Source: Methanomassiliicoccales archaeon PtaU1.Bin124
GTDB taxonomy: Archaea; Thermoplasmatota; Thermoplasmata; Methanomassiliicoccales; UBA472
Direction: 5' to 3'
NCBI GenBank assembly: GCA_002067865.1
Contig: MVRC01000012.1
Location: forward strand, 219,395 to 283,394
Length of the DNA stretch: 64,000 nt
The notes under the pieces are model-generated. The model was not told the origin of the DNA. It saw only the letters and a list, made by a program, of their open reading frames with translations, and did no database searches. The position numbers and the translations under genes were made by a program. Positions 1-64,000 of this stretch are shown here, piece by piece (within the stretch, counting starts at the first letter, position 1; every line of letters starts with the position of its first letter).

Positions 1-186
1 AAATTTATGAACATTTAGGTTGTCAATATTTATTTTTAAAAAACGAATTGCACTGGGATATTCATCTTCCTCATCAATAGTAAAAATGTACACGTCATTA
101 AAATATTTATTAAATTGTCTCCCCATGTCTAGCATCCAGGGATATAAAAATGGAGCCCAAATTACACATTTTTGTTCAACCGACAA
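1..186 (-). CDS. Hypothetical protein, truncated at window edge (possible glycosyltransferase N-terminus)
   Basis: A leftward frame is open from base 258 to the window edge. Its translation reads like real protein, with stretches such as CVIWAPFLYPWMLDMGRQF and DVYIFTIDEEDEYP. The frame has no ATG before the hydrophobic segment; a TTG at 184-186 is the best start, lying about 26 bases after an AT-rich TATA-like region (201-220), so a leaderless start is likely. An early hydrophobic strand followed by a polar helix would suit the first beta-alpha unit of a GT-B glycosyltransferase, and the divergent neighbour is one, but 62 codons are too few to assign a family. The 3' end lies outside the window. 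Confidence 0.45.
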   Translation of the reverse strand, partial: MSVEQKCVIWAPFLYPWMLDMGRQFNKYFNDVYIFTIDEEDEYPSAIRFLKINIDNLNVHKF

Positions 187-322
187 GATATCCCAACAAA
201 TAAAATATTTATTAATATTTACATTCTCTGATATGCCATTCTTGACAGAAAATCTTCTTCATATTATAATATTAGTTATTAAATATTGACAAATGAATAT
301 TAAGATTGGAATGTTGGATCCT

Positions 323-1585
323 ATGAAAAATGTCCTCATTGTTTCTTTCTATTTTTCAGAAAGTGAGAATATTGGTTCCCATCGCTCTCGAGGCCTAGCT
401 GAAAATCTTTCAAAATTTGGTTGGCATCCAATAATCATTACTCAACAAAATTCCACTCCCTTTAACTGTGCCAATTGTGAAATTATTGAAGTCCCTTTCT
501 GTTCAAAACTATCATACTGGAAGCGCAAATTTGGTTATTCCGAACATTCCGCAATTCTTAAACCAAATCGTTTTGATGGCCAAAAGTACTCAATATTTGA
601 TACCGGGTCTGAAATTATCCGTTTTATATTATTTTATCCTGACGAAGCTAATTCCTGGATATCACCTACAATTGAAAAAATTCAAGAAATCCTAAAAAAT
701 GAAAAAATTTCAGCAATAATTAGTACATCATCTCCAATTTCTTCGCATTTTATCGCATGTAATATTAAGCGCAGATTTAACATACCATGGATTGCTGATT
801 TTCGGGATCTGTGGTCTCAAAATCATTATTTGAGATCAAAAATTTGGAAAGCAAGACATATCATAAATGAAAAAATAACAATTTCTAATGCAAATATTTT
901 GACTACTGTGTCGGCCCCACTAGCAAATAAACTCGAAAACATTCACCATCTCCGGGCAATTTCGATAATGAATGGCTATAATCGCCTTGATTTGAATTTA
1001 GGTGAGCCATTAGATCAAAAATTTTCTATCATTCATACGGGGAGATTATATGAAGGTCGGAGAGATCCAGAGCCACTATTTCGTGCGATTCATAATTTAA
1101 TTTTAACCAATAAAATTTCTCCTAATGAAATTTCTGTCAATTTTTATGGATGTGATGATGAATGGTTGAAGAAATGTATAGAACGATATCAATTGCAAGA
1201 TATTGTCAGTTCTGTAGGTATTATTTCGAGGGATGAATCAATTAAAAAACAACGAAGCGCGCAACTATTATTATTATTAACTTGGAATTCTTCTGATGAA
1301 AGTGGTGTATATACTGGGAAAATTTTCGAGTACATTGCCGCAAAGCGACCAATATTTTTGATGGGGTGTGAGGGTGGAGTGGCATCTCAATTAATTATGA
1401 ATGCCGGTATAGGGAAAGTGGCAGATAATAAAAATAGTATTGAAGAAATATTAATGGGGTATTATATCGATTTTAAAAAATACGGGTATGTTCCATATAA
1501 TGAAAAAAAAGAAATAACCAGCACATTAGATCAAGAAAGAATGGCAAGGCAGTTTGCTGAACTACTTGATGATCTGACCTCCTGA
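323..1585 (+). CDS. Glycosyltransferase family 4-like protein
   Basis: Predicted cytoplasmic GT-B glycosyltransferase of about 420 residues that would transfer a sugar from a nucleotide donor onto a glycan or lipid carrier. The N-terminus has the usual first strand (KNVLIVSFYFSES) and a loop rich in Ser, His and Arg. The C-terminal half has IHTGRLYEGRRDPEPLF, then a segment ending TGKIFEYIAAKRPI, the equivalent of the GT4 donor-site E-x7-E region. In-frame starts are ATG 293, 311 and 323. The TATA-like box at 276-285 would start transcription near 307, which excludes 293; 323 is chosen because it places the Rossmann strand at the N-terminus. It lies 19 bases before the flippase gene, probably in one transcript. 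Donor and acceptor cannot be read from the sequence. Confidence 0.8.
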   Translation: MKNVLIVSFYFSESENIGSHRSRGLAENLSKFGWHPIIITQQNSTPFNCANCEIIEVPFCSKLSYWKRKFGYSEHSAILKPNRFDGQKYSIFDTGSEIIRFILFYPDEANSWISPTIEKIQEILKNEKISAIISTSSPISSHFIACNIKRRFNIPWIADFRDLWSQNHYLRSKIWKARHIINEKITISNANILTTVSAPLANKLENIHHLRAISIMNGYNRLDLNLGEPLDQKFSIIHTGRLYEGRRDPEPLFRAIHNLILTNKISPNEISVNFYGCDDEWLKKCIERYQLQDIVSSVGIISRDESIKKQRSAQLLLLLTWNSSDESGVYTGKIFEYIAAKRPIFLMGCEGGVASQLIMNAGIGKVADNKNSIEEILMGYYIDFKKYGYVPYNEKKEITSTLDQERMARQFAELLDDLTS

Positions 1586-1604
1586 TTGTATCGTATAAAA
1601 ATCT

Positions 1605-3050
1605 ATGAGCATGCTAAATAAAAGTGGTTCCAAGAACAAAAACCTCATCGACGTGTTAACAGTGATGAGTGGAACGACAGCAGCTCAATTAATAATAATC
1701 ATATCAGCTCCGTTAGTAACTCGCTTATATGGTGCAGATTCTTTTGGATTATCTTCACTATTCTCTTCAATTGTCAGTATTTTGGTCGTAGTAGTATGCC
1801 TTCGATATGAAATGGCGATTATGCTTCCGAAAAGCGATGAAGAAGCAATAAATATTCTAATTTTAAGTATAATAATATCATTCATTTTCAGTTTAATGCT
1901 GGTTCCTTTTATATTATTGTTTGAATCGAATTTGATAATAATCCTCAATGCGCCAGGGCTTCAAAATTATTTGTGGTTAGTTCCTCCAATGGTATTCTTC
2001 ACCGGATCTTTTTCAGCTTTAAGTTATTGGATAATCCGGAGGAAAAAATTTAAAAACCTGGCATTTGCACAGGTGGCAAAAGCCACAGCAACTTCTGGGA
2101 CTCAATTATCTGCAGGTTACATGGGATATGCCACAGGTGGTAATCTTATTGGTGGGAGCGTTCTGGGCCAGACATTCGCTTCAACAATTCTTAGCTTTCA
2201 AGTCTGGAAATCAGATAAACACATTATTAAAAATTTTGTCAGTCGGAAACAAATGAGGCAATGCCTACACCACTATCAGAATTTTCCACTTTATGATGTT
2301 TGGTCCGGGTTATTAAATGCATTTTCTTTTCAAATGCCGATTTTTATTCTGTCAATATTTTTTTCTTCCACCGTTGTAGGTTTTTATTCTCTCGCACTCT
2401 TAGTTCTGTTGTTGCCGACCTCATTCATTGGGTCGGCGATTGGTCAAATTTTTTATCAAAGGTCATCAGAGGCATATCATAAGAATAATGGTGAATTTGC
2501 CACCATCGTTGAGGCCACGGTTTCTCAATTATTTTTAATTGGGTTTCCGATAATATTATCATTGGTTATAATCGGTGGGGATGCATTTAATATTGTTTTT
2601 GGATCAAATTGGACCGAAGCGGGATATTTTTCACAAGTACTCTCGATTTGGATATTAGTTGTGTTCGTTACCAGTCCAATAAGTACCATATATGCAATAT
2701 TTAGAAAATTACGGATTTTATTAATCATAAATGTAATATTATTTTTTATCCGAACTATTGTATTGATTATCGGTGGAATTTTTAATGATGTGTATCTGGG
2801 TTTAACGTTGTTTTCACTCGCCAGTTCAATAATCTTGATTGCGATGGGTATTCATATTCTAAAAATATCGAAAATTTCTATTCGACACTTATGCGACTCT
2901 GTCAAATATTATTTAGTTCTAGGATCATTTTGTCTAGTTTTAATTTTTATCATTAGAAATATTTTCCTAAATAATCCGCAGATGGTTATAATACTCTCGG
3001 TTGTAATTATCATGCCATACTATTTTATATTATTATATAAATATTATTAA
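1605..3050 (+). CDS. Polysaccharide flippase (Wzx-like, MOP superfamily)
   Basis: A 481-residue integral membrane protein with about 12-14 hydrophobic segments spread over its length, as in lipid-linked oligosaccharide flippases. The N-terminus has the family pattern of a short cytoplasmic stretch, then GTTAAQLIIIISAPLVTRLYGADSFG, in which a helix ends at Tyr-Gly and an acidic/Phe-Gly turn follows (here described in two parts because of length). The expected job is to move undecaprenyl- or dolichyl-linked glycan units across the membrane. It follows the GT4 gene by 19 bases and shares its AT-rich composition. A second flippase lies at 19771-21033, so the cell may export two glycans or this copy may have come with the island. 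Confidence 0.85.
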   Translation: MSMLNKSGSKNKNLIDVLTVMSGTTAAQLIIIISAPLVTRLYGADSFGLSSLFSSIVSILVVVVCLRYEMAIMLPKSDEEAINILILSIIISFIFSLMLVPFILLFESNLIIILNAPGLQNYLWLVPPMVFFTGSFSALSYWIIRRKKFKNLAFAQVAKATATSGTQLSAGYMGYATGGNLIGGSVLGQTFASTILSFQVWKSDKHIIKNFVSRKQMRQCLHHYQNFPLYDVWSGLLNAFSFQMPIFILSIFFSSTVVGFYSLALLVLLLPTSFIGSAIGQIFYQRSSEAYHKNNGEFATIVEATVSQLFLIGFPIILSLVIIGGDAFNIVFGSNWTEAGYFSQVLSIWILVVFVTSPISTIYAIFRKLRILLIINVILFFIRTIVLIIGGIFNDVYLGLTLFSLASSIILIAMGIHILKISKISIRHLCDSVKYYLVLGSFCLVLIFIIRNIFLNNPQMVIILSVVIIMPYYFILLYKYY

Positions 3051-3053
3051 TTA

Positions 3054-4742
3054 CTAATTTTTTTCCTGATATAAATTCGATACATAATCGGCTGTAAGGA
3101 ATGAATTAACGTTTTTCCTTAAATGATATTCGGATAAAAATCGAGATTCTTCAATAAAACCATAATATGCCAATGGGTGAAATTTATAAATTTCATTCTC
3201 TACAATTTTTGCCCTAACGTTTTCTTTTACGTCAATTAATTTGTTTTTATAATCTAACACGAATTTCGAATCAGCTAGTGATCCAGAAATCGCCATCAAC
3301 ATTTTTTCAGAATTTGATTCCGCCAAATTCAAATTTGTTGTACATTCAATATCTTTTAATTTATATAAATTATCGACAAATAAATATGTTAAACAATATT
3401 TTTTATATAAATATTGATGGATTTTATATTTTAATGGTACTCTTTTAAAAAATTTTATCAATTGCGTATCCCACAGTGGCAATCTCCATTCATATTCAAA
3501 AAATTCATATGTTCTAACAGAATTTATAATAAACTTCGATTGTCTCTCCATGAAATCAAAATATTCGAAGCCATTTGCATAAGATTCTGCATTATTAATA
3601 ATAATTTCTGATATATAATTTCGAATTTTATTTTTTAACAGTCTTCGATTTTGTTTGGAGTCTTTATTGGGCTGATTTAAGAAATGATAGTTAATAACCT
3701 CCTCAGCGCAGAGATCGTTATTATATACGTTCCTATTGAGCAAATCTCCCGGTATATGACCCCCAGATATCATATCTCCTGTGTGTCCCGGTACAAATGT
3801 TGAATTGCTTGGCACGAGCTGATTTTCTTTTATGAATTTCACTGCGAGAAAATCTTGTATGTGTGGTAGAGACGTGGAATTCGAGGCATATTTATAATAT
3901 GTTTTTAATATTTCAGAAGAATAAATATCTTTCCATTTATCATTGGTATATTCAATAAATATCCATTCATATCCCAATGCATCAGCAACTTTTTTACTTA
4001 TTTTAGATTCTGCATTATTTAATCGTCCATACGAAAAACAAATTACATCTGTTATACCATATTTTTTTAATAATGCTACAATAATTCTGGAATCCAATCC
4101 ACCACTCAAAGGGACAACAAGAAATTTTCCTTTATCAACGGTTGATTGTTTCAATCTAAGAAAAACATTATTAAACACAGTATCAAGTTGTGATAATAAC
4201 ATATGTTCTGTTACATTTTCAATGATTTTGTTAGTTGGATAAAAATATTTCCAAATTTCCATCTTTTTTATTTGTTTAGAATAAAATAATAATTCTCCAG
4301 CCTGAAGTTGGAAAATGTTTTGGTAAATTGTTTCTCTACCCATAACGTAACCAGTATGTAGGAATTCTAAAACATTTTTTTGATCGATAATAGTTGAATT
4401 ATCGATCAAATCGTCTGAACAATCGGATAACACCGTCTCCAATTCATTATTGCGATAATAAATTGGTATCGTTCTTAACCGGTCAACTACACACAATAAT
4501 ATTTCTGGTGTTTGAAAAATTATCGCGAAGTCTCCCTCAAGGTTTTGTATCAGCGGACAAATAGATTCAGAAGTTCTTTTCGAATCTTGTGATATTTTAT
4601 CCATGAAAATTTTGCAGAGATCAACTGCTTCGACATATTTATTCTCGAAAAAAATATTGCCCTTAATGCTGAGTGACACATCATTAATTATTATAGATTT
4701 CCAATTATATTTATAATTATTTAAAATAATTTTTATATTCAT
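3054..4742 (-). CDS. Asparagine synthase-like (AsnB-type) ATP-pyrophosphatase protein
   Basis: 562 residues. Residues 70-100 resemble the end of a class II glutamine amidotransferase domain (GDFAIIF, then VVDRLRTIPIYY), and residues 208-420 form the synthetase domain with the PP-loop SGGLDS at 213-218. The N-terminal nucleophile Cys2 of true glutamine-hydrolysing synthases is absent: the protein begins Met-Asn-Ile. It would therefore need free ammonia or another amine, or catalyse a different adenylation-dependent amidation. Such AsnB-like proteins are common in surface-glycan loci, where they may amidate uronic acids; that role is inference. ATG 4742 is preferred over the in-frame GTG at 4748. 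It converges on the flippase gene, with 3 bases between stops. Confidence 0.75.
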   Translation of the reverse strand: MNIKIILNNYKYNWKSIIINDVSLSIKGNIFFENKYVEAVDLCKIFMDKISQDSKRTSESICPLIQNLEGDFAIIFQTPEILLCVVDRLRTIPIYYRNNELETVLSDCSDDLIDNSTIIDQKNVLEFLHTGYVMGRETIYQNIFQLQAGELLFYSKQIKKMEIWKYFYPTNKIIENVTEHMLLSQLDTVFNNVFLRLKQSTVDKGKFLVVPLSGGLDSRIIVALLKKYGITDVICFSYGRLNNAESKISKKVADALGYEWIFIEYTNDKWKDIYSSEILKTYYKYASNSTSLPHIQDFLAVKFIKENQLVPSNSTFVPGHTGDMISGGHIPGDLLNRNVYNNDLCAEEVINYHFLNQPNKDSKQNRRLLKNKIRNYISEIIINNAESYANGFEYFDFMERQSKFIINSVRTYEFFEYEWRLPLWDTQLIKFFKRVPLKYKIHQYLYKKYCLTYLFVDNLYKLKDIECTTNLNLAESNSEKMLMAISGSLADSKFVLDYKNKLIDVKENVRAKIVENEIYKFHPLAYYGFIEESRFLSEYHLRKNVNSFLTADYVSNLYQEKN

Positions 4743-4817
4743 TTTCACAGTTTTTGAAGAACTAGATACATATAATTCTTTTTTGTAGGATCGAACACAA
4801 CTCTCATAATAAGAAAA

Positions 4818-5717
4818 TTATTTTTCATGACTCATTAAAATCCTCAGTGAATTTAAAATCAAGGCCACAAATATTAAAAAAAGGCCCACTCCGAACATTG
4901 CAATTCCTGCAATGCCCTGCAATGTTAGGGTCCACTGGAATATGATAGTAGTTTCAAACAGAGTAAATAAACCTAAAATCGTGCCTGCTGACAAAATAAA
5001 AAATCCTGGGACTCCAAACAATAATAAGGGTCGTTTATATCCAACAAAACCAACAATCCTTCCTAGAACCGACATGCCATGTTTCCATGGATTCTCTTTA
5101 TGGCCATTCGGGACATCGTATCTAACATTGAAAGGAACCTCAACGATCTTCAATCCCTTTCTAGAAAAATGCATAATCATATCTGTTTCGATGTTGTAAT
5201 CTTTTGAATCGAAATCAAGATTTTTTAGAGCGCTTCGAGAAAGTGCCCGATATCCCGACTGGGAGTCCGTTATCGAAACATCCGATCCCATCTTCTGAGC
5301 AAAGTTAATCGTCTTAAGTCCAAGGCGCCTCGTCCTCGGAATCTCAGCATCATCACGAATATAACGAGATCCAATAACCAGGTCCGCCTTTCCCTCAAGC
5401 ACCGGCGCACTAATCGCCGGTATTTCGCCCGGGTCCATCTGCCCGTCCCCGTCCAGCATTACAACGCAGTCGGGGTCGTATCGCATGCATTCCTTGAATC
5501 CTTCCATCAACGCATGCGCCTTGCCAGAGTTCTTCTCCAGATCATAAACCACAGCACCGGCAATCTTCGCCAACAACGACGTCCTATCCTTCGAACCGTC
5601 GTTCACCACGATGACCTTGTAAACATACGGTGCAGCCAGATGCACTACCGAAGCGATCGTCAGTTCCTCATTATACGCAGGAATGAGCGCTATCACCCTG
5701 CCGCTCTCGCCAGGCAT
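4818..5717 (-). CDS. Glycosyltransferase family 2, dolichol-phosphate mannosyltransferase-like, with C-terminal membrane helices
   Basis: About 299 residues. The N-terminal GT-A domain shows ALIPAYNEELTIASVV, VVNDGSKDRT and the metal-binding MLDGDGQMDP (DxD). The last 75 residues hold two hydrophobic helices, as in DPM1/GtrB-like polyprenyl-phosphate glycosyltransferases, so it probably loads a lipid-phosphate sugar at the membrane. ATG 5717 is chosen because a TATA box (TTATTAAATC, minus strand, 5738-5747) sits 26 bases upstream, giving a leaderless start; upstream in-frame ATG 5768 would add an unconvincing leader. The 5' half is GC-rich like the chromosome and the 3' half AT-rich like the island, so a recombination joint probably lies within the gene. 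Confidence 0.85.
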   Translation of the reverse strand: MPGESGRVIALIPAYNEELTIASVVHLAAPYVYKVIVVNDGSKDRTSLLAKIAGAVVYDLEKNSGKAHALMEGFKECMRYDPDCVVMLDGDGQMDPGEIPAISAPVLEGKADLVIGSRYIRDDAEIPRTRRLGLKTINFAQKMGSDVSITDSQSGYRALSRSALKNLDFDSKDYNIETDMIMHFSRKGLKIVEVPFNVRYDVPNGHKENPWKHGMSVLGRIVGFVGYKRPLLLFGVPGFFILSAGTILGLFTLFETTIIFQWTLTLQGIAGIAMFGVGLFLIFVALILNSLRILMSHEK

Positions 5718-5737
5718 CACATTGAGCAATCCATTCT

Positions 5738-5747
5738 GATTTAATAA
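5738..5747 (-). promoter_or_regulatory. TATA box for GT2 gene
   Basis: TTATTAAATC on the minus strand, centred 26 bases before ATG 5717. The spacing fits an archaeal promoter making a leaderless mRNA and decides the start of the glycosyltransferase gene. Confidence 0.5.
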
Positions 5748-5896
5748 GGTTGGCCTCCAGCACTCCATCAATGCCTAACAATCGACTCACAAAATTGACG
5801 AACGTAACGAACCAACACCAGTTTTTTAATCCCTTCAGATAATTATTCCGGATCATTCATAAAGTATATCATCCACCATCGTGATTGATTGCCCCA

Positions 5897-6790
5897 ATGA
5901 CCGACCAGGTCCCAGAGAAGTACTGCCCGAACTGCGGCAACCCTCTCGCTCAACATGACGTCTTCTGCAGCCGCTGCGGCACTAACACCAATCAACAGGC
6001 AGCGCCACCGACGGCCGCCCCGGCACCGTTGCCGCCACCGCTTCCCCCACCGAAGAAGCGCAAGAGCGCAGTCGGCCCGATCGCTCTGATCGTCGTCATC
6101 GGCGTCGTCATCGGACTGCTCATGCTCGACATCCCCCAGCAGCTGTTGGAGGACGGCGGGTTCGAACTGCCCGGCCTGTCCGGCAAGACGTACACCTCCG
6201 GCAACGGCACCAAGCTGTACTCCTGGACGTACGACAACGATAACTACACCGTCAGGTACAATCTCACCACGTCCCAGTACAACTACTATCACAATAACGG
6301 CATCCAGCGTTACATGACAGTGAACGATTACGATCACGGTCTGGGCTTCATCACCAACGACAGCACCATGAGGCAGCTCGCCTACGATCTCAAAACGCTA
6401 GCGGACAAGGCAGGCCTGGACAGTCTCGGCACTGCCAACATGGTCCTCAGCTTCGTGCAGAAGGCGATGCCCTACCAGTATGACAACATCACCTACGGGG
6501 AAGAGGAGTATTGGGCCTTCCCGATCGAGATGCTATGGCTCGGTCACGGCGACTGCGAGGACAAGTCGTTCATGTACTGCAGCCTGATGGAGATCCTCGG
6601 CTACGACACCTGCCTGCTCTTCTTCACCGGTCATGTTGCAGCAGGGATCGCGATGCCTGATGGCTCTGGCACATGGCGCTACCCGCACGACGGCGTGAAC
6701 TACTACTATTGCGAAACGACCGGGTCTGGGTGGGCCATAGGGGACAAGCCCGAGGAGTACGGCGATTCCCACCTGGTAGTAGTGGCGTAA
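5897..6790 (+). CDS. Zinc-ribbon, membrane-anchored transglutaminase-like protein
   Basis: 297 residues in three parts. Residues 8-30 form a zinc ribbon (CPNC at 10-13, CSRC at 24-27). A Pro/Ala linker of about 20 residues and a basic KKRK lead into a membrane helix near 58-76. The remainder is probably extracytoplasmic and has a transglutaminase-like core, with the Cys in HGDCEDKS, the His in FTGHVAAGIA and a following polar strand that could give the Asp. Family knowledge suggests a protease or peptide-crosslinking fold; substrate unknown. ATG 5897 is used; an in-frame TTG 12 bases upstream is possible. The gene stands alone between convergent and divergent neighbours. The cytoplasmic zinc ribbon joined to an external papain-like domain is unusual. 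Confidence 0.8.
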   Translation: MTDQVPEKYCPNCGNPLAQHDVFCSRCGTNTNQQAAPPTAAPAPLPPPLPPPKKRKSAVGPIALIVVIGVVIGLLMLDIPQQLLEDGGFELPGLSGKTYTSGNGTKLYSWTYDNDNYTVRYNLTTSQYNYYHNNGIQRYMTVNDYDHGLGFITNDSTMRQLAYDLKTLADKAGLDSLGTANMVLSFVQKAMPYQYDNITYGEEEYWAFPIEMLWLGHGDCEDKSFMYCSLMEILGYDTCLLFFTGHVAAGIAMPDGSGTWRYPHDGVNYYYCETTGSGWAIGDKPEEYGDSHLVVVA

Positions 6791-6906
6791 AACCCTTTCT
6801 TCATTGGATCCTACTGATCCCATTTTTCTCTCCGATGTTGATTTTTTAGTTCACTGAGAAATATCAATCATATGTCTGCAATTTCGAATAAAAAATGTTC
6901 GTACAA

Positions 6907-6914
6907 TTTTTATA
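6907..6914 (+). promoter_or_regulatory. TATA box for small winged-helix regulator
   Basis: TTTTTATA centred about 27 bases before ATG 6939, in an AT-rich stretch. The spacing implies a leaderless transcript starting at or next to the ATG. Confidence 0.5.
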
Positions 6915-6938
6915 CGCACATTATTCTCATAACCTAAT

Positions 6939-7283
6939 ATGGGCGCGTTCACCAATACCTTCGGGGTATCACCAAGGGTGGCTGTACTAGAAGCATTCAT
7001 TGAAAACGATGGACAAAAGTTCTCAAGACCAGAGATCATTGAAATGACTGGAATCTCTAGAGGTGCTGTTTATTACACAGTGGACAAATTGGTCCAAGAA
7101 GGATTCATAATAAAAAAAAAAGGGTCGGGGAAGGCACAAAAATATGCATTAAATACAAATGATGCGAGATCGAAAATCCTTTCCACAATCGAAAGCCTAT
7201 TAGTTGCTGGTCAAATTGAGGCGATTATGAAAAAAGAATCAAACCTCCCTCAATCAAATCGTTTAGAAGGCTCAATATTATGA
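6939..7283 (+). CDS. Small winged-helix DNA-binding protein (MarR/TrmB-like)
   Basis: 114 residues with a winged-helix fold over residues 10-75: helix VAVLEAFIEND, the segment RPEIIEMTGISRGAVYYTV as helix-turn-helix, then the wing IIKKKGSGKAQKYAL. The last 35 residues are helical and may dimerise. It is a probable transcription factor; target unknown. The gene is notably less GC-rich than its surroundings, suggesting acquisition. It is leaderless from its TATA box. Neighbours are an unrelated membrane protein upstream and the convergent TrmB gene downstream, so context gives no regulon. Confidence 0.75.
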   Translation: MGAFTNTFGVSPRVAVLEAFIENDGQKFSRPEIIEMTGISRGAVYYTVDKLVQEGFIIKKKGSGKAQKYALNTNDARSKILSTIESLLVAGQIEAIMKKESNLPQSNRLEGSIL

Positions 7284-7350
7284 CAATGGGTAGGGAATAA
7301 CCGTCTAATATTCAAAATAAGAAATTTTAGTTGATAAGCATCCCTGAAAT

Positions 7351-7372
7351 ATTGGGGTTTGCAAGACCCAAT
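7351..7372. terminator. Hairpin between convergent regulator genes
   Basis: ATTGGG and CCCAAT form a 6-bp inverted repeat around a 10-base loop, between the ends of the genes at 6939-7283 and 7412-8212. It may help end either transcript, but no clear T-run follows. Confidence 0.25.
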
Positions 7373-7411
7373 CAGGCGGTTGGACCGAATCTGGATGTTT
7401 AGTATTCCGTC

Positions 7412-8212
7412 TCAGCCATTATGTTGGGTTAAAGACTGCCCTTCTTCCACCATGTGCATGATGGCCGAATGCTGCAGCGCCACGATCAACGGCAGCTCGA
7501 AGACCAGCGCGGTCCGTTCGCCGTTCATCTCGTAGATCAGCAGCGACCTCCTCGCATCGACGATGATCAGCATCTCCGCGCGGTACAGGTCCTCGCTCGA
7601 TTCCAGCTTGCCGGTAAAGACCTTGACATACGTTTCTGCCAACGAATCGTTGCCTAGGTGCGGTTCCACCACGGTCGCATCTCCCAGCGCCGCCCGGAAC
7701 GTCTCCGCGTCCTCCGGCACCATGCAGAACACGTCCGCCCTGGTCGCGATCTCCTTCAGTTCCTTCACCAGCGGACGGAAGGTCGATGTCCTCGTGCACA
7801 CCACCATCAGGTCCTTTTTCACTTCGGAAAGGAACGTCCTCACCTGGTCCTGGATGCTCATCTCCCCCTTGATGTGCCACACCGGGAACGACCGCTGCTT
7901 GGCCTTGAGGCTGAGCTCCTGCAGTTCCGACGAAGCGGTCCGCATCGAATCCTCCAGGTCCTCCCGCAGCAAACGCATCAAACGGTCGGGCGGCACGGCC
8001 CGGTAGTATTTCGGCTTCCCCTGCCACACCTCCACATAGCCCTTAGATTCCAGCGATTCCAGGATATCATAGACCCGTGGTCTCGGCACCCCGCACGCCT
8101 CGTGCACCTGCCTGGCCGTTCCCTCTCCCAGACCGACCAGACTCGAATACACTCTCGCCTCGTACTCGGTCATTCCTAGACGAACCAGCTCTGGCACGGA
8201 TCTATCGAACAT
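7412..8212 (-). CDS. TrmB-family transcriptional regulator
   Basis: 266 residues. The N-terminal winged helix (about 8-75) shows GMTEYEARVYSSLV, then RVYDILESLESKGYV and the wing, the TrmB signature. A coiled segment near 90-110 precedes a C-terminal domain resembling the TrmB effector-binding region (about 120-245), which in characterised members binds sugars. The start codon overlaps a perfect 21-base dyad at 8212-8232, so it probably represses its own promoter and the divergent ABC-2 permease at 8280. The effector cannot be read; regulation of membrane export of a sugar-related or toxic compound is inference. Confidence 0.85.
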   Translation of the reverse strand: MFDRSVPELVRLGMTEYEARVYSSLVGLGEGTARQVHEACGVPRPRVYDILESLESKGYVEVWQGKPKYYRAVPPDRLMRLLREDLEDSMRTASSELQELSLKAKQRSFPVWHIKGEMSIQDQVRTFLSEVKKDLMVVCTRTSTFRPLVKELKEIATRADVFCMVPEDAETFRAALGDATVVEPHLGNDSLAETYVKVFTGKLESSEDLYRAEMLIIVDARRSLLIYEMNGERTALVFELPLIVALQHSAIMHMVEEGQSLTQHNG

Positions 8213-8232
8213 TGTAACTATGATAGTTACAA
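8212..8232. promoter_or_regulatory. TrmB-type operator between divergent genes
   Basis: Arms TTGTAACTAT (8212-8221) and ATAGTTACAA (8223-8232) are exact reverse complements around one central G. The dyad begins on the A of the regulator's ATG and lies 48 bases before the permease start, so one dimer could shut both promoters. Operator function is inferred from symmetry and position. Confidence 0.7.
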
Positions 8233-8279
8233 CAACTACATCTAACCTCCTTCTACTGACAGCTCATCGGTGGTTCACA

Positions 8280-9431
8280 ATGAGCTCCGGAAAGGTTTGG
8301 CAGGCGTTCAAGGAGAACATGAAAGGCATGTGGCCGGCGCGCTTCATCGCGCTGGTGGTCGTCGCATCGATCATCATCTCGCTGTTCGGGCTGGCGTTCG
8401 AGAAAGGCCCGACGCAGGACATCTCGGTCGATGTGGTCAACATGGACTCGGCGACGGTCAATTCGACCGCATCCATGGTTGTGGGCGTGATGGATTCTGG
8501 GACGACTGTCAACATCATTTCCACCTACCGATCATCTGACACCAACGCTCTTCAGACCGCATTGGACGATCTCAAGTCCGGTAAGGTGGAGGCGGTCATC
8601 TTCTTCGGCCAGAACTTCACCTCCGACATTACCGCTTGGATGCTAGCGGCCAAGAACGGCACGTCGATTGCTCCCTCCAGCCTGGTGCTCTACATGGATG
8701 CTTCCAATCCCATCGCCTCCGCAGCAGTTCAAGGGGAGGTGCAGCGCAGCGTTCAGGTCGTACTGGCTTCGACGTTCAAGCTCTCCTCACCTGTTCGTGT
8801 TATGCCAAACATCGTTTACGGCGAAGGCACGGACATGAGGGACTTTATGTCACCAGCGATCGCCGGTCTGCTCATCTTCATTCTGACGCTCATGCCAACG
8901 CTGATGTCCAGCATGAACGGCGGTACGGTCAGGGATGGCAGATACACCGCTGGCGAAAGGATATCAGCGCAGATACTCTCCTCATTAGTGGTCGGGGCGG
9001 TCCTGGCCACGACCATCCTGCTGGTTATGGCGGCTTTCGGAATTCGTATGGTTGGAGACATGTCCGTCACGTTCACTCTGCTGGCCTTGCTGGCGATGGC
9101 CAGTTCCGGCCTCGGTCTTCTCTTGGCCACTGTGACGAAGAAGGCCCCGGCGGCCACCATGGTCATCTTCCCGCTGGTGCTGTACCCTGCCATCCTGCTG
9201 GGCGGCATCATCCTGCCGATATCGTCCATCCCGGACTATCTGCTCCCCATATCCTATCTCTTCCCCCTGACCTACGCCATCGACGGCACCAGGCTCTCGA
9301 TGCTGGACGGGTTCGGGTGGGACGGTTGCTGGGTGCAGGTCCTCTCGCTGCTGGTGTATGTGGCGATATGCGTGGGCATCGCCTGGTACTTCGAACGCCA
9401 TGCAAGGTCAGAGGAGGTAGAGAAAAAATGA
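8280..9431 (+). CDS. ABC-2 type transporter permease
   Basis: 383 residues. One helix near the N-terminus (FIALVVVASIIISLFGLAF) is followed by an extracytoplasmic domain of about 150 residues with a VDVVNMDSATVN strand, then five or six helices from about residue 195, including the family-typical segment with PLVLYPAILLGGIILP. This is the ABC-2/YhgE-like permease layout used for drug, lipid or polymer export. ATG 8280 is preceded by GGTGG at 8270-8274; an in-frame ATG at 8220 would lie inside the operator. No ATPase gene is adjacent; the nearest is at 28119-28901. It is probably controlled by the divergent TrmB protein. Confidence 0.8.
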   Translation: MSSGKVWQAFKENMKGMWPARFIALVVVASIIISLFGLAFEKGPTQDISVDVVNMDSATVNSTASMVVGVMDSGTTVNIISTYRSSDTNALQTALDDLKSGKVEAVIFFGQNFTSDITAWMLAAKNGTSIAPSSLVLYMDASNPIASAAVQGEVQRSVQVVLASTFKLSSPVRVMPNIVYGEGTDMRDFMSPAIAGLLIFILTLMPTLMSSMNGGTVRDGRYTAGERISAQILSSLVVGAVLATTILLVMAAFGIRMVGDMSVTFTLLALLAMASSGLGLLLATVTKKAPAATMVIFPLVLYPAILLGGIILPISSIPDYLLPISYLFPLTYAIDGTRLSMLDGFGWDGCWVQVLSLLVYVAICVGIAWYFERHARSEEVEKK

Positions 9432-9486
9432 TGATCGGGGGCAACGCCCCCTTTCCATCCGCACGAGGCCACTATGCGGTGTCAGG

Positions 9487-10149
9487 TCAGCTCCTCCCGC
9501 CGACCGACAGCGTTCCCTTCATCAACCATATCTCCGTGCCGTACTTGTCCAGCATCTCGCAGACCTTGTCCGCGAACCCGCCCATGTCCTTCAGGACCTC
9601 CTCGTGGTCGAGCTTCTGGACATCGCTATCCACATTAGCGACTGCGTCGACGAACTCCCTCTCCCCAAAGAGGTTGTACGCGCTCTCCAGGAACTCCATC
9701 GTCTCCTCCGGGTTCTGCAGGAGCTCCTTGTTGTTCAGGACGATGCAGGGCATGCGCACCTCGATGCCCTTGTTGATCACGACCGGAGAACCGACCCCGG
9801 CCAGCACGATCGCCGGGGTCTCGTCGAACGGTATGGCGTTCGTGATCGACACGTGCGCCGGGTCGTTCTTCCGCAGGATCCCGACCACCAGGTTCCTTTC
9901 CCTCCTGCCCCACTCCGTCAAAGCCGACTCCAATTCCGCGTTCGCCTCGAAGCCAGGCACGTGGAACAGTATCGCCCCGCTCTTGCTCGGCTCCCACCTC
10001 GCCTCTTCTGCCGTCAGGCGCTTGTCCCGCATGTCATACTCTTCGCGGGACAGGCCAGACATCTCTTCCGTTTCGATCTCGATGTTTCGGGCCTCATCCT
10101 TGATGTCGCCCCATGACTCGATACCTGTATGGACCATCGTTGTTACCAT
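9487..10149 (-). CDS. Conserved protein of unknown function (paralogue of the broken gene at 10421-11092)
   Basis: 220 residues, soluble and acidic, with no signal peptide or membrane helix. It opens with a helical region including ESWGDIKDEARNIEIE, then an alpha/beta region: SGAILFHVPGFEANAELES, RNLVVGILRKND and FDETPAIVLAG. The TP-A-hydrophobic turn preceded by short strands and helices recalls the cis-Pro of thioredoxin-like folds, but no CxxC exists, so this is only a fold suggestion. ATG 10149 follows a strong GAGGGAGGAAC ribosome site and aligns with the start of the paralogue. Downstream on the same strand after a gap of 271 bases; function unknown. Confidence 0.65.
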   Translation of the reverse strand: MVTTMVHTGIESWGDIKDEARNIEIETEEMSGLSREEYDMRDKRLTAEEARWEPSKSGAILFHVPGFEANAELESALTEWGRRERNLVVGILRKNDPAHVSITNAIPFDETPAIVLAGVGSPVVINKGIEVRMPCIVLNNKELLQNPEETMEFLESAYNLFGEREFVDAVANVDSDVQKLDHEEVLKDMGGFADKVCEMLDKYGTEIWLMKGTLSVGGRS

Positions 10150-10420
10150 GTTCCTCCCTCCCTCATTGCATCGCCTCGCCGGACGGTGGTAGGAATCAAT
10201 TGTCATCCCATCCCCCCTACGGATGTCCTCGAAACACCACGGGTGTTCGATTTCATCCCCCCGCTGATAAACCTTTGGCAGGGCAGAAATAATTGAGCTG
10301 GAACTTTAAAAAAGCAGAAATTTTCAGGGGGCCGCTGGGGTCAAAAACAAGGCATATTATGGAAAAGCGAGGGGACCCTCCCCTCAAACAATGCCAGCGA
10401 GGCGAGCGTTCCTTTCTTTC

Positions 10421-11092
10421 TTATGTTCCACCCCTCCTGTTCACCCTGATCGTCCCCGTCACCAGGCCGATGTTCAATTTTGTGCTCGTCCAAGAGGTCG
10501 CAGACCATGGTGGCGAACCCGCCCATGCCGGACAGCGTCACGTCATGGTCCAAGCGGTTCTCCTCCTCGCCGACCTTTCCTACCGCCTCCACGAACTCCC
10601 TCTCTACGAAGAGGTCATAGATGCTCTCCAGCGCCTCCATCGTTCTCTCTGTGTTCGCCAGCATCTCCTTGTCGTCCAGCACCACGAACGGCATCCTCAC
10701 ATGGATCCCCTTGTCGACGACATCTGACGACTCCACCCCCGCGATGACGATAGCCGGGGACCTCTCTACCGAGAACGCGCCCATGACCGAATGGTATGCC
10801 GCGTCATCCCTCCTCAGATGCCCCACCGCCAGGTTCATGTCCCGCTGCGCGCCCCACGCTTCCAGTTCAGTCTCAAGCTCGGGGTAGTTGGCCAGTCCGG
10901 GAGTGAAGAACAGCAATGCACCAGACTTGCTCGGGCTCCACGAGATCCTCATTCCCTTGGCCGCAGCCCTGGTCCGCGCATCGATGAACGCAGCCTCTCC
11001 TCTGACTCTTCGATCTCCAAGTTGCGGGCTTCATTTTTGATGTCGCCCCAGGTTTCGATGTATCTTCTTTGCTCTGTCAAGATGGCCGCCAT
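10421..11092 (-). pseudogene. Paralogue of 9487-10149 broken by two apparent frameshifts
   Basis: A gene with the same plan as the 9487-10149 gene can be followed across three frames. ATG 11092, after ribosome site GGAGGGAGAAC, begins MAAILTEQRR and continues ETWGDIKNEARNLEIEE, matching ESWGDIKDEARNIEIE. Near 10994-11012 the match moves to another frame (WSPSKSGALLFFTPG onwards), and near the A-run at 10476-10481 it moves again, ending LNIGLVTGTIRVNR against EIWLMKGTLSV. Restored, the protein is about 220 residues, like its paralogue. The central frame alone would give a 203-residue product (10341-10952). Either the gene is decaying or the assembly has two indels; the second lies at a homopolymer. 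Confidence 0.6.
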
Positions 11093-11304
11093 TGTTCTCC
11101 CTCCTGCGTTCTTATTGCTCACCTCGCTGCATGGTGGGAATGCCGGCTCCGCTGATCATGGCGGGACAGACGTTCCACCACGAATGTTACTAGACCCCCC
11201 GGGATAATGAACCTTTACTTGATCGGACCGATGGGGCCAGAAGGGTATGTCAGGAGTAGAAAATAATAAATAAATAATATAAAATATAAAAAATAGGATT
11301 TTAT

Positions 11305-12462
11305 TCATCCCTTGAGCATCTGGCATGCCCTGGTGAGGATGTCGTCCTTCTTGGCGAAGCAGAAGCGGACCAGGTCCTCCCCGCCGCCGTTGGAGTAGAA
11401 GGCCGAGCCAGGCACCGAGGCCACGCCCCTCTCATGCAATATCTGCAAGGCACGTTCTTTGCTGGTCTCTCCCGGAAGGTGGGACACGTCGGCCAGGATG
11501 TAGTAAGCGCCATGCGGAACGTACGGCTCCAGCCCGGCCGTCCTCAGCGCGGCCACCATCTCGTCCCTCTTCTGCTGATAGGTCCTCGCCACGTTCTCGT
11601 AGTAGGAGGAGGGGAGCTGCATGATGCCCTTCGCCACGCCCACCTGCAGCGGCGCCGGCGCGCACACGTAGACGAGGTCGTTCACGTAGCCGATCATCTG
11701 CGCCCACTTCTCATCACATACGCAGTAACCGAGCCTCCAGCCGGTGATGGAGAACGTCTTCGAATAGCCGGAGATGACGATCGCCCTGTCCCGCAGCTCC
11801 TTGATCGACCAGGGACTGATGTGCTTCCTGCCGTCGTACACGAAGTACTCGTAGATCTCGTCGGAGAAGAGGAACATGTTGTTCTGATGGCAGATGGCAG
11901 CAAGGTCTTCCAGCTCCTTCCTGGTGAACACCTTTCCAGATGGATTGCCGGGGGTGTTGACGATGATGGCCTTCGTCTTAGGGCCGATGACCTTCTTCAC
12001 CGCATCCACGTCCAGCGTCCAGTCGGGCGGGGACATCGGCACGTACTTCGGCACAGCCCCGACCGCCAGCAGCGTGTTCACGTGGTACTGGTAGAACGGC
12101 TCCAGGACGATGACCTCGTCGCCCGGGTTCAGCAGCGCCAGGCAGGCAGAGTAGAAAGCGCCGGTGGCCCCAGCAGAAACGATGATGTTCTTCTCCGGGT
12201 CGAGCACGGCATCGTTGAACGTCCTGAACTTGTGCGCGATGGCCTCGCGGATGATCGGCAGACCATCATACCTGGTGTAAGCGTTGATGCCCTGCCTCAT
12301 GGCCTCGTAGGCGGAGTCGATGACGACCTGGGGGACATCGAGATCGCATACCCCTTGCGCCAGGTTCAGCCCGCCCACGCGGATGCACTCCAGCGTCATG
12401 TTCCTGATCTCCGATTGAACGATCAAACGGGAGCGGTCGCTGACATCCAGGTTCTTGGCCAT
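11305..12462 (-). CDS. Pyridoxal-phosphate aminotransferase, class I/II (aspartate-type)
   Basis: 385 residues, full length for fold-type I aminotransferases. Visible are AGATGAF near 98 (cofactor phosphate), the NTPGNPSG segment at 169-176, the Asp in FSDEIYEYFVYD near 201, the Schiff-base Lys235 in SGYSKTFSITGWRLGY, and a C-terminal Arg in the segment VRFCFAKK that should bind the substrate carboxylate. It transfers an amino group between an amino acid and a 2-oxoacid in the cytoplasm; substrate choice cannot be read. It stands alone, with an AT-rich stretch after the stop (11262-11304) that could end transcription. Confidence 0.9.
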   Translation of the reverse strand: MAKNLDVSDRSRLIVQSEIRNMTLECIRVGGLNLAQGVCDLDVPQVVIDSAYEAMRQGINAYTRYDGLPIIREAIAHKFRTFNDAVLDPEKNIIVSAGATGAFYSACLALLNPGDEVIVLEPFYQYHVNTLLAVGAVPKYVPMSPPDWTLDVDAVKKVIGPKTKAIIVNTPGNPSGKVFTRKELEDLAAICHQNNMFLFSDEIYEYFVYDGRKHISPWSIKELRDRAIVISGYSKTFSITGWRLGYCVCDEKWAQMIGYVNDLVYVCAPAPLQVGVAKGIMQLPSSYYENVARTYQQKRDEMVAALRTAGLEPYVPHGAYYILADVSHLPGETSKERALQILHERGVASVPGSAFYSNGGGEDLVRFCFAKKDDILTRACQMLKG

Positions 12463-12528
12463 AGGGACTGGAACTGGTGTGATGGATTAAATCGTTTGGC
12501 AATTAATCGGATGTAAGATGACGGGCCC

Positions 12529-13275
12529 TTAGGTCGTTTGCATCAAGACCGTTTCGATGATCTCTCTCACCTCTCCAGCATCGATCCTCCCATAGAATTC
12601 GATGGCCGGCCCATCATCCGCTAATGATTCCAGGACCATCGTTAGGAATGGAAATTTATTAAAAAATTCGGCCATTTCGACAAGGCTAATATCTCTCCCA
12701 CCATGACTTGGATCTAGCAATGCCAATATGTCCCCCTTATCTTTCATATGTTTTCCCGATTCCCATTGGGGGTCCGAAGACGTTCCAGAGCTCAATCGAT
12801 ATCCTCGGTCAGATGCAGCCTTCATCTTCATCAAAAGAAGGGCAGCGCGGGTGGGTAGATACATTTCGTAGCCTGCCACCGACCTTCGCACGTTATGGGT
12901 ATTGAGAAATGAATAGTCAAGATGAGACCCAGTCACCTCGAATGGATCAGGGGTCGCTTTGCTTCCAAGATCAAGGATGATCTTTTTTCCATCTACGGTC
13001 TTCACTATCCTTCTCATGACATCGTCGACCCGCTCATGAACAAATCCTCTCGTCGTAACTAGGTGATGTTGAATGCTGGCACGAGCATCATGATCGACTA
13101 TCAGATCGATGTCGACCGACCCATACCAGGGGTTGAAAGAATCAACCGCCCATCCACCGATCAGTATCGCTGCAGGGTTTGCTCCTCTCTTGCGTGGACC
13201 TAAGTGCTCAGAAATGTAACCAAGTTCGATCCTGGACGCCTCGATGATGATCGGATCCCTAACGTAAGGAGGCAA
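12529..13275 (-). CDS. AbiEii-like nucleotidyltransferase (putative toxin)
   Basis: 248 residues. The nucleotidyltransferase core is GGWAVDSFNP with VDIDLIVD about ten residues later, matching the GG and DxD metal motif of MNT/AbiEii enzymes; a third acidic residue may be in KIILDLGSK. An insertion near 150-190 (KMKAASDRGYRL ... DKGDILALL) is also typical of AbiEii, where KxK and DxxD residues matter. Its start overlaps the end of the upstream gene by 17 bases, so the two are translationally coupled. Together they resemble a type IV toxin-antitoxin pair in which this enzyme would modify tRNA or another target; toxicity is inference. Somewhat AT-richer than neighbours. Confidence 0.7.
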   Translation of the reverse strand: MPPYVRDPIIIEASRIELGYISEHLGPRKRGANPAAILIGGWAVDSFNPWYGSVDIDLIVDHDARASIQHHLVTTRGFVHERVDDVMRRIVKTVDGKKIILDLGSKATPDPFEVTGSHLDYSFLNTHNVRRSVAGYEMYLPTRAALLLMKMKAASDRGYRLSSGTSSDPQWESGKHMKDKGDILALLDPSHGGRDISLVEMAEFFNKFPFLTMVLESLADDGPAIEFYGRIDAGEVREIIETVLMQTT

Positions 13276-14254
13276 TTTTCTTCACCAATTCCATGGTCAT
13301 GTCCTTTCCACCATATCCCAGGCCTGCAAGGTCCATCAATGTCTGACAGGGTGATGTTACCCTGATGCCCTCAAGAATTCTTGTCGAATCAAAGATCTCC
13401 CTATCTGGTCTATACGCCTGGAGGACGATCGTTCCTTCCTGAGCGGTCGAGAGGTCATCGATCAGCTCCAGATCATCTTCTCGCAGATATATCTGGATCG
13501 AATCATTGCGAAACGCATAATTTGTGTATCGGGAACCAGCATCGAAAAGGCCAAATGCAAATTCTACCCCATGGCTGCGGAGGTGATCCTGAACCGATTC
13601 CAGAGCAGCCGCCTTTTGATCATACCGGAATGGTATGCTCATTTCAAGTATCTTCAGCTTCTTCACCGGCCTCTCCCAAGCCACGGCATTTAACAATTTC
13701 TCTTGGTCGATGATGTGAACATAATCACCATTTTTTATAACGATGTCATGATCCAGTAATTGTGTGATCGTTGCATGGGCCCAGCCGTATGAAACATCAC
13801 TTTTCAGAGAAAGCTGGCGAATGGATGATGGCCCATTAGAGATCAATGTGCAAATGACCTTCCAGGTCTTTTCAGGGGTCACCTTCAATGGTTTCATCCT
13901 TACATTTTTTGATTGATCACGGAGCTCTTCACCCCTTTCTGTTAAAATGATCTCAATTCCCAATTTCTTTGCCAATTGGAAAATATTATTCGATGCTGCC
14001 CTTGTGATGATGACATACCTCGATGGAACCCTCTCATTGTCCTCCAACATCAACGATTTTAACAGATTCAGTTTAGCGATTTTAGGGAAATCGGCATTTC
14101 TGGAAAATTCTACGAAGATGATTCCATTCGTCCGCATATCACGACCGATGAAATCGACGTCCACATTTTTATCGAACTGGTCCTCCAATGGAGCTATGTC
14201 GAGGGCGAGATATTTTTTGATCAGATTTTCTTGATTTGGGTCCTTCATCATCAT
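13259..14254 (-). CDS. AbiEi-like antitoxin/regulator with N-terminal nuclease-like domain
   Basis: 331 residues in three parts. Residues about 20-110 (VDVDFIGRD, GIIFVEFSRN, RYVIITR, LGIEIIL) follow the strand order of a restriction-endonuclease-like fold, but the expected ExK is Glu-Phe-Ser, so it is probably inactive. A winged helix follows near 125-185 (STWKVICTLI-like helix, then SIRQLSLKSDVSYGWAHATI). The C-terminal part (VEFAFGLFDAGSRYTNY, ILEGIRVTSPCQTLMDL) matches AbiEi-type antitoxins. It precedes the nucleotidyltransferase and starts inside an array of dyads (14253-14339), so autorepression is likely. The nuclease-like N-terminus is my structural guess. Confidence 0.65.
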   Translation of the reverse strand: MMMKDPNQENLIKKYLALDIAPLEDQFDKNVDVDFIGRDMRTNGIIFVEFSRNADFPKIAKLNLLKSLMLEDNERVPSRYVIITRAASNNIFQLAKKLGIEIILTERGEELRDQSKNVRMKPLKVTPEKTWKVICTLISNGPSSIRQLSLKSDVSYGWAHATITQLLDHDIVIKNGDYVHIIDQEKLLNAVAWERPVKKLKILEMSIPFRYDQKAAALESVQDHLRSHGVEFAFGLFDAGSRYTNYAFRNDSIQIYLREDDLELIDDLSTAQEGTIVLQAYRPDREIFDSTRILEGIRVTSPCQTLMDLAGLGYGGKDMTMELVKKIASLR

Positions 14255-14339
14255 GTATCATAAAACTATGATACATATTAATAACTATCACTGATAGGTA
14301 TCACTAATATATGATAGATTTATAACTATATCACTGATA
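14253..14339. promoter_or_regulatory. Operator array with repeated TATCA/TGATA dyads
   Basis: Four dyads of the same half-site lie in 87 bases before the AbiE-like operon. The first is ATGTATCATA and TATGATACAT around 4 bases (14253-14276), overlapping the start codon. TATCACTGATA occurs at 14286-14296 and again at 14329-14339, and TATCA with TGATA at 14299-14316. Repeated half-sites at a toxin-antitoxin-like promoter suggest cooperative autorepression by the winged-helix protein; this is inferred. Confidence 0.7.
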
Positions 14340-14348
14340 ACTAAATGA

Positions 14349-14681
14349 CTATGCCTTTTTGACCTTGCCCTTGTTCTCCACCCATTGCACCAGGATTAGG
14401 ATGAACCACACGATCGGGAACAACTCCACGAAGACGATGAGCACAGGGTCGGTCTCGTTCAGCAGCAGGTAGAACAGGATGACGAAGCCCATGATGGTGG
14501 CGAACAGCAGCCCTCCGATGGTATAGCGCTTCAGCTCCTGATAGGTCGGCGGCCGCTCTAACGGAAAGCCGGTGTTATCGAATCCGCGCGTCTGCTGGGC
14601 CTCGCGCTTGAAGGTAGCGCCGCAGGCCGTACAGAATCCGAGGTTGAACGTGTCCTCGTGACCGCAATGGGGGCACTGCAA
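14349..14681 (-). CDS. Zinc-ribbon membrane protein
   Basis: 110 residues. A four-Cys zinc ribbon at the N-terminus (C3, C6, C17, C20) is followed by a polar linker and two hydrophobic helices (about 52-71 and 78-97). The start is TTG 14681, supported by a GGTGAT ribosome site 4 bases upstream, the exact complement of the archaeal 16S tail, and by the ribbon starting at residue 3. Such small ribbon-plus-helices proteins are common in Thermoplasmatota and have no assigned function. An AT-rich stretch of about 65 bases (14765-14829) lies before the next gene. Confidence 0.7.
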   Translation of the reverse strand: MQCPHCGHEDTFNLGFCTACGATFKREAQQTRGFDNTGFPLERPPTYQELKRYTIGGLLFATIMGFVILFYLLLNETDPVLIVFVELFPIVWFILILVQWVENKGKVKKA

Positions 14682-14829
14682 GCTATCACCGTTATTAACA
14701 CTGTGACACCTCCGGCTTAATAGTTTTGGAACCTTGTTCGCCCGCTCGACCGGAGCGGAAAAAGAAGCATAAGGCCGAACATAAAATATATATTAATTTA
14801 TAATATATTATGAAATAAAAATAATTTAT

Positions 14830-15426
14830 TTAAATCAGGCCATTCGACATCTTCCGCACCCACTCGGTCTTGTCGCCGTTCGGGGCGTGGTAGCGGGAGA
14901 ACTTGGCCAGCAGGTCCCCGGCATCATCGCTCACCAGCACCATCTCCCGGTTCAGTTCGTTGACGAACTTCTCTTCGACCGCATGGTCCAGGAAATCCAG
15001 CAGCCTGTCGAAGTAATGGTCTATGTTCAATAGTCCGCAGGGCTTCTTGTGCAGGCCCAGCTGGGCCCAGGTGACGACCTCGAAGAACTCCTCGATCGTG
15101 CCCATGCCCCCGGGCAGGGCGATGAAGCCGTCGGACAGCTCGATCATGCGGTTCTTCCTTTCATGCATCGTGTCGACCACGATCAACTCGTTGCAGTCGG
15201 TGCAGGCGATCTCCGACCTCACCAGGTTCTGGGGGGTGACCCCGATGACCCTTCCCCCCGCCTCCAGGCAGGAGAAGGCCAGCTGGCCCATCGTTCCCAC
15301 CTTCGCTCCGCCGTAGACGAGGGTGATGTTGTTCTCGGCCAGCAGCATGCCCAATGAACGGGCCGCCTTCACGTAATCGCTCCCGGACCCGGGACTGGAA
15401 CCGCAGAAGACGCAGACGCTCCTCAT
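14830..15426 (-). CDS. LOG-family protein (cytokinin riboside 5'-monophosphate phosphoribohydrolase-like)
   Basis: 198 residues with a Rossmann-like fold and the two family signatures PGGMGTIEEFFE (105-116, the PGGxGTxxE motif) and the preceding ERKNRMIELSDG. Members hydrolyse nucleoside 5'-monophosphates, releasing a base and ribose 5-phosphate; outside plants the physiological substrate is mostly unknown. The start ATG 15426 shares four bases (ATGA) with the stop of the upstream transporter gene, so the two are translated together. A longer open frame reaches 16053 but its upstream part is the antisense-like shadow of the transporter. Confidence 0.88.
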   Translation of the reverse strand: MRSVCVFCGSSPGSGSDYVKAARSLGMLLAENNITLVYGGAKVGTMGQLAFSCLEAGGRVIGVTPQNLVRSEIACTDCNELIVVDTMHERKNRMIELSDGFIALPGGMGTIEEFFEVVTWAQLGLHKKPCGLLNIDHYFDRLLDFLDHAVEEKFVNELNREMVLVSDDAGDLLAKFSRYHAPNGDKTEWVRKMSNGLI

Positions 15427-16313
15427 TTGCCTCCCTCGAGATCGGCCACCAGGAATATGGCCGCGAAGGTCATCAATGCTCCGACCACTATGAACGCGTC
15501 CAACGACTCCCCCAGCAGGAAGACGCTCAGCACCACGCTGAAAGTCGATTCCAGCATGAGGACGGTGGCGGAGGTCACCATGCCGATCTTCGGCAGAGCG
15601 CCGGTCCACATGATGGTGGGGATGGTGGTGCAGACCAGACCGATGTAGAGTATGAGCGGAATGGCGTTCATCCCGATGCCTCCCTGGTCCGGTATCATGA
15701 GGCCCACGCCAAGCAGCGTGAACGGCAGAAGGATGTGCAGACCCAGTGTCCATTGCTCGTACTTCATCTGCTTCAGCGCCCTGGGCGTGAAGATGACCAC
15801 CAGCGCGATGCACAGGGCCGAGCCCAACATGAATAGGTCGCCCACCAGCTGGCCGTGGGACAGTACTTCGACGTCCCATTTGGTGGTGATGGTCACGAGG
15901 CCCAGGAATCCCAACGCCAGGCCGATCAACCGCTTCCGGCTGATGCCTTCCTTGAAGAGGAAGTGGGAGAAGATCGCAACGAACAGCACGTTCGTGCCGA
16001 TGATCAAACCGCCGGCCGAGGCGGTCGTCATCGTCAGCCCGATGTACTGGCAAGAAACAAGGCAGGTGTTCAGCAAGGAGCCGAACCAGAACATCCTCAT
16101 CTTGAAGATGGAACGCACCAGGGTCCCGTTGTAGGCCATGTAGACGAAACAGGCCAGGACCCCGAACACCATGGCCGCGGCGCTGAGATAGAACGGGTCG
16201 AAGGCCCCGACCCCCATCTTGATCGCCACATAGGAGGAGCCGAGCATTAGACTGGATATCATGGTGATGCCGACGGCCTTGTCCCTATCGTCCATCCGAT
16301 TCATTCGAACCAT
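15423..16313 (-). CDS. EamA/DMT-family transporter
   Basis: 296 residues with ten hydrophobic helices arranged as two repeated EamA halves: the first begins ITMISSLMLGSSYVAIKMG, the second FMLGSALCIALVVIFTPRAL. This is the drug/metabolite transporter plan, usually exporting amino acids, nucleobases or other small metabolites across the cytoplasmic membrane. The stop overlaps the ATG of the LOG gene, which may link export to nucleotide salvage; that link is inference. Starts at Met1 or Met4/Met7 are all possible. An Asp/Arg-rich MDDRDK precedes the first helix. Confidence 0.87.
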   Translation of the reverse strand: MVRMNRMDDRDKAVGITMISSLMLGSSYVAIKMGVGAFDPFYLSAAAMVFGVLACFVYMAYNGTLVRSIFKMRMFWFGSLLNTCLVSCQYIGLTMTTASAGGLIIGTNVLFVAIFSHFLFKEGISRKRLIGLALGFLGLVTITTKWDVEVLSHGQLVGDLFMLGSALCIALVVIFTPRALKQMKYEQWTLGLHILLPFTLLGVGLMIPDQGGIGMNAIPLILYIGLVCTTIPTIMWTGALPKIGMVTSATVLMLESTFSVVLSVFLLGESLDAFIVVGALMTFAAIFLVADLEGGK

Positions 16314-16366
16314 GGGGATGCGCCAGACGATATTAATCTTTCCAGGCCGACGCCGAACATATCAGG

Positions 16367-16699
16367 TCAGAACGTGGTCGGCCGGATGACGATCCCGTCC
16401 CTCACGGCGATCTGCAGCAGGCCGTTGTACTTCAGATTATGCTCGAACTCCCTGGGGGTGTAGAGGTAGAGGTCGATCACTGCGCTCAGGCCGAGCAGCT
16501 TGCGCACCTCCAGGCAAGACGGGACCCTTCGTTCCTGCATGCGGAACCCCTCCCAGCGCTTGCAGACCAGAACGACCATGACGTCCCTGCGCTGGCCGTC
16601 ACCTTCCGGTAGAAAAGGACCGAAGAGGACGCCCTTCTCGATTTGGAACTTGTTCAAGAAATCGGTGAAATCCGAAATGAACAGCTCCATATCATCCAT
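16367..16699 (-). CDS. Degenerate minimal nucleotidyltransferase-like protein
   Basis: 110 residues. The layout follows MNT-type nucleotidyltransferases: GVLFGPFLPEGDGQRRDVMVVLVC (split here at its Gly-Asp centre because of length) corresponds to the GS-x-DxD strand-loop-strand, followed by WEGFRMQERR, and DLYLYTPREFEHNL, a usual end for this family. However the GSxxxGxxxxxSDID pattern is incomplete: only one Asp remains in RRDVMVV, so catalysis is doubtful. No HEPN partner is adjacent. Possibly a binding-only relative or half of an old toxin-antitoxin pair. Confidence 0.55.
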   Translation of the reverse strand: MDDMELFISDFTDFLNKFQIEKGVLFGPFLPEGDGQRRDVMVVLVCKRWEGFRMQERRVPSCLEVRKLLGLSAVIDLYLYTPREFEHNLKYNGLLQIAVRDGIVIRPTTF

Positions 16700-16872
16700 G
16701 ATGATCCGCTCTCACATCCCTTACGATCGTATGAACATAGAATCATGCCATATAAAGAAATCGATTTAGATAAAAATATCAAGGCAGAACAACGATCCCC
16801 TCGCGGAGAGCTTCCCTGGCCACAGTGTTTCAGGAAGAAATAATTATGTTCGGTATAAAATAAATGAGTGAT

Positions 16873-16890
16873 GCCCGGCTTTCACCGGGC
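16873..16890 (-). terminator. Intrinsic-like terminator of the 16900-17613 gene
   Basis: GCCCGG and CCGGGC form a 6-bp stem with a 6-base loop just past the stop of the leftward gene. On the transcript it is followed after a few bases by a U-rich run (about 16850-16866). Confidence 0.45.
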
Positions 16891-16899
16891 CAAGCCGTT

Positions 16900-17613
16900 T
16901 CAGATGAAGTAGAACCTGACGCCGTACTTCACGGAGATGTTGGCCGTCTTCTCCAGGCGGTCCAGAACCCCGGAGTAGCGGCGCACGGCCATCTTGCCCT
17001 CGGCCGGCAGCTTCTCCCGCAGCACCTTGACCTCTTCCAGCAGGCGCGGGGCGTCCTCCACCTTGAACTTGGTCTTCTGCTTCACGGCGTCCGGGATGGA
17101 CGCCACGATGGACAGCCCGTTCTTCCTGGCTATATCAGGCAGACCGGAGTTCTCCGGCCCGAAGGTGCCGATGCAGCCGCGGCCCTCGTCCCAGGACAGC
17201 TCGCACTTCTTGCAGGTCTCGCCCATCTCGTCGAACGACAGCATCTCCCAGCCGGTCATGCGCTCGTCCGGGTCGGCGATCTGCAACAGCTTCGCCCTCT
17301 GCTCCGGGGAGGCCTTGTCCATGACGACCCAGCCGGTGTAGTTCTTCTTGGCTACCGGGGTCAGCTTGGCAACGTCCCCGTCGTTCTTCACCTTCTCCAT
17401 ATAGATGACCTCGATCTCGGCGTCGAACCGGTTGCGCTTCAGGAAGCCCTCCCAGTCGGAGGCGAATATCTTCTTCGCTTCCTCCACCGGCACGATCAGG
17501 TCGAACTCGGCGCAGGGCTCGTATCCCGCCACGTTCTTGATGTTGACCTTCAGAACGTTGGTCTTGGCAGCCTTGCACGATGACTTGTCGCTATCCAGCT
17601 CACATATGGCCAT
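16900..17613 (-). CDS. Conserved protein of unknown function with Cys motifs
   Basis: 237 residues, no signal peptide or membrane helix. The N-terminal half begins with a beta-rich stretch (TNVLKVNIKNVAGYEPCAEFD reads as two strands). Near 130-150 is ETCKKCELSWDEGRGCIG, a CxxC plus a further Cys that could bind zinc or an iron-sulphur cluster, followed by GLPDIARKNG. The C-terminal third is helical and charged (EEVKVLREKLPAEGKMAVRR). Family not recognised. ATG 17613 is chosen; upstream in-frame codons give a poor leader. It has its own hairpin terminator and lies divergent from the sensor kinase at 17851, with 237 bases between. Confidence 0.6.
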   Translation of the reverse strand: MAICELDSDKSSCKAAKTNVLKVNIKNVAGYEPCAEFDLIVPVEEAKKIFASDWEGFLKRNRFDAEIEVIYMEKVKNDGDVAKLTPVAKKNYTGWVVMDKASPEQRAKLLQIADPDERMTGWEMLSFDEMGETCKKCELSWDEGRGCIGTFGPENSGLPDIARKNGLSIVASIPDAVKQKTKFKVEDAPRLLEEVKVLREKLPAEGKMAVRRYSGVLDRLEKTANISVKYGVRFYFI

Positions 17614-17808
17614 GCTAATTCCCAAATTTGGCACCCCGCGGACTTGATGATTTGCACGGGTACATAAAACGTTTGAAGGGACTAGCGAGAGTGAGAGAAA
17701 ACACCATATTTCAAGCCTGGAAATCGGGCCTTCATGCACTTTCTTCCTTCTCCAGATTATGAACGATAAATTATCAGGCCCGATAATATTTCAATTTTAA
17801 ACCATAGA

Positions 17809-17815
17809 TTTATAT
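17809..17815 (+). promoter_or_regulatory. TATA box for the hybrid sensor kinase gene
   Basis: TTTATAT at 17809-17815, with transcription expected near 17838 and a GGAGA ribosome site just before ATG 17851. Confidence 0.5.
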
Positions 17816-17850
17816 CGCATCAACTGAAATTTTACCGGGGGAATTGGAGA

Positions 17851-19725
17851 ATGACCACGCAGGTACTTTACGTGGACGACGAAGAGGTATTGCTAGACGT
17901 CGGCAAGACCTACCTCGAGATGATGGGGGACATAGTTGTGGTCACAGCCACCTCCGTCAACGAGGCCATGAACGAACTGGAAAAAAGGCGGTTCGATGCA
18001 GTCATCTGCGACTACCAGATGCCCGGAAAGAACGGTCTGGACCTGCTCGCCGCATTGCGGAACGCCGGCAACGACGTGCCGTTCATCCTCTTCACCGGGA
18101 AGGGCCGGGAGGAGGTCGTCATCGACGCACTGAACAATGGCGCCGACTACTACATCAAGAAGGGCGGGGAGGCGAAGTCCCAGTTCGCCGAGCTGATGAA
18201 CGCGGTGGACCAGGCCATCATCCGCCGGGAGGCGGAGGAGGCGGTCGAGCACAACCTGACCCGCTTCCGGGCCATGTTCGAGAACATCCGGGAGGTCCTG
18301 ATCGAGGTGGACCAGGAGCACCGCATCACCTTCATCAGCCCCTCCGTCAGGGAGATGTTCAACTACGAGCCGGAGGACCTGATCGGCGCGGACGTGCTGA
18401 ACTTCATCGACCCCGACGAGGTCGGCATCGCCCAGGACTCATTGGCCATCGCCATGACCGGCAAGAAGGTCTCCACCTCGTTGTACCACGTCATGGGAAG
18501 GAACGGCCAGGTGGTGAAGTTGTCCACCACCAGCATCGGGCATAGCCGCAACGGCAGGCAGTACGTTACCATCTCTGCCACAGATATCACCCACAGCCTG
18601 GCCACCAAGTCGGCGCTGAACGACGTCATCAACAACTTCCACACGTTCCTGGACCAGTCCCCCGAACTGATCATCATGACCGACGAGGTGGGGAAGGTCG
18701 ACCTGATCAATCCCAAGGCGTCGAAGGCATTCGCCTTATCGGCCGAAGTGGCCCAGGACATGTTCCTCTGGGACGTGCTGTTCCGCTACCTCCGGGAGGA
18801 CCAGGGCACCCCCGACCGGTATGAATATTTCAAGGGCGCGTTGATGGAAGGGCTGCAGACGGGAAAATGTCCGCTTTTCGGCCGGGCCCTGGAGATGACG
18901 TTGCGCATGCCTGGGGGACAGTGGATGTACGGCGAGCTGACGTTCTTCCCCATTCGCATGGACCAGGGCTGGAGAACGGTCCTGTCGGTGCGGGACATCT
19001 CGCTGGAAAGGAGGTCGAAGAAGCGTCACCTGCGGGCATTGAGGAAGGTGGACATCCTGGGCAGCGTCTTCCAGCACGAGCTCTCATCCCAGGTAGCGGT
19101 ATTGAGGCATCACATCGATCTCATCGCACAGACCCCGACCAGGCAGCAGATGGACCGCTCCGCCGAGGCCATGAGGCAGGTCTGCGGCCGGGTCGACCGC
19201 ATGCTGGACTTCATGCGGGAATATCAGAGGGCAGGGGTCGAGGACCCGGTGTGGCGGGACCTGGACAAGCTGATCTACTCCTCGGCCAAGCGTTTCGAGG
19301 AGCTGAACATAACGGTCGATCAGGAGTTCAAGGGCGTGGAGATCTTCGCGGACCAGAACATCGGGGCGGTGTTCGACAACCTCTTCGAGAACTCCGTCGT
19401 TCACGGAGGAGGAAGCGAGATCAAGGTCATCAGGGAGGACACCCCGACCCACATGAACATCATCGTGGCTGATGACGGCCGGGGCATGAGAAGGAACCCC
19501 ATGGACAGGACCAGCCTGCGCGGCAAGATATCCGGGGCCGGTCTTGGCCTGACATTATCGGACGAGCTCCTGGACGTGACCGACATTACGTTGAAGGAGA
19601 GGCGCAGTGAGAGGGGGGCGGTGTTCGTGCTGGGGGTGCCGAAGGTCAAGACCCGCACGAGGCTGCCGCGCATGCCGGAGGCGGACATGGACACCACCGC
19701 CCGCTCCCGCGCTGGAACGAAGTGA
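17851..19725 (+). CDS. Response-regulator/PAS sensor histidine kinase
   Basis: 624 residues, soluble. Domains in order: receiver (about 4-120; YVDDEE acidic pair, phospho-acceptor Asp in CDYQMPGKNG, Lys in YYIKKGG); PAS (about 135-250, FISPSVREMFNYEPEDLIG); second PAS (about 258-385); a helical phospho-acceptor region (about 390-455) whose likely His lies in FQHELSSQ; and an HATPase domain with N-box FDNLFENS, DDGRGM and GAGLGLTLS. It probably autophosphorylates and takes part in an archaeal relay; no separate output regulator is adjacent. The H-box differs from the usual SHELRTP form. Signal unknown. Confidence 0.88.
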   Translation: MTTQVLYVDDEEVLLDVGKTYLEMMGDIVVVTATSVNEAMNELEKRRFDAVICDYQMPGKNGLDLLAALRNAGNDVPFILFTGKGREEVVIDALNNGADYYIKKGGEAKSQFAELMNAVDQAIIRREAEEAVEHNLTRFRAMFENIREVLIEVDQEHRITFISPSVREMFNYEPEDLIGADVLNFIDPDEVGIAQDSLAIAMTGKKVSTSLYHVMGRNGQVVKLSTTSIGHSRNGRQYVTISATDITHSLATKSALNDVINNFHTFLDQSPELIIMTDEVGKVDLINPKASKAFALSAEVAQDMFLWDVLFRYLREDQGTPDRYEYFKGALMEGLQTGKCPLFGRALEMTLRMPGGQWMYGELTFFPIRMDQGWRTVLSVRDISLERRSKKRHLRALRKVDILGSVFQHELSSQVAVLRHHIDLIAQTPTRQQMDRSAEAMRQVCGRVDRMLDFMREYQRAGVEDPVWRDLDKLIYSSAKRFEELNITVDQEFKGVEIFADQNIGAVFDNLFENSVVHGGGSEIKVIREDTPTHMNIIVADDGRGMRRNPMDRTSLRGKISGAGLGLTLSDELLDVTDITLKERRSERGAVFVLGVPKVKTRTRLPRMPEADMDTTARSRAGTK

Positions 19726-19740
19726 ACGTTCCCGCCACCC

Positions 19741-19749
19741 TATTATATC
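19741..19749 (+). promoter_or_regulatory. TATA box for the second flippase gene
   Basis: TATTATATC centred about 26 bases before the GTG at 19771, supporting GTG as a leaderless start. It lies just past the kinase stop, so the flippase has its own promoter. Confidence 0.5.
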
Positions 19750-19770
19750 CGCCAGGGGATTCCTGGGGTC

Positions 19771-21033
19771 GTGCTGAAGAGGTCGAGCTTCAACGGCCTG
19801 GCCGGACCGGCCCTGATGATCCTGGCCGCGGCCGTGCTGGGCGGGGGATGCAACTTCCTGTACCAGATGTACATGGGCAAGTCCCTGTCGCCCGACCTCT
19901 ATTCGGAACTGGCATCGGTCCTCTCGCTGTTCTACATCCTCACCATCCCCAGCCTGCTGGTGACCACCACCGTGCTTCGCTACGTGAGCACGTACCAGGC
20001 CGAGGGGAGGCAGGAGGAGATCGCCTGGCTGCTGCGCCGTTCGTTCGTCGTCTCGGTCATCATCGGCATCGTGATGATGGCGCTCATGCTGCTCCTCTCG
20101 CCCTGGCTGTCGTCCTTCCTGCACATCGCCCATGGGGAGACGCTCATCATCCTGGCCGCCGGGGCGTTCCTGCTCATGCTGGGGCCCGTGGCCGTGGGAG
20201 GCGCCCAGGCGCTGGGCATGTTCGGAGCGCTCAGCTTGTACAATCTGGTCGGGCCGTTGCTGAAGCTCGTTCTGGCCATCGCCCTCGTTACTTTCGGCCT
20301 GGGCGTGGGCGGGGCCTTCGGCGGGGCGGTGGCCGGGACGATCCTGGCGTTCTGGGTGGTCATCTGGGCGCTGAGGGACCATTGGCGCAGGGAGGGGAAG
20401 AGGCCGGACACCTCCGGCATGATGCTGTACACCGTCCCTGTGGCCGTGGCCACCATCAGCTTCACCTTCATCACCAACATGGACACCTTCCTGGCCCGCG
20501 GCCTGCTCTCCGAGTTCGATGCCGGCCTCTACTCCTCCGCCTCCATGCTGGGCAAGATCGTCCTGTGGCTTCCTGGTGCAATCACGACCGTGACGTTCGC
20601 CCGCTTCGCCGCCGGAGGATCGAAGGGCGACGAATCGCAGGCGCTCATCCGCCATTCCCTGCTGATCGTCGGGGCGGTGCTGGCCCTCATCGTGGCCATC
20701 TTCGTCCTGTTCCCGGACCAGATCCTGCGCCTCATCTACCAGGACTCCTACGTCGATGCCGGTCCCTGCCTGCCCACCGTCATCGCCGCCTTCGCCCTGT
20801 TCGGCCTGGCCTCGGTCTACATGAACTACGGGCTGGCGCGGAACGACCCTGTCTACGTGTTCATCCTGGCCATCTTCACGGTCATCGGCACCTTCCTCGT
20901 GCTCATGTACCACCAGAGCCCCCTGCAGCTCGGCCAGGACATGCTTTTCGCCTCCGCCGGCATATGCGTCACCAGCGAACTTTACATGGAGCTGCGGTGG
21001 AGAAGGAAGAGGCGGAACATCTCTTCGAAATGA
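19771..21033 (+). CDS. Polysaccharide biosynthesis/flippase protein (MOP superfamily)
   Basis: 420 residues with about 12 membrane helices. The N-terminal GLAGPALMILAAAVLGGG and FLYQMYMGKSLSPDLYSELA correspond to the Wzx/RfbX opening, where a short loop with Gly and an acidic-Tyr turn follows helix 1. Expected to move a lipid-linked glycan across the membrane. GTG 19771 is the start, from the TATA box position. It is followed by a GT4 glycosyltransferase after 82 bases, so the pair may serve one glycan. Fully GC-rich, unlike the flippase at 1605-3050, so probably the older, chromosomal copy. Confidence 0.85.
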   Translation: MLKRSSFNGLAGPALMILAAAVLGGGCNFLYQMYMGKSLSPDLYSELASVLSLFYILTIPSLLVTTTVLRYVSTYQAEGRQEEIAWLLRRSFVVSVIIGIVMMALMLLLSPWLSSFLHIAHGETLIILAAGAFLLMLGPVAVGGAQALGMFGALSLYNLVGPLLKLVLAIALVTFGLGVGGAFGGAVAGTILAFWVVIWALRDHWRREGKRPDTSGMMLYTVPVAVATISFTFITNMDTFLARGLLSEFDAGLYSSASMLGKIVLWLPGAITTVTFARFAAGGSKGDESQALIRHSLLIVGAVLALIVAIFVLFPDQILRLIYQDSYVDAGPCLPTVIAAFALFGLASVYMNYGLARNDPVYVFILAIFTVIGTFLVLMYHQSPLQLGQDMLFASAGICVTSELYMELRWRRKRRNISSK

Positions 21034-21115
21034 GCCACGGAACCATCTCAGATGGCATGGAAAAGGGGCAACCTTTATGCGAAAGCTCACCACTCCCTGA
21101 ACTCACGGTGCTGGC

Positions 21116-22231
21116 TTGATCAGAGTAATGTTCATTCTTCCGTGGCTGAAAGGGGGAAACGCGGAGACCTACGTGGTCAACCTGGCAAGGAGCATCGACC
21201 CGAAGGAGTTCGAGGTCCTGGTCTGGTGCAAGGGGGACTGGGGTCCGGTCGGCGATGAGCTGGGCCGCATGGGGGTCAAGGTCATGGACGGGCCCATCTC
21301 TCCGCTCCGTCCGGACCAGATGTTCCGCCTGTGGCGCTACGTCCGCAGGGAGCACGTCGACATCATCCATTCCCTGAGCCTCCGCCCCACCGCGGGGGAG
21401 GCGTTCATGAGCAAGCTGATGCTCAGGAAGTACGTCTCCAGCAGGCGCAGCACCAGGCAATGGGAGGGGAAGAACAAGGTGCGCATGCGCGACCGGGTGA
21501 GGGACCGCTTCACCGACAAGATCGTCACCAACTCCAACATGATCGCCCGCCTGGCCGGCCGCCTGGAGAACGTTCCGGTCAACAAGCTCGTCACCATCTA
21601 CGACGGGGTGCCGATGGACGAGCTGTCGCAATGGAGCTCGGTGCAGGACGGGGAGGAGCTGCGCAAGCGGCTCAACATCCCCGAGATCGGCTATGTCATC
21701 GTGAACGTGGCCGACATGCGCCATTCCAAGGGCCAGATGTACCTGCTGAAGGCGTTCCACGAGGCCAGGAGCAAGTTCCTCGGCGAGACGCATCTGATCA
21801 TCTGCGGGGAAGGCGAGGAAAGGGACAATCTGGAACTGTTCATCAAGCATAACTCCCTGGGGAGCAGGGTGCACATCATCGGCGCCGAGGAGAAGCCCGC
21901 GGTCATGGCCGCAGGCGACGTGTTCGTCGTCTCCTCGCTGGGGGAGGGGTTCAGCCGCTCCATCATCGAGGCCATGGCGCTGGGCATGCCCATCATCGCC
22001 ACGTCCGTGGGCGGAAACCCGGAGGTGGTCATGGACGGCCTCAACGGCATAATCGTCCCGCCGGCCGACTCGGACAAGCTGTCCGATGCGATGCTGCGCG
22101 TCGGCAACAACATCGCCAGGCGGAAGGACATGGGGCAGAAGAGCCTGGACCGGGCCCGGTCCGAGTTCACCCTGGAGAAGATGGCCCAGGCCCACGAGGA
22201 GATGTATTCGAAGCTGATGGGCAAGGACTGA
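21116..22231 (+). CDS. Glycosyltransferase family 4
   Basis: 371 residues, GT-B fold. The acceptor half starts VMFILPWLKGGNAETYVVNL, here with GG followed by Ala-Glu at the usual GGAE position. The donor half contains VNVADMRHSKGQMYLLKAF, then HLIICGEGEERDNLE, and the nucleotide-sugar site EGFSRSIIEAMALGMPIIAT (E-x7-E), followed by GGNPEVV. This is the classic retaining GT4 pattern. The start is TTG 21116 or ATG 21128. It lies between a flippase and a convergent operon. Donor sugar unknown; context suggests surface-glycan assembly. Confidence 0.9.
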   Translation: MIRVMFILPWLKGGNAETYVVNLARSIDPKEFEVLVWCKGDWGPVGDELGRMGVKVMDGPISPLRPDQMFRLWRYVRREHVDIIHSLSLRPTAGEAFMSKLMLRKYVSSRRSTRQWEGKNKVRMRDRVRDRFTDKIVTNSNMIARLAGRLENVPVNKLVTIYDGVPMDELSQWSSVQDGEELRKRLNIPEIGYVIVNVADMRHSKGQMYLLKAFHEARSKFLGETHLIICGEGEERDNLELFIKHNSLGSRVHIIGAEEKPAVMAAGDVFVVSSLGEGFSRSIIEAMALGMPIIATSVGGNPEVVMDGLNGIIVPPADSDKLSDAMLRVGNNIARRKDMGQKSLDRARSEFTLEKMAQAHEEMYSKLMGKD

Positions 22232-22234
22232 GCT

Positions 22235-23203
22235 TCAGTCCATCTTCGGGAAGTAGTATGGCAGGTCCGACAGGGTCACGAACTTGAACTCCAGGTCCCT
22301 TGCCCAGGTGAGCGCGGTGTTGAGCCTTGTAAGCAGCGCATGGCACTCGTCCTCGTCCCGGGCGTAGGGGCCGCACCCTCCGATCGATTCGGTGGAGCTC
22401 AGGGCCATGTTCAGCACCACCAGGTCGTTGTGCCTGTTCCGGGCCATCTCGTTCCTGCCGGCCGATATCATCTGCCGCTCGCTGTGGAACGTGGGGCGGA
22501 ACCAGGTCCCAGGCATGGTCTTGCCGACCACCCTGTTCCATTTTCTGGCGAACTGAGAATCGGCCGAGACGTGCGTGGCCCGGTGCATCCAGCCGGAAGA
22601 GAGGGTGACGGGCACCTCCAGCACCGGCCCCTCGCCCGGTTCGGCGATGTCATTTCCTAGATGATATGGCTGGGATGGAGAGAATGTGTAATCGGAACGT
22701 CCCTCTGGCAGGTCCCAATCGATGCCGGGGGTGACGCTAGAATCGACCTTGTAGCCCAGGTCGGCCAGTATCGAGGCGGTGCTCTCTCCCGCACCGAAAT
22801 GGCCGGCGCGGAAGGATGACGGTCGCTTGCCCATCCTCTCCCTGAAGAGATCCGTCAGCACGGTCATCTTCATGCGTTCCAGGCGGGGCTCATAGAAGCA
22901 CTGCATCTCCCTCAGCTCCAGTCCGCCCATCTGCCCGTCGTACCGCAGCGGCTCGACCATCTCGCCCTGGAGGAGCGTGCCGACCTCCCCCTTCACCTCA
23001 TGCAGCACCTCGACGCAATCGTCCCGTTCCAGCACCTCGCCCGAGACGAGGTAGCTGCCGTTGGCGCCGTGAGTGCGGAACAGCGGCTCCAATCGGTCGG
23101 GGATGCCTTCCAGCACGGAACGGAAGCTCTCCTCCTTCGATACCGTCCCGTCCGGCGACAGGTCGACGCCGGCGTCGATGGTGATGACCATTACCTTGCG
23201 CAT
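22235..23203 (-). CDS. NodB-like polysaccharide deacetylase-fold protein, probably inactive
   Basis: 322 residues. The opening VMVITIDAGVDL and later SFRAGHFGAGES, LADLGYKVDSSVTPG and the final TLSDLPYYF follow the order of NodB/CE4 deacetylase motifs. The metal motif normally reads H-x3-H in a segment like EVGTHLH; here it is GEVGTLLQGEM, lacking both His, and the usual DD pair is replaced by DAG. Catalysis is therefore doubtful, and a binding role on glycan is possible. ATG 23203 is 10 bases after the stop of the upstream membrane protein, so it is the last gene of a three-gene operon running leftward from 25468. Confidence 0.65.
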   Translation of the reverse strand: MRKVMVITIDAGVDLSPDGTVSKEESFRSVLEGIPDRLEPLFRTHGANGSYLVSGEVLERDDCVEVLHEVKGEVGTLLQGEMVEPLRYDGQMGGLELREMQCFYEPRLERMKMTVLTDLFRERMGKRPSSFRAGHFGAGESTASILADLGYKVDSSVTPGIDWDLPEGRSDYTFSPSQPYHLGNDIAEPGEGPVLEVPVTLSSGWMHRATHVSADSQFARKWNRVVGKTMPGTWFRPTFHSERQMISAGRNEMARNRHNDLVVLNMALSSTESIGGCGPYARDEDECHALLTRLNTALTWARDLEFKFVTLSDLPYYFPKMD

Positions 23204-23213
23204 CTTCTTGCCT

Positions 23214-24320
23214 TCAAACCTTCCCCTGACGCTTCTCTTCCGCCTTCTTCTGCTTCTCCATGCGCTTCCGTGCCTTGTCCAGGTCCTTCTGCTCCTTGAT
23301 CTTCGCATCCTCCACTGGGTAGAAGCCGTTGCGCCTCCAGTCGGGGCGGTAGGAGATCATCTCCACCAGCGCGTACAGGGCCCACAGGGCGGCGGCGAGG
23401 ATGAAGAGCAGGATGAACAGGCTGTAGTCCACCTTGACGCTGGCCATGCCGGTCATGTCGACCGACGCCACGCCGCCCAGGGCGGCGTACCAGATCCACA
23501 GGCAGGTCAGCAGGGCCATGGCGGCGAAGAAGGCGAAGCGGGACACCGATCCCTTCGGGTAGAACCCTTTGAAGAACGCCAGGGCCGCCAGCGGAACGCC
23601 GATGACGATCAACAGGGAGGCGGTGTCCTTCAGCGCCAGGTCGAAGTCGACCGGCAATGAATCGTTCACCTTGACCAGTATGGCCGCCGCTGCCAGGAAG
23701 ATGATGGTGGGCCAGACGATGAAGCGGGTGAACGCCCCCTTCGACTCCTTGAACCCCGGACGGTAGCGGCCGTAGCGGGGCAGGAAGTCATGCCAGGTGC
23801 GGTGCTTGGCCGGGTCCCTGGCGACCCTGGCCGGCGGGGCGGGCGTGGCCAGTAGCCTGGACCTCAGCACGAGGAAGTTGTACCTCTCGTCGATGAAGTC
23901 GCCCAGGTGGACCAGCAGCCCCAGCACCGCCCCGATGAAGGCGAAGTAGAAGAGCAGCATGAGGTCCATGTCCAGCCCGTCCTGGGCCAAGAGGTCCTGG
24001 ATCCTTCCGCCCAGCAGCATCGAGTAGGCCATGAACACCACGACCGGCAATGCGATGACGGCGAAGGTGAAACGGGAGTAGGAGCCCCGGGGGTACAGGC
24101 CGCGCAGGAACGCCAGCACGATCAGGGGCATCGAGAACAGCAGCACGATGGTCTGCAGGTCGTCGAATATGTCGGACCAATCGGGCCGGTCGAAGCCGTT
24201 GAAGACCCTTGCCAGTATGTAGAAGAGGATGAACGGGACCAGGAGGTAGCGGACGGCCGCGGAGAAGGCCGGTACGATGCCTCCCTTCCATACGATCAGG
24301 CGGGGGTCGAACTCGGACAT
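23214..24320 (-). CDS. Membrane protein with internal duplication, unknown function
   Basis: 368 residues with about eight membrane helices in two repeated halves. LAFLRGLYPRGSYSRFTF (near residue 70) reappears as LAFFKGFYPKGSVSRFAF (near 250), each after a VIGVPL/FSMPL-type helix and before another helix and a Gly-Gly loop. A cytoplasmic linker (about 175-205) and a highly charged Lys/Glu tail (last 30 residues, possible coiled coil) complete it. Family not recognised. Start ATG 24320 shares one base with the preceding stop (TGATG) and follows GGAGGGATC, so translation is coupled to the upstream gene. Role unknown; its partners suggest envelope or glycan work. Confidence 0.7.
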   Translation of the reverse strand: MSEFDPRLIVWKGGIVPAFSAAVRYLLVPFILFYILARVFNGFDRPDWSDIFDDLQTIVLLFSMPLIVLAFLRGLYPRGSYSRFTFAVIALPVVVFMAYSMLLGGRIQDLLAQDGLDMDLMLLFYFAFIGAVLGLLVHLGDFIDERYNFLVLRSRLLATPAPPARVARDPAKHRTWHDFLPRYGRYRPGFKESKGAFTRFIVWPTIIFLAAAAILVKVNDSLPVDFDLALKDTASLLIVIGVPLAALAFFKGFYPKGSVSRFAFFAAMALLTCLWIWYAALGGVASVDMTGMASVKVDYSLFILLFILAAALWALYALVEMISYRPDWRRNGFYPVEDAKIKEQKDLDKARKRMEKQKKAEEKRQGKV

Positions 24321-25468
24321 CAGATCCCTCCGTTCCAGTGATAGGTCCTTACGATCTGGCCCGTGAACCCGTCCGCGGAGATGGTGGCGGTGATGGTCCA
24401 ATCATCGGCGTTGCCGGCGAGGCGCAGTGCAGTGGCCGGGGAGATGGTCATGTAGACGTAACGGTAGTTGTTGGAGGAGATGGTGAAGGAATCGGTCCCC
24501 TGGCCGATCTGACCGACGCTGTCGGTTATCTGCATGTCGACGGTCACGAAACGCCCCTGCAGCTGCGAGGAGGCCATGAACCCGTACTCGACGGCCAGCT
24601 GGTAGCCGTTCAGCTGGACGTTGTAGATGCCGAAGTTATGGATCGGGGCGGTCCACTCGTAGATGACGGTGCGGCTGAGCGACATGCCGTCCAGCGTGGC
24701 GGTCGCATCCACATGCAGGGTGGCATCATGGGTGAACAGCTCCTCGGCGGTCGAGTTGCTCAATGGCACCCTCAGCTCTCCGCTGTTGTACGTCTCGACA
24801 GTGAACGATTGGGATGCAGAGCCGATGACAGCGGACGAATTGCTGATGCTCACCGCGACCTGGATGGTCTTGCCGGTGACAAGGTCGGATGCGCCGAAGC
24901 TGTAGGGCTGGACCAGGGCGTAACCGGCGCCGGTCGATTCCAGCCTGAGCTGGGCCGGGTCGATGCTGAGGTTGGAGATCATGGGCGGGATCTCCATGGT
25001 CTGGTTCCCCGCGCCGTTCACGGTCAGATGGATGAACCTCAGCCCGAAGTAGGAGTCCAGGCCGAGGGCCATCTTGACCTCGGTCCCATTGAATATGATG
25101 TCCGATTTCTGCTCTGGGGTCAACGAGTTCAGGTCGATCCTCACCGGCAGTGTGGCCGTGGTCCACTTCCCGGCCTTGAGGTCGGTGGGAACGGAGGAAG
25201 AGGTGGCGAGATGGGTGCCGTCCATCTCAGTCATGTTGACAGACAGCGTGAAGTCCTCGATGTCAAAGTAGCCCCCGTTGTGAATGTTGACCGAGACCTC
25301 CGCCTCGACGACATCCCCCGACATGTGCCATTGCACCTGCTGTCCCTCGGGGACCTGAATGTCCAGACCTCCTGTGGCCAATGGGACCACGGTGAGCAAC
25401 AGGATCAAAGTGGTGGCGAGGCTGATGGCGATGATCACGAAGCGGACGGCGAGGAGGCTCCAGCGCAT
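24320..25468 (-). CDS. Membrane-anchored extracytoplasmic beta-rich protein
   Basis: 382 residues. One N-terminal helix (about 7-32) acts as signal anchor; the rest is beta-rich, Thr/Ser/Asn-rich and contains several NxS/T sites (for example NMTEM, NLSID), suiting an external, possibly glycosylated domain. Segments such as VEAEVSVNIHNGGYFDIEDF and ISNLSIDPAQL resemble LEA/Ig-like conserved archaeal domains with a repeated plan. ATG 25468 is chosen: a TTAATTAC box lies about 29 bases upstream and the anchor follows at once. First gene of the operon with the duplicated membrane protein and the NodB-like protein. Function unknown. Confidence 0.7.
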   Translation of the reverse strand: MRWSLLAVRFVIIAISLATTLILLLTVVPLATGGLDIQVPEGQQVQWHMSGDVVEAEVSVNIHNGGYFDIEDFTLSVNMTEMDGTHLATSSSVPTDLKAGKWTTATLPVRIDLNSLTPEQKSDIIFNGTEVKMALGLDSYFGLRFIHLTVNGAGNQTMEIPPMISNLSIDPAQLRLESTGAGYALVQPYSFGASDLVTGKTIQVAVSISNSSAVIGSASQSFTVETYNSGELRVPLSNSTAEELFTHDATLHVDATATLDGMSLSRTVIYEWTAPIHNFGIYNVQLNGYQLAVEYGFMASSQLQGRFVTVDMQITDSVGQIGQGTDSFTISSNNYRYVYMTISPATALRLAGNADDWTITATISADGFTGQIVRTYHWNGGI

Positions 25469-25564
25469 GCCTGTTTCGTACGGGGTCAAGTAATTAAGAC
25501 ATTCTGTGCCAAATATCAACATCCACGAAAAACCTCCTGGCCTGGGGAAAGGGTTATTGCCGTC

Positions 25565-26458
25565 ATGGGCATTACCCTCGACATGGCGGATGTGGGGGCC
25601 GAGCAGGCGTTCGGCATTACCATTGAGGACTGGCTGCTCTTCTTCCTCATGCTGGTGGCCACGGTCATCATAGGCAGGGTCTGTTATGTCCTCATCCGCA
25701 GGTTCTTTGACGCCCGCCTCACCAAGAGGGCTTCGAAGAACATCGCCCGGGTCGTGGAGTACACCATCCTCGGTTCCGGCGCATACATCGGCATATTCTT
25801 CATCCTGCATCTGCAGCTGACCCCGCTACTGGCCTCGCTCGGGATCGCCGGTATCGCAGTGGCCTTCGCCTCACAGCAGATCATCCAGAACTTCATCGCC
25901 GGGCTCATCATCGGCGTGGAGAGGAGGATACAGTTGGAGGATTGGATCGAGATAGTCGGCGTCACCGCCTACAAGACCGCCAGGGTCAGGGACATCACCC
26001 TCACCAAGACGGTGCTGCTGGACCCGGCAGGTCATCTGGTCTATGTGCCTAACTCCACCATCATCAACTCCCAGGTTATCAACTACACCCAGGCCGGGTT
26101 CTTCGAGGTGCCGCTGGAGGTCCGATTGGACCGGAAGGCGGATATCGACACCGCCATCCATGTCATAATGGACGTGGCCGAGAAGGAGCCGAACATCCTT
26201 CCGAACCCGCACGTAGAGGGCAACCGAGACCTGGAGAGGTTGTTCGAGATGATCACGATGAAGATGAAGGTCTCAAACACCGACCTGAAGCTGTTCTCCC
26301 CCCGCGTCCTGATCACCAAGATAGACGGGGACGACCTGGTCGTCAGCATACGCATCTGGATAATGGACCCGGCCCACAAGGACGACATTGTATCGAGATT
26401 CCTGAGGAATCTGAACACCGCCTGCCTCAAGGAATGCGTCGTGCTCAACAGCAGTTAG
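25565..26458 (+). CDS. Small-conductance mechanosensitive channel (MscS family)
   Basis: 297 residues. Three membrane helices (about 20-42, 62-82, 87-112) are followed by the MscS pore helix with the small-residue pattern LGIAGIAVAFASQQIIQNFIAG (quoted here as the TM3 region, with Gly/Ala spaced along one face), then the beta domain (RIQLEDWIEI, VYVPNSTIINSQVINYTQ) and the C-terminal alpha/beta domain. It releases solutes on hypo-osmotic shock. ATG 25565 or ATG 25583 could be the start. It is divergent from the operon at 25468, with 96 bases between them. Confidence 0.92.
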   Translation: MGITLDMADVGAEQAFGITIEDWLLFFLMLVATVIIGRVCYVLIRRFFDARLTKRASKNIARVVEYTILGSGAYIGIFFILHLQLTPLLASLGIAGIAVAFASQQIIQNFIAGLIIGVERRIQLEDWIEIVGVTAYKTARVRDITLTKTVLLDPAGHLVYVPNSTIINSQVINYTQAGFFEVPLEVRLDRKADIDTAIHVIMDVAEKEPNILPNPHVEGNRDLERLFEMITMKMKVSNTDLKLFSPRVLITKIDGDDLVVSIRIWIMDPAHKDDIVSRFLRNLNTACLKECVVLNSS

Positions 26459-26562
26459 GAACGGCGGGATGTCAAGCGTGGTCAACCATTTCCTCTCACC
26501 GTTCCCGGTTAACATCGAAAGCGTTAAATGAACCCCCTCAATGACCCAACTCGGTCATCTGC

Positions 26563-26841
26563 ATGAACCCAGGCCCTATCGATCTAGAATGTCCTTCTTG
26601 CGGGAAGATGATCCGGTCCGATGCCGAGAAATGCCCCTTTTGCTGTGCTGAACTGGAGTTCCACGACATCGATGACCTGGAAAAGGTAGCGAACGGCCAC
26701 TCCATCGAAGAGAAGACCTGCGAACCGGTCAAAGAGGTCCCGAAGCCGAGGCCCCAGCCCGAGACGAAGGTCGAAATGAAGCATGAGGAGCCTGAGAGGC
26801 AGGGCCGCTTTGGCAAATTATTTGGGCGCGGAAAGAAGTAA
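26563..26841 (+). CDS. Small zinc-ribbon protein
   Basis: 92 residues. A four-Cys zinc ribbon (C10, C13, C24, C27) is followed by an acidic helix and a Pro/Glu/Lys-rich, probably disordered tail that ends in a basic patch (KLFGRGKK). No membrane helix. Such proteins are frequent in Thermoplasmatota with no assigned role; they may bind nucleic acid or a partner. It lies 24 bases before the PUA-domain gene, perhaps in one transcript, which would fit an RNA-related role, though that is weak evidence. Confidence 0.65.
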   Translation: MNPGPIDLECPSCGKMIRSDAEKCPFCCAELEFHDIDDLEKVANGHSIEEKTCEPVKEVPKPRPQPETKVEMKHEEPERQGRFGKLFGRGKK

Positions 26842-26865
26842 CCTTCCATACCAGGTGTGTCCCAG

Positions 26866-27360
26866 ATGACCGAGCTCAGGGTGCGCAAGCGCGGCCGCAT
26901 GCGAGAGAAGGAGATCAAGGCCATGTCGGAGGAGATCTCTTCCGCCGTGGGCGTGGAGGTCTTCACCAACAAGGACACGGTGGACATGGCGGAGAGCTCG
27001 GAGTTCAACGTCGTTTTCGTCAACAATGAGATAATGGCACTGGTCATCGAGGGAAGGCCGTTCCTGACCGTCAGAGGTCTGCTGAAGTACAAGCCCGTCA
27101 AAAGGTACGTCACGGTGGACATGGGCGCGGTCCCGTTCGTCACCAAGGGAGCGGACGTCATGGGCCCGGGCATCGTCGAGGCCGACCCGGCCATTCAGCC
27201 AGGGGATTTCGTGTGGGTCAGGGACGTCAAGTTCCAGAAGGCACTGGCCATCGGTCAGGCCATGGCCACCGGGGAGGAGATGGCGGCGAAGAAGCCGGGC
27301 AAGCTCATCAAGTCCATCTCCTACGTGGGCGACAAGCTGTGGAAGTACGGCGAGGAATGA
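26866..27360 (+). CDS. PUA-domain RNA-binding protein
   Basis: 164 residues. The N-terminal half (about 1-75) has the pre-PUA pattern of archaeal proteins of the MJ1432 type, and residues 80-155 form a PUA domain: KRYVTVDMGAVPFVTKGADV, then GPGIVEADPAIQPGDFVWV and KALAIGQAMATGEEM. PUA domains bind structured RNA and occur in tRNA and rRNA modification enzymes; no catalytic domain is present here, so it may be an RNA chaperone or cofactor. ATG 26866 is preferred because AGGTG lies 8 bases upstream; GTG 26857 is in frame. It abuts the convergent hydrolase gene with no gap. Confidence 0.85.
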   Translation: MTELRVRKRGRMREKEIKAMSEEISSAVGVEVFTNKDTVDMAESSEFNVVFVNNEIMALVIEGRPFLTVRGLLKYKPVKRYVTVDMGAVPFVTKGADVMGPGIVEADPAIQPGDFVWVRDVKFQKALAIGQAMATGEEMAAKKPGKLIKSISYVGDKLWKYGEE

Positions 27361-28050
27361 TCACTTCTTGACGTGCTCGGCCGCGAACTTCCTGATGGCC
27401 TCGTTGGCATCGTGAATTATCGGAGAGCCGTGGCCTGGAAGCAGCGCTTCCACATCGAGCTTGGCCAAGCGCTCGAAGGACCGATCGCACTCCTCCCGGC
27501 TGAATTTGTACTGGAACGGCACGTCCAGTTCGTCGTTTCTGTTTCCGACAGTATCTCCGCAGAACAGCACCTTGCGCGAGGGCGAGTACAATGAGATGTT
27601 GCCGACGGTATGGCCGGGCAGATGGAGCACCTGCAGACCGCCCAGCGCATCGATGACATCCCCCTCCTTTAGGGTCCCATCCACGTCCACTGGGGTCACC
27701 TTCAGCATGGGCGAGATGAGCCAGAAGACCACCCTCATGCCGCCATGGTGCTTGGGCATGGCCTTCTTGCCGGCCACATGGTCGGCGTCCAGTTCGTGCA
27801 CCATCAGCCTCCCTCCCTCGGCCTTTTTGACGAACGGGGCGGCTTGAAAATGATCGTGATGGGCGTGGGTGATGACGATGTTCCTCAACCCCCCGACCGG
27901 AACATCAGCTTCCCTCAGCAGCGCCGAGACCTTGGGGGCGTTGCGGCCCATGCCGACGTCGATCATGGTGGTCTCCCCCTCACCGCAGATCAGATAGCAA
28001 TTAGCACCGGTGGGACTGTCCACCATGTAGACGTTCGGAAGCAGCTTCAT
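27361..28050 (-). CDS. Metallo-beta-lactamase-fold hydrolase
   Basis: 229 residues. The zinc motif THAHHDHF appears near residue 60, with further ligands in LPGHTVGNISLY and FCGDTVG and a final PGHGSPI. This is the glyoxalase II/lactamase-like hydrolase group, which cleaves thioesters, phosphodiesters or lactones; substrate unknown. Full length. It is convergent with the PUA gene. The neighbour upstream on the same strand is an ABC ATPase 68 bases away, so co-transcription is possible but not implied by function. Confidence 0.88.
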   Translation of the reverse strand: MKLLPNVYMVDSPTGANCYLICGEGETTMIDVGMGRNAPKVSALLREADVPVGGLRNIVITHAHHDHFQAAPFVKKAEGGRLMVHELDADHVAGKKAMPKHHGGMRVVFWLISPMLKVTPVDVDGTLKEGDVIDALGGLQVLHLPGHTVGNISLYSPSRKVLFCGDTVGNRNDELDVPFQYKFSREECDRSFERLAKLDVEALLPGHGSPIIHDANEAIRKFAAEHVKK

Positions 28051-28118
28051 GATGGGAGACCAGACTGACAGGTCATCACATCAAACTGTCGTCATGGTGC
28101 GTAAAAGACGACAGCCGA

Positions 28119-28901
28119 TCAGGACCAGGCCCAGAACCTTCCATCCCTCTTGACCAGATGGACAGGGACATTGAACAGCTTGGACAGGTTCTTCTCGTCC
28201 AGTATCTCGATGCCGCCATCCCGGAAGACCTTCCCGCCCTTCATCATGATGACCCGGTCCATCTCCGGAATGATGTCCGAAGGGTCCTGGGTCACGAGTA
28301 TGAGGGTCTTGCCCGCCTTGGCGATGGAGGTCATGGCCTGACGGACGGCGTGCTTGCCGGTCAGGTCCAGATTGTTCATCGGCTCGTCCAGGATGAGCGC
28401 CTCCGGATCGTTCACCAGCGCCCTGGCCATCAGTACTCTCCTAGCCTCGCCCATCGACATGATCGAGATGTCCTTCTCGGCCAGTCTCAGACCGCCGACC
28501 AACTTCAGCGCTTTGCACGCCTTCTTTTCCATATCGCCATCGACGCTCTGGGAACGGTTCGTGCCGATGGAGCCGAAGAAGCCAGAAAGGACAGCGTCCA
28601 GGCCGTCCATCTCCCGCATGAAGTCCACCTGGAGATCGCTGGAGACCAGTCCGAACGCGGCTCTAACCTCTTGCATGTCCCACAGGTCCGAACCCCTGAT
28701 GCGGACGTATGATGCCTCATCAGATGTATCGTGGCGGTACTCCCCCATCATGACCTTGATCAGCGACGACTTCCCGGAACCGTTCGCACCCAGTATGACG
28801 ATCCTCTCCCCTCTCTCGATCGTCAGGTCGATGTTCTTCAGGATGTCCACATCGCCCATGCCGACGGTCACCTTGTGCATCTCGATGATGGGGCCGGTCA
28901 T
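28119..28901 (-). CDS. ABC transporter ATP-binding protein (lone ATPase)
   Basis: 260 residues. Walker A GANGSGKSS (38-46), a Q-loop region near 85 (FGLVSSDLQV), signature helix SIMSMGEARRVLMARAL, Walker B EALILDEPMNNLDL and the switch segment LILVTQDPSD. The signature is MSMGE in place of LSGGQ, and the switch His is Gln. These features recall ModF-like or stand-alone ATPases rather than standard importers. No permease is adjacent; the ABC-2 permease at 8280-9431 lacks an ATPase, but pairing across 19 kb is speculative. ATG 28901 with GGTG upstream is preferred to GTG 28907. Confidence 0.85.
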   Translation of the reverse strand: MTGPIIEMHKVTVGMGDVDILKNIDLTIERGERIVILGANGSGKSSLIKVMMGEYRHDTSDEASYVRIRGSDLWDMQEVRAAFGLVSSDLQVDFMREMDGLDAVLSGFFGSIGTNRSQSVDGDMEKKACKALKLVGGLRLAEKDISIMSMGEARRVLMARALVNDPEALILDEPMNNLDLTGKHAVRQAMTSIAKAGKTLILVTQDPSDIIPEMDRVIMMKGGKVFRDGGIEILDEKNLSKLFNVPVHLVKRDGRFWAWS

Positions 28902-28972
28902 TGGCACCAGGTAAAGAATACGGCTATTTCACATCTGGCAATCCTATCTTCTCCGGGCCCGCTGGCACAATA

Positions 28973-28980
28973 AATATATA
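28973..28980 (+). promoter_or_regulatory. TATA box for DUF1616 gene
   Basis: AATATATA centred about 26 bases before GTG 29003, which supports the GTG as a leaderless start. Confidence 0.5.
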
Positions 28981-29002
28981 CACTCCGGCTTAATCGGCGG
29001 GC

Positions 29003-29998
29003 GTGCTGAAGCTCGACGTCCGGAAGGACTGGGACGTGGCGGCCATACTCGTCACCACCCCGCTGCTCATCCTCGCCATATTTCTCTTACCGGACACGCC
29101 CCTGCGCGTGGTGCTCGGGCTTCCGTTCCTGCTGTTCTTCCCTGGGTATGTGACGGTGCTGGCGCTCTTCCCGGCGAGGAAGGACCTGGAACCGATCGAG
29201 CGCATCGCCCTGTCCTTCGGTCTCAGCATCGCCATCTCCCCGCTGATCGGGTTCGGGCTGAACTACACTCCTTTCGGCATCCGCCTGGTGCCGATACTGG
29301 CCTGCCTTTCCATATTCAATGTCGCCATAGCGCTGGTCGGCCTGTGGCGCCGCTATCAGGTCGATGAGCCGTTCCTTCCCTTCGACGTCAAGAAGGTGAT
29401 GAACGATGCGCTCGGTTCGTACCGGGCGGAGAAAGGTGTGGACCGCGCGCTGACGATCATACTCGTCATCGCCATCCTGTTGTCCGTCGTGGCGCTGGTC
29501 TATGTCATCGCCGTGCCCAGGCAGGGGGAGAGCTACACCGAGCTGTACCTGCTAGGCCCCGACGGCAAGGCGGAGAACTACCCCAACAACCTCACTGTCG
29601 GCCAGAACGGCACGGTAATAATCGGTCTGGCGAACCATGAGCACAAGACCGTGACCTATTTCATAGAGATCTGGCTGGTGAACGCCACCTACATCGACAA
29701 TCAGACCCAGGTCAACAAGATGTACTACTATGACACATTGAACGTGACGCTGGACCATGTCGATGCTAACCTGGAAGGCAACTGGACCTCACAGTGGGAG
29801 AAGCGGTATACGTTCAGCTTCAACGTGACGGGCCAGTACAAGCTATGGTTCCTGCTCTACGAGGACGCGGAGCCGAGCGAGCCAGCGAACCTGCAGAAGA
29901 TGGTCGATTATTCTGGAACGGTCGCTTCAGAGAGGATAAGCGAGGCGGTCCTGAACCATGTCCAGAGCGTCAATCTGAACATGAGGATATATTCCTGA
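29003..29998 (+). CDS. DUF1616 membrane protein
   Basis: 331 residues. Four helices in the first 115 residues, with the DUF1616 hallmarks RVVLGLPFLLFFPGYV and LFPARKDLEPIERIALS (FPGY turn and an Arg-Ile-Ala-Leu-Ser helix), a further helix near 150-175, then an external beta domain of about 150 residues with NxT sites and an aromatic-rich core. In archaea such proteins often sit in surface-glycan and S-layer loci, and here the GDP-sugar genes follow convergently 2 bases after the stop. Molecular role unknown. GTG 29003 is the start. Confidence 0.8.
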   Translation: MLKLDVRKDWDVAAILVTTPLLILAIFLLPDTPLRVVLGLPFLLFFPGYVTVLALFPARKDLEPIERIALSFGLSIAISPLIGFGLNYTPFGIRLVPILACLSIFNVAIALVGLWRRYQVDEPFLPFDVKKVMNDALGSYRAEKGVDRALTIILVIAILLSVVALVYVIAVPRQGESYTELYLLGPDGKAENYPNNLTVGQNGTVIIGLANHEHKTVTYFIEIWLVNATYIDNQTQVNKMYYYDTLNVTLDHVDANLEGNWTSQWEKRYTFSFNVTGQYKLWFLLYEDAEPSEPANLQKMVDYSGTVASERISEAVLNHVQSVNLNMRIYS

Positions 29999-29999
29999 A

Positions 30000-30959
<960 letters not shown>

Positions 30960-32003
30960 TCAGTCCACGCCCCACCAGCGCTGCTTGAACCTCTTCTTGA
31001 TGATGGCGTCGCCCTCGCCGATCGGCCTCAGGCCGGCGGCCCTCATGTCGGCATCGACCATAATCTTGGCCAGGTCCTTGAACTTGACCTTCGCCTCCCA
31101 CTTCAGCTGTTTCTTGGCCTTGGAAGCATCTGCCACCAGCACTTCCACCTCGGTCGGGCGGAAGTAACGCTTGTCGACCTCGACCCTCTTGCCCTGGTCC
31201 AGGCCGGCGTAATCGAACGTGAAGTCCACGAACTCCTGCACCGAGTGGGTCTCGCCGGTGCCGATGACGAAATCATCGGCCTTCTTCTGCTGCAGCATGA
31301 GCCACATCGCCTCTACGTACTCGGGCGCAAAGCCCCAGTCGCGCTTGGCGTTGAGGTTGCCCAGGTACAGCTTGTCCTGCTTCTTGGCCAGCATGGCGGC
31401 GATGGCCCTGGTGATCTTCCTGGTCACGAACGTCTCGCCGCGGCGGGGCGATTCGTGGTTGAACAATATCCCGTTGCAGGCGTACATCTTGTACCCCTCG
31501 CGGTAGTTCTGCGCCAGCCAGTAGGCGTAGACTTTGGCGCAGGCGTAGGGAGAGCGAGGCATGAACGGGGTCCTCTCGTTCTGTGGCGGAGCGGAGCCGC
31601 CGAACATCTCGCTGCTCGATGCTTGGTAGTAACGGACCGAGCGTCCGCAACGCCTGATGGACTCGAGCATCCTGGTGGCGCCGAGACCGACCACATTTCC
31701 AGTGTACTCCGGGATGTCGAAGCTGACGCGCACATGGCTTTGAGCTCCAAGGTTGTACACCTCGTCCGGCTGGACGTTGTAGATGATGTTGTTGATCATC
31801 TCCGAATCCGCCAGGTCGCCGTAGTGGAGATTGAGCATCCGGTGCGGCTCGTGCGGGTCCTGGTAGATGTGGCTGATGCGGGCGGTGTTGAACGTGCTGG
31901 CCCGGCGGATGATGCCATGGACCTCGTAGCCCTTGTGAAGTAAAAGCTCCGCCAGATAAGAACCGTCCTGCCCAGTGATGCCAGTGATCAATGCCTTCTT
32001 CAT
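30960..32003 (-). CDS. gmd: GDP-mannose 4,6-dehydratase
   Basis: 347 residues, full length. [15 protein letters not shown] is the characteristic GMD opening; further signatures are QASSSEMFG and [14 protein letters not shown] with the Tyr-x3-Lys pair, and [16 protein letters not shown], the RRGExFVTRK loop that contacts substrate and the tetramer interface. It converts GDP-mannose to GDP-4-keto-6-deoxymannose in the cytoplasm, feeding the adjacent GDP-fucose synthase-like enzyme. An AT-rich box (about 32040-32050) upstream gives the promoter of this two-gene operon, divergent from the RmlA gene. Confidence 0.95.
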
Positions 32004-32150
32004 CGTTACCCCGTTCGCTCAGGACATGGCCTTCATCGAATTAATAATAACCTTCAGAGGGTTCGGTCGACACTATGCTGGACGAGTACTTATGGGATGC
32101 AGCAAACTTGTACCTGAGCGTTGACCGAACGGTCATATGGGCCCAATTCC

Positions 32151-32158
32151 ATTAATAG
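32151..32158 (+). promoter_or_regulatory. TATA box for RmlA gene
   Basis: ATTAATAG centred 26 bases before ATG 32180, consistent with a leaderless transcript for the dTDP-sugar operon. Confidence 0.5.
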
Positions 32159-32179
32159 TGGAAAAAATCTTTCCCACCC

Positions 32180-33061
32180 ATGAAGGGTATCATTCTGGCA
32201 GGAGGGACTGGGACCCGTTTGTACCCCATGACCTCCATCCTGAACAAGCACCTCCTGCCCATCTATGATAAGCCGATGATCTACTATCCCATGTCCGTAC
32301 TGATGCTCGCGGGCATCAAGGACATTCTCATCATCTCCACTCCCGAGGACACGCCCAACTTCCAGCAGATGCTGGGCGACGGGGAGAGATATGGCATTCA
32401 TCTCTCTTATGAGGTTCAACCATCCCCGGACGGCCTGGCCCAGGCGTTCATCGTGGGGGAGAAGTTCATCGGGGACGAGCCGGTCGCGATGATCCTGGGC
32501 GACAACCTGTTCTACGGCAGCGGCCTGAGCGAGAGGCTCAAGAGGGCGGTCGACAACGCCAAGAGAGGCAAGGCCACCGTCTTCGGCTCGCTGGTCAAGG
32601 ACCCGGAACGCTTCGGCGTCATCGAGTTCGACGAGAAGTGGAGCGTGGTCAGCATCGAGGAGAAGCCGAAGAAGGCGCGTTCCAACTTCGCCGCCACCGG
32701 CCTCTACTTTTACGATAACCGGGTGGTCAGCTTCGCCAAGAAGGTCAAGCCCTCGTGGCGCAACGAGCTGGAGATCACCGACGTCAACAACATGTACCTG
32801 GCGAACGGGGACCTGGAAGCGATCCCGTTCAGCCGTGGGTTCACCTGGATGGACATGGGAACGCCCGAATCGATGGCCGAGGCCAGCGAGTTCATCCGCT
32901 CCGTGGAGAGGCAGCACGGCCTGAAGATCGCCTGCCTGGAGGAGATCGCCTATCGCAACGGCTGGATCGGCCGCGAGGCGCTCGAGCCTTACGCCAAGAA
33001 GTGGGAGAACAACGACTACGGAAGGTATCTATTGAGGATCCTCGATTCCAAGGTGAGATGA
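32180..33061 (+). CDS. rmlA: Glucose-1-phosphate thymidylyltransferase
   Basis: 293 residues. [11 protein letters not shown] is the nucleotidyltransferase motif, followed by [16 protein letters not shown] with the catalytic Lys, and later [12 protein letters not shown] and [12 protein letters not shown], all as in short-form RmlA. It joins dTTP and glucose 1-phosphate to make dTDP-glucose. RmlC follows after 7 bases and RmlB after 41 more, so the operon builds dTDP-4-keto-6-deoxyglucose derivatives. No RmlD (rhamnose-forming reductase) lies in the window. Confidence 0.95.
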
Positions 33062-33068
33062 ACAGTCC

Positions 33069-33620
33069 ATGAGGGCATTGGGTTCTGAGATCGAGGACGT
33101 TCTGCTCCTCCTGCCAGAGGTGCACCGTGACGACCGCGGCTGGTTCGCGGAGAGCCATTCCGACCGTTCTTTACAAGAGATAGGCATCAGCGTTCGCTTC
33201 GTGCAGGACAACCATTCCTTCAGCGCCAAGAAGGGAACGTTGCGCGGTCTGCACTACCAGATCTACCCATATGCCCAGGCGAAGCTCATCCGCTGCACCA
33301 GGGGGGCGATCATGGATGTGGTGCTGGACCTACGTCCCGAATCAGCCACATACGGAAAATGGACCAAGCTCATGCTGAGCGCGGAGAACATGCGCATGCT
33401 CTTCGTGCCGCGCGGCCTGGCCCATGGGTTCGTCACCTTGAAGGCGAACACCGAGGTGCAGTACAAGGTGGATGATTTCTACGATAAGGAATGCGAGCGG
33501 TCCATCCGGTACGACGACCCGGACCTCTGCATCGACTGGGGCGCCCCGATCAAGCACATCTCCGAGAAGGATATGAGCGCCGATCCCTACCAGGACCGCT
33601 GCCACGATTTCGAAGGGTAG
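33069..33620 (+). CDS. rmlC: dTDP-4-dehydrorhamnose 3,5-epimerase
   Basis: 183 residues, cupin fold. Visible are FVQDNHSFSAKKGTLRGLHY with the catalytic His, then KLIRCTRGAIMDVVLDLR (Asp partner) and the beta-barrel segment PRGLAHGFVTL. It epimerises C3 and C5 of dTDP-4-keto-6-deoxyglucose. It is placed between RmlA and RmlB, as often in rml operons. Full length for the family. Confidence 0.94.
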   Translation: MRALGSEIEDVLLLLPEVHRDDRGWFAESHSDRSLQEIGISVRFVQDNHSFSAKKGTLRGLHYQIYPYAQAKLIRCTRGAIMDVVLDLRPESATYGKWTKLMLSAENMRMLFVPRGLAHGFVTLKANTEVQYKVDDFYDKECERSIRYDDPDLCIDWGAPIKHISEKDMSADPYQDRCHDFEG

Positions 33621-33661
33621 GCGTGGAAGCTAATTATTAATGCGATGCGATTGTGGGTGTC

Positions 33662-34627
33662 GTGAGCGGCATGCGGATCATGGTCACGGGTGCGGCCGGT
33701 TTCATCGGCACCAACTACGTCTATCGTCTCCTCAAGACCGATGCAGAGCGCATCGTCTGTTATGACGCTCTGACCTACGCCGGCTGCCTGGCCAATCTCG
33801 ACGAGGCCAGGAAGGACCGCCGCGTGCTTTTCGTGAAGGGGGACGTGGCCGACGCCCAGAGGGTCGACAGTGTCATCCGCGAGGAAGAGGTGGACACGAT
33901 CGTGCACTTCGCCGCCGAATCGCACGTGGACCGTTCCATCGAGCATCCCGAGGTCTTCCTGCAGACGAACATCATGGGAACGCATGCGCTGCTGGAGGCC
34001 TGCCGCGTTCGGCCCGTGCGCAGGCTGCACCTTGTCTCCACGGACGAGGTGTACGGGGACCTGCCATTGGACCGCCCGGACCTTCGCTTCACCGAGGCCT
34101 CCCCGTTGAGACCGTCCAGCCCGTACTCGGCCAGCAAGGCCTCGGCCGACCTGCTGGCGCTTTCGTACCATCGCACCTACTCTCTGCCCATCACCGTATC
34201 CCGCTGCACCAACAACTACGGCCCCTACCAGGTGGACGAGAAGCTCATCCCGAAGATGATCTCGTTGGCCATGAGGGATGAAGAACTGCCGCTCTACGGC
34301 AGCGGCGACTTCGTCAGGGACTGGCTGCACGTGGACGACCACTGCTCCGCCATCGACCTCATCATCAAGAAGGGAAGGAACGGAGAGGTATACAACGTCG
34401 GGGCGAACAACGAGTGGAAGAACATCGACCTGGTCCGCCTGATACTCAAGGAACTGAACAGGCCCGAGTCGCTCATCACATACGCCAGGGACAGGCCTGG
34501 CCACGACCGAAGGTATGCCATCGACAGCACCAAGATCAGGAAGGAGCTGGGCTGGGTCCCGAGGGTCGAGTTCCGCCAGGGCATCCGCGACACCGTCGAA
34601 TGGTACCTGAAGGCCAAGGTGAAGTGA
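33662..34627 (+). CDS. rmlB: dTDP-glucose 4,6-dehydratase
   Basis: 321 residues. Cofactor motif TGAAGFIGTNYV, FAAESHVDRSI (typical of RmlB), STDEVYGDL and YSASKASADLL with the Tyr-x3-Lys pair; later CTNNYGPYQ and GSGDFVRDWLHVDDH. It oxidises C4 and removes water across C5-C6 of dTDP-glucose. A TATA-like TAATTATTAA at 33631-33640 lies about 26 bases before GTG 33662, giving a possible leaderless start; ATG 33671 just downstream is the alternative. So it has an internal promoter within the rml cluster. Confidence 0.93.
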   Translation: MSGMRIMVTGAAGFIGTNYVYRLLKTDAERIVCYDALTYAGCLANLDEARKDRRVLFVKGDVADAQRVDSVIREEEVDTIVHFAAESHVDRSIEHPEVFLQTNIMGTHALLEACRVRPVRRLHLVSTDEVYGDLPLDRPDLRFTEASPLRPSSPYSASKASADLLALSYHRTYSLPITVSRCTNNYGPYQVDEKLIPKMISLAMRDEELPLYGSGDFVRDWLHVDDHCSAIDLIIKKGRNGEVYNVGANNEWKNIDLVRLILKELNRPESLITYARDRPGHDRRYAIDSTKIRKELGWVPRVEFRQGIRDTVEWYLKAKVK

Positions 34628-34694
34628 TTTTTCTTACGCTGGCATCATATCGAATGAGCAATTAACTTAAAGACCTCAGGCATATTGCCCCCCG

Positions 34695-35612
34695 ATGAAC
34701 AGTCTGGCCAAGGTCTTCGCCATCACCGTCAACTGGAAGAGGTGCGATGATACCTTGGCCTGCCTCGATTCGCTGACCAAGTGCGGCGTCGAGGTACAGA
34801 CGGTCGTGGTCGACAACGGTTCCGGCGACGGCTCGGTGGAAAGGATCAGGTCCGTCTTTCCCAACGCCCATGTGATCGCCAACGAGCGGAACGAGGGCTA
34901 TGCCAAGGCGGCCAATCAAGGCGTCATCCGAGCGCTGGACCAGGGCGCGACCCACATCCTTCTCATCAACAACGACGCCGAGGGGGACGCTAGCTTCCTC
35001 AAGGCCATGATGGATGGCTTCGACCGCCATCCCAACGCAGGCGTCCTGGGCTGCAAGATCTTCTACCACGGCACCGACGTGATCTGGTACGCCGGGGGCA
35101 ACTTCAATGAATGGCTCGGATACACCACGCATCCCGGCATGGACCTTCCGGACGACGGCTCGAAGGACGACAGGGTCACCGGATTCGTGACCGGCTGCGT
35201 GATGCTGGTGAAGGCGGAGGTGTTCCGCAAGATCGGACTATTCGACGAGACCATGGGCATGTACTCCGAGGACCTGGACCTCTGCCTGAGGGCCAAGAGG
35301 TCAGGCTATCAGAGCTGGTATGTCCCAGGGGCGGTGGCAAGGCACAAGGTGAGCATGAGCGGCGGGGAGGGCGGCTCCAACAGGATGACGCCGTTCCGTT
35401 CCTACTATTATTCCAGGAACCTGTTGCTGGCGGTGGCGAAGAACCAGCGCGGCCTCAAGCTGGCCACATGCTTCTATTCGCAGGCGTTCCTCCTCATGCC
35501 CTACTACTTCTTCCGCATCCGGCTGGAGCGCTCCAAGGGCAGCTTCCGCCGCTATCTGGCCGGGTTCCTGAGCGGCCTCCGGATCATGGTGGGTGAGAGG
35601 TCCGATGGCTGA
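34695..35612 (+). CDS. Glycosyltransferase family 2 (rhamnosyltransferase-like)
   Basis: 305 residues, GT-A fold. AITVNWKRCDDTLACLDSL, then VVVDNGSGDGSVE and LLINNDAEGDASFLKAM (metal DxD equivalent in NNDAE), GFVTGCVMLVKAEVFRKIG and YSEDLDLCLRAKRSGY are the classic inverting GT2 rhamnosyltransferase motifs. A hydrophobic, aromatic segment near the C-terminus may bind the membrane. Lying just after rmlACB, it may use a dTDP-deoxyhexose; that is inference. It overlaps the next gene by 8 bases. Confidence 0.9.
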   Translation: MNSLAKVFAITVNWKRCDDTLACLDSLTKCGVEVQTVVVDNGSGDGSVERIRSVFPNAHVIANERNEGYAKAANQGVIRALDQGATHILLINNDAEGDASFLKAMMDGFDRHPNAGVLGCKIFYHGTDVIWYAGGNFNEWLGYTTHPGMDLPDDGSKDDRVTGFVTGCVMLVKAEVFRKIGLFDETMGMYSEDLDLCLRAKRSGYQSWYVPGAVARHKVSMSGGEGGSNRMTPFRSYYYSRNLLLAVAKNQRGLKLATCFYSQAFLLMPYYFFRIRLERSKGSFRRYLAGFLSGLRIMVGERSDG

Positions 35613-37029
35613 TCTGGCCTGGGTGAAGGACCATCTCCGGCCGTTCACGGCCAAGCGCATTCTGATCATCATCGTCATCGGGCTGGCCGTCCGTCTTCTG
35701 CTGGCCCCGTGGACCAGCTGGACCAACGACGTCTACGCCTTCTATGACGGCGAGATGGGCATACTGGCCGGCATAGGTCCCTACGGCAACGCGGTCTACA
35801 CCTACCCACCGCTGTTCGCGGTGCTGGCCTATCCGTTCGTTCTGCTCGCCACCCTGTTCCAGGACCCCTCCGCCTTCATCTTGTTCCAGCCCACCATGGT
35901 GGACATGGCCTCGTCCACCGGCATGTTGACCCCATATGTGACATCGCCGGAGTTCAACCTGGCCATCAAGATGCCCATGATCCTAGCGGACCTGGCCATG
36001 GCGTTCGTATTGTATCACTTCGTGGCTAAGAGGAAGGGGGACAACGCCGGTTTCGCCGTCCTCGTTCTCTGGTTCCTCAACCCCCTGGTCATCGTGACCG
36101 GTTCGGTGCAGGGCCAGTTCGACGTCATCCCGGCGCTCCTGGCGGTCGTCGGCCTCATCTCGTTCATCGAAAAAAGGTATCTCGTCAGCGGCGCCGTGTT
36201 CGGCCTGGGGGTGCTGTTCAAGCTCTTCCCGGTCTATCTGATCATCCCGTTGGCGATCGTTCTCATCGTCCAGCTGATACGGGACAAGGAAGAGCTGAGA
36301 GAAAGGGCCATGCCGTTCCTGGCGTTCGTCATCGGCGGGGCGGCCAGCCTCGTCACCCTCCTGCCGTTCGTGCTCCAGTCCGGGGTCATCATGGACTACA
36401 TCCTGCGCCGCGGCTCTTACACCGGCTACGGCGGTCTGAACATCTGGTTCCTGTTCCCCGGCATCTCGTCCGACAACGTCCGGGTGGACGGCGTCCAGTC
36501 GGTCTCGACGCTCATCCCCACTTTGGTGCTCGTGGCCGTCATCGTCATCTCGGCCTTGCTCGGTCTGTTGACCTATCGTTCGCTTCGTTCCACACCCGAT
36601 GACCGGGAGAGGCTGTTGGTCCGCATGGCCGTGCTGGTCCTGGCCGTCGTGCTATTGGCCGGCACTGTCACCAACCCGCAATATCTGGTATGGTTGTTCC
36701 CGCTCCTTCTCCTGCTGGGCATTTGGGATGGACGGATGGAAAGGAAGATGTCGGTGCTGACCATCATCGGCCTGCTATACCTCTTCTCACTGCTCTCCAT
36801 GTTCGCCCTCTACTACCCCCTGGCATCATTCACCGATGTTGTGTCGATCACCGACACCAACGTCCTGGTGCAGAACTATCTGAACGGGGGAGGGATCATC
36901 ACCAGGCAATGGATGCAGACGTTCATGGGCGGAGTTGGCATGATCGTCCTGGCGACCCTGCTGGTCGGTTCGGAAAAGGACCTTCTGGACAAGGCATGGC
37001 AGAGGTTCAGGGGGTGGGTGAGGGCATGA
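35605..37029 (+). CDS. GT-C type membrane glycosyltransferase (DUF2029/GT87-like)
   Basis: 474 residues with about 11-12 membrane helices. After the first helix comes an external loop TSWTNDVYAFYDGEMGI with acidic residues in the position of the GT-C catalytic Asp, then GPYGNAVYTYPPLFAV, the pattern of polyprenol-dependent mannosyltransferases. It would take a lipid-phosphate sugar and glycosylate an acceptor on the outer face. ATG 35605 follows GGTGAGAGG and overlaps the upstream GT2 gene. The stop overlaps the next ATG (ATGA), so the three genes are coupled. Confidence 0.8.
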   Translation: MADLAWVKDHLRPFTAKRILIIIVIGLAVRLLLAPWTSWTNDVYAFYDGEMGILAGIGPYGNAVYTYPPLFAVLAYPFVLLATLFQDPSAFILFQPTMVDMASSTGMLTPYVTSPEFNLAIKMPMILADLAMAFVLYHFVAKRKGDNAGFAVLVLWFLNPLVIVTGSVQGQFDVIPALLAVVGLISFIEKRYLVSGAVFGLGVLFKLFPVYLIIPLAIVLIVQLIRDKEELRERAMPFLAFVIGGAASLVTLLPFVLQSGVIMDYILRRGSYTGYGGLNIWFLFPGISSDNVRVDGVQSVSTLIPTLVLVAVIVISALLGLLTYRSLRSTPDDRERLLVRMAVLVLAVVLLAGTVTNPQYLVWLFPLLLLLGIWDGRMERKMSVLTIIGLLYLFSLLSMFALYYPLASFTDVVSITDTNVLVQNYLNGGGIITRQWMQTFMGGVGMIVLATLLVGSEKDLLDKAWQRFRGWVRA

Positions 37030-38057
37030 GGTCGATAGCAGTGACGGCGATCGCCATCGTCATCCTCGTGGTCATGGCCTCCTTCTGCGTTCCTACTGGT
37101 CGCACGGTTCCGTTCGGCTGGTCGTCGACCTACACTGGTGAGGAGATGGTCCTGAACTTCACCATCGGTCAAACGCCCCATTCCAAGGATATCACGGTGC
37201 TGTTGCAGAACACCGATAGATTATGGGATGGACGAGCGGGCATATTGCTGGACGACGCGCCGTGGATATCGGAAGAGCTCGACAATGGATCGGCCCCGTC
37301 GCAGGTGCAGGGACTTTACGACCACCTGGTATCTGAACTGGACAAATGGTCTTCGGTCACGGAAGTGAGCATCGTTCACCTTGATGACCTGGACAGGTTC
37401 TTGGCCAGCGGGGCATCGACCTTGGTCATCGCCAACGATCTTCGCGGCGACGCCTCGATCTCTTCGAAGGTAAAGGCCTGGGTCGAGAACGGGGGGCTGC
37501 TGGTCGCGGTCGGCAACCATTCCATCCCGTTCTCGTACCAATCTGCGGATGAGATGCATGAGCTGGGCGGGAGCGGCCCGGTCCTATCCTATCATCATGT
37601 CGAATACAACGGCGGGACGGGTGTCACATCCTCCCCCTTTGCCGAGGCCTATTCGCTGCAGTACTTCGCCCCATATGCAGCGATATCCATCGATGACGTC
37701 GAAAGGAACAACGGAACCGTCATCGGTTATGAGTATGGCGGGGCCTTGGCGACCATCGCCTCCATCCCTTATGGGGAAGGTGGCATACTGGCCTTCGGGG
37801 GCAGCATGGGACCGGCGTTCCAGGTGAACGGTCCCGACGTGGTGGCAGCGGACCTGGTCAGATTGCTGATGGGCGGAGCCGCATTCTCTACCTCCGAGCC
37901 GATATTCCAGAACATTGTGATGGGTCAGGACGGCGGAAAGGGAACGCTGTCGGTCCGCATCCCTGCCAGGGGAGATATCCAGGCGGTCGCTTTCTCCAAC
38001 GACCGGCATAACACTCTCCTCTGGGGATATGTGCTGTTGGACCTGCTGGCCAATTAA
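37026..38057 (+). CDS. Membrane-anchored extracytoplasmic protein, amidotransferase/ThuA-like fold
   Basis: 343 residues. One N-terminal helix (about 4-20) is a signal anchor. The rest appears external: ITVLLQNTDRLW, then STLVIANDLRGD, VKAWVENGGLLVAVGN and GGILAFGGSMGPAFQ, an alternating strand-helix pattern like the class I glutamine-amidotransferase/ThuA fold with no visible Cys-His pair. NxS/T sites are present. Family not identified. It ends the GT2/GT-C operon by a 4-base overlap, so it may assist glycan assembly on the cell exterior. Confidence 0.65.
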   Translation: MRSIAVTAIAIVILVVMASFCVPTGRTVPFGWSSTYTGEEMVLNFTIGQTPHSKDITVLLQNTDRLWDGRAGILLDDAPWISEELDNGSAPSQVQGLYDHLVSELDKWSSVTEVSIVHLDDLDRFLASGASTLVIANDLRGDASISSKVKAWVENGGLLVAVGNHSIPFSYQSADEMHELGGSGPVLSYHHVEYNGGTGVTSSPFAEAYSLQYFAPYAAISIDDVERNNGTVIGYEYGGALATIASIPYGEGGILAFGGSMGPAFQVNGPDVVAADLVRLLMGGAAFSTSEPIFQNIVMGQDGGKGTLSVRIPARGDIQAVAFSNDRHNTLLWGYVLLDLLAN

Positions 38058-38068
38058 GGAAAAAATTT

Positions 38069-38187
38069 GCCGCGGCCAATGGGGGTTAGCTTTTTGGTGG
38101 AAAAGCTATGAGAGAGTCGAATGTCAATGGCCGCGGCGGAACACTGAATGTTCCTCGACCTGGCACTATTGTAATCACCTTATTTAT
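38069..38187 (-). ncRNA. Candidate small structured transcript downstream of the protease gene
   Basis: Leftward reading from about 38187 gives, in order, a 10-bp GC stem arm (GCCGCGGCCA, 38137-38128), an inner hairpin TAGCTTTT/AAAAGCTA with a 6-base loop (38108-38087), the second arm (TGGCCGCGGC, 38078-38069), and then a run of six T (about 38060-38066). This resembles a small RNA with a terminator. A possible TATA box (GTTAATTGC, 38209-38217) and a TACTA-N7-TAGTA dyad sit in promoter position. Transcription is unproven; the structure could instead be a terminator for the operon ending at 38057. Confidence 0.3.
38086..38166 (-). CDS. Possible 26-residue small protein
   Basis: GTG 38166 follows AGGTGAT (38180-38174), a strong archaeal ribosome site at 7-base spacing. 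The frame encodes 26 residues, beginning MPGRGTFSVPPRP and ending FPPKS, and stops just before the final stem of the structured region. It lacks a membrane helix or known motif and could be chance. It matters because its presumed promoter carries the BlaI-type dyad. Confidence 0.22.
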   Translation of the reverse strand: MPGRGTFSVPPRPLTFDSLIAFPPKS

Positions 38188-38191
38188 TTGT

Positions 38192-38208
38192 TACTACCAT
38201 CGATAGTA
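38192..38208. promoter_or_regulatory. Second putative BlaI-type operator
   Basis: TACTA-N7-TAGTA, the same half-sites and spacing as the dyad in front of the BlaI-like repressor at 39885-39903. It lies between a leftward TATA-like box (38209-38217) and the expected transcription start near 38187, an ideal repressor position. Confidence 0.5.
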
Positions 38209-38252
38209 GCAATTAACGGAAGATATGCAGCAGCGGGACTTTGACGGGTGGA

Positions 38253-39440
38253 TCAGGACGAAGGAGGTGGTCCTGGCGGTATGCGGAATCCGAGGGTGAG
38301 GTTACCCTCATGGAACCCGGTATGATCGGCCAGGGCGCCATGCGCCATCATCGCCGGCGGCCTCAGCATATGATCGGCCACGATGATCTCATGGACCTCA
38401 TGGAACGAAGTAAGGAAGGTGAAACAGAGGATGGTGGTGATGACCAATGCCAGACCGACATAGGCCCAGCTCTTACTCACCCCGTCTGGACGGTTTATGG
38501 CCTCGATGCGCTGGTCCGCGCTGGGATGGAAGGACAGCCATCTCTTCGGCAACAGGGGCGAGCCGGCCAGCAGCCAGAGGTTCATTCCCCTCAATGCCCC
38601 TACGCCAATTTTTCCGGGGCCGGCAGACACCTTTCTCAAGGCGTCCTCTAAAGCTGCCGCGGAGTATCCTTCCTTGATGGAACCAGTGTCGGCCCAGTGC
38701 TCCCTTTCCCGCAGGGCGGCGGTGGCGCAGAAGTAGGCCAATGGGTTGAAGAATGAAACGGCAGCCAGGGCCATGGCGATCGAGCGGAAGATATGGTCTC
38801 CATGGCTCAGGTGCATCATCTCATGCGCCACCGCTGCCTCGACCTCCTCATCGGTGAAAGAATCCAGCAGGCCAAGGCTCAGTATGATGACGCTCTTCCG
38901 TCCCCTGCCGGCGATGAAAGCGTTGGGGCGGAGGTCTTCCAGAATGCCCAGCTTGGGCGTGTCCAGGCCGAGGCGGTCGGCGCATCTCTGCACGATCAAC
39001 TGTGCCTCAGGAAAGTCCTCTTCTGTGCAATTGATGACCCCGCAGCGCTTCAGCCAGCCAGTGCCGGGATTGAGGCAGAACAGCAGGATGAACATGCCCA
39101 GGACCAGGCCGGTGATGCACAGCATGCCGGTGTACGAGAACACCGAAACGACCTGGGGCGGGCCCAGCGGCATGAACGGACCGGCGATGAAGGAGATATG
39201 GTCCACCGCCGGCGGCAGGTCGCCCATGCGGTAATAGTACAGTTCAGGAGGGAAGACCAGCAGGGCGAATAGGGGCGACAGCAGTGGAGCGATATGCAGG
39301 TAGGAACGGACCCGATGGCTGAACACCTTGGTGAAGCGCAGTACCAGGTTCACCGCCAAGAACGAGGCCAGCATGGCTCCGACTGAATAGTAGAAGTAAG
39401 GCTGCATCAGCTGAGCCACGACCTCCTCCATCAACCCCAT
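38253..39440 (-). CDS. Membrane zinc metalloprotease (M56/M48, BlaR1-like without sensor domain)
   Basis: 395 residues. Three or four helices in the first 120 residues precede a zinc site HEMMH (H206, E207, H210) in the segment EVEAAVAHEMMHLSHGD, with the third ligand Glu in AALREREHWAD; RPNAFIAGRGRKSVI upstream is also typical. A helix near 345-365 follows, then a His/Pro-rich tail. In bacterial BlaR1 the protease cleaves or triggers loss of BlaI; here the repressor gene is immediately upstream (37-base gap). No penicillin-binding domain is present, so the signal must be different. Likely a membrane-stress or antimicrobial sensor; inference. Confidence 0.82.
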   Translation of the reverse strand: MGLMEEVVAQLMQPYFYYSVGAMLASFLAVNLVLRFTKVFSHRVRSYLHIAPLLSPLFALLVFPPELYYYRMGDLPPAVDHISFIAGPFMPLGPPQVVSVFSYTGMLCITGLVLGMFILLFCLNPGTGWLKRCGVINCTEEDFPEAQLIVQRCADRLGLDTPKLGILEDLRPNAFIAGRGRKSVIILSLGLLDSFTDEEVEAAVAHEMMHLSHGDHIFRSIAMALAAVSFFNPLAYFCATAALREREHWADTGSIKEGYSAAALEDALRKVSAGPGKIGVGALRGMNLWLLAGSPLLPKRWLSFHPSADQRIEAINRPDGVSKSWAYVGLALVITTILCFTFLTSFHEVHEIIVADHMLRPPAMMAHGALADHTGFHEGNLTLGFRIPPGPPPSS

Positions 39441-39477
39441 TCGCTCCTCCCCCTACCGCGCCGGATATGGACCCGGT

Positions 39478-39870
39478 TCACTTCTTTTCCACTTCTTCCG
39501 CGAAGGCGCTGGCGACCATGCCCTTACCGAATTTGGAGACCAGGCTGTTCAGCACCTGCCGGACCGCCTTCTCGCTGAACTCCTCCTCGGACATGGTGGG
39601 CCAATAGACGTAGTAAAGTCCGCCCTTGCCCCTTTCGATGGACCTCTGCAGGAATCCCTTGGAATGGAGGCGGTCCATGGTGGACATGACGGAGGTGTAG
39701 GCGATCTTGCTCTTGCTGTTCAGCACCTCGTAGCAATCCCTTACGGTCGCAGGCTTCTTGGGGAGCGACCACATGGTCTCCAGGACCTTCGCCTCCAGCG
39801 GTCCCAGGAACGACTCAAGGTCCTCACCCTTCAGGTTGAAATGTGGGATCTCGCACTGGTTCTCTTCCAT
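39478..39870 (-). CDS. blaI-like: BlaI/MecI-family winged-helix repressor
   Basis: 130 residues. The winged helix shows LGPLEAKVLETMWSLPKKPATVRDCYE (given across two helices), then IAYTSVMSTMDRLHSKGFL as recognition helix and the wing RGKGGLYYVY; the C-terminal helices resemble the BlaI dimer region with EEFSEKAVRQVLNSLVSKF. ATG 39870 is used because AGGTAGGGAA precedes it; ATG 39894 or GTG 39897 would lie in the operator. The TACTA-N7-TAGTA dyad just upstream implies autorepression. It probably represses the co-transcribed protease gene and perhaps the site at 38192. Confidence 0.85.
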   Translation of the reverse strand: MEENQCEIPHFNLKGEDLESFLGPLEAKVLETMWSLPKKPATVRDCYEVLNSKSKIAYTSVMSTMDRLHSKGFLQRSIERGKGGLYYVYWPTMSEEEFSEKAVRQVLNSLVSKFGKGMVASAFAEEVEKK

Positions 39871-39884
39871 TTCCCTACCTGAAC

Positions 39885-39903
39885 CTACTAACATCACTAG
39901 TAG
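39885..39903. promoter_or_regulatory. Putative BlaI-type operator
   Basis: CTACTA (39885-39890) and TAGTAG (39898-39903) are exact inverted repeats around 7 bases. They lie 15 bases before ATG 39870 of the BlaI-like repressor. The TACTA/TAGTA half-sites resemble bacterial BlaI/MecI operators; binding is inferred. Confidence 0.6.
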
Positions 39904-39972
39904 TAAAAAAACTATTCACATGGATACCTCATCCCACTCTTGTCCCATATGGGAAAAAGATGTCCGGGCCGG

Positions 39973-40458
39973 TCAGTACAGCCCGCACTTGGTAAGCCGC
40001 CAGGAATTTTCATCTGTGACGCTGGCGATGAAGTTCGTACATTCCTTGTTCAGTTCTGCAGGCCTGGTCTTATTCAGATACCCTATGTCGTGATCCAGCC
40101 CCTCTACGTAATCGAAGATGGCCAGCGCCATCCCCTTCTCGTTCCTTTCATCGTCCCCGACGGCAGGCATCAAGAGGTTGAGAGCGGTGAGGCGGTTCGA
40201 GCCCTTGCATATCTCATAGATGGCCTGGCGTCCCTTTCTGCCGACCGGCCTGACCAATCCCTCTTCCTCCAGTTCCTTCAGCGCCTCGTTCACGTACCGA
40301 GGTTGGCGGTCGATCCGTTTTGCCATACTGGAAGATGTATAAGCACCGCTCGGGTCGGCCACGATCTCGGCCAAGACCCTTCCTTTCACCGTGTCCGGTA
40401 TCAATCCTCCGAACAACCCCAGGCCGTGGGACCTTTTATTCGGTTCATCTGATTCCAT
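39973..40458 (-). CDS. Winged-helix transcriptional regulator
   Basis: 161 residues. A helix-turn-helix near 25-90: VKGRVLAEIVADPSGAYTSSSMAKRI (described in two helices), then RYVNEALKELEEEGLVRPVG and a wing with RKGRQAIYEI. The remaining 70 residues are helical with no visible effector motif. It is a probable DNA-binding regulator of the MarR/ArsR type. GGTGG lies just before ATG 40458. A palindrome (40491-40505) surrounding its TATA-like box and a second dyad (40528-40556) suggest autoregulation. Targets unknown; the divergent gene is archaeal SepF. Confidence 0.75.
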   Translation of the reverse strand: MESDEPNKRSHGLGLFGGLIPDTVKGRVLAEIVADPSGAYTSSSMAKRIDRQPRYVNEALKELEEEGLVRPVGRKGRQAIYEICKGSNRLTALNLLMPAVGDDERNEKGMALAIFDYVEGLDHDIGYLNKTRPAELNKECTNFIASVTDENSWRLTKCGLY

Positions 40459-40490
40459 GGCTGACCACCAAAATCATCAATTGAATACTG

Positions 40491-40505
40491 ATGTATATAA
40501 TACAT
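40491..40505. promoter_or_regulatory. Palindrome around the TATA box of the 39973-40458 regulator
   Basis: ATGTAT and ATACAT are exact inverted repeats around ATA, 33 bases before ATG 40458, overlapping TTATATAC, the likely TATA box. A repressor bound here would block initiation. Confidence 0.45.
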
Positions 40506-40527
40506 ACACAAATATCCAAATATACTC

Positions 40528-40556
40528 AATAATTGTAGATATTTATATCAATTATT
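40528..40556. promoter_or_regulatory. Second dyad in the regulator-SepF intergenic region
   Basis: AATAATTG (40528-40535) and CAATTATT (40549-40556) are exact inverted repeats with 13 bases between. They lie in the AT-rich gap between the regulator and SepF and may be another binding site; no more is visible. Confidence 0.3.
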
Positions 40557-40700
40557 CACAATTTTTTCATCAAATGTAGTAGAATTGGAAAGAGGCGGTA
40601 GGTTTCAAGGGTCGATCTGGAGCATTTTTTCCCAGTCAATGACTGGCAAAAGGTTAATAACGCATCCAGCGATACCAGCAATAACATTGTGAGGGATGCA

Positions 40701-41078
40701 ATGCCGCTGTTGAAGAAGCCTTTGAGGAAGGGGAAAGAGGACGTTACGCCCGTTGAGACCGACCAGTACATCGATCTGGGCTCCATGTTCTTCGCTGAGG
40801 AGAGCGCTATGGGTGGCTCGATGGTCAAGGTCTGCGAGATCTACCGCTACGAGGACGTCAACAACCTGACCCAGCCGGTCTATGATGGCAATGTCCTGTT
40901 GATCGATTACAGCAACATGGCAAACGACACCGCCGAGCTGAAGCGCGTCACCAACGAACTGAAGAACGTGGCTCGCGACACCAACGGGGACGTCGCCGCC
41001 ATCGGCAACAACCTGATCGTGGTCACGCCCAACGGCATGCGCATCGACAGGCACAAGATAAAGGGCGGCTTCCAGTAA
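40701..41078 (+). CDS. sepF: SepF-like cell-division protein
   Basis: 125 residues. An N-terminal basic amphipathic stretch (MPLLKKPLRKGKED) suits membrane attachment; the linker has EESAMGGSMVKVCEIYRYED; the core VLLIDYSNMANDTAELKRV, then DVAAIGNNLIVVTPNGMRID is the SepF/DUF552 fold. In euryarchaea SepF anchors FtsZ to the membrane at the division site. ATG 40701 follows a GTGAGG ribosome site; TTAATAA near 40655 is the likely TATA box. It stands alone between a divergent regulator and an HD protein. Confidence 0.88.
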   Translation: MPLLKKPLRKGKEDVTPVETDQYIDLGSMFFAEESAMGGSMVKVCEIYRYEDVNNLTQPVYDGNVLLIDYSNMANDTAELKRVTNELKNVARDTNGDVAAIGNNLIVVTPNGMRIDRHKIKGGFQ

Positions 41079-41093
41079 GCCCATCCCATTTTC

Positions 41094-41109
41094 CGGCCCA
41101 TCTGGGCCG
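41094..41109. terminator. Hairpin after SepF
   Basis: CGGCCCA and TGGGCCG form a 7-bp perfect stem with a 2-base centre, 16 bases past the SepF stop. It may end that transcript, though no T-run follows. Confidence 0.3.
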
Positions 41110-41255
41110 TTCATATCCCAATCAGCAGCGCATGCTATGTCACGATGCAAGGCCTCTTTCACCTGACCGAAGGGGAAACAACACTGGCCTTTCCTCTCAC
41201 TTATTTTATGTAATACCAAGAATTAATTACGTCATCCAACGATACCCTGGGCGAG

Positions 41256-42566
41256 ATGGAATCGAAGATCATCCATGATGCCGTGCACGGGTCCGTGAAG
41301 GTGGATTCATTCTTCGTCGACCTGATGCACCGGCCAGAGGTGCAAAGGCTGCATGGTGTGAACCAGCTCGGCCTGGCCTACCTGGTGTTTCCAGGGGCGC
41401 ACCACACCCGCATGGAGCACTCCCTCGGCACATTCTACTTGGCAGGGCGAATGGCCGATGCGCTGGGGCTGAACCAGCAGGAGAAGAACACCGTTCGGGC
41501 GGCAGCGCTGCTGCACGACATCGGCCATGCTCCCTACTCTCACACCCTGGAAGCGGTCATCGAGCACCGCACCGGCATGACGCACACGGACGTCGGCAAG
41601 GCGATGATAAGCGGCGACATGCGCGTCTGGACCGATGAAGAGGAGGAGGTCCTTGGCCCGATGGGAACGATCGGCGACATGCTGGTGAAGAACGGAATCG
41701 ACCCGGAGGAGGTGGCCGACATCATCGTCTCGCCGGTCGATCCAAACCCGCATCACCAGAGCACCCTGCCGCTAGATGGCGGACAGGCCCATTTCAATTC
41801 CAACAATTATCTGCACCAGATCATCCACGGCCCGGTGGACGCGGACCAGATGGACTATCTGCTGCGCGATGCACATTACACGGGCGTGGCGCATGGCACG
41901 ATCGATCTGGACCGCCTCATCGACACCATGGAGCTCCACAACGGCGACCTGACGATCCGCAAGAACGGGCTGGTGGCCGTCGAAGGTCTGATGGTGGCCA
42001 GGTCCCTGATGTACACCTCCGTCTACTTCCACAAGACCGTGCGCATCAGCGAGATGATGCTGTGCAAGGCGGTGGAGCATGCTTCGGACAGCATCATGGA
42101 CGGGATGCACCGTTCCAACGACGCCGCCCTGCAGGAACGGTTGCTGGCAGAGGCGGGGCATCCCCGCCGCCTGCTGACCATGCTGAAGTACCGCCGCCTG
42201 TACAAGAAGGCGTTCAGCCTTAACATCAACGACCTGGACGAGGACCAGCTCACCGTCCTCTCCCGCCTGACCGAATATGAAAGGCGCAGGGCCAAGGAGC
42301 AGGAGATCGCCGACAAGGCGAACCTGGACGAGGTGGAGGTCATCGTCGACATGCCGTCCAAGGAGATGCTCCTCACCGAGCCCAGGCTGGGGAAGACCGA
42401 GGTTCCCATCTGGAGCGAGGGCAAGGTCCGATCGCTGTCAAAATATTCTCCGCTGGCCAAGGCCATCCAGCAGCGCCCGGTGAACGATTGGGCCATCATG
42501 GTCTACTGCCCGGAGCAATACAAGGAAAGGGTGCACAAGGCGACCTCACTGGCACTGTTCCGTTGA
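41256..42566 (+). CDS. HD-domain phosphohydrolase
   Basis: 436 residues. HHTRMEHSLGTFYLAGRMADAL, LLHDIGHAPYSHTLE and a later Asp (GPVDADQMDYLLRDA) supply the HD metal site and match the archaeal/bacterial dNTPase-like HD proteins (SAMHD1 relatives) that hydrolyse dNTPs or other nucleotides. The C-terminal third is helical and charged. Full length. It precedes the PAS kinase by 99 bases, with a TATA box (42596-42604) for the kinase between them, so it is probably separately transcribed. Exact substrate unknown. Confidence 0.88.
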   Translation: MESKIIHDAVHGSVKVDSFFVDLMHRPEVQRLHGVNQLGLAYLVFPGAHHTRMEHSLGTFYLAGRMADALGLNQQEKNTVRAAALLHDIGHAPYSHTLEAVIEHRTGMTHTDVGKAMISGDMRVWTDEEEEVLGPMGTIGDMLVKNGIDPEEVADIIVSPVDPNPHHQSTLPLDGGQAHFNSNNYLHQIIHGPVDADQMDYLLRDAHYTGVAHGTIDLDRLIDTMELHNGDLTIRKNGLVAVEGLMVARSLMYTSVYFHKTVRISEMMLCKAVEHASDSIMDGMHRSNDAALQERLLAEAGHPRRLLTMLKYRRLYKKAFSLNINDLDEDQLTVLSRLTEYERRRAKEQEIADKANLDEVEVIVDMPSKEMLLTEPRLGKTEVPIWSEGKVRSLSKYSPLAKAIQQRPVNDWAIMVYCPEQYKERVHKATSLALFR

Positions 42567-42595
42567 ATATTGGGCCTGATAAAAGGAACAATCGG

Positions 42596-42604
42596 CTTTA
42601 TATG
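42596..42604 (+). promoter_or_regulatory. TATA box for multi-PAS kinase gene
   Basis: CTTTATATG at 42596-42604. Expected transcription start is near 42627, which excludes in-frame ATG 42621 and favours ATG 42666 with its GAGGTG ribosome site. Confidence 0.5.
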
Positions 42605-42665
42605 CAATCCTGCCTGTGGTATGGTCGAGCGTGCGTTATTTATGCGCGCGAGGTGTGTCCGCCCC

Positions 42666-45152
42666 ATGGCCGCCAGGGAGATCCTGCTGCTTTCGAACGA
42701 TCCTATCTACGCCGATTCGCTCCGCCGTTTTCTGGAACAGGAAACGGACGTGCACGTGCTCATCGAGACCCAGGTCGGCAAGGCCATCGACATCATCAAC
42801 TGGACCGAGTTCGACGCCATCATCTGCGACCATTCCCCGGAGATGGACGGCCTGGCGCTGGTCTCGAGCATGCGGGACAACCATTTCACCACTCCGTTCA
42901 TCATCATCCTCGACACCCAGCAGGGGGAGGGCATGGTGGCCAAGGCACTGTTCGCCGGGGCCACGTATACCGTAAGAAGATCATCCGGCCAGGAGAACAG
43001 GGCGGTGCTGGCCATGGTGGAGTCCGCTTGGAATCACAGGGAGCTGCTGGACCGTTCGTTGGACACGGCCAAGGTGCAGAAGCGCATCCTGGACGGCTCT
43101 CCCGACCTCATCCTCGCGCTGGACGGTCAGTTCCGGGTGCGTTACGTGAACGAGCAGGCCCTGGACTACTTCGGCCTTGAGACCGCCGCCGTCCTGGGCC
43201 GCCCCGCCATCGGCCGCATATTCCCGCCGGTGGGATCGGACGGAAAAGACATGCTCGTGAAGCTGTCGGGATGGATGGACAGGAAGACCACCCATGCCAC
43301 GGTCCCGGTGCTGAGAAAGGGCCAGATGACCAGCCTCAGCGCCGCCACGTCCACCTGGGCGGAGGATGGGGCCAAGGGCATGATAGTCTTCCTCACGGTG
43401 CCCAGCTCGCCCTGTGGGGTGGGGGAAGGGCATTGCGCCCTGGACAAGATCAAGGAGGCCATCGTCACCTTGGACCACGATGGCAAGTTCACATTCTTCA
43501 ATTCAGAGGCCGAGAGGCTGACCGGGCTCTCCCGCCAGGACGTCCGCGGCAAGCATCTGGGCGAGGCGTTCGACCTGCAGCAGATCGGCGAGGTGGAACA
43601 GGGCCGTTTACAGGCCGCGGCCACCGGCTCCATGATCGCCAAGGAGATCGAGATAGTCGAGGACGGCAGTAGCGAATGGTTCGACATGAGGTTCTACCCT
43701 CACAGCGAGGGGGTGAACATCATCTTCTACCCCATCACCCGCCGCAAATCCATCGATGAGAAGCTCCGTTCCAGCGAGGAGATGTACCGCAGCGTGGTGG
43801 AGCAGACGGCCGAGGGCGTCATCATGGTGGACGAGTCGTTCGTCATCGAGTTCGCCAATCGGCAGCTGGCCGAGATCGTCGGGATACCAGTGGACGTTCT
43901 CATCGGCAAGAAAATGCTGGACTTCATCCCGAGCGATGATCATCCCATGTTCCTGAAGGCCTTCGAGGACAACAGGGAAAGACCGGTCGGGACCACTGGC
44001 TACACCTATGTCAGACCGGACGGGAAGCGCAGGCACCTGGACATCAACCTCTCGCCCAGAAGGTATGCGGACGGCCGCTTCCACGGCGCCATCGCCATGG
44101 TCTCGGACGACACCGATCTGGCAGCGGCCAACGAGAGGATCAGATATCAGGCCCAGGCCCTGCTCAACATAAGCGCTGGCCTGGCGGTCGTCGACCCGCA
44201 AGGGAGGATATCCTTCTGGAACCAGAGGGCGGAGAAGCTGTTCGGCTATTCCCCGGAGGACGTGGAGGGCAAGACCGTCACAGATATCCTCACCCCCGCC
44301 CCCGACCCCAGATACCAAGAGCCCATCCGGAAGGCGATCATGGAGGAGGGCTTCTTCGAGATGGAACTGTGGCAGACCAGGAAGGACGGCAGCAGGTTCC
44401 TCTCGTTCCTGCAGCTGGCCAAGGTGGAGGACGACAACGGTAACTTCCTAGGTACGGTCACGGTCATCAACGACATCACGGCCAACAGGGAGCTCCAGGA
44501 GCAGCTGAAGCAGGCCAATCACAAACTTAAGCTGATGGCGGCGGTCACGAGGCATGACATCGCCAACCAATTACAGGTGATGGCAGCGTCGCTATCATTG
44601 GCCAGGTCGGCCACCAGCATCGAGGAGTCCAGGGCCATGATCGCCAAGGCGGAGAACAGCCTGAGGAACGTCAACGTCCTGCAGGAGTTCTCCAAGGACT
44701 ACCTCAACATCGGGATGGAGGAGCCGGTCTGGAACGGGGCCGAGAAGATGTTCCGGAGCAGCATCAAGAACCTCGACACCAAGAACATCAAGGTCAGCTG
44801 CGGCGTGCGGGACCTGGAGATCTTCACCGATACGATGATCGAGAAGGTCTTCTACAATCTGGTGGACAATTCCCTCAGGCACGGCGGCAAGGTGTCGGAG
44901 ATATCCCTCTCATATCACGATGACGGAGATGACGTGATCATGGTCTATGAGGACGATGGCACCGGCATCCCCCGGGACATGAAGGAGGCCATCCTGGACG
45001 AGAGGTCGGCCAGGCACGGCATGAAGCTGGTCAAGGAGATCCTGGCCATCAACGGGCTGTCGATCAGGGAGACTGGCACGTACAACAAAGGGGTGCGCTT
45101 CGAGATCAAGGTCCCCAGGGACCGTTACCGCATCGCGCCCGCTTCCATCTGA
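42666..45152 (+). CDS. Multi-PAS sensor histidine kinase with N-terminal receiver-like domain
   Basis: 828 residues, soluble. A receiver-like domain (about 1-115) keeps the Asp in CDHSPEMDG, but the usual Lys near its end is in YTVRRSSG, an Arg. Four PAS domains follow (starting about 140, 258, 365 and 490; for example SPDLILALDGQFRVRYVN and AGLAVVDPQGRISFWN). The phospho-acceptor helix has TRHDIANQLQVM with the His, as in HATPase kinases of archaea, then N-box FYNLVDNSLRHGG, DDGTGIP and a final GxG-like segment GMKLVKEILA. No adjacent output regulator. ATG 42666 is chosen from GAGGTG upstream; ATG 42642 is possible. Confidence 0.86.
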   Translation: MAAREILLLSNDPIYADSLRRFLEQETDVHVLIETQVGKAIDIINWTEFDAIICDHSPEMDGLALVSSMRDNHFTTPFIIILDTQQGEGMVAKALFAGATYTVRRSSGQENRAVLAMVESAWNHRELLDRSLDTAKVQKRILDGSPDLILALDGQFRVRYVNEQALDYFGLETAAVLGRPAIGRIFPPVGSDGKDMLVKLSGWMDRKTTHATVPVLRKGQMTSLSAATSTWAEDGAKGMIVFLTVPSSPCGVGEGHCALDKIKEAIVTLDHDGKFTFFNSEAERLTGLSRQDVRGKHLGEAFDLQQIGEVEQGRLQAAATGSMIAKEIEIVEDGSSEWFDMRFYPHSEGVNIIFYPITRRKSIDEKLRSSEEMYRSVVEQTAEGVIMVDESFVIEFANRQLAEIVGIPVDVLIGKKMLDFIPSDDHPMFLKAFEDNRERPVGTTGYTYVRPDGKRRHLDINLSPRRYADGRFHGAIAMVSDDTDLAAANERIRYQAQALLNISAGLAVVDPQGRISFWNQRAEKLFGYSPEDVEGKTVTDILTPAPDPRYQEPIRKAIMEEGFFEMELWQTRKDGSRFLSFLQLAKVEDDNGNFLGTVTVINDITANRELQEQLKQANHKLKLMAAVTRHDIANQLQVMAASLSLARSATSIEESRAMIAKAENSLRNVNVLQEFSKDYLNIGMEEPVWNGAEKMFRSSIKNLDTKNIKVSCGVRDLEIFTDTMIEKVFYNLVDNSLRHGGKVSEISLSYHDDGDDVIMVYEDDGTGIPRDMKEAILDERSARHGMKLVKEILAINGLSIRETGTYNKGVRFEIKVPRDRYRIAPASI

Positions 45153-46604
45153 TCATCCCTTCATGACGCCTATCGGGGTCAGCTTCGCCACTGCCTTCGT
45201 CAGCCCGGCACTGGTCACCACATCGATGACCTCGTCCACGTCCTTGTAGGCGCCCGGCGCCTCTTCCAGTATGCCATCCTTGGTGGTGGCCTTGATGTAG
45301 ATGCCCTGCTGCTCCAGATCGTGACGGATGCCGTTCACCGTGTACTTCCGCATGGCCGCCTCGCGGGACATCACGCGGCCGGCGCCGTGGCAGGTCGAAC
45401 CGAACGATTCGCGCATCACGCCTTCCGTGCCTACCAGCACGTAGGAACCGACGCCCATGTTGCCTGGGATGAGGACCGGATGACCGACGGAACGGTACTT
45501 TGTGGGAACGTCAGGATGCTCCTTGGGGAACGCCCTGGTGGCGCCCTTGCGATGCACGTACACCTTGCGCCTCTTCCCTTCCCACTGGTGCTCCTCCAGC
45601 TTGGCGATGTTGTGCGCCACGTCGTAAACCAGGCGCATGTCCATGTCCTCGGCCCTGCGCTTCATCACCTGCTCGAAGCTCTGCCTCACCCAGTGCATGA
45701 TCATCTGCCGGTTGGCCCAGGCGTAGTTGGCGCCGCACTGCATGGCGGCGAAGTAGTCCTCCCCCTCCTTCGAATGGGTGGGGGCGCAGGCCAGCTGGCG
45801 GTCGGGCAGCTCAAGCTGGCTCCTCTTCACGGCCTGCTCCATGACCTGCAGGTAATCGGTGGCGATCTGGTGGCCGCAGCCGCGCGAGCCGCAGTGGATG
45901 GAGACGGTGATCTGCCCTTCGTACAGGCCGAACGCCTTGGCCGCCTCCTCATCGTAGATCTTCTCCACCTTGTCCACTTCAAGGAAATGGTTGCCGGAAC
46001 CGAGCGAGCCGACCTGCGGCACGCCCCTCTGCTTGGCCTTGGCCGAGACCTTTGTGGGGTCGGCGCCCTTCATCCTGCCGCCCTCCTCGTGAGCGGCCAG
46101 GTCCTCCTGCCAGCCGTAACCGTTGGCGACCGCCCATTCCGCCCCGTCCACCAATATCTTGTCTATCTGGGACGAGGCGACGTCGACCACGCCCTTGGAG
46201 CCGACTCCCGCCGGGACGTTGGAGAACAGCACGTCCACCAGTTCCTTGATGTGCGGCCTGACGTCGTTGACGTTCAGATTGGTGCGTATCAGACGGACCC
46301 CGCAATTGATGTCGAAGCCGATCCCGCCCGGAGAGATGACGCCCTCGTCCGCGTCCATGGCGGCCACCCCGCCTATGGGGAAGCCGTATCCCCAGTGGAT
46401 GTCTGGCATGGCCAGCGAGTTGCCTACGATGCCCGGCAGGCAAGCTACGTTCGCCGCCTGCTCAGGGGAGTTGTCCTCCCTGATGGTGTTCATCATATGC
46501 TCGTCGGCATAGATGATCGCGTCCGTGCGCATGCCCTTCTTGTAGGTATGAGGTATGCGCCACCGGAAATCATCGATCTTCTCCACTGGTCCTTTCCAGG
46601 TCAT
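45153..46604 (-). CDS. rtcB: RNA-splicing ligase RtcB
   Basis: 483 residues, full length and without an intein. Conserved metal and guanylate residues are in FDINCGVRLIRTN, GSGNHFLEVDK, VSIHCGSRGCGHQI and the active-site His segment SFGSTCHGAGRVMSR. RtcB joins tRNA halves (and repairs RNA) by linking 2',3'-cyclic phosphate or 3'-phosphate to 5'-OH using GTP and manganese. It is convergent with the PAS kinase (adjacent stops) and stands alone. Archease was not seen nearby. Confidence 0.96.
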   Translation of the reverse strand: MTWKGPVEKIDDFRWRIPHTYKKGMRTDAIIYADEHMMNTIREDNSPEQAANVACLPGIVGNSLAMPDIHWGYGFPIGGVAAMDADEGVISPGGIGFDINCGVRLIRTNLNVNDVRPHIKELVDVLFSNVPAGVGSKGVVDVASSQIDKILVDGAEWAVANGYGWQEDLAAHEEGGRMKGADPTKVSAKAKQRGVPQVGSLGSGNHFLEVDKVEKIYDEEAAKAFGLYEGQITVSIHCGSRGCGHQIATDYLQVMEQAVKRSQLELPDRQLACAPTHSKEGEDYFAAMQCGANYAWANRQMIMHWVRQSFEQVMKRRAEDMDMRLVYDVAHNIAKLEEHQWEGKRRKVYVHRKGATRAFPKEHPDVPTKYRSVGHPVLIPGNMGVGSYVLVGTEGVMRESFGSTCHGAGRVMSREAAMRKYTVNGIRHDLEQQGIYIKATTKDGILEEAPGAYKDVDEVIDVVTSAGLTKAVAKLTPIGVMKG

Positions 46605-46690
46605 GCTCGCACCGATTGGACATAATCAGCCAGGGTTCATAAACCTTTCAAAGAAGATAATATCAAGAAAGAGAATCAGGAACGAAACGA

Positions 46691-46697
46691 TTTAAAT
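46691..46697 (+). promoter_or_regulatory. TATA box for first DUF835 gene
   Basis: TTTAAAT centred 26 bases before ATG 46720, indicating a leaderless transcript and deciding between ATG 46720 and the upstream GTG 46708. Confidence 0.5.
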
Positions 46698-46719
46698 TGC
46701 ATCATCGGTGATAGAAATA

Positions 46720-47982
46720 ATGCAGGAGCTAACCCTGGCGTATGCTACCATCGTATCTATCATCGGTTGCATCGCCATTCTTATTGGTGCCTGGATGCTG
46801 TTCAGGGCCCCACCGACTGCTGCCGTCAGATGTTTCATGATCCTCATGATTCTCTTCGCCTCATCCGCCTTCTGGTCTGTGGCCATGGCCATAAGCAAGA
46901 CCGAGGCAGAGGCGGTCGTGATGGCCAGGATGGTCACGTTCAGCTACACCCTGATGTTCGGCTGCTTCTACGAGATGGCGTACTATCTCCTGCCTGAGGA
47001 TGTCAGGGAGCCGATCACTTGGAAGCGGCAGGTCTTCCGCTTTGAGATCGTCATAATGGCATTGCTGAGCGGGGCATTGGTCTCCAGCGTCCGTGTCGTA
47101 TCTACCGGATATGTCGTCGGTACCGATCTCGGTACCATCATCGGCATCAGCGGAAGTCTGATCCTGGTGGTCGGCACGGTGCAGAAGCTCTCCTTCTACA
47201 CCAAGGTCATGCGCACCTTCCGCAGGCAGGCCTTGTTGATCTCATTGGGCATGCTCTCGCCCTTCATATTCGGCTTCACCCTGTACGGCATCGCATTGTG
47301 CCTGGGGATGAGCATCCCCATTCCGTTGTCGATCGGATATCTGGGCACTATCGTTCTGCTGGGGTACACAGTCCTACGCTATCACCTGGTGTTCATCAGC
47401 CCGGTGCACGAGGACCGCGTCTGCGCTCCGCCCGGGGCGCACAGGCTGCCGGAGGTCCAGTATGGCAGCGGGTACCTGCTCGAATCCAAATCATCAGAGA
47501 GCGCATATGGCATCTTCCTGCGCGAGCTGGAGAAGGGCTGCGAGGGACTGATCGTCACCCGCGAGCACCCTGAGCACGTAAGGGAGAAATTCCGTCTGGC
47601 CAAGACCCCCATCATATGGCTGACCACCCATCCCGGACCGGGGAGGATCGAGCCGACGAACCTCAGCGTGCTGCAGCACACCATATCGGAGTTCCTGCGC
47701 AAGGGATCCAGGCCGGTCCTGCTGTTCGAAGGCCTGGAATATCTCATGGTAAACGACAAGTTCGACAAGGTGGTCCAGCTCTGCCAGATGGTCCGCGACG
47801 AGGTCATGGTGCAGGAAGGGGTGCTCATCATCCCGGTGGACGCTGAGGCGTTCACGCAGCGGGAGATAGCATTGCTGGAAAGGGACCTCAATGTCCTCTC
47901 CGAACAGTCGGTGGAATCATGTTTGGAAATTGAACCAGCAAAAGGATATACCGACAGGTTACCTCTGGGCCAGGTTAACTGA
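46720..47982 (+). CDS. Seven-helix membrane protein with C-terminal DUF835 (copy 1)
   Basis: 420 residues. About seven helices in residues 5-225 resemble the 7TM sensor module found in front of histidine kinases. Residues about 245-400 form DUF835: YLLESKSSESAYGIFL, GLIVTREHPEHVREKF, TPIIWLTTHPG, IEPTNLSVLQHTI, VLLFEGLEYLM and LLERDLNVL. DUF835 is known in archaea as a RecA/ATPase-like output domain that lacks a clear Walker A; function unknown. The adjacent gene has the same plan. Leaderless ATG 46720. A membrane-signal reader with an unknown output is inferred. Confidence 0.8.
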   Translation: MQELTLAYATIVSIIGCIAILIGAWMLFRAPPTAAVRCFMILMILFASSAFWSVAMAISKTEAEAVVMARMVTFSYTLMFGCFYEMAYYLLPEDVREPITWKRQVFRFEIVIMALLSGALVSSVRVVSTGYVVGTDLGTIIGISGSLILVVGTVQKLSFYTKVMRTFRRQALLISLGMLSPFIFGFTLYGIALCLGMSIPIPLSIGYLGTIVLLGYTVLRYHLVFISPVHEDRVCAPPGAHRLPEVQYGSGYLLESKSSESAYGIFLRELEKGCEGLIVTREHPEHVREKFRLAKTPIIWLTTHPGPGRIEPTNLSVLQHTISEFLRKGSRPVLLFEGLEYLMVNDKFDKVVQLCQMVRDEVMVQEGVLIIPVDAEAFTQREIALLERDLNVLSEQSVESCLEIEPAKGYTDRLPLGQVN

Positions 47983-47994
47983 GGAGGAGTTGTT

Positions 47995-49194
47995 CTGGAC
48001 CTGTCGGGCGATGGAATCTGGTCATTGTTCTCACCCTTCACCTGCATCCTCTGCTTCCTTGTCGGTGTCTACCTATGGCGCAAGGCCCAGAACCGGCCCG
48101 AAACGAACATGGCCATCTCCCTTCTCTTCATGTTCTCTATCGGGGCAGGGCTCGATTTCGCCATGAGCATCTCCCCTGACAGGTCGACCGGGCTAATATT
48201 CGCCCAAGGGGTGATCTTCGTCGCCCTGGTCTGCATGGGCATGATCTTCTACCTCTCCATGAGGCAACTCCCCGCCACGAAGGTGGAGACGCTGCTGAGG
48301 TTCCGCTATGCCTCCGTAGTGATCGTGTTCGCCGTTGCTACGGCCGTCGCGCTGACGATCAATGAAATGGGTCTGGACCGTTGGGGCTATAACGTCCTAC
48401 CATCGCTCGGCCTCACGCTGGCCATCCTCACCTACTTCATCTACGTGGTGCTGAGCATCGCCGTGCTGGCCTATGCCGGCCTGAAGAGCGACGATAAGAT
48501 CATGAAGCGCAAGGTCATGATGATCGCCATCGCCCTGCCCATGCCGTTGATCTACGGTTTAACAACCATCCTCATCGAATCCCTGTCGGACTTCAGGTTC
48601 GCCCGGCCGATCATGCCGGGCTTCACCATCATGGTCCTTCTCATAGCCTACGCCATCTGGCGCTACAAACTGTTCATCGAGGTGCCGGCGGTGGCGGAGA
48701 CAAAGCCCCTGACCGCCCCCAGGCCGCAGGCGCAGACCCAGCTGGGGAGGACCTACCTGGTCGAGTCGAAGAAGGTGACCATGGCGTACGAGCTGCTCAT
48801 GGACGACCTGTCGAAAGGGGCCCACGGGCTCATAATCACTCGGGAGCACCCCGAGATGGTAAGGGAGGCGTGGGGGCTAGCGGCGACACCGATCCTATGG
48901 CTCGCATCCACCTCCGGCCGGGACCGCATCGATCCCACCAACCTTTCGATACTGCAGCACACTATAGTGGAGCACCTGCGCCGGGGCGAGCGTCCGATCA
49001 TCCTCATGGACGGCCTGGAGTACCTGCTGGCGAACAACAAGGAGGAGAAGGTGCTGCAGATGGTGCTGGGACTGAGGGACGAGATCATCGTGGCGCAGGG
49101 GAAGCTCATCGTTCCGGTCGACCCGCGCACCATGGAACCGAAGACCCTGGCATTCTTCGAGAGGGACCTCGAGATCGTGATGCATGGGGAATGA
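47995..49194 (+). CDS. Seven-helix membrane protein with C-terminal DUF835 (copy 2)
   Basis: 399 residues if started at CTG 47995; 389 from TTG 48025. Helices fill residues 12-230; then DUF835: YLVESKKVTMAYELLM, GLIITREHPEMVREAW, TPILWLASTSG, LEYLLANNKEEKVLQM, and FERDLEIVMHG. GGAGGAG at 47983-47989 would best serve a codon near 47995, where only CTG is available, an unusual start. No ATG precedes the first helix, so the start is uncertain. It begins 12 bases after copy 1, a tandem duplicated pair in one operon. Divergence in the membrane half suggests different signals. Confidence 0.75.
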   Translation: MDLSGDGIWSLFSPFTCILCFLVGVYLWRKAQNRPETNMAISLLFMFSIGAGLDFAMSISPDRSTGLIFAQGVIFVALVCMGMIFYLSMRQLPATKVETLLRFRYASVVIVFAVATAVALTINEMGLDRWGYNVLPSLGLTLAILTYFIYVVLSIAVLAYAGLKSDDKIMKRKVMMIAIALPMPLIYGLTTILIESLSDFRFARPIMPGFTIMVLLIAYAIWRYKLFIEVPAVAETKPLTAPRPQAQTQLGRTYLVESKKVTMAYELLMDDLSKGAHGLIITREHPEMVREAWGLAATPILWLASTSGRDRIDPTNLSILQHTIVEHLRRGERPIILMDGLEYLLANNKEEKVLQMVLGLRDEIIVAQGKLIVPVDPRTMEPKTLAFFERDLEIVMHGE

Positions 49195-49302
49195 GCAGGG
49201 TCCATCGCCCGATCGTTCTATCAGCAATTATCGCCCCAGATAATTTTATTAGCATATTGGCCCGTTGGATGGCATCCCGTGGGGGGAGAGGGTCGTGTCG
49301 GG

Positions 49303-52300
49303 ATGAGTGGAAACTACTGTAGGATTGCCATACTGTTGCTTTGTAGCATATTGATCGCATCCATGTTCTCTTCTTCGGGGGCCGTGCAAGCGATGCCCCA
49401 GGTCGAAGGCGATGCCGTGCTGGTCAGCAGCGACCAGATCAGGGTGAACAACAATGCCGAACTGGCATCGGTCGCATCGGGAGGGGCGGGTTCGCCCCTG
49501 GACCCATATATCATCGAGAACCTGCAGATAAACAGCAAAGACGACTATGGCATTTTCATCGGCAATACCACAGAACACTTGATCATTCGAGGTTGCGCTG
49601 TTAGCCAGATATCCTACATCAACGATTTCTTTGGTGGAAGGGGGATAGCCCTATACAACGTGGAGAATTGCACGGTCGAGAGCAATATCTGCACCATGAC
49701 CGAAGGAGAGTCGATATTCCTATCACATAGTGGCAACAACACGATCTCCAACAATATCTGTGGGGTAACGATGGGCTTGATCGGCTCTGGTAATAACACG
49801 ATCACCAACAATATCTGCCAGGATGCTGGGTGGTATGGAATTTCCCTGGATGGTTCCGACGATAACACGATCTCTTACAATACCTGCACCAACAATGAAT
49901 ACGTGGGGATATTGCTGTTACAGCATTGCGATCATAACACCATCTCCAACAACGTTCTGAGCAACAATGGGAATTACGGTCTGGATCTGCAAGAATCGAA
50001 CAATTTTAACATCATAGCAAACAACACCCTCAACGATAATTCCAATAGTGGTATCCTATTTTATAATTATAATGAAGGAAATATAATAACTAACAATACA
50101 TGTACGGGGCACAGTTACGCAGGTATTTCCCTAAGTCTATCGAACTATAACCACATCCTAGAGAATTCCCTTCTTGGCAATACTAACGGCATCTACCTCA
50201 GTTATTCCAACTGGAACCATGCCGAGAACAATTCGATCATTGATGGCAACGTTGTTGGCTTCACGATGAGCTATTCGACAAATAATCGGATAACGAACAA
50301 TACCATCGAGGGAAGCACGACCTATGGTCTGTATTTCTCAATAAACTGTGATGATAATCATGTCTATGGAAACGTGATCAAGAACAACAACGGCAGCTCT
50401 TCGGTCTATGATGCCCTTCACCGCCAGGCCCATGACGGAGGCGTCAACTTCTGGGACAATGGGGCCTATGGCAACGAATGGGGCGATTGGGCGGGTCCGG
50501 ACGCGGACCACAATGGCATCGTCGATGCTCCCCACCCCATTGAAGGCGGCGTCTACGACGACCTTCCCCTAGCACCATTGATCATCGAGATGACGTCTCC
50601 AGCTACCAATGTTCACACAAACGTTCCTGTGATCGATATCGCTGGCACGGCAAGCGGATACGGAGCTGTGACCGTGAAATGGCGCACATCGACAATGACC
50701 GGAGCCTGTACTGGAACGACCACTTGGAGCGCTTCCATACCTCTTTCCGAGGGAGCAGATTTCATCGAGGTCGCCGTGACCGACAATATCGGCCGGACGT
50801 CCACTGATGCGATCGAATATGCATATAACACGGATGCCCCAACCATCGAGATCGATCCTGCCACACCTGAATTTACTCAAGAGAGTAGCTTTGAGCTGAG
50901 CATCCATGCCTCTGACTTCCCTGGGATAGCATCAGGGAACATCAGCAGGCATCTGAACGGCGTGTTCGTGGACAACGTCGACATCAGCGGTCTGATTGCC
51001 GGCCAGATGGAGATCGATCTGGTCTACAACGTAGACGTGGGAATAGGTACGAACGATTACTGCCTCACAATTAACGACAGCTGCGGAAATCAGGCCTCTT
51101 ACCGCTTTAAGGTGATCGGCGATGTCGACGCGCCCTTGATGTACACCATCTTACCTGTGCCATTGTCATATTCCACCTCATCGACCGTCACCCTGACCTG
51201 GTCGGCCTCCGACGCCGGCTCCGGGCTGGCCACATTCTATGTAAAAACGGAGGCCAGCAACTGGCTGGAGATCGGAATCGCCACGTCCTACGAGTTCACC
51301 GGTCTGGCGGACGGGGAGCACACCCTCTGGGTCAAGGCGATCGACAAGGCAGGCAACTGGATCGGTGCTGGTGTCACCTTCACGGTCGACACGACCGACC
51401 CCATGCTCGTGTTGAACGATGTCCCATCGATGTACCTCAACTATAGCGATGTCGACTACCCCTTGGAGATGACCGACAACATCAAGATGGCATCGGCCAA
51501 CTGGACCCTCTATCATGAGAACACCATGCTAGGATGGGGCGACCTGACGGACATCGTTGCTGGACTGACCTCAGCACCGTACACATTCCATCTCAGCCTG
51601 ATCGAGGGCTGGAACTACCTCCGCCTCACCATGAACGATACCGCCGGCAACTCTGTCGACCATGTGCTGTTCTTGGTGGTCGATACCGCCTCACCAGTGG
51701 TAAGTATAGTGAGCCCGGCGGATGGGACGGTACTGTCGTCCGCGGTGACGGTAAACTGGACGGCGGTCGACAACGAGGGCTTCTACTTCATTTACATCCG
51801 CCAGGACGATGGGGAATGGGTGCAGGTGCAATACGATAGCACATCGAAGGAATTGCTCTTCATGAACGAGGGCCTCCACACCGTATCCCTCAAGGTCATC
51901 GACTATGCTGGCAACATGGCCATGGACACGGCCCAGATCATCATCGATCTCCAAGCCCCGACCCTGGAGATCGATTCCCCAGTCAACGGCACCCGCTCCA
52001 ACGGAACGTCGTTGACCGTTTCATGGACGGCAGAGGATGAGCACGGACTGGGCCAGATATTCATCAGCCTCGATCATGGCGACTGGACCGAGGTGGACGT
52101 CCAAAACGTTTCTGTCATCCTGGTCGGCCTGGTCGATGGAGAGCATCGCTTGGACATCATGGTATACGATGTGGCCATGAACCTAGAGGTCGGGGCGTTG
52201 GTGTTCTTCATCGATAACGTCGCACCGACCGCGACCGGCACCCCGACGGGGCCGAACGTGCCGGTCACAAGCGTGATCCTGGTCCAGTTCTCCGAGGACA

Positions 52301-52830
52301 TGAACCTTACCTCTGTCGAGATCATCGTGGACAATGGCACTGAGGGCGTCGTTACCTTCGTAGGAAGGACGGCGACCTATACTCCGAACTACCTGAGATA
52401 CAATGCTGATTATTCCGTCACGGTCACGGGCAAGGACCTGGCGGGCAATCCCATGTCCCTGAGGTGGAACTTCTCCACGCCGGCCGTCGGAAACGTTCAG
52501 GGGTGCCTGGTCGATGAGAAGGGAAATCCTCTGGCAAATGTGGTAGTGAAGTTGGGAGACCTTACTTGCATCACCGATGCCGCTGGTCGCTATTCTTTTG
52601 AGAACGTTACCGTGGGCACATATCTGCTCTCGGTAGAGAGAGAAGGTTATGAGGACCTCTCCAGACAGGTATCCGTCAATGCTCGCCTGACCGAAATCCA
52701 AGATGACCTGGTGTTGGTCGCAGTGAGCAATGGCAGCAATGACAACACTCTAGTCTTCGCCGGGGTGGGCGTTGCGGCCGTGGCGGTCATGGCCGGCGCA
52801 GGTCTGTTCTTCCTTCGGAAAAAGAAGTGA
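49303..52830 (+). CDS. Large surface-anchored protein: beta-helix, Ig-like and carboxypeptidase-regulatory-like domains
   Basis: 1,175 residues. Signal peptide (about 7-30). Residues 60-360 hold a right-handed beta helix with about ten repeats of the NosD/PbH1 type, such as NNTISNNICGV, DDNTISYNTCTNN and DHNTISNNVLSNN. Next come several Ig-like modules (each with Asp-Thr-Thr/Ala-Pro entry, for example VDTTDPMLVLND), a Big_5-like domain (SVILVQFSEDMNLTSVEI), and a carboxypeptidase-regulatory-like fold (GNVQGCLVDEKGNPL). The end has one helix and RKKK, so it is membrane-anchored outside the cell. Many NxS/T sites. ATG 49303. Probably surface adhesion or glycan binding. Confidence 0.85.
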   Translation: MSGNYCRIAILLLCSILIASMFSSSGAVQAMPQVEGDAVLVSSDQIRVNNNAELASVASGGAGSPLDPYIIENLQINSKDDYGIFIGNTTEHLIIRGCAVSQISYINDFFGGRGIALYNVENCTVESNICTMTEGESIFLSHSGNNTISNNICGVTMGLIGSGNNTITNNICQDAGWYGISLDGSDDNTISYNTCTNNEYVGILLLQHCDHNTISNNVLSNNGNYGLDLQESNNFNIIANNTLNDNSNSGILFYNYNEGNIITNNTCTGHSYAGISLSLSNYNHILENSLLGNTNGIYLSYSNWNHAENNSIIDGNVVGFTMSYSTNNRITNNTIEGSTTYGLYFSINCDDNHVYGNVIKNNNGSSSVYDALHRQAHDGGVNFWDNGAYGNEWGDWAGPDADHNGIVDAPHPIEGGVYDDLPLAPLIIEMTSPATNVHTNVPVIDIAGTASGYGAVTVKWRTSTMTGACTGTTTWSASIPLSEGADFIEVAVTDNIGRTSTDAIEYAYNTDAPTIEIDPATPEFTQESSFELSIHASDFPGIASGNISRHLNGVFVDNVDISGLIAGQMEIDLVYNVDVGIGTNDYCLTINDSCGNQASYRFKVIGDVDAPLMYTILPVPLSYSTSSTVTLTWSASDAGSGLATFYVKTEASNWLEIGIATSYEFTGLADGEHTLWVKAIDKAGNWIGAGVTFTVDTTDPMLVLNDVPSMYLNYSDVDYPLEMTDNIKMASANWTLYHENTMLGWGDLTDIVAGLTSAPYTFHLSLIEGWNYLRLTMNDTAGNSVDHVLFLVVDTASPVVSIVSPADGTVLSSAVTVNWTAVDNEGFYFIYIRQDDGEWVQVQYDSTSKELLFMNEGLHTVSLKVIDYAGNMAMDTAQIIIDLQAPTLEIDSPVNGTRSNGTSLTVSWTAEDEHGLGQIFISLDHGDWTEVDVQNVSVILVGLVDGEHRLDIMVYDVAMNLEVGALVFFIDNVAPTATGTPTGPNVPVTSVILVQFSEDMNLTSVEIIVDNGTEGVVTFVGRTATYTPNYLRYNADYSVTVTGKDLAGNPMSLRWNFSTPAVGNVQGCLVDEKGNPLANVVVKLGDLTCITDAAGRYSFENVTVGTYLLSVEREGYEDLSRQVSVNARLTEIQDDLVLVAVSNGSNDNTLVFAGVGVAAVAVMAGAGLFFLRKKK

Positions 52831-52926
52831 ACGCCCATCTAAACGCCTTCCTTCCTTTTTATTTATAGTACTATATTTTAAAATCGACTCATGGAAAAAC
52901 CAGGCGATCGGAGGACTGGAAAAGGG

Positions 52927-53001
52927 GGCCGCGATCGCGATTTGAACGCGAGTCTAGGGATCCACAGTCCCACAGGATGACCAAGCTACCCCATCGCGGC
53001 C
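52927..53001 (-). tRNA. tRNA-His (GUG)
   Basis: Cloverleaf on the minus strand: acceptor GCCGCGA/TCGCGGC, D arm GGGTAGCTTGGTCATCC, anticodon loop CTGTGGA with GTG, and T arm TCGCG/TTCAAAT/CGCGA. G at 53001 opposite the discriminator C at 52927 gives the G(-1):C73 pair diagnostic of tRNA-His. The acceptor CCA is not encoded (CCC follows). A CCTTTT run just after may be its terminator. No intron seen. Confidence 0.95.
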
Positions 53002-53089
53002 GTGATAGTCTGGGCAACACATAGTCATTTATAAAATTATTGATGATTGGTGAACTGGATGTCAACCCATCCAGTATGCTGGCCGAGCC

Positions 53090-53662
53090 TCACTCGTACG
53101 GGAAGACGGCGTACATCACGGCGAACTTGGCCTTCTCCGAATCGGGGTACTTGTCAGAGAGCTTCTTCAGTTTCTCGTCGAGCTCCTTGATCAGCTCGTT
53201 CGCCTCGTCCATGGAACGTTTGGTGTTCGGCAGCACCACGTAGTTGGCCCCGAACGGATACTTCGGCCTCTGGCCGACCTTGACGAAATAGCTCTCCCGC
53301 TTTTCATCCAGGTTCTCGATCCCGTGGTTCAGGACGCCCTTGATGGACCCGAGCGCGGCGAACACCAAGTTCAGCCTCTCCTCGATGTCGATCTCCTCCT
53401 CGTCGGTCGCCTCGGAGATCATGCCAGGCTCGAACGCAGAACGATAGTACTTCTCCATCAGGTTCCCCACCATCTCGGTGCGGGTCTGGGTGATGAGGCC
53501 GGCCTCCTGCAGTTTCTTCATGTGGTACTGGGTGTTCTGAATGCTCTGTTCCAGCAGCTCAGACACCTGGGAGGTGGTCATCTCCCTCATCGATAGGAGC
53601 GAGAGGATGGCGAGGCGGTTGGGGTCCGATAGCACTTTGATCTGTTCTACGCTCTTCTTCAT
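53090..53662 (-). CDS. ArsR-like winged-helix transcriptional regulator
   Basis: 190 residues. Winged helix over 1-75: IKVLSDPNRLAILSLLSM, then TTSQVSELLEQSIQNTQYHM as helix-turn-helix and the wing. Residues 85-190 are mainly helical and charged, with RPKYPFGANYVVLPN in the middle, not a recognised effector domain. ATG 53662 follows GTGAG and is the natural N-terminus of the fold; upstream codons would add a poor leader. It faces a 27-codon gene across 113 bases containing two dyads, so it may be autoregulated and may control that gene. Effector unknown. Confidence 0.8.
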   Translation of the reverse strand: MKKSVEQIKVLSDPNRLAILSLLSMREMTTSQVSELLEQSIQNTQYHMKKLQEAGLITQTRTEMVGNLMEKYYRSAFEPGMISEATDEEEIDIEERLNLVFAALGSIKGVLNHGIENLDEKRESYFVKVGQRPKYPFGANYVVLPNTKRSMDEANELIKELDEKLKKLSDKYPDSEKAKFAVMYAVFPYE

Positions 53663-53684
53663 GCTCTCACTCAAATTTTCTTTA

Positions 53685-53751
53685 ATCGTAATAATACGAT
53701 GATAATGTTTAAATATTTCTAAATTTATCGCTAAAATAGCGTTTGAGCGAT
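53685..53751. promoter_or_regulatory. Dyads in the divergent regulator/small-gene promoter
   Basis: ATCGTA and TACGAT around ATAA occupy 53685-53700. CGCT and AGCG around AAAAT occupy 53729-53741, flanked by ATCGCT (53727) and AGCGAT (53746-53751), so nested inverted repeats. They lie between the start codons at 53662 and 53776 and are plausible operators for the ArsR-like protein. Confidence 0.45.
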
Positions 53752-53775
53752 ATAACATTAAAGGAGTGATAAAAG

Positions 53776-53859
53776 ATGTTCAGCAAGAAGAACACTGGCG
53801 AATCGATCAGCATCCAGATACTCAGTGTAAAAACCCAGATCTACACGGCCGTCCGGTAA
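53776..53859 (+). CDS. Possible 27-residue small protein with strong ribosome site
   Basis: ATG 53776 follows AAGGAGTGAT (53761-53770), a close match to the archaeal 16S tail at a good distance. The frame encodes 27 residues starting MFSKKNTGESISIQ and ending QIYTAVR. The peptide is basic with a short amphipathic strand, no signal or membrane helix. It is divergent from the ArsR-like gene and would share its operators. Possibly a regulated micro-protein, a leader peptide or the remnant of a longer gene. Confidence 0.4.
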   Translation: MFSKKNTGESISIQILSVKTQIYTAVR

Positions 53860-53874
53860 AGCGAGCTTTCCTCC

Positions 53875-54819
53875 TCACGATACCCTGGTCGCGTAGATCA
53901 TTCCAATTTTTTCCGATTTCTTCGATTGGTTGATGAAATAACCGTTCTTCTCCAGCGCGGAGATGATCCTCTGCGGGTCATGCTCCTTCTTCATTACATG
54001 CCACTCGATCATGTAATGGACGGGCGCCTTGATGCTCCCCGTCCCTTCCAGTCGGTCCATGATGTCATACTCGGACCCCTCGCAGTCCATCTTGACCAGT
54101 ATCTCCATTCCGGGATGGGCCGCTCGGACCTTGGAGATGACATCTTCCACATCGACCAGCCTTATCGAAACGTTCTCATCGAAGGCAGAATCGGCATGGT
54201 GCTCCTCCACCACTCCCAGCGTCCCCATGCTGGTGTGGTCCTTCTTGTTGAACGTCGTGTCGAGCTGGTAGGACGAGCCTGAGATCCCCTCCATCACCGG
54301 AGTGATCATCCCCGCCATCCTCGGGTTCATTCCCAGGTTCTTCTTCGCCTTCTCGAAGGTGAACTCGAACGGCTCATAGCCGTACACGTGTGCCACCCCG
54401 TCCAGGCTGGCCAGGTACAGTGATGCCAGACCGACGTTCATGCCGATGTCGATCACCACCACCTTTTTATCCAATTTAAATTTATATAATTCCTCAATGA
54501 ATATTTCTTTAACGGTGATGATGTTGCATCGGTCCTCGATGGAGAACGATACTCCGTTCCAGTTGCCGATGATCTCGCCGTCCTTGGAGGTGAGCTTCAC
54601 GCCCTTCTCATCTATCTCCCTGAGTTCCCCAGCCAGTCGTCCCACATCCGGGAAACGGGCCTTGTCCACGACCAGTTTCAGGTCGGGAATGATGACCTTG
54701 TCCCCTGTGGACGTGAGGCGAGGATAGGCCGTGGAGAAGTTGGGATATTTCTTGAAGAAAAGGAAGTCCGAGGCGGAGTTGAAGGCCAGTTTGATGTTCC
54801 CGACGATGCCCTTTACCAT
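53875..54819 (-). CDS. FkbM-family SAM-dependent methyltransferase
   Basis: 314 residues. The SAM motif VVVIDIGMNVGLASLYLASL lies near 120-138, with the acidic Glu in HVYGYEPFEF, and the C-terminal part has VLVKMDCEGSEYDIM-like sequence (seen as EILVKMDCEGSEYDIMDRL in pieces), the FkbM mark. The first 110 residues are an extension with beta strands. FkbM enzymes O-methylate sugars and other metabolites, so methylation of surface glycan is a likely role by context. Monocistronic by spacing; slightly AT-rich around 54470-54500. Confidence 0.88.
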   Translation of the reverse strand: MVKGIVGNIKLAFNSASDFLFFKKYPNFSTAYPRLTSTGDKVIIPDLKLVVDKARFPDVGRLAGELREIDEKGVKLTSKDGEIIGNWNGVSFSIEDRCNIITVKEIFIEELYKFKLDKKVVVIDIGMNVGLASLYLASLDGVAHVYGYEPFEFTFEKAKKNLGMNPRMAGMITPVMEGISGSSYQLDTTFNKKDHTSMGTLGVVEEHHADSAFDENVSIRLVDVEDVISKVRAAHPGMEILVKMDCEGSEYDIMDRLEGTGSIKAPVHYMIEWHVMKKEHDPQRIISALEKNGYFINQSKKSEKIGMIYATRVS

Positions 54820-54929
54820 GTCCTATGCTCACTCTCTCCCCTGACCCATTCCAGTCAAACAATGAAATATCTTTTGTTGACGAAACCGCCACTAATAATC
54901 CAGCAGGGTAAAGTTCAAGACTATTCCCC

Positions 54930-55745
54930 ATGCTATGGGGCCTGATGCGGGACAAGTTGGCCTTAGTGCTTCCCACCGCCCTGATCCTGGCGGCCGAGGC
55001 GCTGTTCTTTGGTAACTATGCCGAGGGCAGCCTGGAACTGCACCTGCTCAACATCTTCCTATGCATCATGCTGTCGATCTTCCTGACCAAGGGCGCCGAC
55101 CTCTACACCGCCTTCGCCCTGGTGTCGTTATTGCGCGTGCTGAACATCGGCATGCCCCGCTTCTTCCATCTGTCCATCTACTTCTATCCGTTCATCTACC
55201 TGCCGGTCATCGTGGCCTGCTTCCTGCTGTGGTACGTCAACAACGTTCCGGAAGGGTCAAAACTGACCAGATACAAGATATGGCAGTTCTTCAACGGGAA
55301 CAATGGCGAAGAGAGGCCGAACTTCCATTGGTGGTACGTTCCCGCGGCATTGATCATCGGCCTGGGCCTTTCCATAGTGGAGTATATCGTTCTCAAGCCG
55401 GAATCGCTCATCCCGGACATGTCCATGGCGAACCAGGCCGTTCTGCTGGTCGTCATGGTGTTCTTCGTCGGCTTTGGCGAGGAGCTGGTCTTCCGTGCCA
55501 TCCTCCAGACCAGGGTGCAGGAGCACACCGGCCCGGTCATAGCCATCATCTTCTCCTCGCTGCTGTTCGCCGTGATGCACTCCGGCTACCATTCGGACAT
55601 CTACCTGGCCTATGTGTTCTTGGTCGGCCTGCTGCTCGGTTATTCCTATTACAGAACAAAGAACCTCATCTTCGTGGCGCTGGTGCACGGCATGCTGAAC
55701 TTCTTCCTGTTCTCGTACCTGCCGTTCTCCGGCTGGCTCGTCTGA
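54930..55745 (+). CDS. CPBP-family intramembrane metalloprotease
   Basis: 271 residues with about eight membrane helices. CPBP motifs: EELVFRA (E184, E185, R189), FAVMHSG near 213-219 and HGMLNF near 253, the EExxxR, FxxxH and HxxxN pattern of the Rce1/CPBP glutamic proteases. Such proteins cleave prenylated or membrane substrates; the archaeal role is unknown. Start ATG 54930 or 54945. It converges on the HAD phosphatase gene with 1 base between stops. Confidence 0.88.
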   Translation: MLWGLMRDKLALVLPTALILAAEALFFGNYAEGSLELHLLNIFLCIMLSIFLTKGADLYTAFALVSLLRVLNIGMPRFFHLSIYFYPFIYLPVIVACFLLWYVNNVPEGSKLTRYKIWQFFNGNNGEERPNFHWWYVPAALIIGLGLSIVEYIVLKPESLIPDMSMANQAVLLVVMVFFVGFGEELVFRAILQTRVQEHTGPVIAIIFSSLLFAVMHSGYHSDIYLAYVFLVGLLLGYSYYRTKNLIFVALVHGMLNFFLFSYLPFSGWLV

Positions 55746-55746
55746 T

Positions 55747-56382
55747 TCAGCGGAGCTTGGCCAGATCGCCGAAGGAATCGATGACCATGACCCCCTTGCC
55801 GCGCGCATCTGCCGCAGGGATGTTGCCGTAGCCATACGCGGCCAGAACGAACGTCACACCGGTCTGCTCGGCCGCCTCCCAGTCCCCTTTGGTGTCGCCC
55901 ACCAGCGCCGTGCGGGACGCTTCCAGGCCATGCAGGGACATGATGCGCCTCACCTGCTCCGCCTTGTCCATCGGGGGGTTCGAAAGGTCCGAGGTCATCA
56001 CGGTCTCGATCGCCCCGTCCACGTCCAGGCGCGAAACGATGATGTCCGCCGCGACCTTGCGCTTGTTCGTCGCCACGTACATTCGGCACCCCCTTCCCTT
56101 CAGTGAGCGTATCGTTCCCTCCACACCGGGGAACGGGACGGTCGTGGGATATCCAGATCCGTCATAGCGGCGGCGGAAGTGGACCATGACATCCTCCGGT
56201 GGGATATCGGGGAAGGTGGCCCTCACCAGCTGGTCCAGGCGGAAGTGCATCTTGCGCCTCACCTCGGCCTCGGTCGGAGGTTCCATCCCCAGGTCGACCG
56301 CGGAACCCTGCAGTGCCACCAGGATATCGTGGAACGAGTCCACCAATGTCCCGTCCAGGTCGAAGATGAAGGTGTCGATCAT
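55747..56382 (-). CDS. HAD-superfamily phosphatase (phosphoglycolate phosphatase-like)
   Basis: 211 residues. The nucleophile motif FIFDLDGTLVDS (D8, D10) is followed by a helical cap, a Thr/Ser in YVATNKRK, a Lys in the segment PPMDKAEQVRRIM, and GDTKGDWEAAEQTG as motif IV acid region. It dephosphorylates a small phospho-metabolite such as a sugar phosphate. It is the last gene of the leftward operon that starts with the sugar genes, 9 bases after the reductase gene, and may remove phosphate from a sugar intermediate; that is inference. Confidence 0.87.
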   Translation of the reverse strand: MIDTFIFDLDGTLVDSFHDILVALQGSAVDLGMEPPTEAEVRRKMHFRLDQLVRATFPDIPPEDVMVHFRRRYDGSGYPTTVPFPGVEGTIRSLKGRGCRMYVATNKRKVAADIIVSRLDVDGAIETVMTSDLSNPPMDKAEQVRRIMSLHGLEASRTALVGDTKGDWEAAEQTGVTFVLAAYGYGNIPAADARGKGVMVIDSFGDLAKLR

Positions 56383-56391
56383 CGCTTCACC

Positions 56392-57276
56392 CTAACTCTT
56401 GTCCTTCAGAAGAAGCTGGCGGTCGATCCTGCCTAGGTTGGCGATGTAATGGTCCCGGAGCTTCTCCAGCACCTTGCGCATGGGGGTGATCTCCAGGCTG
56501 CCCATCTCCCTCTTCAGGCGGGAGTTGTCGCCGCTGTACTCCGGCTTCAGGCCGGGCTGGCCAACATGGATGGGAACATCGGTCCCGGCCACCTCGTTCA
56601 CCATCTTGGCCAGGCTTAGCAGGTCGATATGGCCCCCGCTGCATGCGTTGTACTGGCAATGCCTGGTGCGGTTCTTCATGGCCCATTCCGTCATGCGCAC
56701 CAGGTCCCCTACCCAGAGGTAATCGAAGAAGACGTTCTGGCGCAGGGAGATCGGCAGGCCGTACAGCGCCTTGCACATGGCGTTCGAAAGGAATCGTATC
56801 TCCCAGTCCTCATATGGCCCGAAGCAGCCGAAGACCCTGAGGTCCACGATGTTCTCCACGCTCTCGGCGTGCTTGGACATGATGTACTTCGACAGCCCGT
56901 ACTGGTCTGTCGGGACGTGCGTTCCGAAGTACTCCTCCCGCATGAACGGCTGGTAATGGCGGCGGTCGTACTCTGCGCCCGAACCGAAGTAGACCATCTT
57001 GCCGTAGCGGCCGTTCAACCGGGCCAGGTTGAAGAACATGAGCAGGTTCTTCTCCAGCACCAGGTCGGTGTCCTTGGGCGAGTTGGCGGTGGCGTTCCAG
57101 GTGGCGGTATGGACCACCACGTCCAGGTCATGCGAGACGACGTATCTCTCCACCGCCGCCTGGTCCGTCAGGTCCAGCTCCTTGCTGCCAGGGGCGAAGA
57201 TCTCCATCTCCTTCGGCAGCATCTCGGCCAGGTTCCGGCCGATGAACCCGCTGCCGCCGGTGAGGAGGACCCGCAT
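56392..57276 (-). CDS. NAD-dependent sugar epimerase/reductase (YerF/RmlD-like position)
   Basis: 294 residues, short-chain dehydrogenase fold: LLTGGSGFIGRNLAEM, Ser in VYFGSGAEYDR, and YGLSKYIMSK (Tyr-x3-Lys). Size and plan resemble RmlD-type reductases. The start ATG 57276 shares one base with the stop of the TPP enzyme gene (TGATG), so it acts with it. By analogy to YerE/YerF of yersiniose synthesis it would reduce the ketone left by the TPP enzyme; direct substrate evidence is absent. It could also be the missing RmlD for the dTDP branch, although that operon is 22 kb away. Confidence 0.75.
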   Translation of the reverse strand: MRVLLTGGSGFIGRNLAEMLPKEMEIFAPGSKELDLTDQAAVERYVVSHDLDVVVHTATWNATANSPKDTDLVLEKNLLMFFNLARLNGRYGKMVYFGSGAEYDRRHYQPFMREEYFGTHVPTDQYGLSKYIMSKHAESVENIVDLRVFGCFGPYEDWEIRFLSNAMCKALYGLPISLRQNVFFDYLWVGDLVRMTEWAMKNRTRHCQYNACSGGHIDLLSLAKMVNEVAGTDVPIHVGQPGLKPEYSGDNSRLKREMGSLEITPMRKVLEKLRDHYIANLGRIDRQLLLKDKS

Positions 57277-59075
57277 CAATCCTCCGGGGCCAGGTCGATG
57301 ATCATGTTCTCCTTCAACACCTTGCGGGGCAGGAACGGATACATGTCCTCGAGCGGCTTCGACACCAAGCGGCCGTCCGTCTTCTTCTCGGACGAAAGCT
57401 TCGGTTCGAAGATGTGCTCCGGGTCGAGATGGACGTGGCAGAGGGCCGGTCCTTCGTGGCGCAGCACCTTCTTCATCACATCGACCATCCTCTCCTTCCC
57501 CTCGATCACGAAGTGCTTGATGCCATAGGCCTCGGCCAGCTTGGCCGTGTCCGGGAACCCGATGCCGTTCTCCGGCCCGATGCCATAGCGGCGGTGGAAG
57601 AAGTTGTCCTGGGTCTGCCTGATGGACGCATATCCGTTGTTGTCCAGATAGAAGATCTTGACAGGCAGGCGGTTGTAAGCGATTGTGGCCATTTCCTGCA
57701 GGTTCATCTGGAAGCTGCCGTCTCCGGAGAGGCAGATGGTGTCCCGACCGGACGCCACGGCCATGCCGATGGAAGCCGGTATGTCGTAGCCCATGGAAGC
57801 GCAGCCGGAATTGATCAGCACCCTCTGCCCGGGCTTGACGATGCCGGATTGGAACATGCATAACGAGGCGGTCCCGTTGCCGGTGACGACCAGCGCGTCC
57901 TCGCCCAGCAGCTTCGTCAGCTCATGGGCGAAATGATATGGGTTGAGATGCGAGGAGCTCATCTGCTCCTCGGTGACGACCGGGAACCTCCTCCGCCGTT
58001 CCTGGCACCATTCCGACCACTCGGTCCAGTCTGGCAGTGTCGCCATCCGGGCCATGGCCACGAACAAGGGCATGAAGTCGGCCAGGTCGGCGTGGATCGG
58101 CAGATCGTACGTCAGGAACGGCTTGCGCAGCTCGGCATAATCGATCTCCACCGCGATCTTCTTCGCCGCCCGGCAGAAGTACTTCCAGGTGTAGCTGATC
58201 TGGCGGATGTTGTTCCTGGTCCCCATGAACAGCACCAGGTCGGCGTTCTGCAGGCAGAAGTTCCCAGCCCTCTGCCCGACCGTGCCGATGCGGCCAGCAT
58301 ACTCCGGGAACTCGTCCGGGATGGCATCGAAGTTGTTGATCGTGGTGACGACAGGAATGTGATGCTCCAGGCAGAACGCCTGCAGCGGTTCTATGGTGCC
58401 GGATATCCTCGTGCCCCGTCCACAGACGACGATGGGCCTCTTCGCCTCGGACAGCATGACGATGGCCTGGCGGACCTTCTCCTCAAGCAGATCGGAGGAT
58501 GTGACGGTCTCAGGCTCGAAGCCCATGAGCCCCGCCTCATCGACCATGGCCGACTGGATGTTGTGCGGCACGTCGACCCAGACCGGACCAGGGCGGCCGG
58601 ACTTCGCCTCGTAGATGGCCTTCTCGACGGTCCAGCGCACGTCCTTGGGGTCCTTGATGGTGGCGGCGAACTTTGTCAGCGGAGAAACGACGGAGATGAT
58701 GTCGACCTCCTGATCGCCCAGCTGGCGGATGTCCAGGCGGCCTTTCTGTGATTCCACCGTGGTATCGTAACGGACCTGGCCGGAGATGTAAAGGACAGGC
58801 ACGGAATCGGTCCATTGCCCCATGACCCCGGTCAGCGTGTTCAGCCCGCCCGGCCCGGTGGTGACGTTGACAACGGCCATCTCGCCGGTCGTTCTGGCAT
58901 ATCCCTCCGCGGCGATGGCGCAGCCCTGTTCATGGTGACCGAAGACCTTGCGTATCCGGTCGGAGGCGCCGAACGAATCGTTCAGATGCATGGCGCCGCC
59001 GCCGGTGACGAGGAAGACGGTGTCGACCCCGTTCTCCTCCAGCAGCTTGACGATGTAATCACTGAGCTTTATCAT
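57276..59075 (-). CDS. Thiamine-diphosphate enzyme, acetolactate-synthase-like (YerE candidate)
   Basis: 599 residues, three domains as in acetolactate synthase. The Pyr domain has the catalytic Glu in GHHEQGCAIAAEGYART; the central domain holds VVCGRGTRIS; the PP domain has the TPP signature GDGSFQMNLQE ... LDNNGY. It decarboxylates pyruvate or another 2-oxoacid and adds the two-carbon unit to a carbonyl. The enzyme overlaps the NeuB-like gene by 17 bases and lies two genes after RfbH. YerE of Yersinia uses CDP-3,6-dideoxy-4-ketoglucose as acceptor, and the same context is seen here; acceptor assignment is inference. Confidence 0.85.
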   Translation of the reverse strand: MIKLSDYIVKLLEENGVDTVFLVTGGGAMHLNDSFGASDRIRKVFGHHEQGCAIAAEGYARTTGEMAVVNVTTGPGGLNTLTGVMGQWTDSVPVLYISGQVRYDTTVESQKGRLDIRQLGDQEVDIISVVSPLTKFAATIKDPKDVRWTVEKAIYEAKSGRPGPVWVDVPHNIQSAMVDEAGLMGFEPETVTSSDLLEEKVRQAIVMLSEAKRPIVVCGRGTRISGTIEPLQAFCLEHHIPVVTTINNFDAIPDEFPEYAGRIGTVGQRAGNFCLQNADLVLFMGTRNNIRQISYTWKYFCRAAKKIAVEIDYAELRKPFLTYDLPIHADLADFMPLFVAMARMATLPDWTEWSEWCQERRRRFPVVTEEQMSSSHLNPYHFAHELTKLLGEDALVVTGNGTASLCMFQSGIVKPGQRVLINSGCASMGYDIPASIGMAVASGRDTICLSGDGSFQMNLQEMATIAYNRLPVKIFYLDNNGYASIRQTQDNFFHRRYGIGPENGIGFPDTAKLAEAYGIKHFVIEGKERMVDVMKKVLRHEGPALCHVHLDPEHIFEPKLSSEKKTDGRLVSKPLEDMYPFLPRKVLKENMIIDLAPED

Positions 59076-60153
59076 ACGTCATACCCCTGGTGCTTATCTC
59101 CGCCACGAGCTTCTCGTCGTTCAGGTAGTCCGCCTTGACGTCCTCGATCATCAGCGGGCGGTCCATCGCCACCGGTCTGGTCAATACACCGCCGCTGAGC
59201 GCCTCCCGGCAGGACAGCTGTCCCTTGTGGGTCGGCACGGCCAAGTAGAAATTGTTCAGATCGACCGGGTCCCCCGCCTTCAGGTACCGCTTGGCGAACA
59301 TTCCCCGGACGTGCTCGTAAATGTACTCGATCTCCTTGCGGGGCGGCACCCTCAGCTTCGTCGCCGGCGGTCCGCACATCTCCCTGACCATGCGGTACGC
59401 CTTGAACCACGTCTCGCATTGTTCTGGCAGCATATTGTAGACGGACATGTGCGTAGGATGAGGGATGTCGATGTGCCGCTCGAACGTCCTGGCGCCCATG
59501 CCGTAGGCCACGGCCATGGAGAGGGCGTAGTCCTTGTACTCGTGGGATGAAAGTCCGATGACGTTGTCGGGGTATCTCTTCACCAAAAGGGCCAGCTGGT
59601 TCAGCTCCAGCTCGCCCGGCTCGGACGGGTAGATGGAGACGCACTGGTTGATGGCCAACGGCACCTCGGCATCGTTGTAGATCTGCACGATACGGTCGAT
59701 GTCGTCGATCTCCGTGCCGCCGATGGAGACGATGGTCGGCCGGCGCTTCTCCAGCACCTTGTACACCAGCGGCCAGTCGTTCAGGTCGAACGAGGCGATC
59801 TTGATGATGTCGATGTCCAGCTCCTCGCACAGGTCGACCGATTCCTCGTCGAACGGGGTGGACATGGAGATCATCCCTTGCGTCTTGATCTCCTCCACCA
59901 GTCGCTTATATGCCTGATCGGAGAGAATACGTGCCTCGGTGCGGTGGATGTAGCGGATGTCCGTGCGCCCTTTGTAGTCCTTGTGGATGAGCGTGGCGGC
60001 GTTGCGGAACTGCAGCTTGATGGCCGCCTTGATCTGGTACTTCTTGACCAGCTCAGCGTAGGCCCGGATGATGTTGAGGCCCCTGCGCAGATCGCCCCAG
60101 TGATTGTTGGCCAGCTCGAGCACGAACAGCTCGTCGAACAGCTCGGTCTTCAA
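59059..60153 (-). CDS. N-acetylneuraminate-synthase-family (NeuB-like) enzyme
   Basis: 364 residues, TIM barrel: FVLELANNHWGDL opens the fold with the family's E-x2-NHxG mark, then AAIKLQFRNAAT, SMSTPFDEESVDL, IIKIASFDLNDWPLV and ERHIDIPHPTHM; the last 60 residues resemble the SAF/antifreeze-like domain (KAGDPVDLNNFYLAVPT). NeuB enzymes condense phosphoenolpyruvate with a free aldose to a 9-carbon 2-keto acid. The sugar acceptor here is unknown. It sits between RfbH and the TPP enzyme and overlaps the latter, which is unusual for sialic-acid loci. Confidence 0.85.
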   Translation of the reverse strand: MKTELFDELFVLELANNHWGDLRRGLNIIRAYAELVKKYQIKAAIKLQFRNAATLIHKDYKGRTDIRYIHRTEARILSDQAYKRLVEEIKTQGMISMSTPFDEESVDLCEELDIDIIKIASFDLNDWPLVYKVLEKRRPTIVSIGGTEIDDIDRIVQIYNDAEVPLAINQCVSIYPSEPGELELNQLALLVKRYPDNVIGLSSHEYKDYALSMAVAYGMGARTFERHIDIPHPTHMSVYNMLPEQCETWFKAYRMVREMCGPPATKLRVPPRKEIEYIYEHVRGMFAKRYLKAGDPVDLNNFYLAVPTHKGQLSCREALSGGVLTRPVAMDRPLMIEDVKADYLNDEKLVAEISTRGMTYDKAQ

Positions 60154-60157
60154 GCTA

Positions 60158-61510
60158 TCAGGCCCCGCTCAGGATGTAATCGCGCAGGCATTCCACCATA
60201 TAGTCCAGCTGGGCCTGCACCAGGCCCGGGTAGACGCCGATCCAGAACGTGTTGGCCATGATGAGGTCGGTGTTCTTCAGCTCGCCCACGACCCTGTACC
60301 CCTTCTTCGCCTTGCGCATCTCGTCGAAGCAGGGGTGCTTGATGAGGTTGCCAGCGAACAGCATCCTGGTCTGGACCTTCTTCCCTTCAAGGTAGTCGAC
60401 GATGCTGTCCCGGGAGACATCGGCGCCGGGCCGAACCGTCATCATGAACCCGAACCAGCTGGGGTCGGAGTTGTGCGTCGGCTCTGGCAGAACGAAATAC
60501 TTGTCCAGGTCGCCCAGCCTCTCCCGCATGAACTTCCAGTTCCTCTTCCTGGCCTCCGTGAACGCCGGAAGCTTCTCCACCTGGGCGCAGCCGATGGCCG
60601 CCTGCATGTCGGTGGCCTTCATGTTGTAGCCGAAGTGGGAGTAGACGTACTTGTGATCGTAACCGTATGGCAGCTCGCCGAACTGCTGCATGAACCTCTG
60701 CCCGCAGGCGTTGTCCTGGCCCGGGGCGCAGTGGCAGTCCCGCCCCCAGTCGCGGAAGGAGTTGACGATGCGGGCCAGCTCGCGGTCGTCGGTGTAGACG
60801 GCCCCGCCTTCGCCGGTGGTGATGTGGTGCGGCGGATAGAACGACGAGGTGCCGATGTCGCCGATGGTGCCGGTGTACCTCCATTCATCGTTGTACTTGA
60901 AGCGGGAGCCGAGGGAGTCGCAGTTGTCCTCGATCAGCCAGAGGTGGTGCTGGTCGCAGAAGTCCTTGACCTTCTGCAGGTCGAATGGGTTGCCAAGTGT
61001 ATGGGCAAGCATGACCGCCTTGGTCTTGTCCGTCACGGCCTTCTCCAGCATCTTGACGTCGATGTTGTACTCCGGCAATGTGACGTCCAGGAAGACCGGC
61101 ACGGCGCCGTACTGGATGATCGGTGCGACCGTCGTTGGGAATCCCGCTGCCACAGTGATGACCTCATCGCCGGGCAGGACCCTCCTCTTCGCCAGCTTGG
61201 GCGAGGTGAGCGCCATGAACGCCAGCAGATTGGCCGATGAACCGGAGTTGACCATCGAGACGTGCTTCACGCCCAGATAGTCCCCCAGTGCTCGTTCGAA
61301 GCGGTCGGTGAAACGGCCAGAGGTCAGCCAGAAGTCCAGGGATGATTCGATGAGGTAGCGCATCTCCTTTTCATCGTACACCCTTCCACCGTACTGTATC
61401 TTGTCGCCTGGCTTGTACTCAGGCTTGACATGATGTTCGTGGAAATGGTCCAATGCCGCCTGGACGGCCTTTTCGCGCAGCTCCTTCTCTTTGGCAGATG
61501 GATCGGCCAT
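60158..61510 (-). CDS. rfbH: CDP-4-dehydro-6-deoxyglucose 3-dehydrase (E1)
   Basis: 450 residues, DegT fold but with PMP chemistry. The position of the Schiff-base Lys is His228 in SSFYPPHHITTGEGG, the hallmark of E1. Iron-sulphur ligands are Cys197 plus Cys259, Cys261 and Cys269 in RDCHCAPGQDNAC, with the C-x-C-x7-C spacing of the Yersinia enzyme. It removes the C3 hydroxyl of CDP-4-keto-6-deoxyglucose with electrons from a ferredoxin-like reductase (E3), which is not seen in the window. It follows the CDP-glucose dehydratase by 60 bases. Confidence 0.95.
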   Translation of the reverse strand: MADPSAKEKELREKAVQAALDHFHEHHVKPEYKPGDKIQYGGRVYDEKEMRYLIESSLDFWLTSGRFTDRFERALGDYLGVKHVSMVNSGSSANLLAFMALTSPKLAKRRVLPGDEVITVAAGFPTTVAPIIQYGAVPVFLDVTLPEYNIDVKMLEKAVTDKTKAVMLAHTLGNPFDLQKVKDFCDQHHLWLIEDNCDSLGSRFKYNDEWRYTGTIGDIGTSSFYPPHHITTGEGGAVYTDDRELARIVNSFRDWGRDCHCAPGQDNACGQRFMQQFGELPYGYDHKYVYSHFGYNMKATDMQAAIGCAQVEKLPAFTEARKRNWKFMRERLGDLDKYFVLPEPTHNSDPSWFGFMMTVRPGADVSRDSIVDYLEGKKVQTRMLFAGNLIKHPCFDEMRKAKKGYRVVGELKNTDLIMANTFWIGVYPGLVQAQLDYMVECLRDYILSGA

Positions 61511-61570
61511 TCGCTCACCGTATCTGGAACGGCGCCGTTGTTCTTATGGGTTGTGTAAAAATCGCATGGT

Positions 61571-62635
61571 CTAGAACTTGCTGGGGGAGTGCGAGTAGGC
61601 GGCGATCTGCCGCTGCGTGAACTCCCTCATGTCCGCCTTGGCCTGATGCCGCTTGTACCAGGCGACCGTCAGGGCGACCCCTTGGCGTACATCCAGTCTC
61701 GGGGCCCAGCCCAGCCTGATGTTCGCCTTGGTGCTGTCCAGGCGCAAACAGTTCGCCTCGTGCACGGCGTTCTTCTCGGACACGTCCTCCCAACCGCCGG
61801 AGCCCCAGGCCTGGACCACATCATCGACCAGCTGGCCTACGGTGTACTTCGAGACCATCGGTCCGAAGTTCCACGCCTCGGAATATTGTTTCGGATCGTC
61901 GTGCAGCTTCATGCCGAGAAGCAGGTAGCCGTACAATGGTTCCAGCACGTGCTGCCACGGCCTGACGGCGTATGGGTTGCGCACCTTGACCTTCTCCCCA
62001 TTGGACAGCGCGCGAATGCAGTCTGGCACGATGCGGTCCTCGGCCCAGTCCCCCCCGCCGATGACGTTCCCTGCCCTGGCGGTGGCCAGGCCGCATGAGC
62101 TGTCGTTGAAGAACGATCGCCTGAAGGAAGAGACGACCAGTTCGGCCGCCCCCTTGCTGGCGCTGTACGGGTCATGACCGCCCATGGGGTCCGATTCCCT
62201 GTAGGCATGGGTCCATTCCAGGTTCTCGTAGCACTTATCGCTGGTGACGATGACGCAGGACCGGACCGAACCGACCGTTCGAATGGCATCCAGCACGTTA
62301 GCTGTACCGATGACGTTCGTCTCGAAGGTGCCGACAGGATCGCGGTAGGAGCGTCGGACCAATGGCTGGGCGGCCAAATGGAAGACGTGCTCCGGCCTTT
62401 CCTCCTGGACGATCTTCAAGATCCTTTCCTTGTCGCGCACGTCGGCGATGACGCTCTTGCATGAACCGGAAACATTGGCCGCCTCGAACAGCGACGGCTC
62501 GGTGTCTGGTGCCAGGCCGAGACCGATCACATCGGCGCCCAGCTCTTGCAGCCATAGGGTGAGCCAGCCGCCCTTGAAGCCGGTATGGCCGGTGACCAGG
62601 ACCTTCTTCCCCCGGTAGGCCTGCTCCAGCTCCAT
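61571..62635 (-). CDS. rfbG: CDP-glucose 4,6-dehydratase
   Basis: 354 residues. VTGHTGFKGGWLTLWL is the distinctive opening of CDP-glucose dehydratases, followed by HLAAQPLVRRSYRDPV, VTSDKCYEN and DPYSASKGAAELV (Tyr-x3-Lys), with RAGNVIGGGDWAEDRIVPD. It makes CDP-4-keto-6-deoxyglucose, the substrate of RfbH. ATG 62635 begins one base after the stop of the cytidylyltransferase gene, so they are one operon. Confidence 0.95.
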   Translation of the reverse strand: MELEQAYRGKKVLVTGHTGFKGGWLTLWLQELGADVIGLGLAPDTEPSLFEAANVSGSCKSVIADVRDKERILKIVQEERPEHVFHLAAQPLVRRSYRDPVGTFETNVIGTANVLDAIRTVGSVRSCVIVTSDKCYENLEWTHAYRESDPMGGHDPYSASKGAAELVVSSFRRSFFNDSSCGLATARAGNVIGGGDWAEDRIVPDCIRALSNGEKVKVRNPYAVRPWQHVLEPLYGYLLLGMKLHDDPKQYSEAWNFGPMVSKYTVGQLVDDVVQAWGSGGWEDVSEKNAVHEANCLRLDSTKANIRLGWAPRLDVRQGVALTVAWYKRHQAKADMREFTQRQIAAYSHSPSKF

Positions 62636-62636
62636 C

Positions 62637-63407
62637 TCACCACATCTTCCAGGGGGCCTGGTTCTTAGTCCACAGCCCTTCCAGGTAGTTCTTGTCACGC
62701 AGCGTGTCCATCGGCGCCCAGAAGCCGTCATGCCTGTATGCGGAGAGCTGACCTTCCTGGGCCAGGGTCTCCAACGGCTTCCTTTCCCAGATGGTGCTGT
62801 CCCCGTCGATGAGGTCGAACACCTCCGGCTCTAGGACGAAGAAGCCGCCGTTCACATAATCGCCGTCCCCCTTGGGCTTTTCGATGAAGTCCTTCACCGA
62901 TCCATCGCTGGACATGTTCAAAGCCCCGAATCGTCCGGCGGGACGGATGGCCGTGAGGGTGGCGAGCTTCTTCTTTTTCTTGTGGAACTTGACCAGGTCG
63001 TTGATGTCGACGTTGGATACGCCATCGCCATAGGTGAGCATGAACCTCTCATCGCCGACATACTTCTGCACCCGTTTGATGCGGCCGCCGGTCATGGTCT
63101 CATCGCCGGTGTCGACCAGCGTCACCTTCCACGGCTCGGCCTCGTTCTTGTGGATCTCGACCTTGTTGTTCTGCAGGTCCACAGTGATGTCGGACATGTG
63201 GTAGAAGTAGTTGGTGAAGTACTCCTTGATCATGTAGCCCTTGTATCCCAGGCAGATGACGAAGTCGTTGTAGCCGTAGTGGGAATAGATCTTCATGATG
63301 TGCCAGAGTATCGGCATTCCGCCGATCTCCACCATCGGCTTGGGCCTTACGACCGTCTCTTCGCTGAGGCGAGTGCCCATGCCGCCGGCCAGAATGACAA
63401 CCTTCAT
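62637..63407 (-). CDS. rfbF: Glucose-1-phosphate cytidylyltransferase
   Basis: 256 residues. [21 protein letters not shown] is the CTP-binding motif with its Lys (written here as its two parts, [11 protein letters not shown] and RPKPM), then [20 protein letters not shown] and [14 protein letters not shown], all typical of RfbF. It makes CDP-glucose from CTP and glucose 1-phosphate. ATG 63407 is the start because the motif follows at once. It is the first enzyme of the CDP-sugar route and leads the operon after the DegT gene 67 bases upstream. Confidence 0.95.
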
Positions 63408-63474
63408 CGCGTGACCTTCCGCTGGATATGGGCGTTGTGGCATATATCCCTTTTTTACACTTGTTGGTTCGGGA

Positions 63475-64000
63475 TCACTTCACGAGCTTCTTGATGGTCT
63501 CGGCCACGCGCTTCACCTGGTCGTTGGTGAGCGAGGGGTAGATGGGCAGGGACATCAGGGTGCTGGAGGACCTCTCCGCCACCGGGTAATCTCCCTCTTT
63601 GAAACCGCGCACGTCCTTGTACGCCGGCTGGAGATGGATGGGGACGGGGTAGTGCACGGCGGTATCGATCCCCGCCTCGGACAGCTTGGCCGCCAGCTGG
63701 TCCCTTCCCTTGACCTTGATGGCATAGAGGTGATAGACCGGGGTCTTCTTCTTGTCCGGCGAGGGCGGGACCATGACACCATCGGTCCCTTTCAGCAGCT
63801 TGGTGTAGAGCTTGGCAATCTCCCTGCGGCGGTCGTTCCATTGGTCCAGGTGGCGCAACTGGATGCGTCCGATGGCGGCGTTGCAGGTGTTGAGCCTGGA
63901 GGTATAACCGACCACATCGTGCAGATAGCGGGAGACGCGGCCGCAGTCGCGCAGCTTCGCGACATCCTTAGCCAGCTTTTCATCGTTGGTGGTGACCATG
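63475..64000 (-). CDS. DegT/DnrJ/EryC1/StrS aminotransferase, C-terminal part (cut by window edge)
   Basis: The last 175 residues of a DegT-type PLP enzyme: [18 protein letters not shown], then [21 protein letters not shown] (typical subdomain contacts) and [16 protein letters not shown], with the C-terminal helix [10 protein letters not shown]. The catalytic Lys half lies outside the window, so the product is unknown: it could aminate a keto-sugar of the CDP, GDP or dTDP series. The operon probably starts beyond 64000, or this gene is its upstream member. Confidence 0.88.

Follow-up and report, generated by a model that had tools for sequence, protein, structure and literature searches.

A BlaI-like repressor, a membrane protease and a conserved operator slot suggest an envelope-stress regulon in Methanomassiliicoccales archaea

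In the 64-kb stretch of archaeal DNA analyzed here (the window), a gene for a BlaI-like repressor is followed by a gene for a membrane zinc metalloprotease, and two copies of the same palindrome flank the pair. The regulon to which they belong has the appearance of a switch for envelope stress in archaea, assembled from parts that resemble BlaR1/BlaI. Taken as a whole, the explanation that we favor, with moderate confidence, is that repressor and protease form a stress switch, that the second palindrome marks a conserved operator slot behind the protease, that the exporter belonging to this slot has been lost, and that its promoter was kept and would now give rise to a short RNA. The source genome (G000), of a Methanomassiliicoccales archaeon, is 2.2 Mb in size and 99.8% complete; in keeping with this assignment, the window includes a SepF gene as well as archaeal TATA-type promoters. 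The features of the locus are listed in Table 1.

Table 1. Annotated and predicted features of the BlaI-protease locus, in window coordinates.
Feature	Positions	Strand	Basis or remark
BlaI/MecI/CopY-like winged-helix repressor, 130 aa	39478-39870	minus	PF03965
Membrane zinc metalloprotease, 395 aa, HEMMH motif, M48/M56 type	38253-39440	minus	PF01435, PF05569
Operator 1, TACTAGTGATGTTAGTA on the minus strand, upstream of the BlaI-like gene	39886-39902	minus	
Operator 2, extended 21-bp form GCTACTATCGATGGTAGTAAC	38190-38210 (bare dyad 38192-38208)	minus	
Leftward TATA-like box AAATAAATA, directly behind operator 2	38181-38189	minus	alignment with relatives
Predicted structured transcript of about 100 nt	38060-38160	minus	fold z; single copy; no permease behind
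Parts of the predicted transcript: hairpin, nested stem, T-run	38138-38154, 38069-38137, 38060-38065	minus	
26-codon GTG...TAA ORF	38086-38166	minus	probably not a gene

An initial annotation of this DNA had described two identical TACTA-N7-TAGTA dyads, and both are real: the matches are exact, the window contains no third one, and chance expectation is zero, as 100 dinucleotide shuffles yielded no match. The further arm base claimed for operator 1, which has a TATA-like T-run (about 39903-39916) on one side and the BlaI ATG on the other, is likewise present as a C...G pair at 39885/39903. Genome-wide, the bare 17-mer occurs at five places and its backwards control at twelve; at this scale the bare pattern is therefore not diagnostic, unlike the 21-bp extended form, GYTACTA-N7-TAGTARC, which we derived by comparing relatives. 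Operator 2 is the sole exact extended match in this genome, whereas operator 1 fits the extended form less well. Among the 147 compared genomes of the order, six possess a BlaI orthologue; the exact extended site is found in all six and in none of the 141 others, a test that is partly circular because the consensus came from some of the same loci. With up to one mismatch allowed, the site is found in 6/6 genomes with BlaI and 9/141 without, and its backwards control is present in nearly all genomes of the order. The earlier assignment of both dyads to one BlaI regulon is well supported.

Independent of this circularity are the trans sites of two relatives, G042 and G044, which precede corresponding anchored fn3 proteins, and likewise the archaeal loci of a wider genome collection. 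A profile search of that collection with the alignment retrieved 80 loci (a single-protein query retrieved none). Within 200 bp upstream of BlaI, the N7 operator occurs with at most one mismatch in 12 of 12 archaeal loci, nine of them exact (L062, one of the twelve, comes from the organism of G042); the corresponding count for bacterial loci is 3/68. At the other spacings tried, no exact site was found in the 12 archaeal loci, and one-mismatch sites were seen at N4 in three loci and at N10 in seven. The canonical operator core of BlaI, MecI and CopY is TACA-NN-TGTA (PMC7253601); upstream of the repressor, this core, TACANNTGTA, was found in 0/12 archaeal loci. An operator in front of the repressor's own gene is present here and in every relative examined, a layout that suggests autoregulation of BlaI. 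That the palindrome truly serves an archaeal BlaI-type repressor as its binding site is very probable.

The assignment of the two proteins in the initial annotation is borne out by domain searches. The repressor scores 63.9 bits against PF03965 (gathering score 22.6), and a profile of six orthologues matches 2g9w_A (E 1.2e-11). For the protease, PF01435 scores higher (68.8 bits) than PF05569 (46.9 bits, threshold 31), and residues H206, E207 and H210 are invariant in alignment A3. A protease model of moderate confidence (pLDDT 71) matches the folds of ZMPSTE24, Ste24p and BlaR1 (8exq, E 3.7e-4), the TM-scores being low. Among known systems it resembles the HtpX and Ste24-type M48 membrane proteases in its protease domain, whose closest match by sequence is HtpX (3cqb, profile E 4.7e-15); unlike them, the archaeal protease is encoded with a BlaI repressor, and with 65.6 bits against the HtpX (M48B) NCBIfam model it stays far under the equivalog cut-off of 245 bits.

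The likeness to BlaR1/BlaI and MecR1/MecI of Staphylococcus and Bacillus licheniformis concerns the whole arrangement: a PF03965 repressor with its own operator adjoins a membrane M56 zinc metalloprotease with an HEXXH motif, which is the BlaR1/MecR1-type layout. By analogy, the protease is a probable, putative anti-repressor. The archaeal locus differs in its TATA promoters, in its operator (TACTA-N7-TAGTA instead of TACA-NN-TGTA), and in having neither a beta-lactamase nor a PBP2a gene. It also differs in the lack of a penicillin-binding sensor domain, already noticed in the initial annotation: Pfam shows no transpeptidase domain in the protease, the tail past the last long helix comprises only about 35-45 residues, and the NCBIfam MecR1 model scores 19.1 bits versus a cut-off of 1200. 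The copper repressors CopY/CopR belong to the same superfamily as the archaeal repressor, but the latter has another operator, no Cys-X-Cys metal motif among its 130 residues and no copper pump at its locus; the NCBIfam CopY model matches weakly (30.4 bits versus 121.95).

Operator 2 lies 45 bp past the protease stop, and its position is not peculiar to this genome: an operator at -36 to +99 bp of the protease stop occurs in 9 of 14 BlaI-protease loci, which come from several archaeal phyla. In G001, G042 and G044, operator and TATA box stand directly before a MacB-type permease; in L057 the operator precedes a MacB/LolCE-type permease (PF02687 and PF12704 in these permeases where scanned), and in L064 the slot operator precedes an HtrA-type protease (PF13365). 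The permease of L056 is divergent, with operators in between. A permease orthologue was found neither in this genome nor in G040 or G041. Relocation of the exporter within the genome was considered and rejected, as only distant FtsX permeases occur, with 26-37% identity over part of the protein. Since slot operators precede permease or HtrA genes in relatives and no permease is found here, operator 2 is, judged by sequence comparison, the promoter-operator of a cargo slot whose cargo is absent; by the same comparison, this genome has lost the exporter. Other arrangements were also seen. G040 (locus L021) possesses BlaI with its own operator and has neither protease nor exporter adjoining; an exact trans site of G040 (L162:3913-3933) precedes a 186-aa gene of no assigned function. 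In three Bathyarchaeota BlaI loci (L065, L066, L067), a divergent ABC ATPase/permease pair, ABC-2-like by eye, replaces MacB, and the operators lie within the divergent region.

The block of operator and TATA box aligns in five Methanomassiliicoccales genomes, with the TATA box immediately behind the operator, toward the slot; the box of operator 2 has its aligned counterparts in the promoters of exporter and stem in G001, G041, G042 and G044. The initial annotation had placed operator 2 between an upstream TATA-like box and the start. This geometry suits operator 1, but we reject it for operator 2, because the aligned box of the four relatives is behind the operator, at 38189-38181 in the window. 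In G042 the distance from TATA box to permease ATG is about 20 nt, as would suit a leaderless permease transcript, and from this TATA-to-ATG rule we infer a transcription start near 38159 in the present genome.

Behind this promoter, the nested stem and leftward T-run of the initial annotation were both recovered. The segment 38060-38162 (minus strand) folds at -37.2 kcal/mol with a z of -5.7, the second-lowest z of 2,130 window segments scanned; the only lower value (-6.4) belongs to the segment 47101-47203, also on the minus strand. The segment has no match in Rfam, even at E<=1. A repeat or mobile element was dismissed as an origin of the stem, the segment being single copy in the genome. 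Relatives of the genus Methanomassiliicoccus keep a structured segment at this place, and two of them have the exporter as well: G042 and G044 each possess a further operator and TATA box with a stem behind them, located between the protease gene and the promoter of the exporter. Each of these stems has 13 of 14 pairs, with three compensatory pair changes and two pairs changed on one side, a covariation that comprises two sequences only and was counted on a structure-guided hand alignment (MAFFT gaps one arm, misplacing it by a base). G041, likewise without the exporter, retains the operator and its TATA box, and a stem follows the box at 19 nt; across this genome, G041, G042 and G044 the stem starts 19-28 nt behind the TATA box. 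The fold z of the relatives' stems is modest (-2.3, -1.4 and -2.4), and a simple longest-stem test, unlike the folding-energy test, gives no significant result for G041 or for this genome. The stem of this genome shows no sequence similarity to, and is not alignable with, the stems of G041, G042 and G044; in G001, from the same family as this genome, the promoter is not followed by a stem. In the genus to which this genome belongs, the two remaining species possess neither BlaI nor the left-flank gene, so that the stem comparison covers relatives outside that genus.

According to the favored explanation, BlaI dimers would bind GYTACTA-N7-TAGTARC and block TATA promoters, sitting beside or over the TATA/BRE region in the way of TBP and TFB. 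A membrane signal would activate the protease and BlaI would then be removed, as modeled on BlaR1/BlaI. Operator 2 would be the regulon operator of a conserved slot, usually occupied by a MacB/LolCE-type ABC exporter or by HtrA; after loss of the exporter, the kept, repressor-controlled leftward promoter may direct an RNA of about 100 nt, enclosed by stems, probably non-coding and ending at the T-run. A small non-coding RNA from this promoter is plausible. Given the structured segment kept by the Methanomassiliicoccus relatives, the small third regulon member proposed initially may exist, in which case it would be non-coding. A relic promoter combined with an operon terminator is nearly as likely, and the two are close competitors. 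Since the protease gene is transcribed in this direction too, stem and T-run may merely terminate the BlaI-protease operon; operator 2 and its TATA box would then be left over from a lost ABC exporter operon, and there would be no functional small RNA. We regard this as a serious possibility, although well short of an even chance. It draws on G001, where the same operator and TATA box stand directly before the exporter, on the absence of the exporter from this genome, and on the sole T-run behind the protease, which both transcripts would share. What it leaves unaccounted for is that this genome and G041, two lineages without exporter, have kept operator and TATA box intact, with a stem following at 19-28 nt, and that the exporter of G042 and G044, having an operator and a TATA box to itself, does not need the additional promoter and stem. 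Going further, a BlaI-repressed small non-coding RNA could form an integral part of an envelope-stress regulon in archaea and be produced along with protease and exporter once the membrane protease destroys the repressor, as a counterpart of the sigma-E-type response with its small RNAs, evolved from BlaR1/BlaI-like parts; this is a tentative and, on balance, doubtful proposal.

We consider it improbable that operator 2 is an auxiliary site through which BlaI, bound at both palindromes, would form a loop in the operon or increase the repressor's local concentration, with any transcript being incidental. The two sites do flank the operon at a distance of 1.7 kb, and bacteria are known to have more than one bla/cop operator (PMC3305447, PMC7253601), but in five of five Methanomassiliicoccales loci the aligned TATA box lies behind the operator, and most relatives have a gene behind it, so that a promoter role suffices. 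Less probable still is control of a 26-codon peptide gene. The ORF named in the initial annotation does exist, with its GTG at 38166 and a GGTGA motif 8 nt upstream; yet this GTG lies upstream of the start expected near 38159, so the predicted transcript would not include the ORF. Because it furthermore enters the stem, and no matching ORF was seen behind the aligned promoter of relatives, we rejected it as a gene; it is probably not translated from the operator 2 promoter.

The genes that carry the operator elsewhere indicate what the favored stress switch may respond to. The one other extended site of this genome, with one mismatch (contig C13:215768-215788; L148:3769-3789), lies 15 bp before a gene whose secreted product of 721 aa has beta-helix/NosD and Ig-like domains, and it stands behind the TATA-like AAATTATAACC; this protein is a probable further regulon member. 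Operators at L163:3971-3991 (G042) and L165:4092-4112 (G044) precede corresponding membrane-anchored fn3 proteins; the one of G044 has a transglutaminase-like domain, and a methylthiotransferase gene adjoins in both genomes. Exact operators are found 8-9 bp before HtrA-type genes (Trypsin_2 and PDZ) at L059:10519-10535 and L063:8995-9011, in genomes labelled Thaumarchaeota and Brockarchaeota. By operator position in relatives, HtrA is linked to the operator in L059, L063 and L064, the MacB permease in G001, G042, G044 and L057, and secreted or anchored proteins in G000 (one secreted protein with a trans site), G042 and G044. Because HtrA and secreted Ig, beta-helix and fn3 proteins carry the operator, the best reading that these associations suggest is an archaeal envelope (secreted-protein) stress regulon. 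The genes predicted to be co-regulated, MacB-type exporters included, also favor the envelope signal postulated in the initial annotation: the inducing cue would probably be a misfolded secreted protein or a membrane signal.

In bacteria, sigma-E, Cpx and CssRS are envelope-stress regulons, and sigma-E includes small RNAs. All of them resemble the archaeal system, as proposed here, in an HtrA-type protease under one membrane-sensed regulator, and the small RNAs under the sigma-E regulator would have their counterpart in the RNA predicted here. The difference lies in the regulator: the bacterial systems use a sigma factor or a two-component system, whereas the archaeal one, as predicted from sequence, would consist of a one-component BlaI repressor and a membrane protease. 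Among open-access papers we found no description of an archaeal BlaI-protease regulon or of an HtrA-containing envelope-stress switch in archaea. The extended operator predicts members of such a regulon by sequence in Methanomassiliicoccales, Bathyarchaeota, Brockarchaeota and Nitrososphaerota-labelled genomes, and the way in which archaea sense trouble with secreted proteins, a largely open question, becomes directly testable. The regulon also provides a candidate for a stress-controlled small RNA, and it suggests placing BlaR1/BlaI, the antibiotic-resistance switch, in a broader class of envelope-stress switches that require no beta-lactam sensor. A separate one-mismatch extended operator was observed in G001 (L147:7120-7140), where it is followed by the TATA-like ATTTTTATAG and stands before a zinc-ribbon protein.
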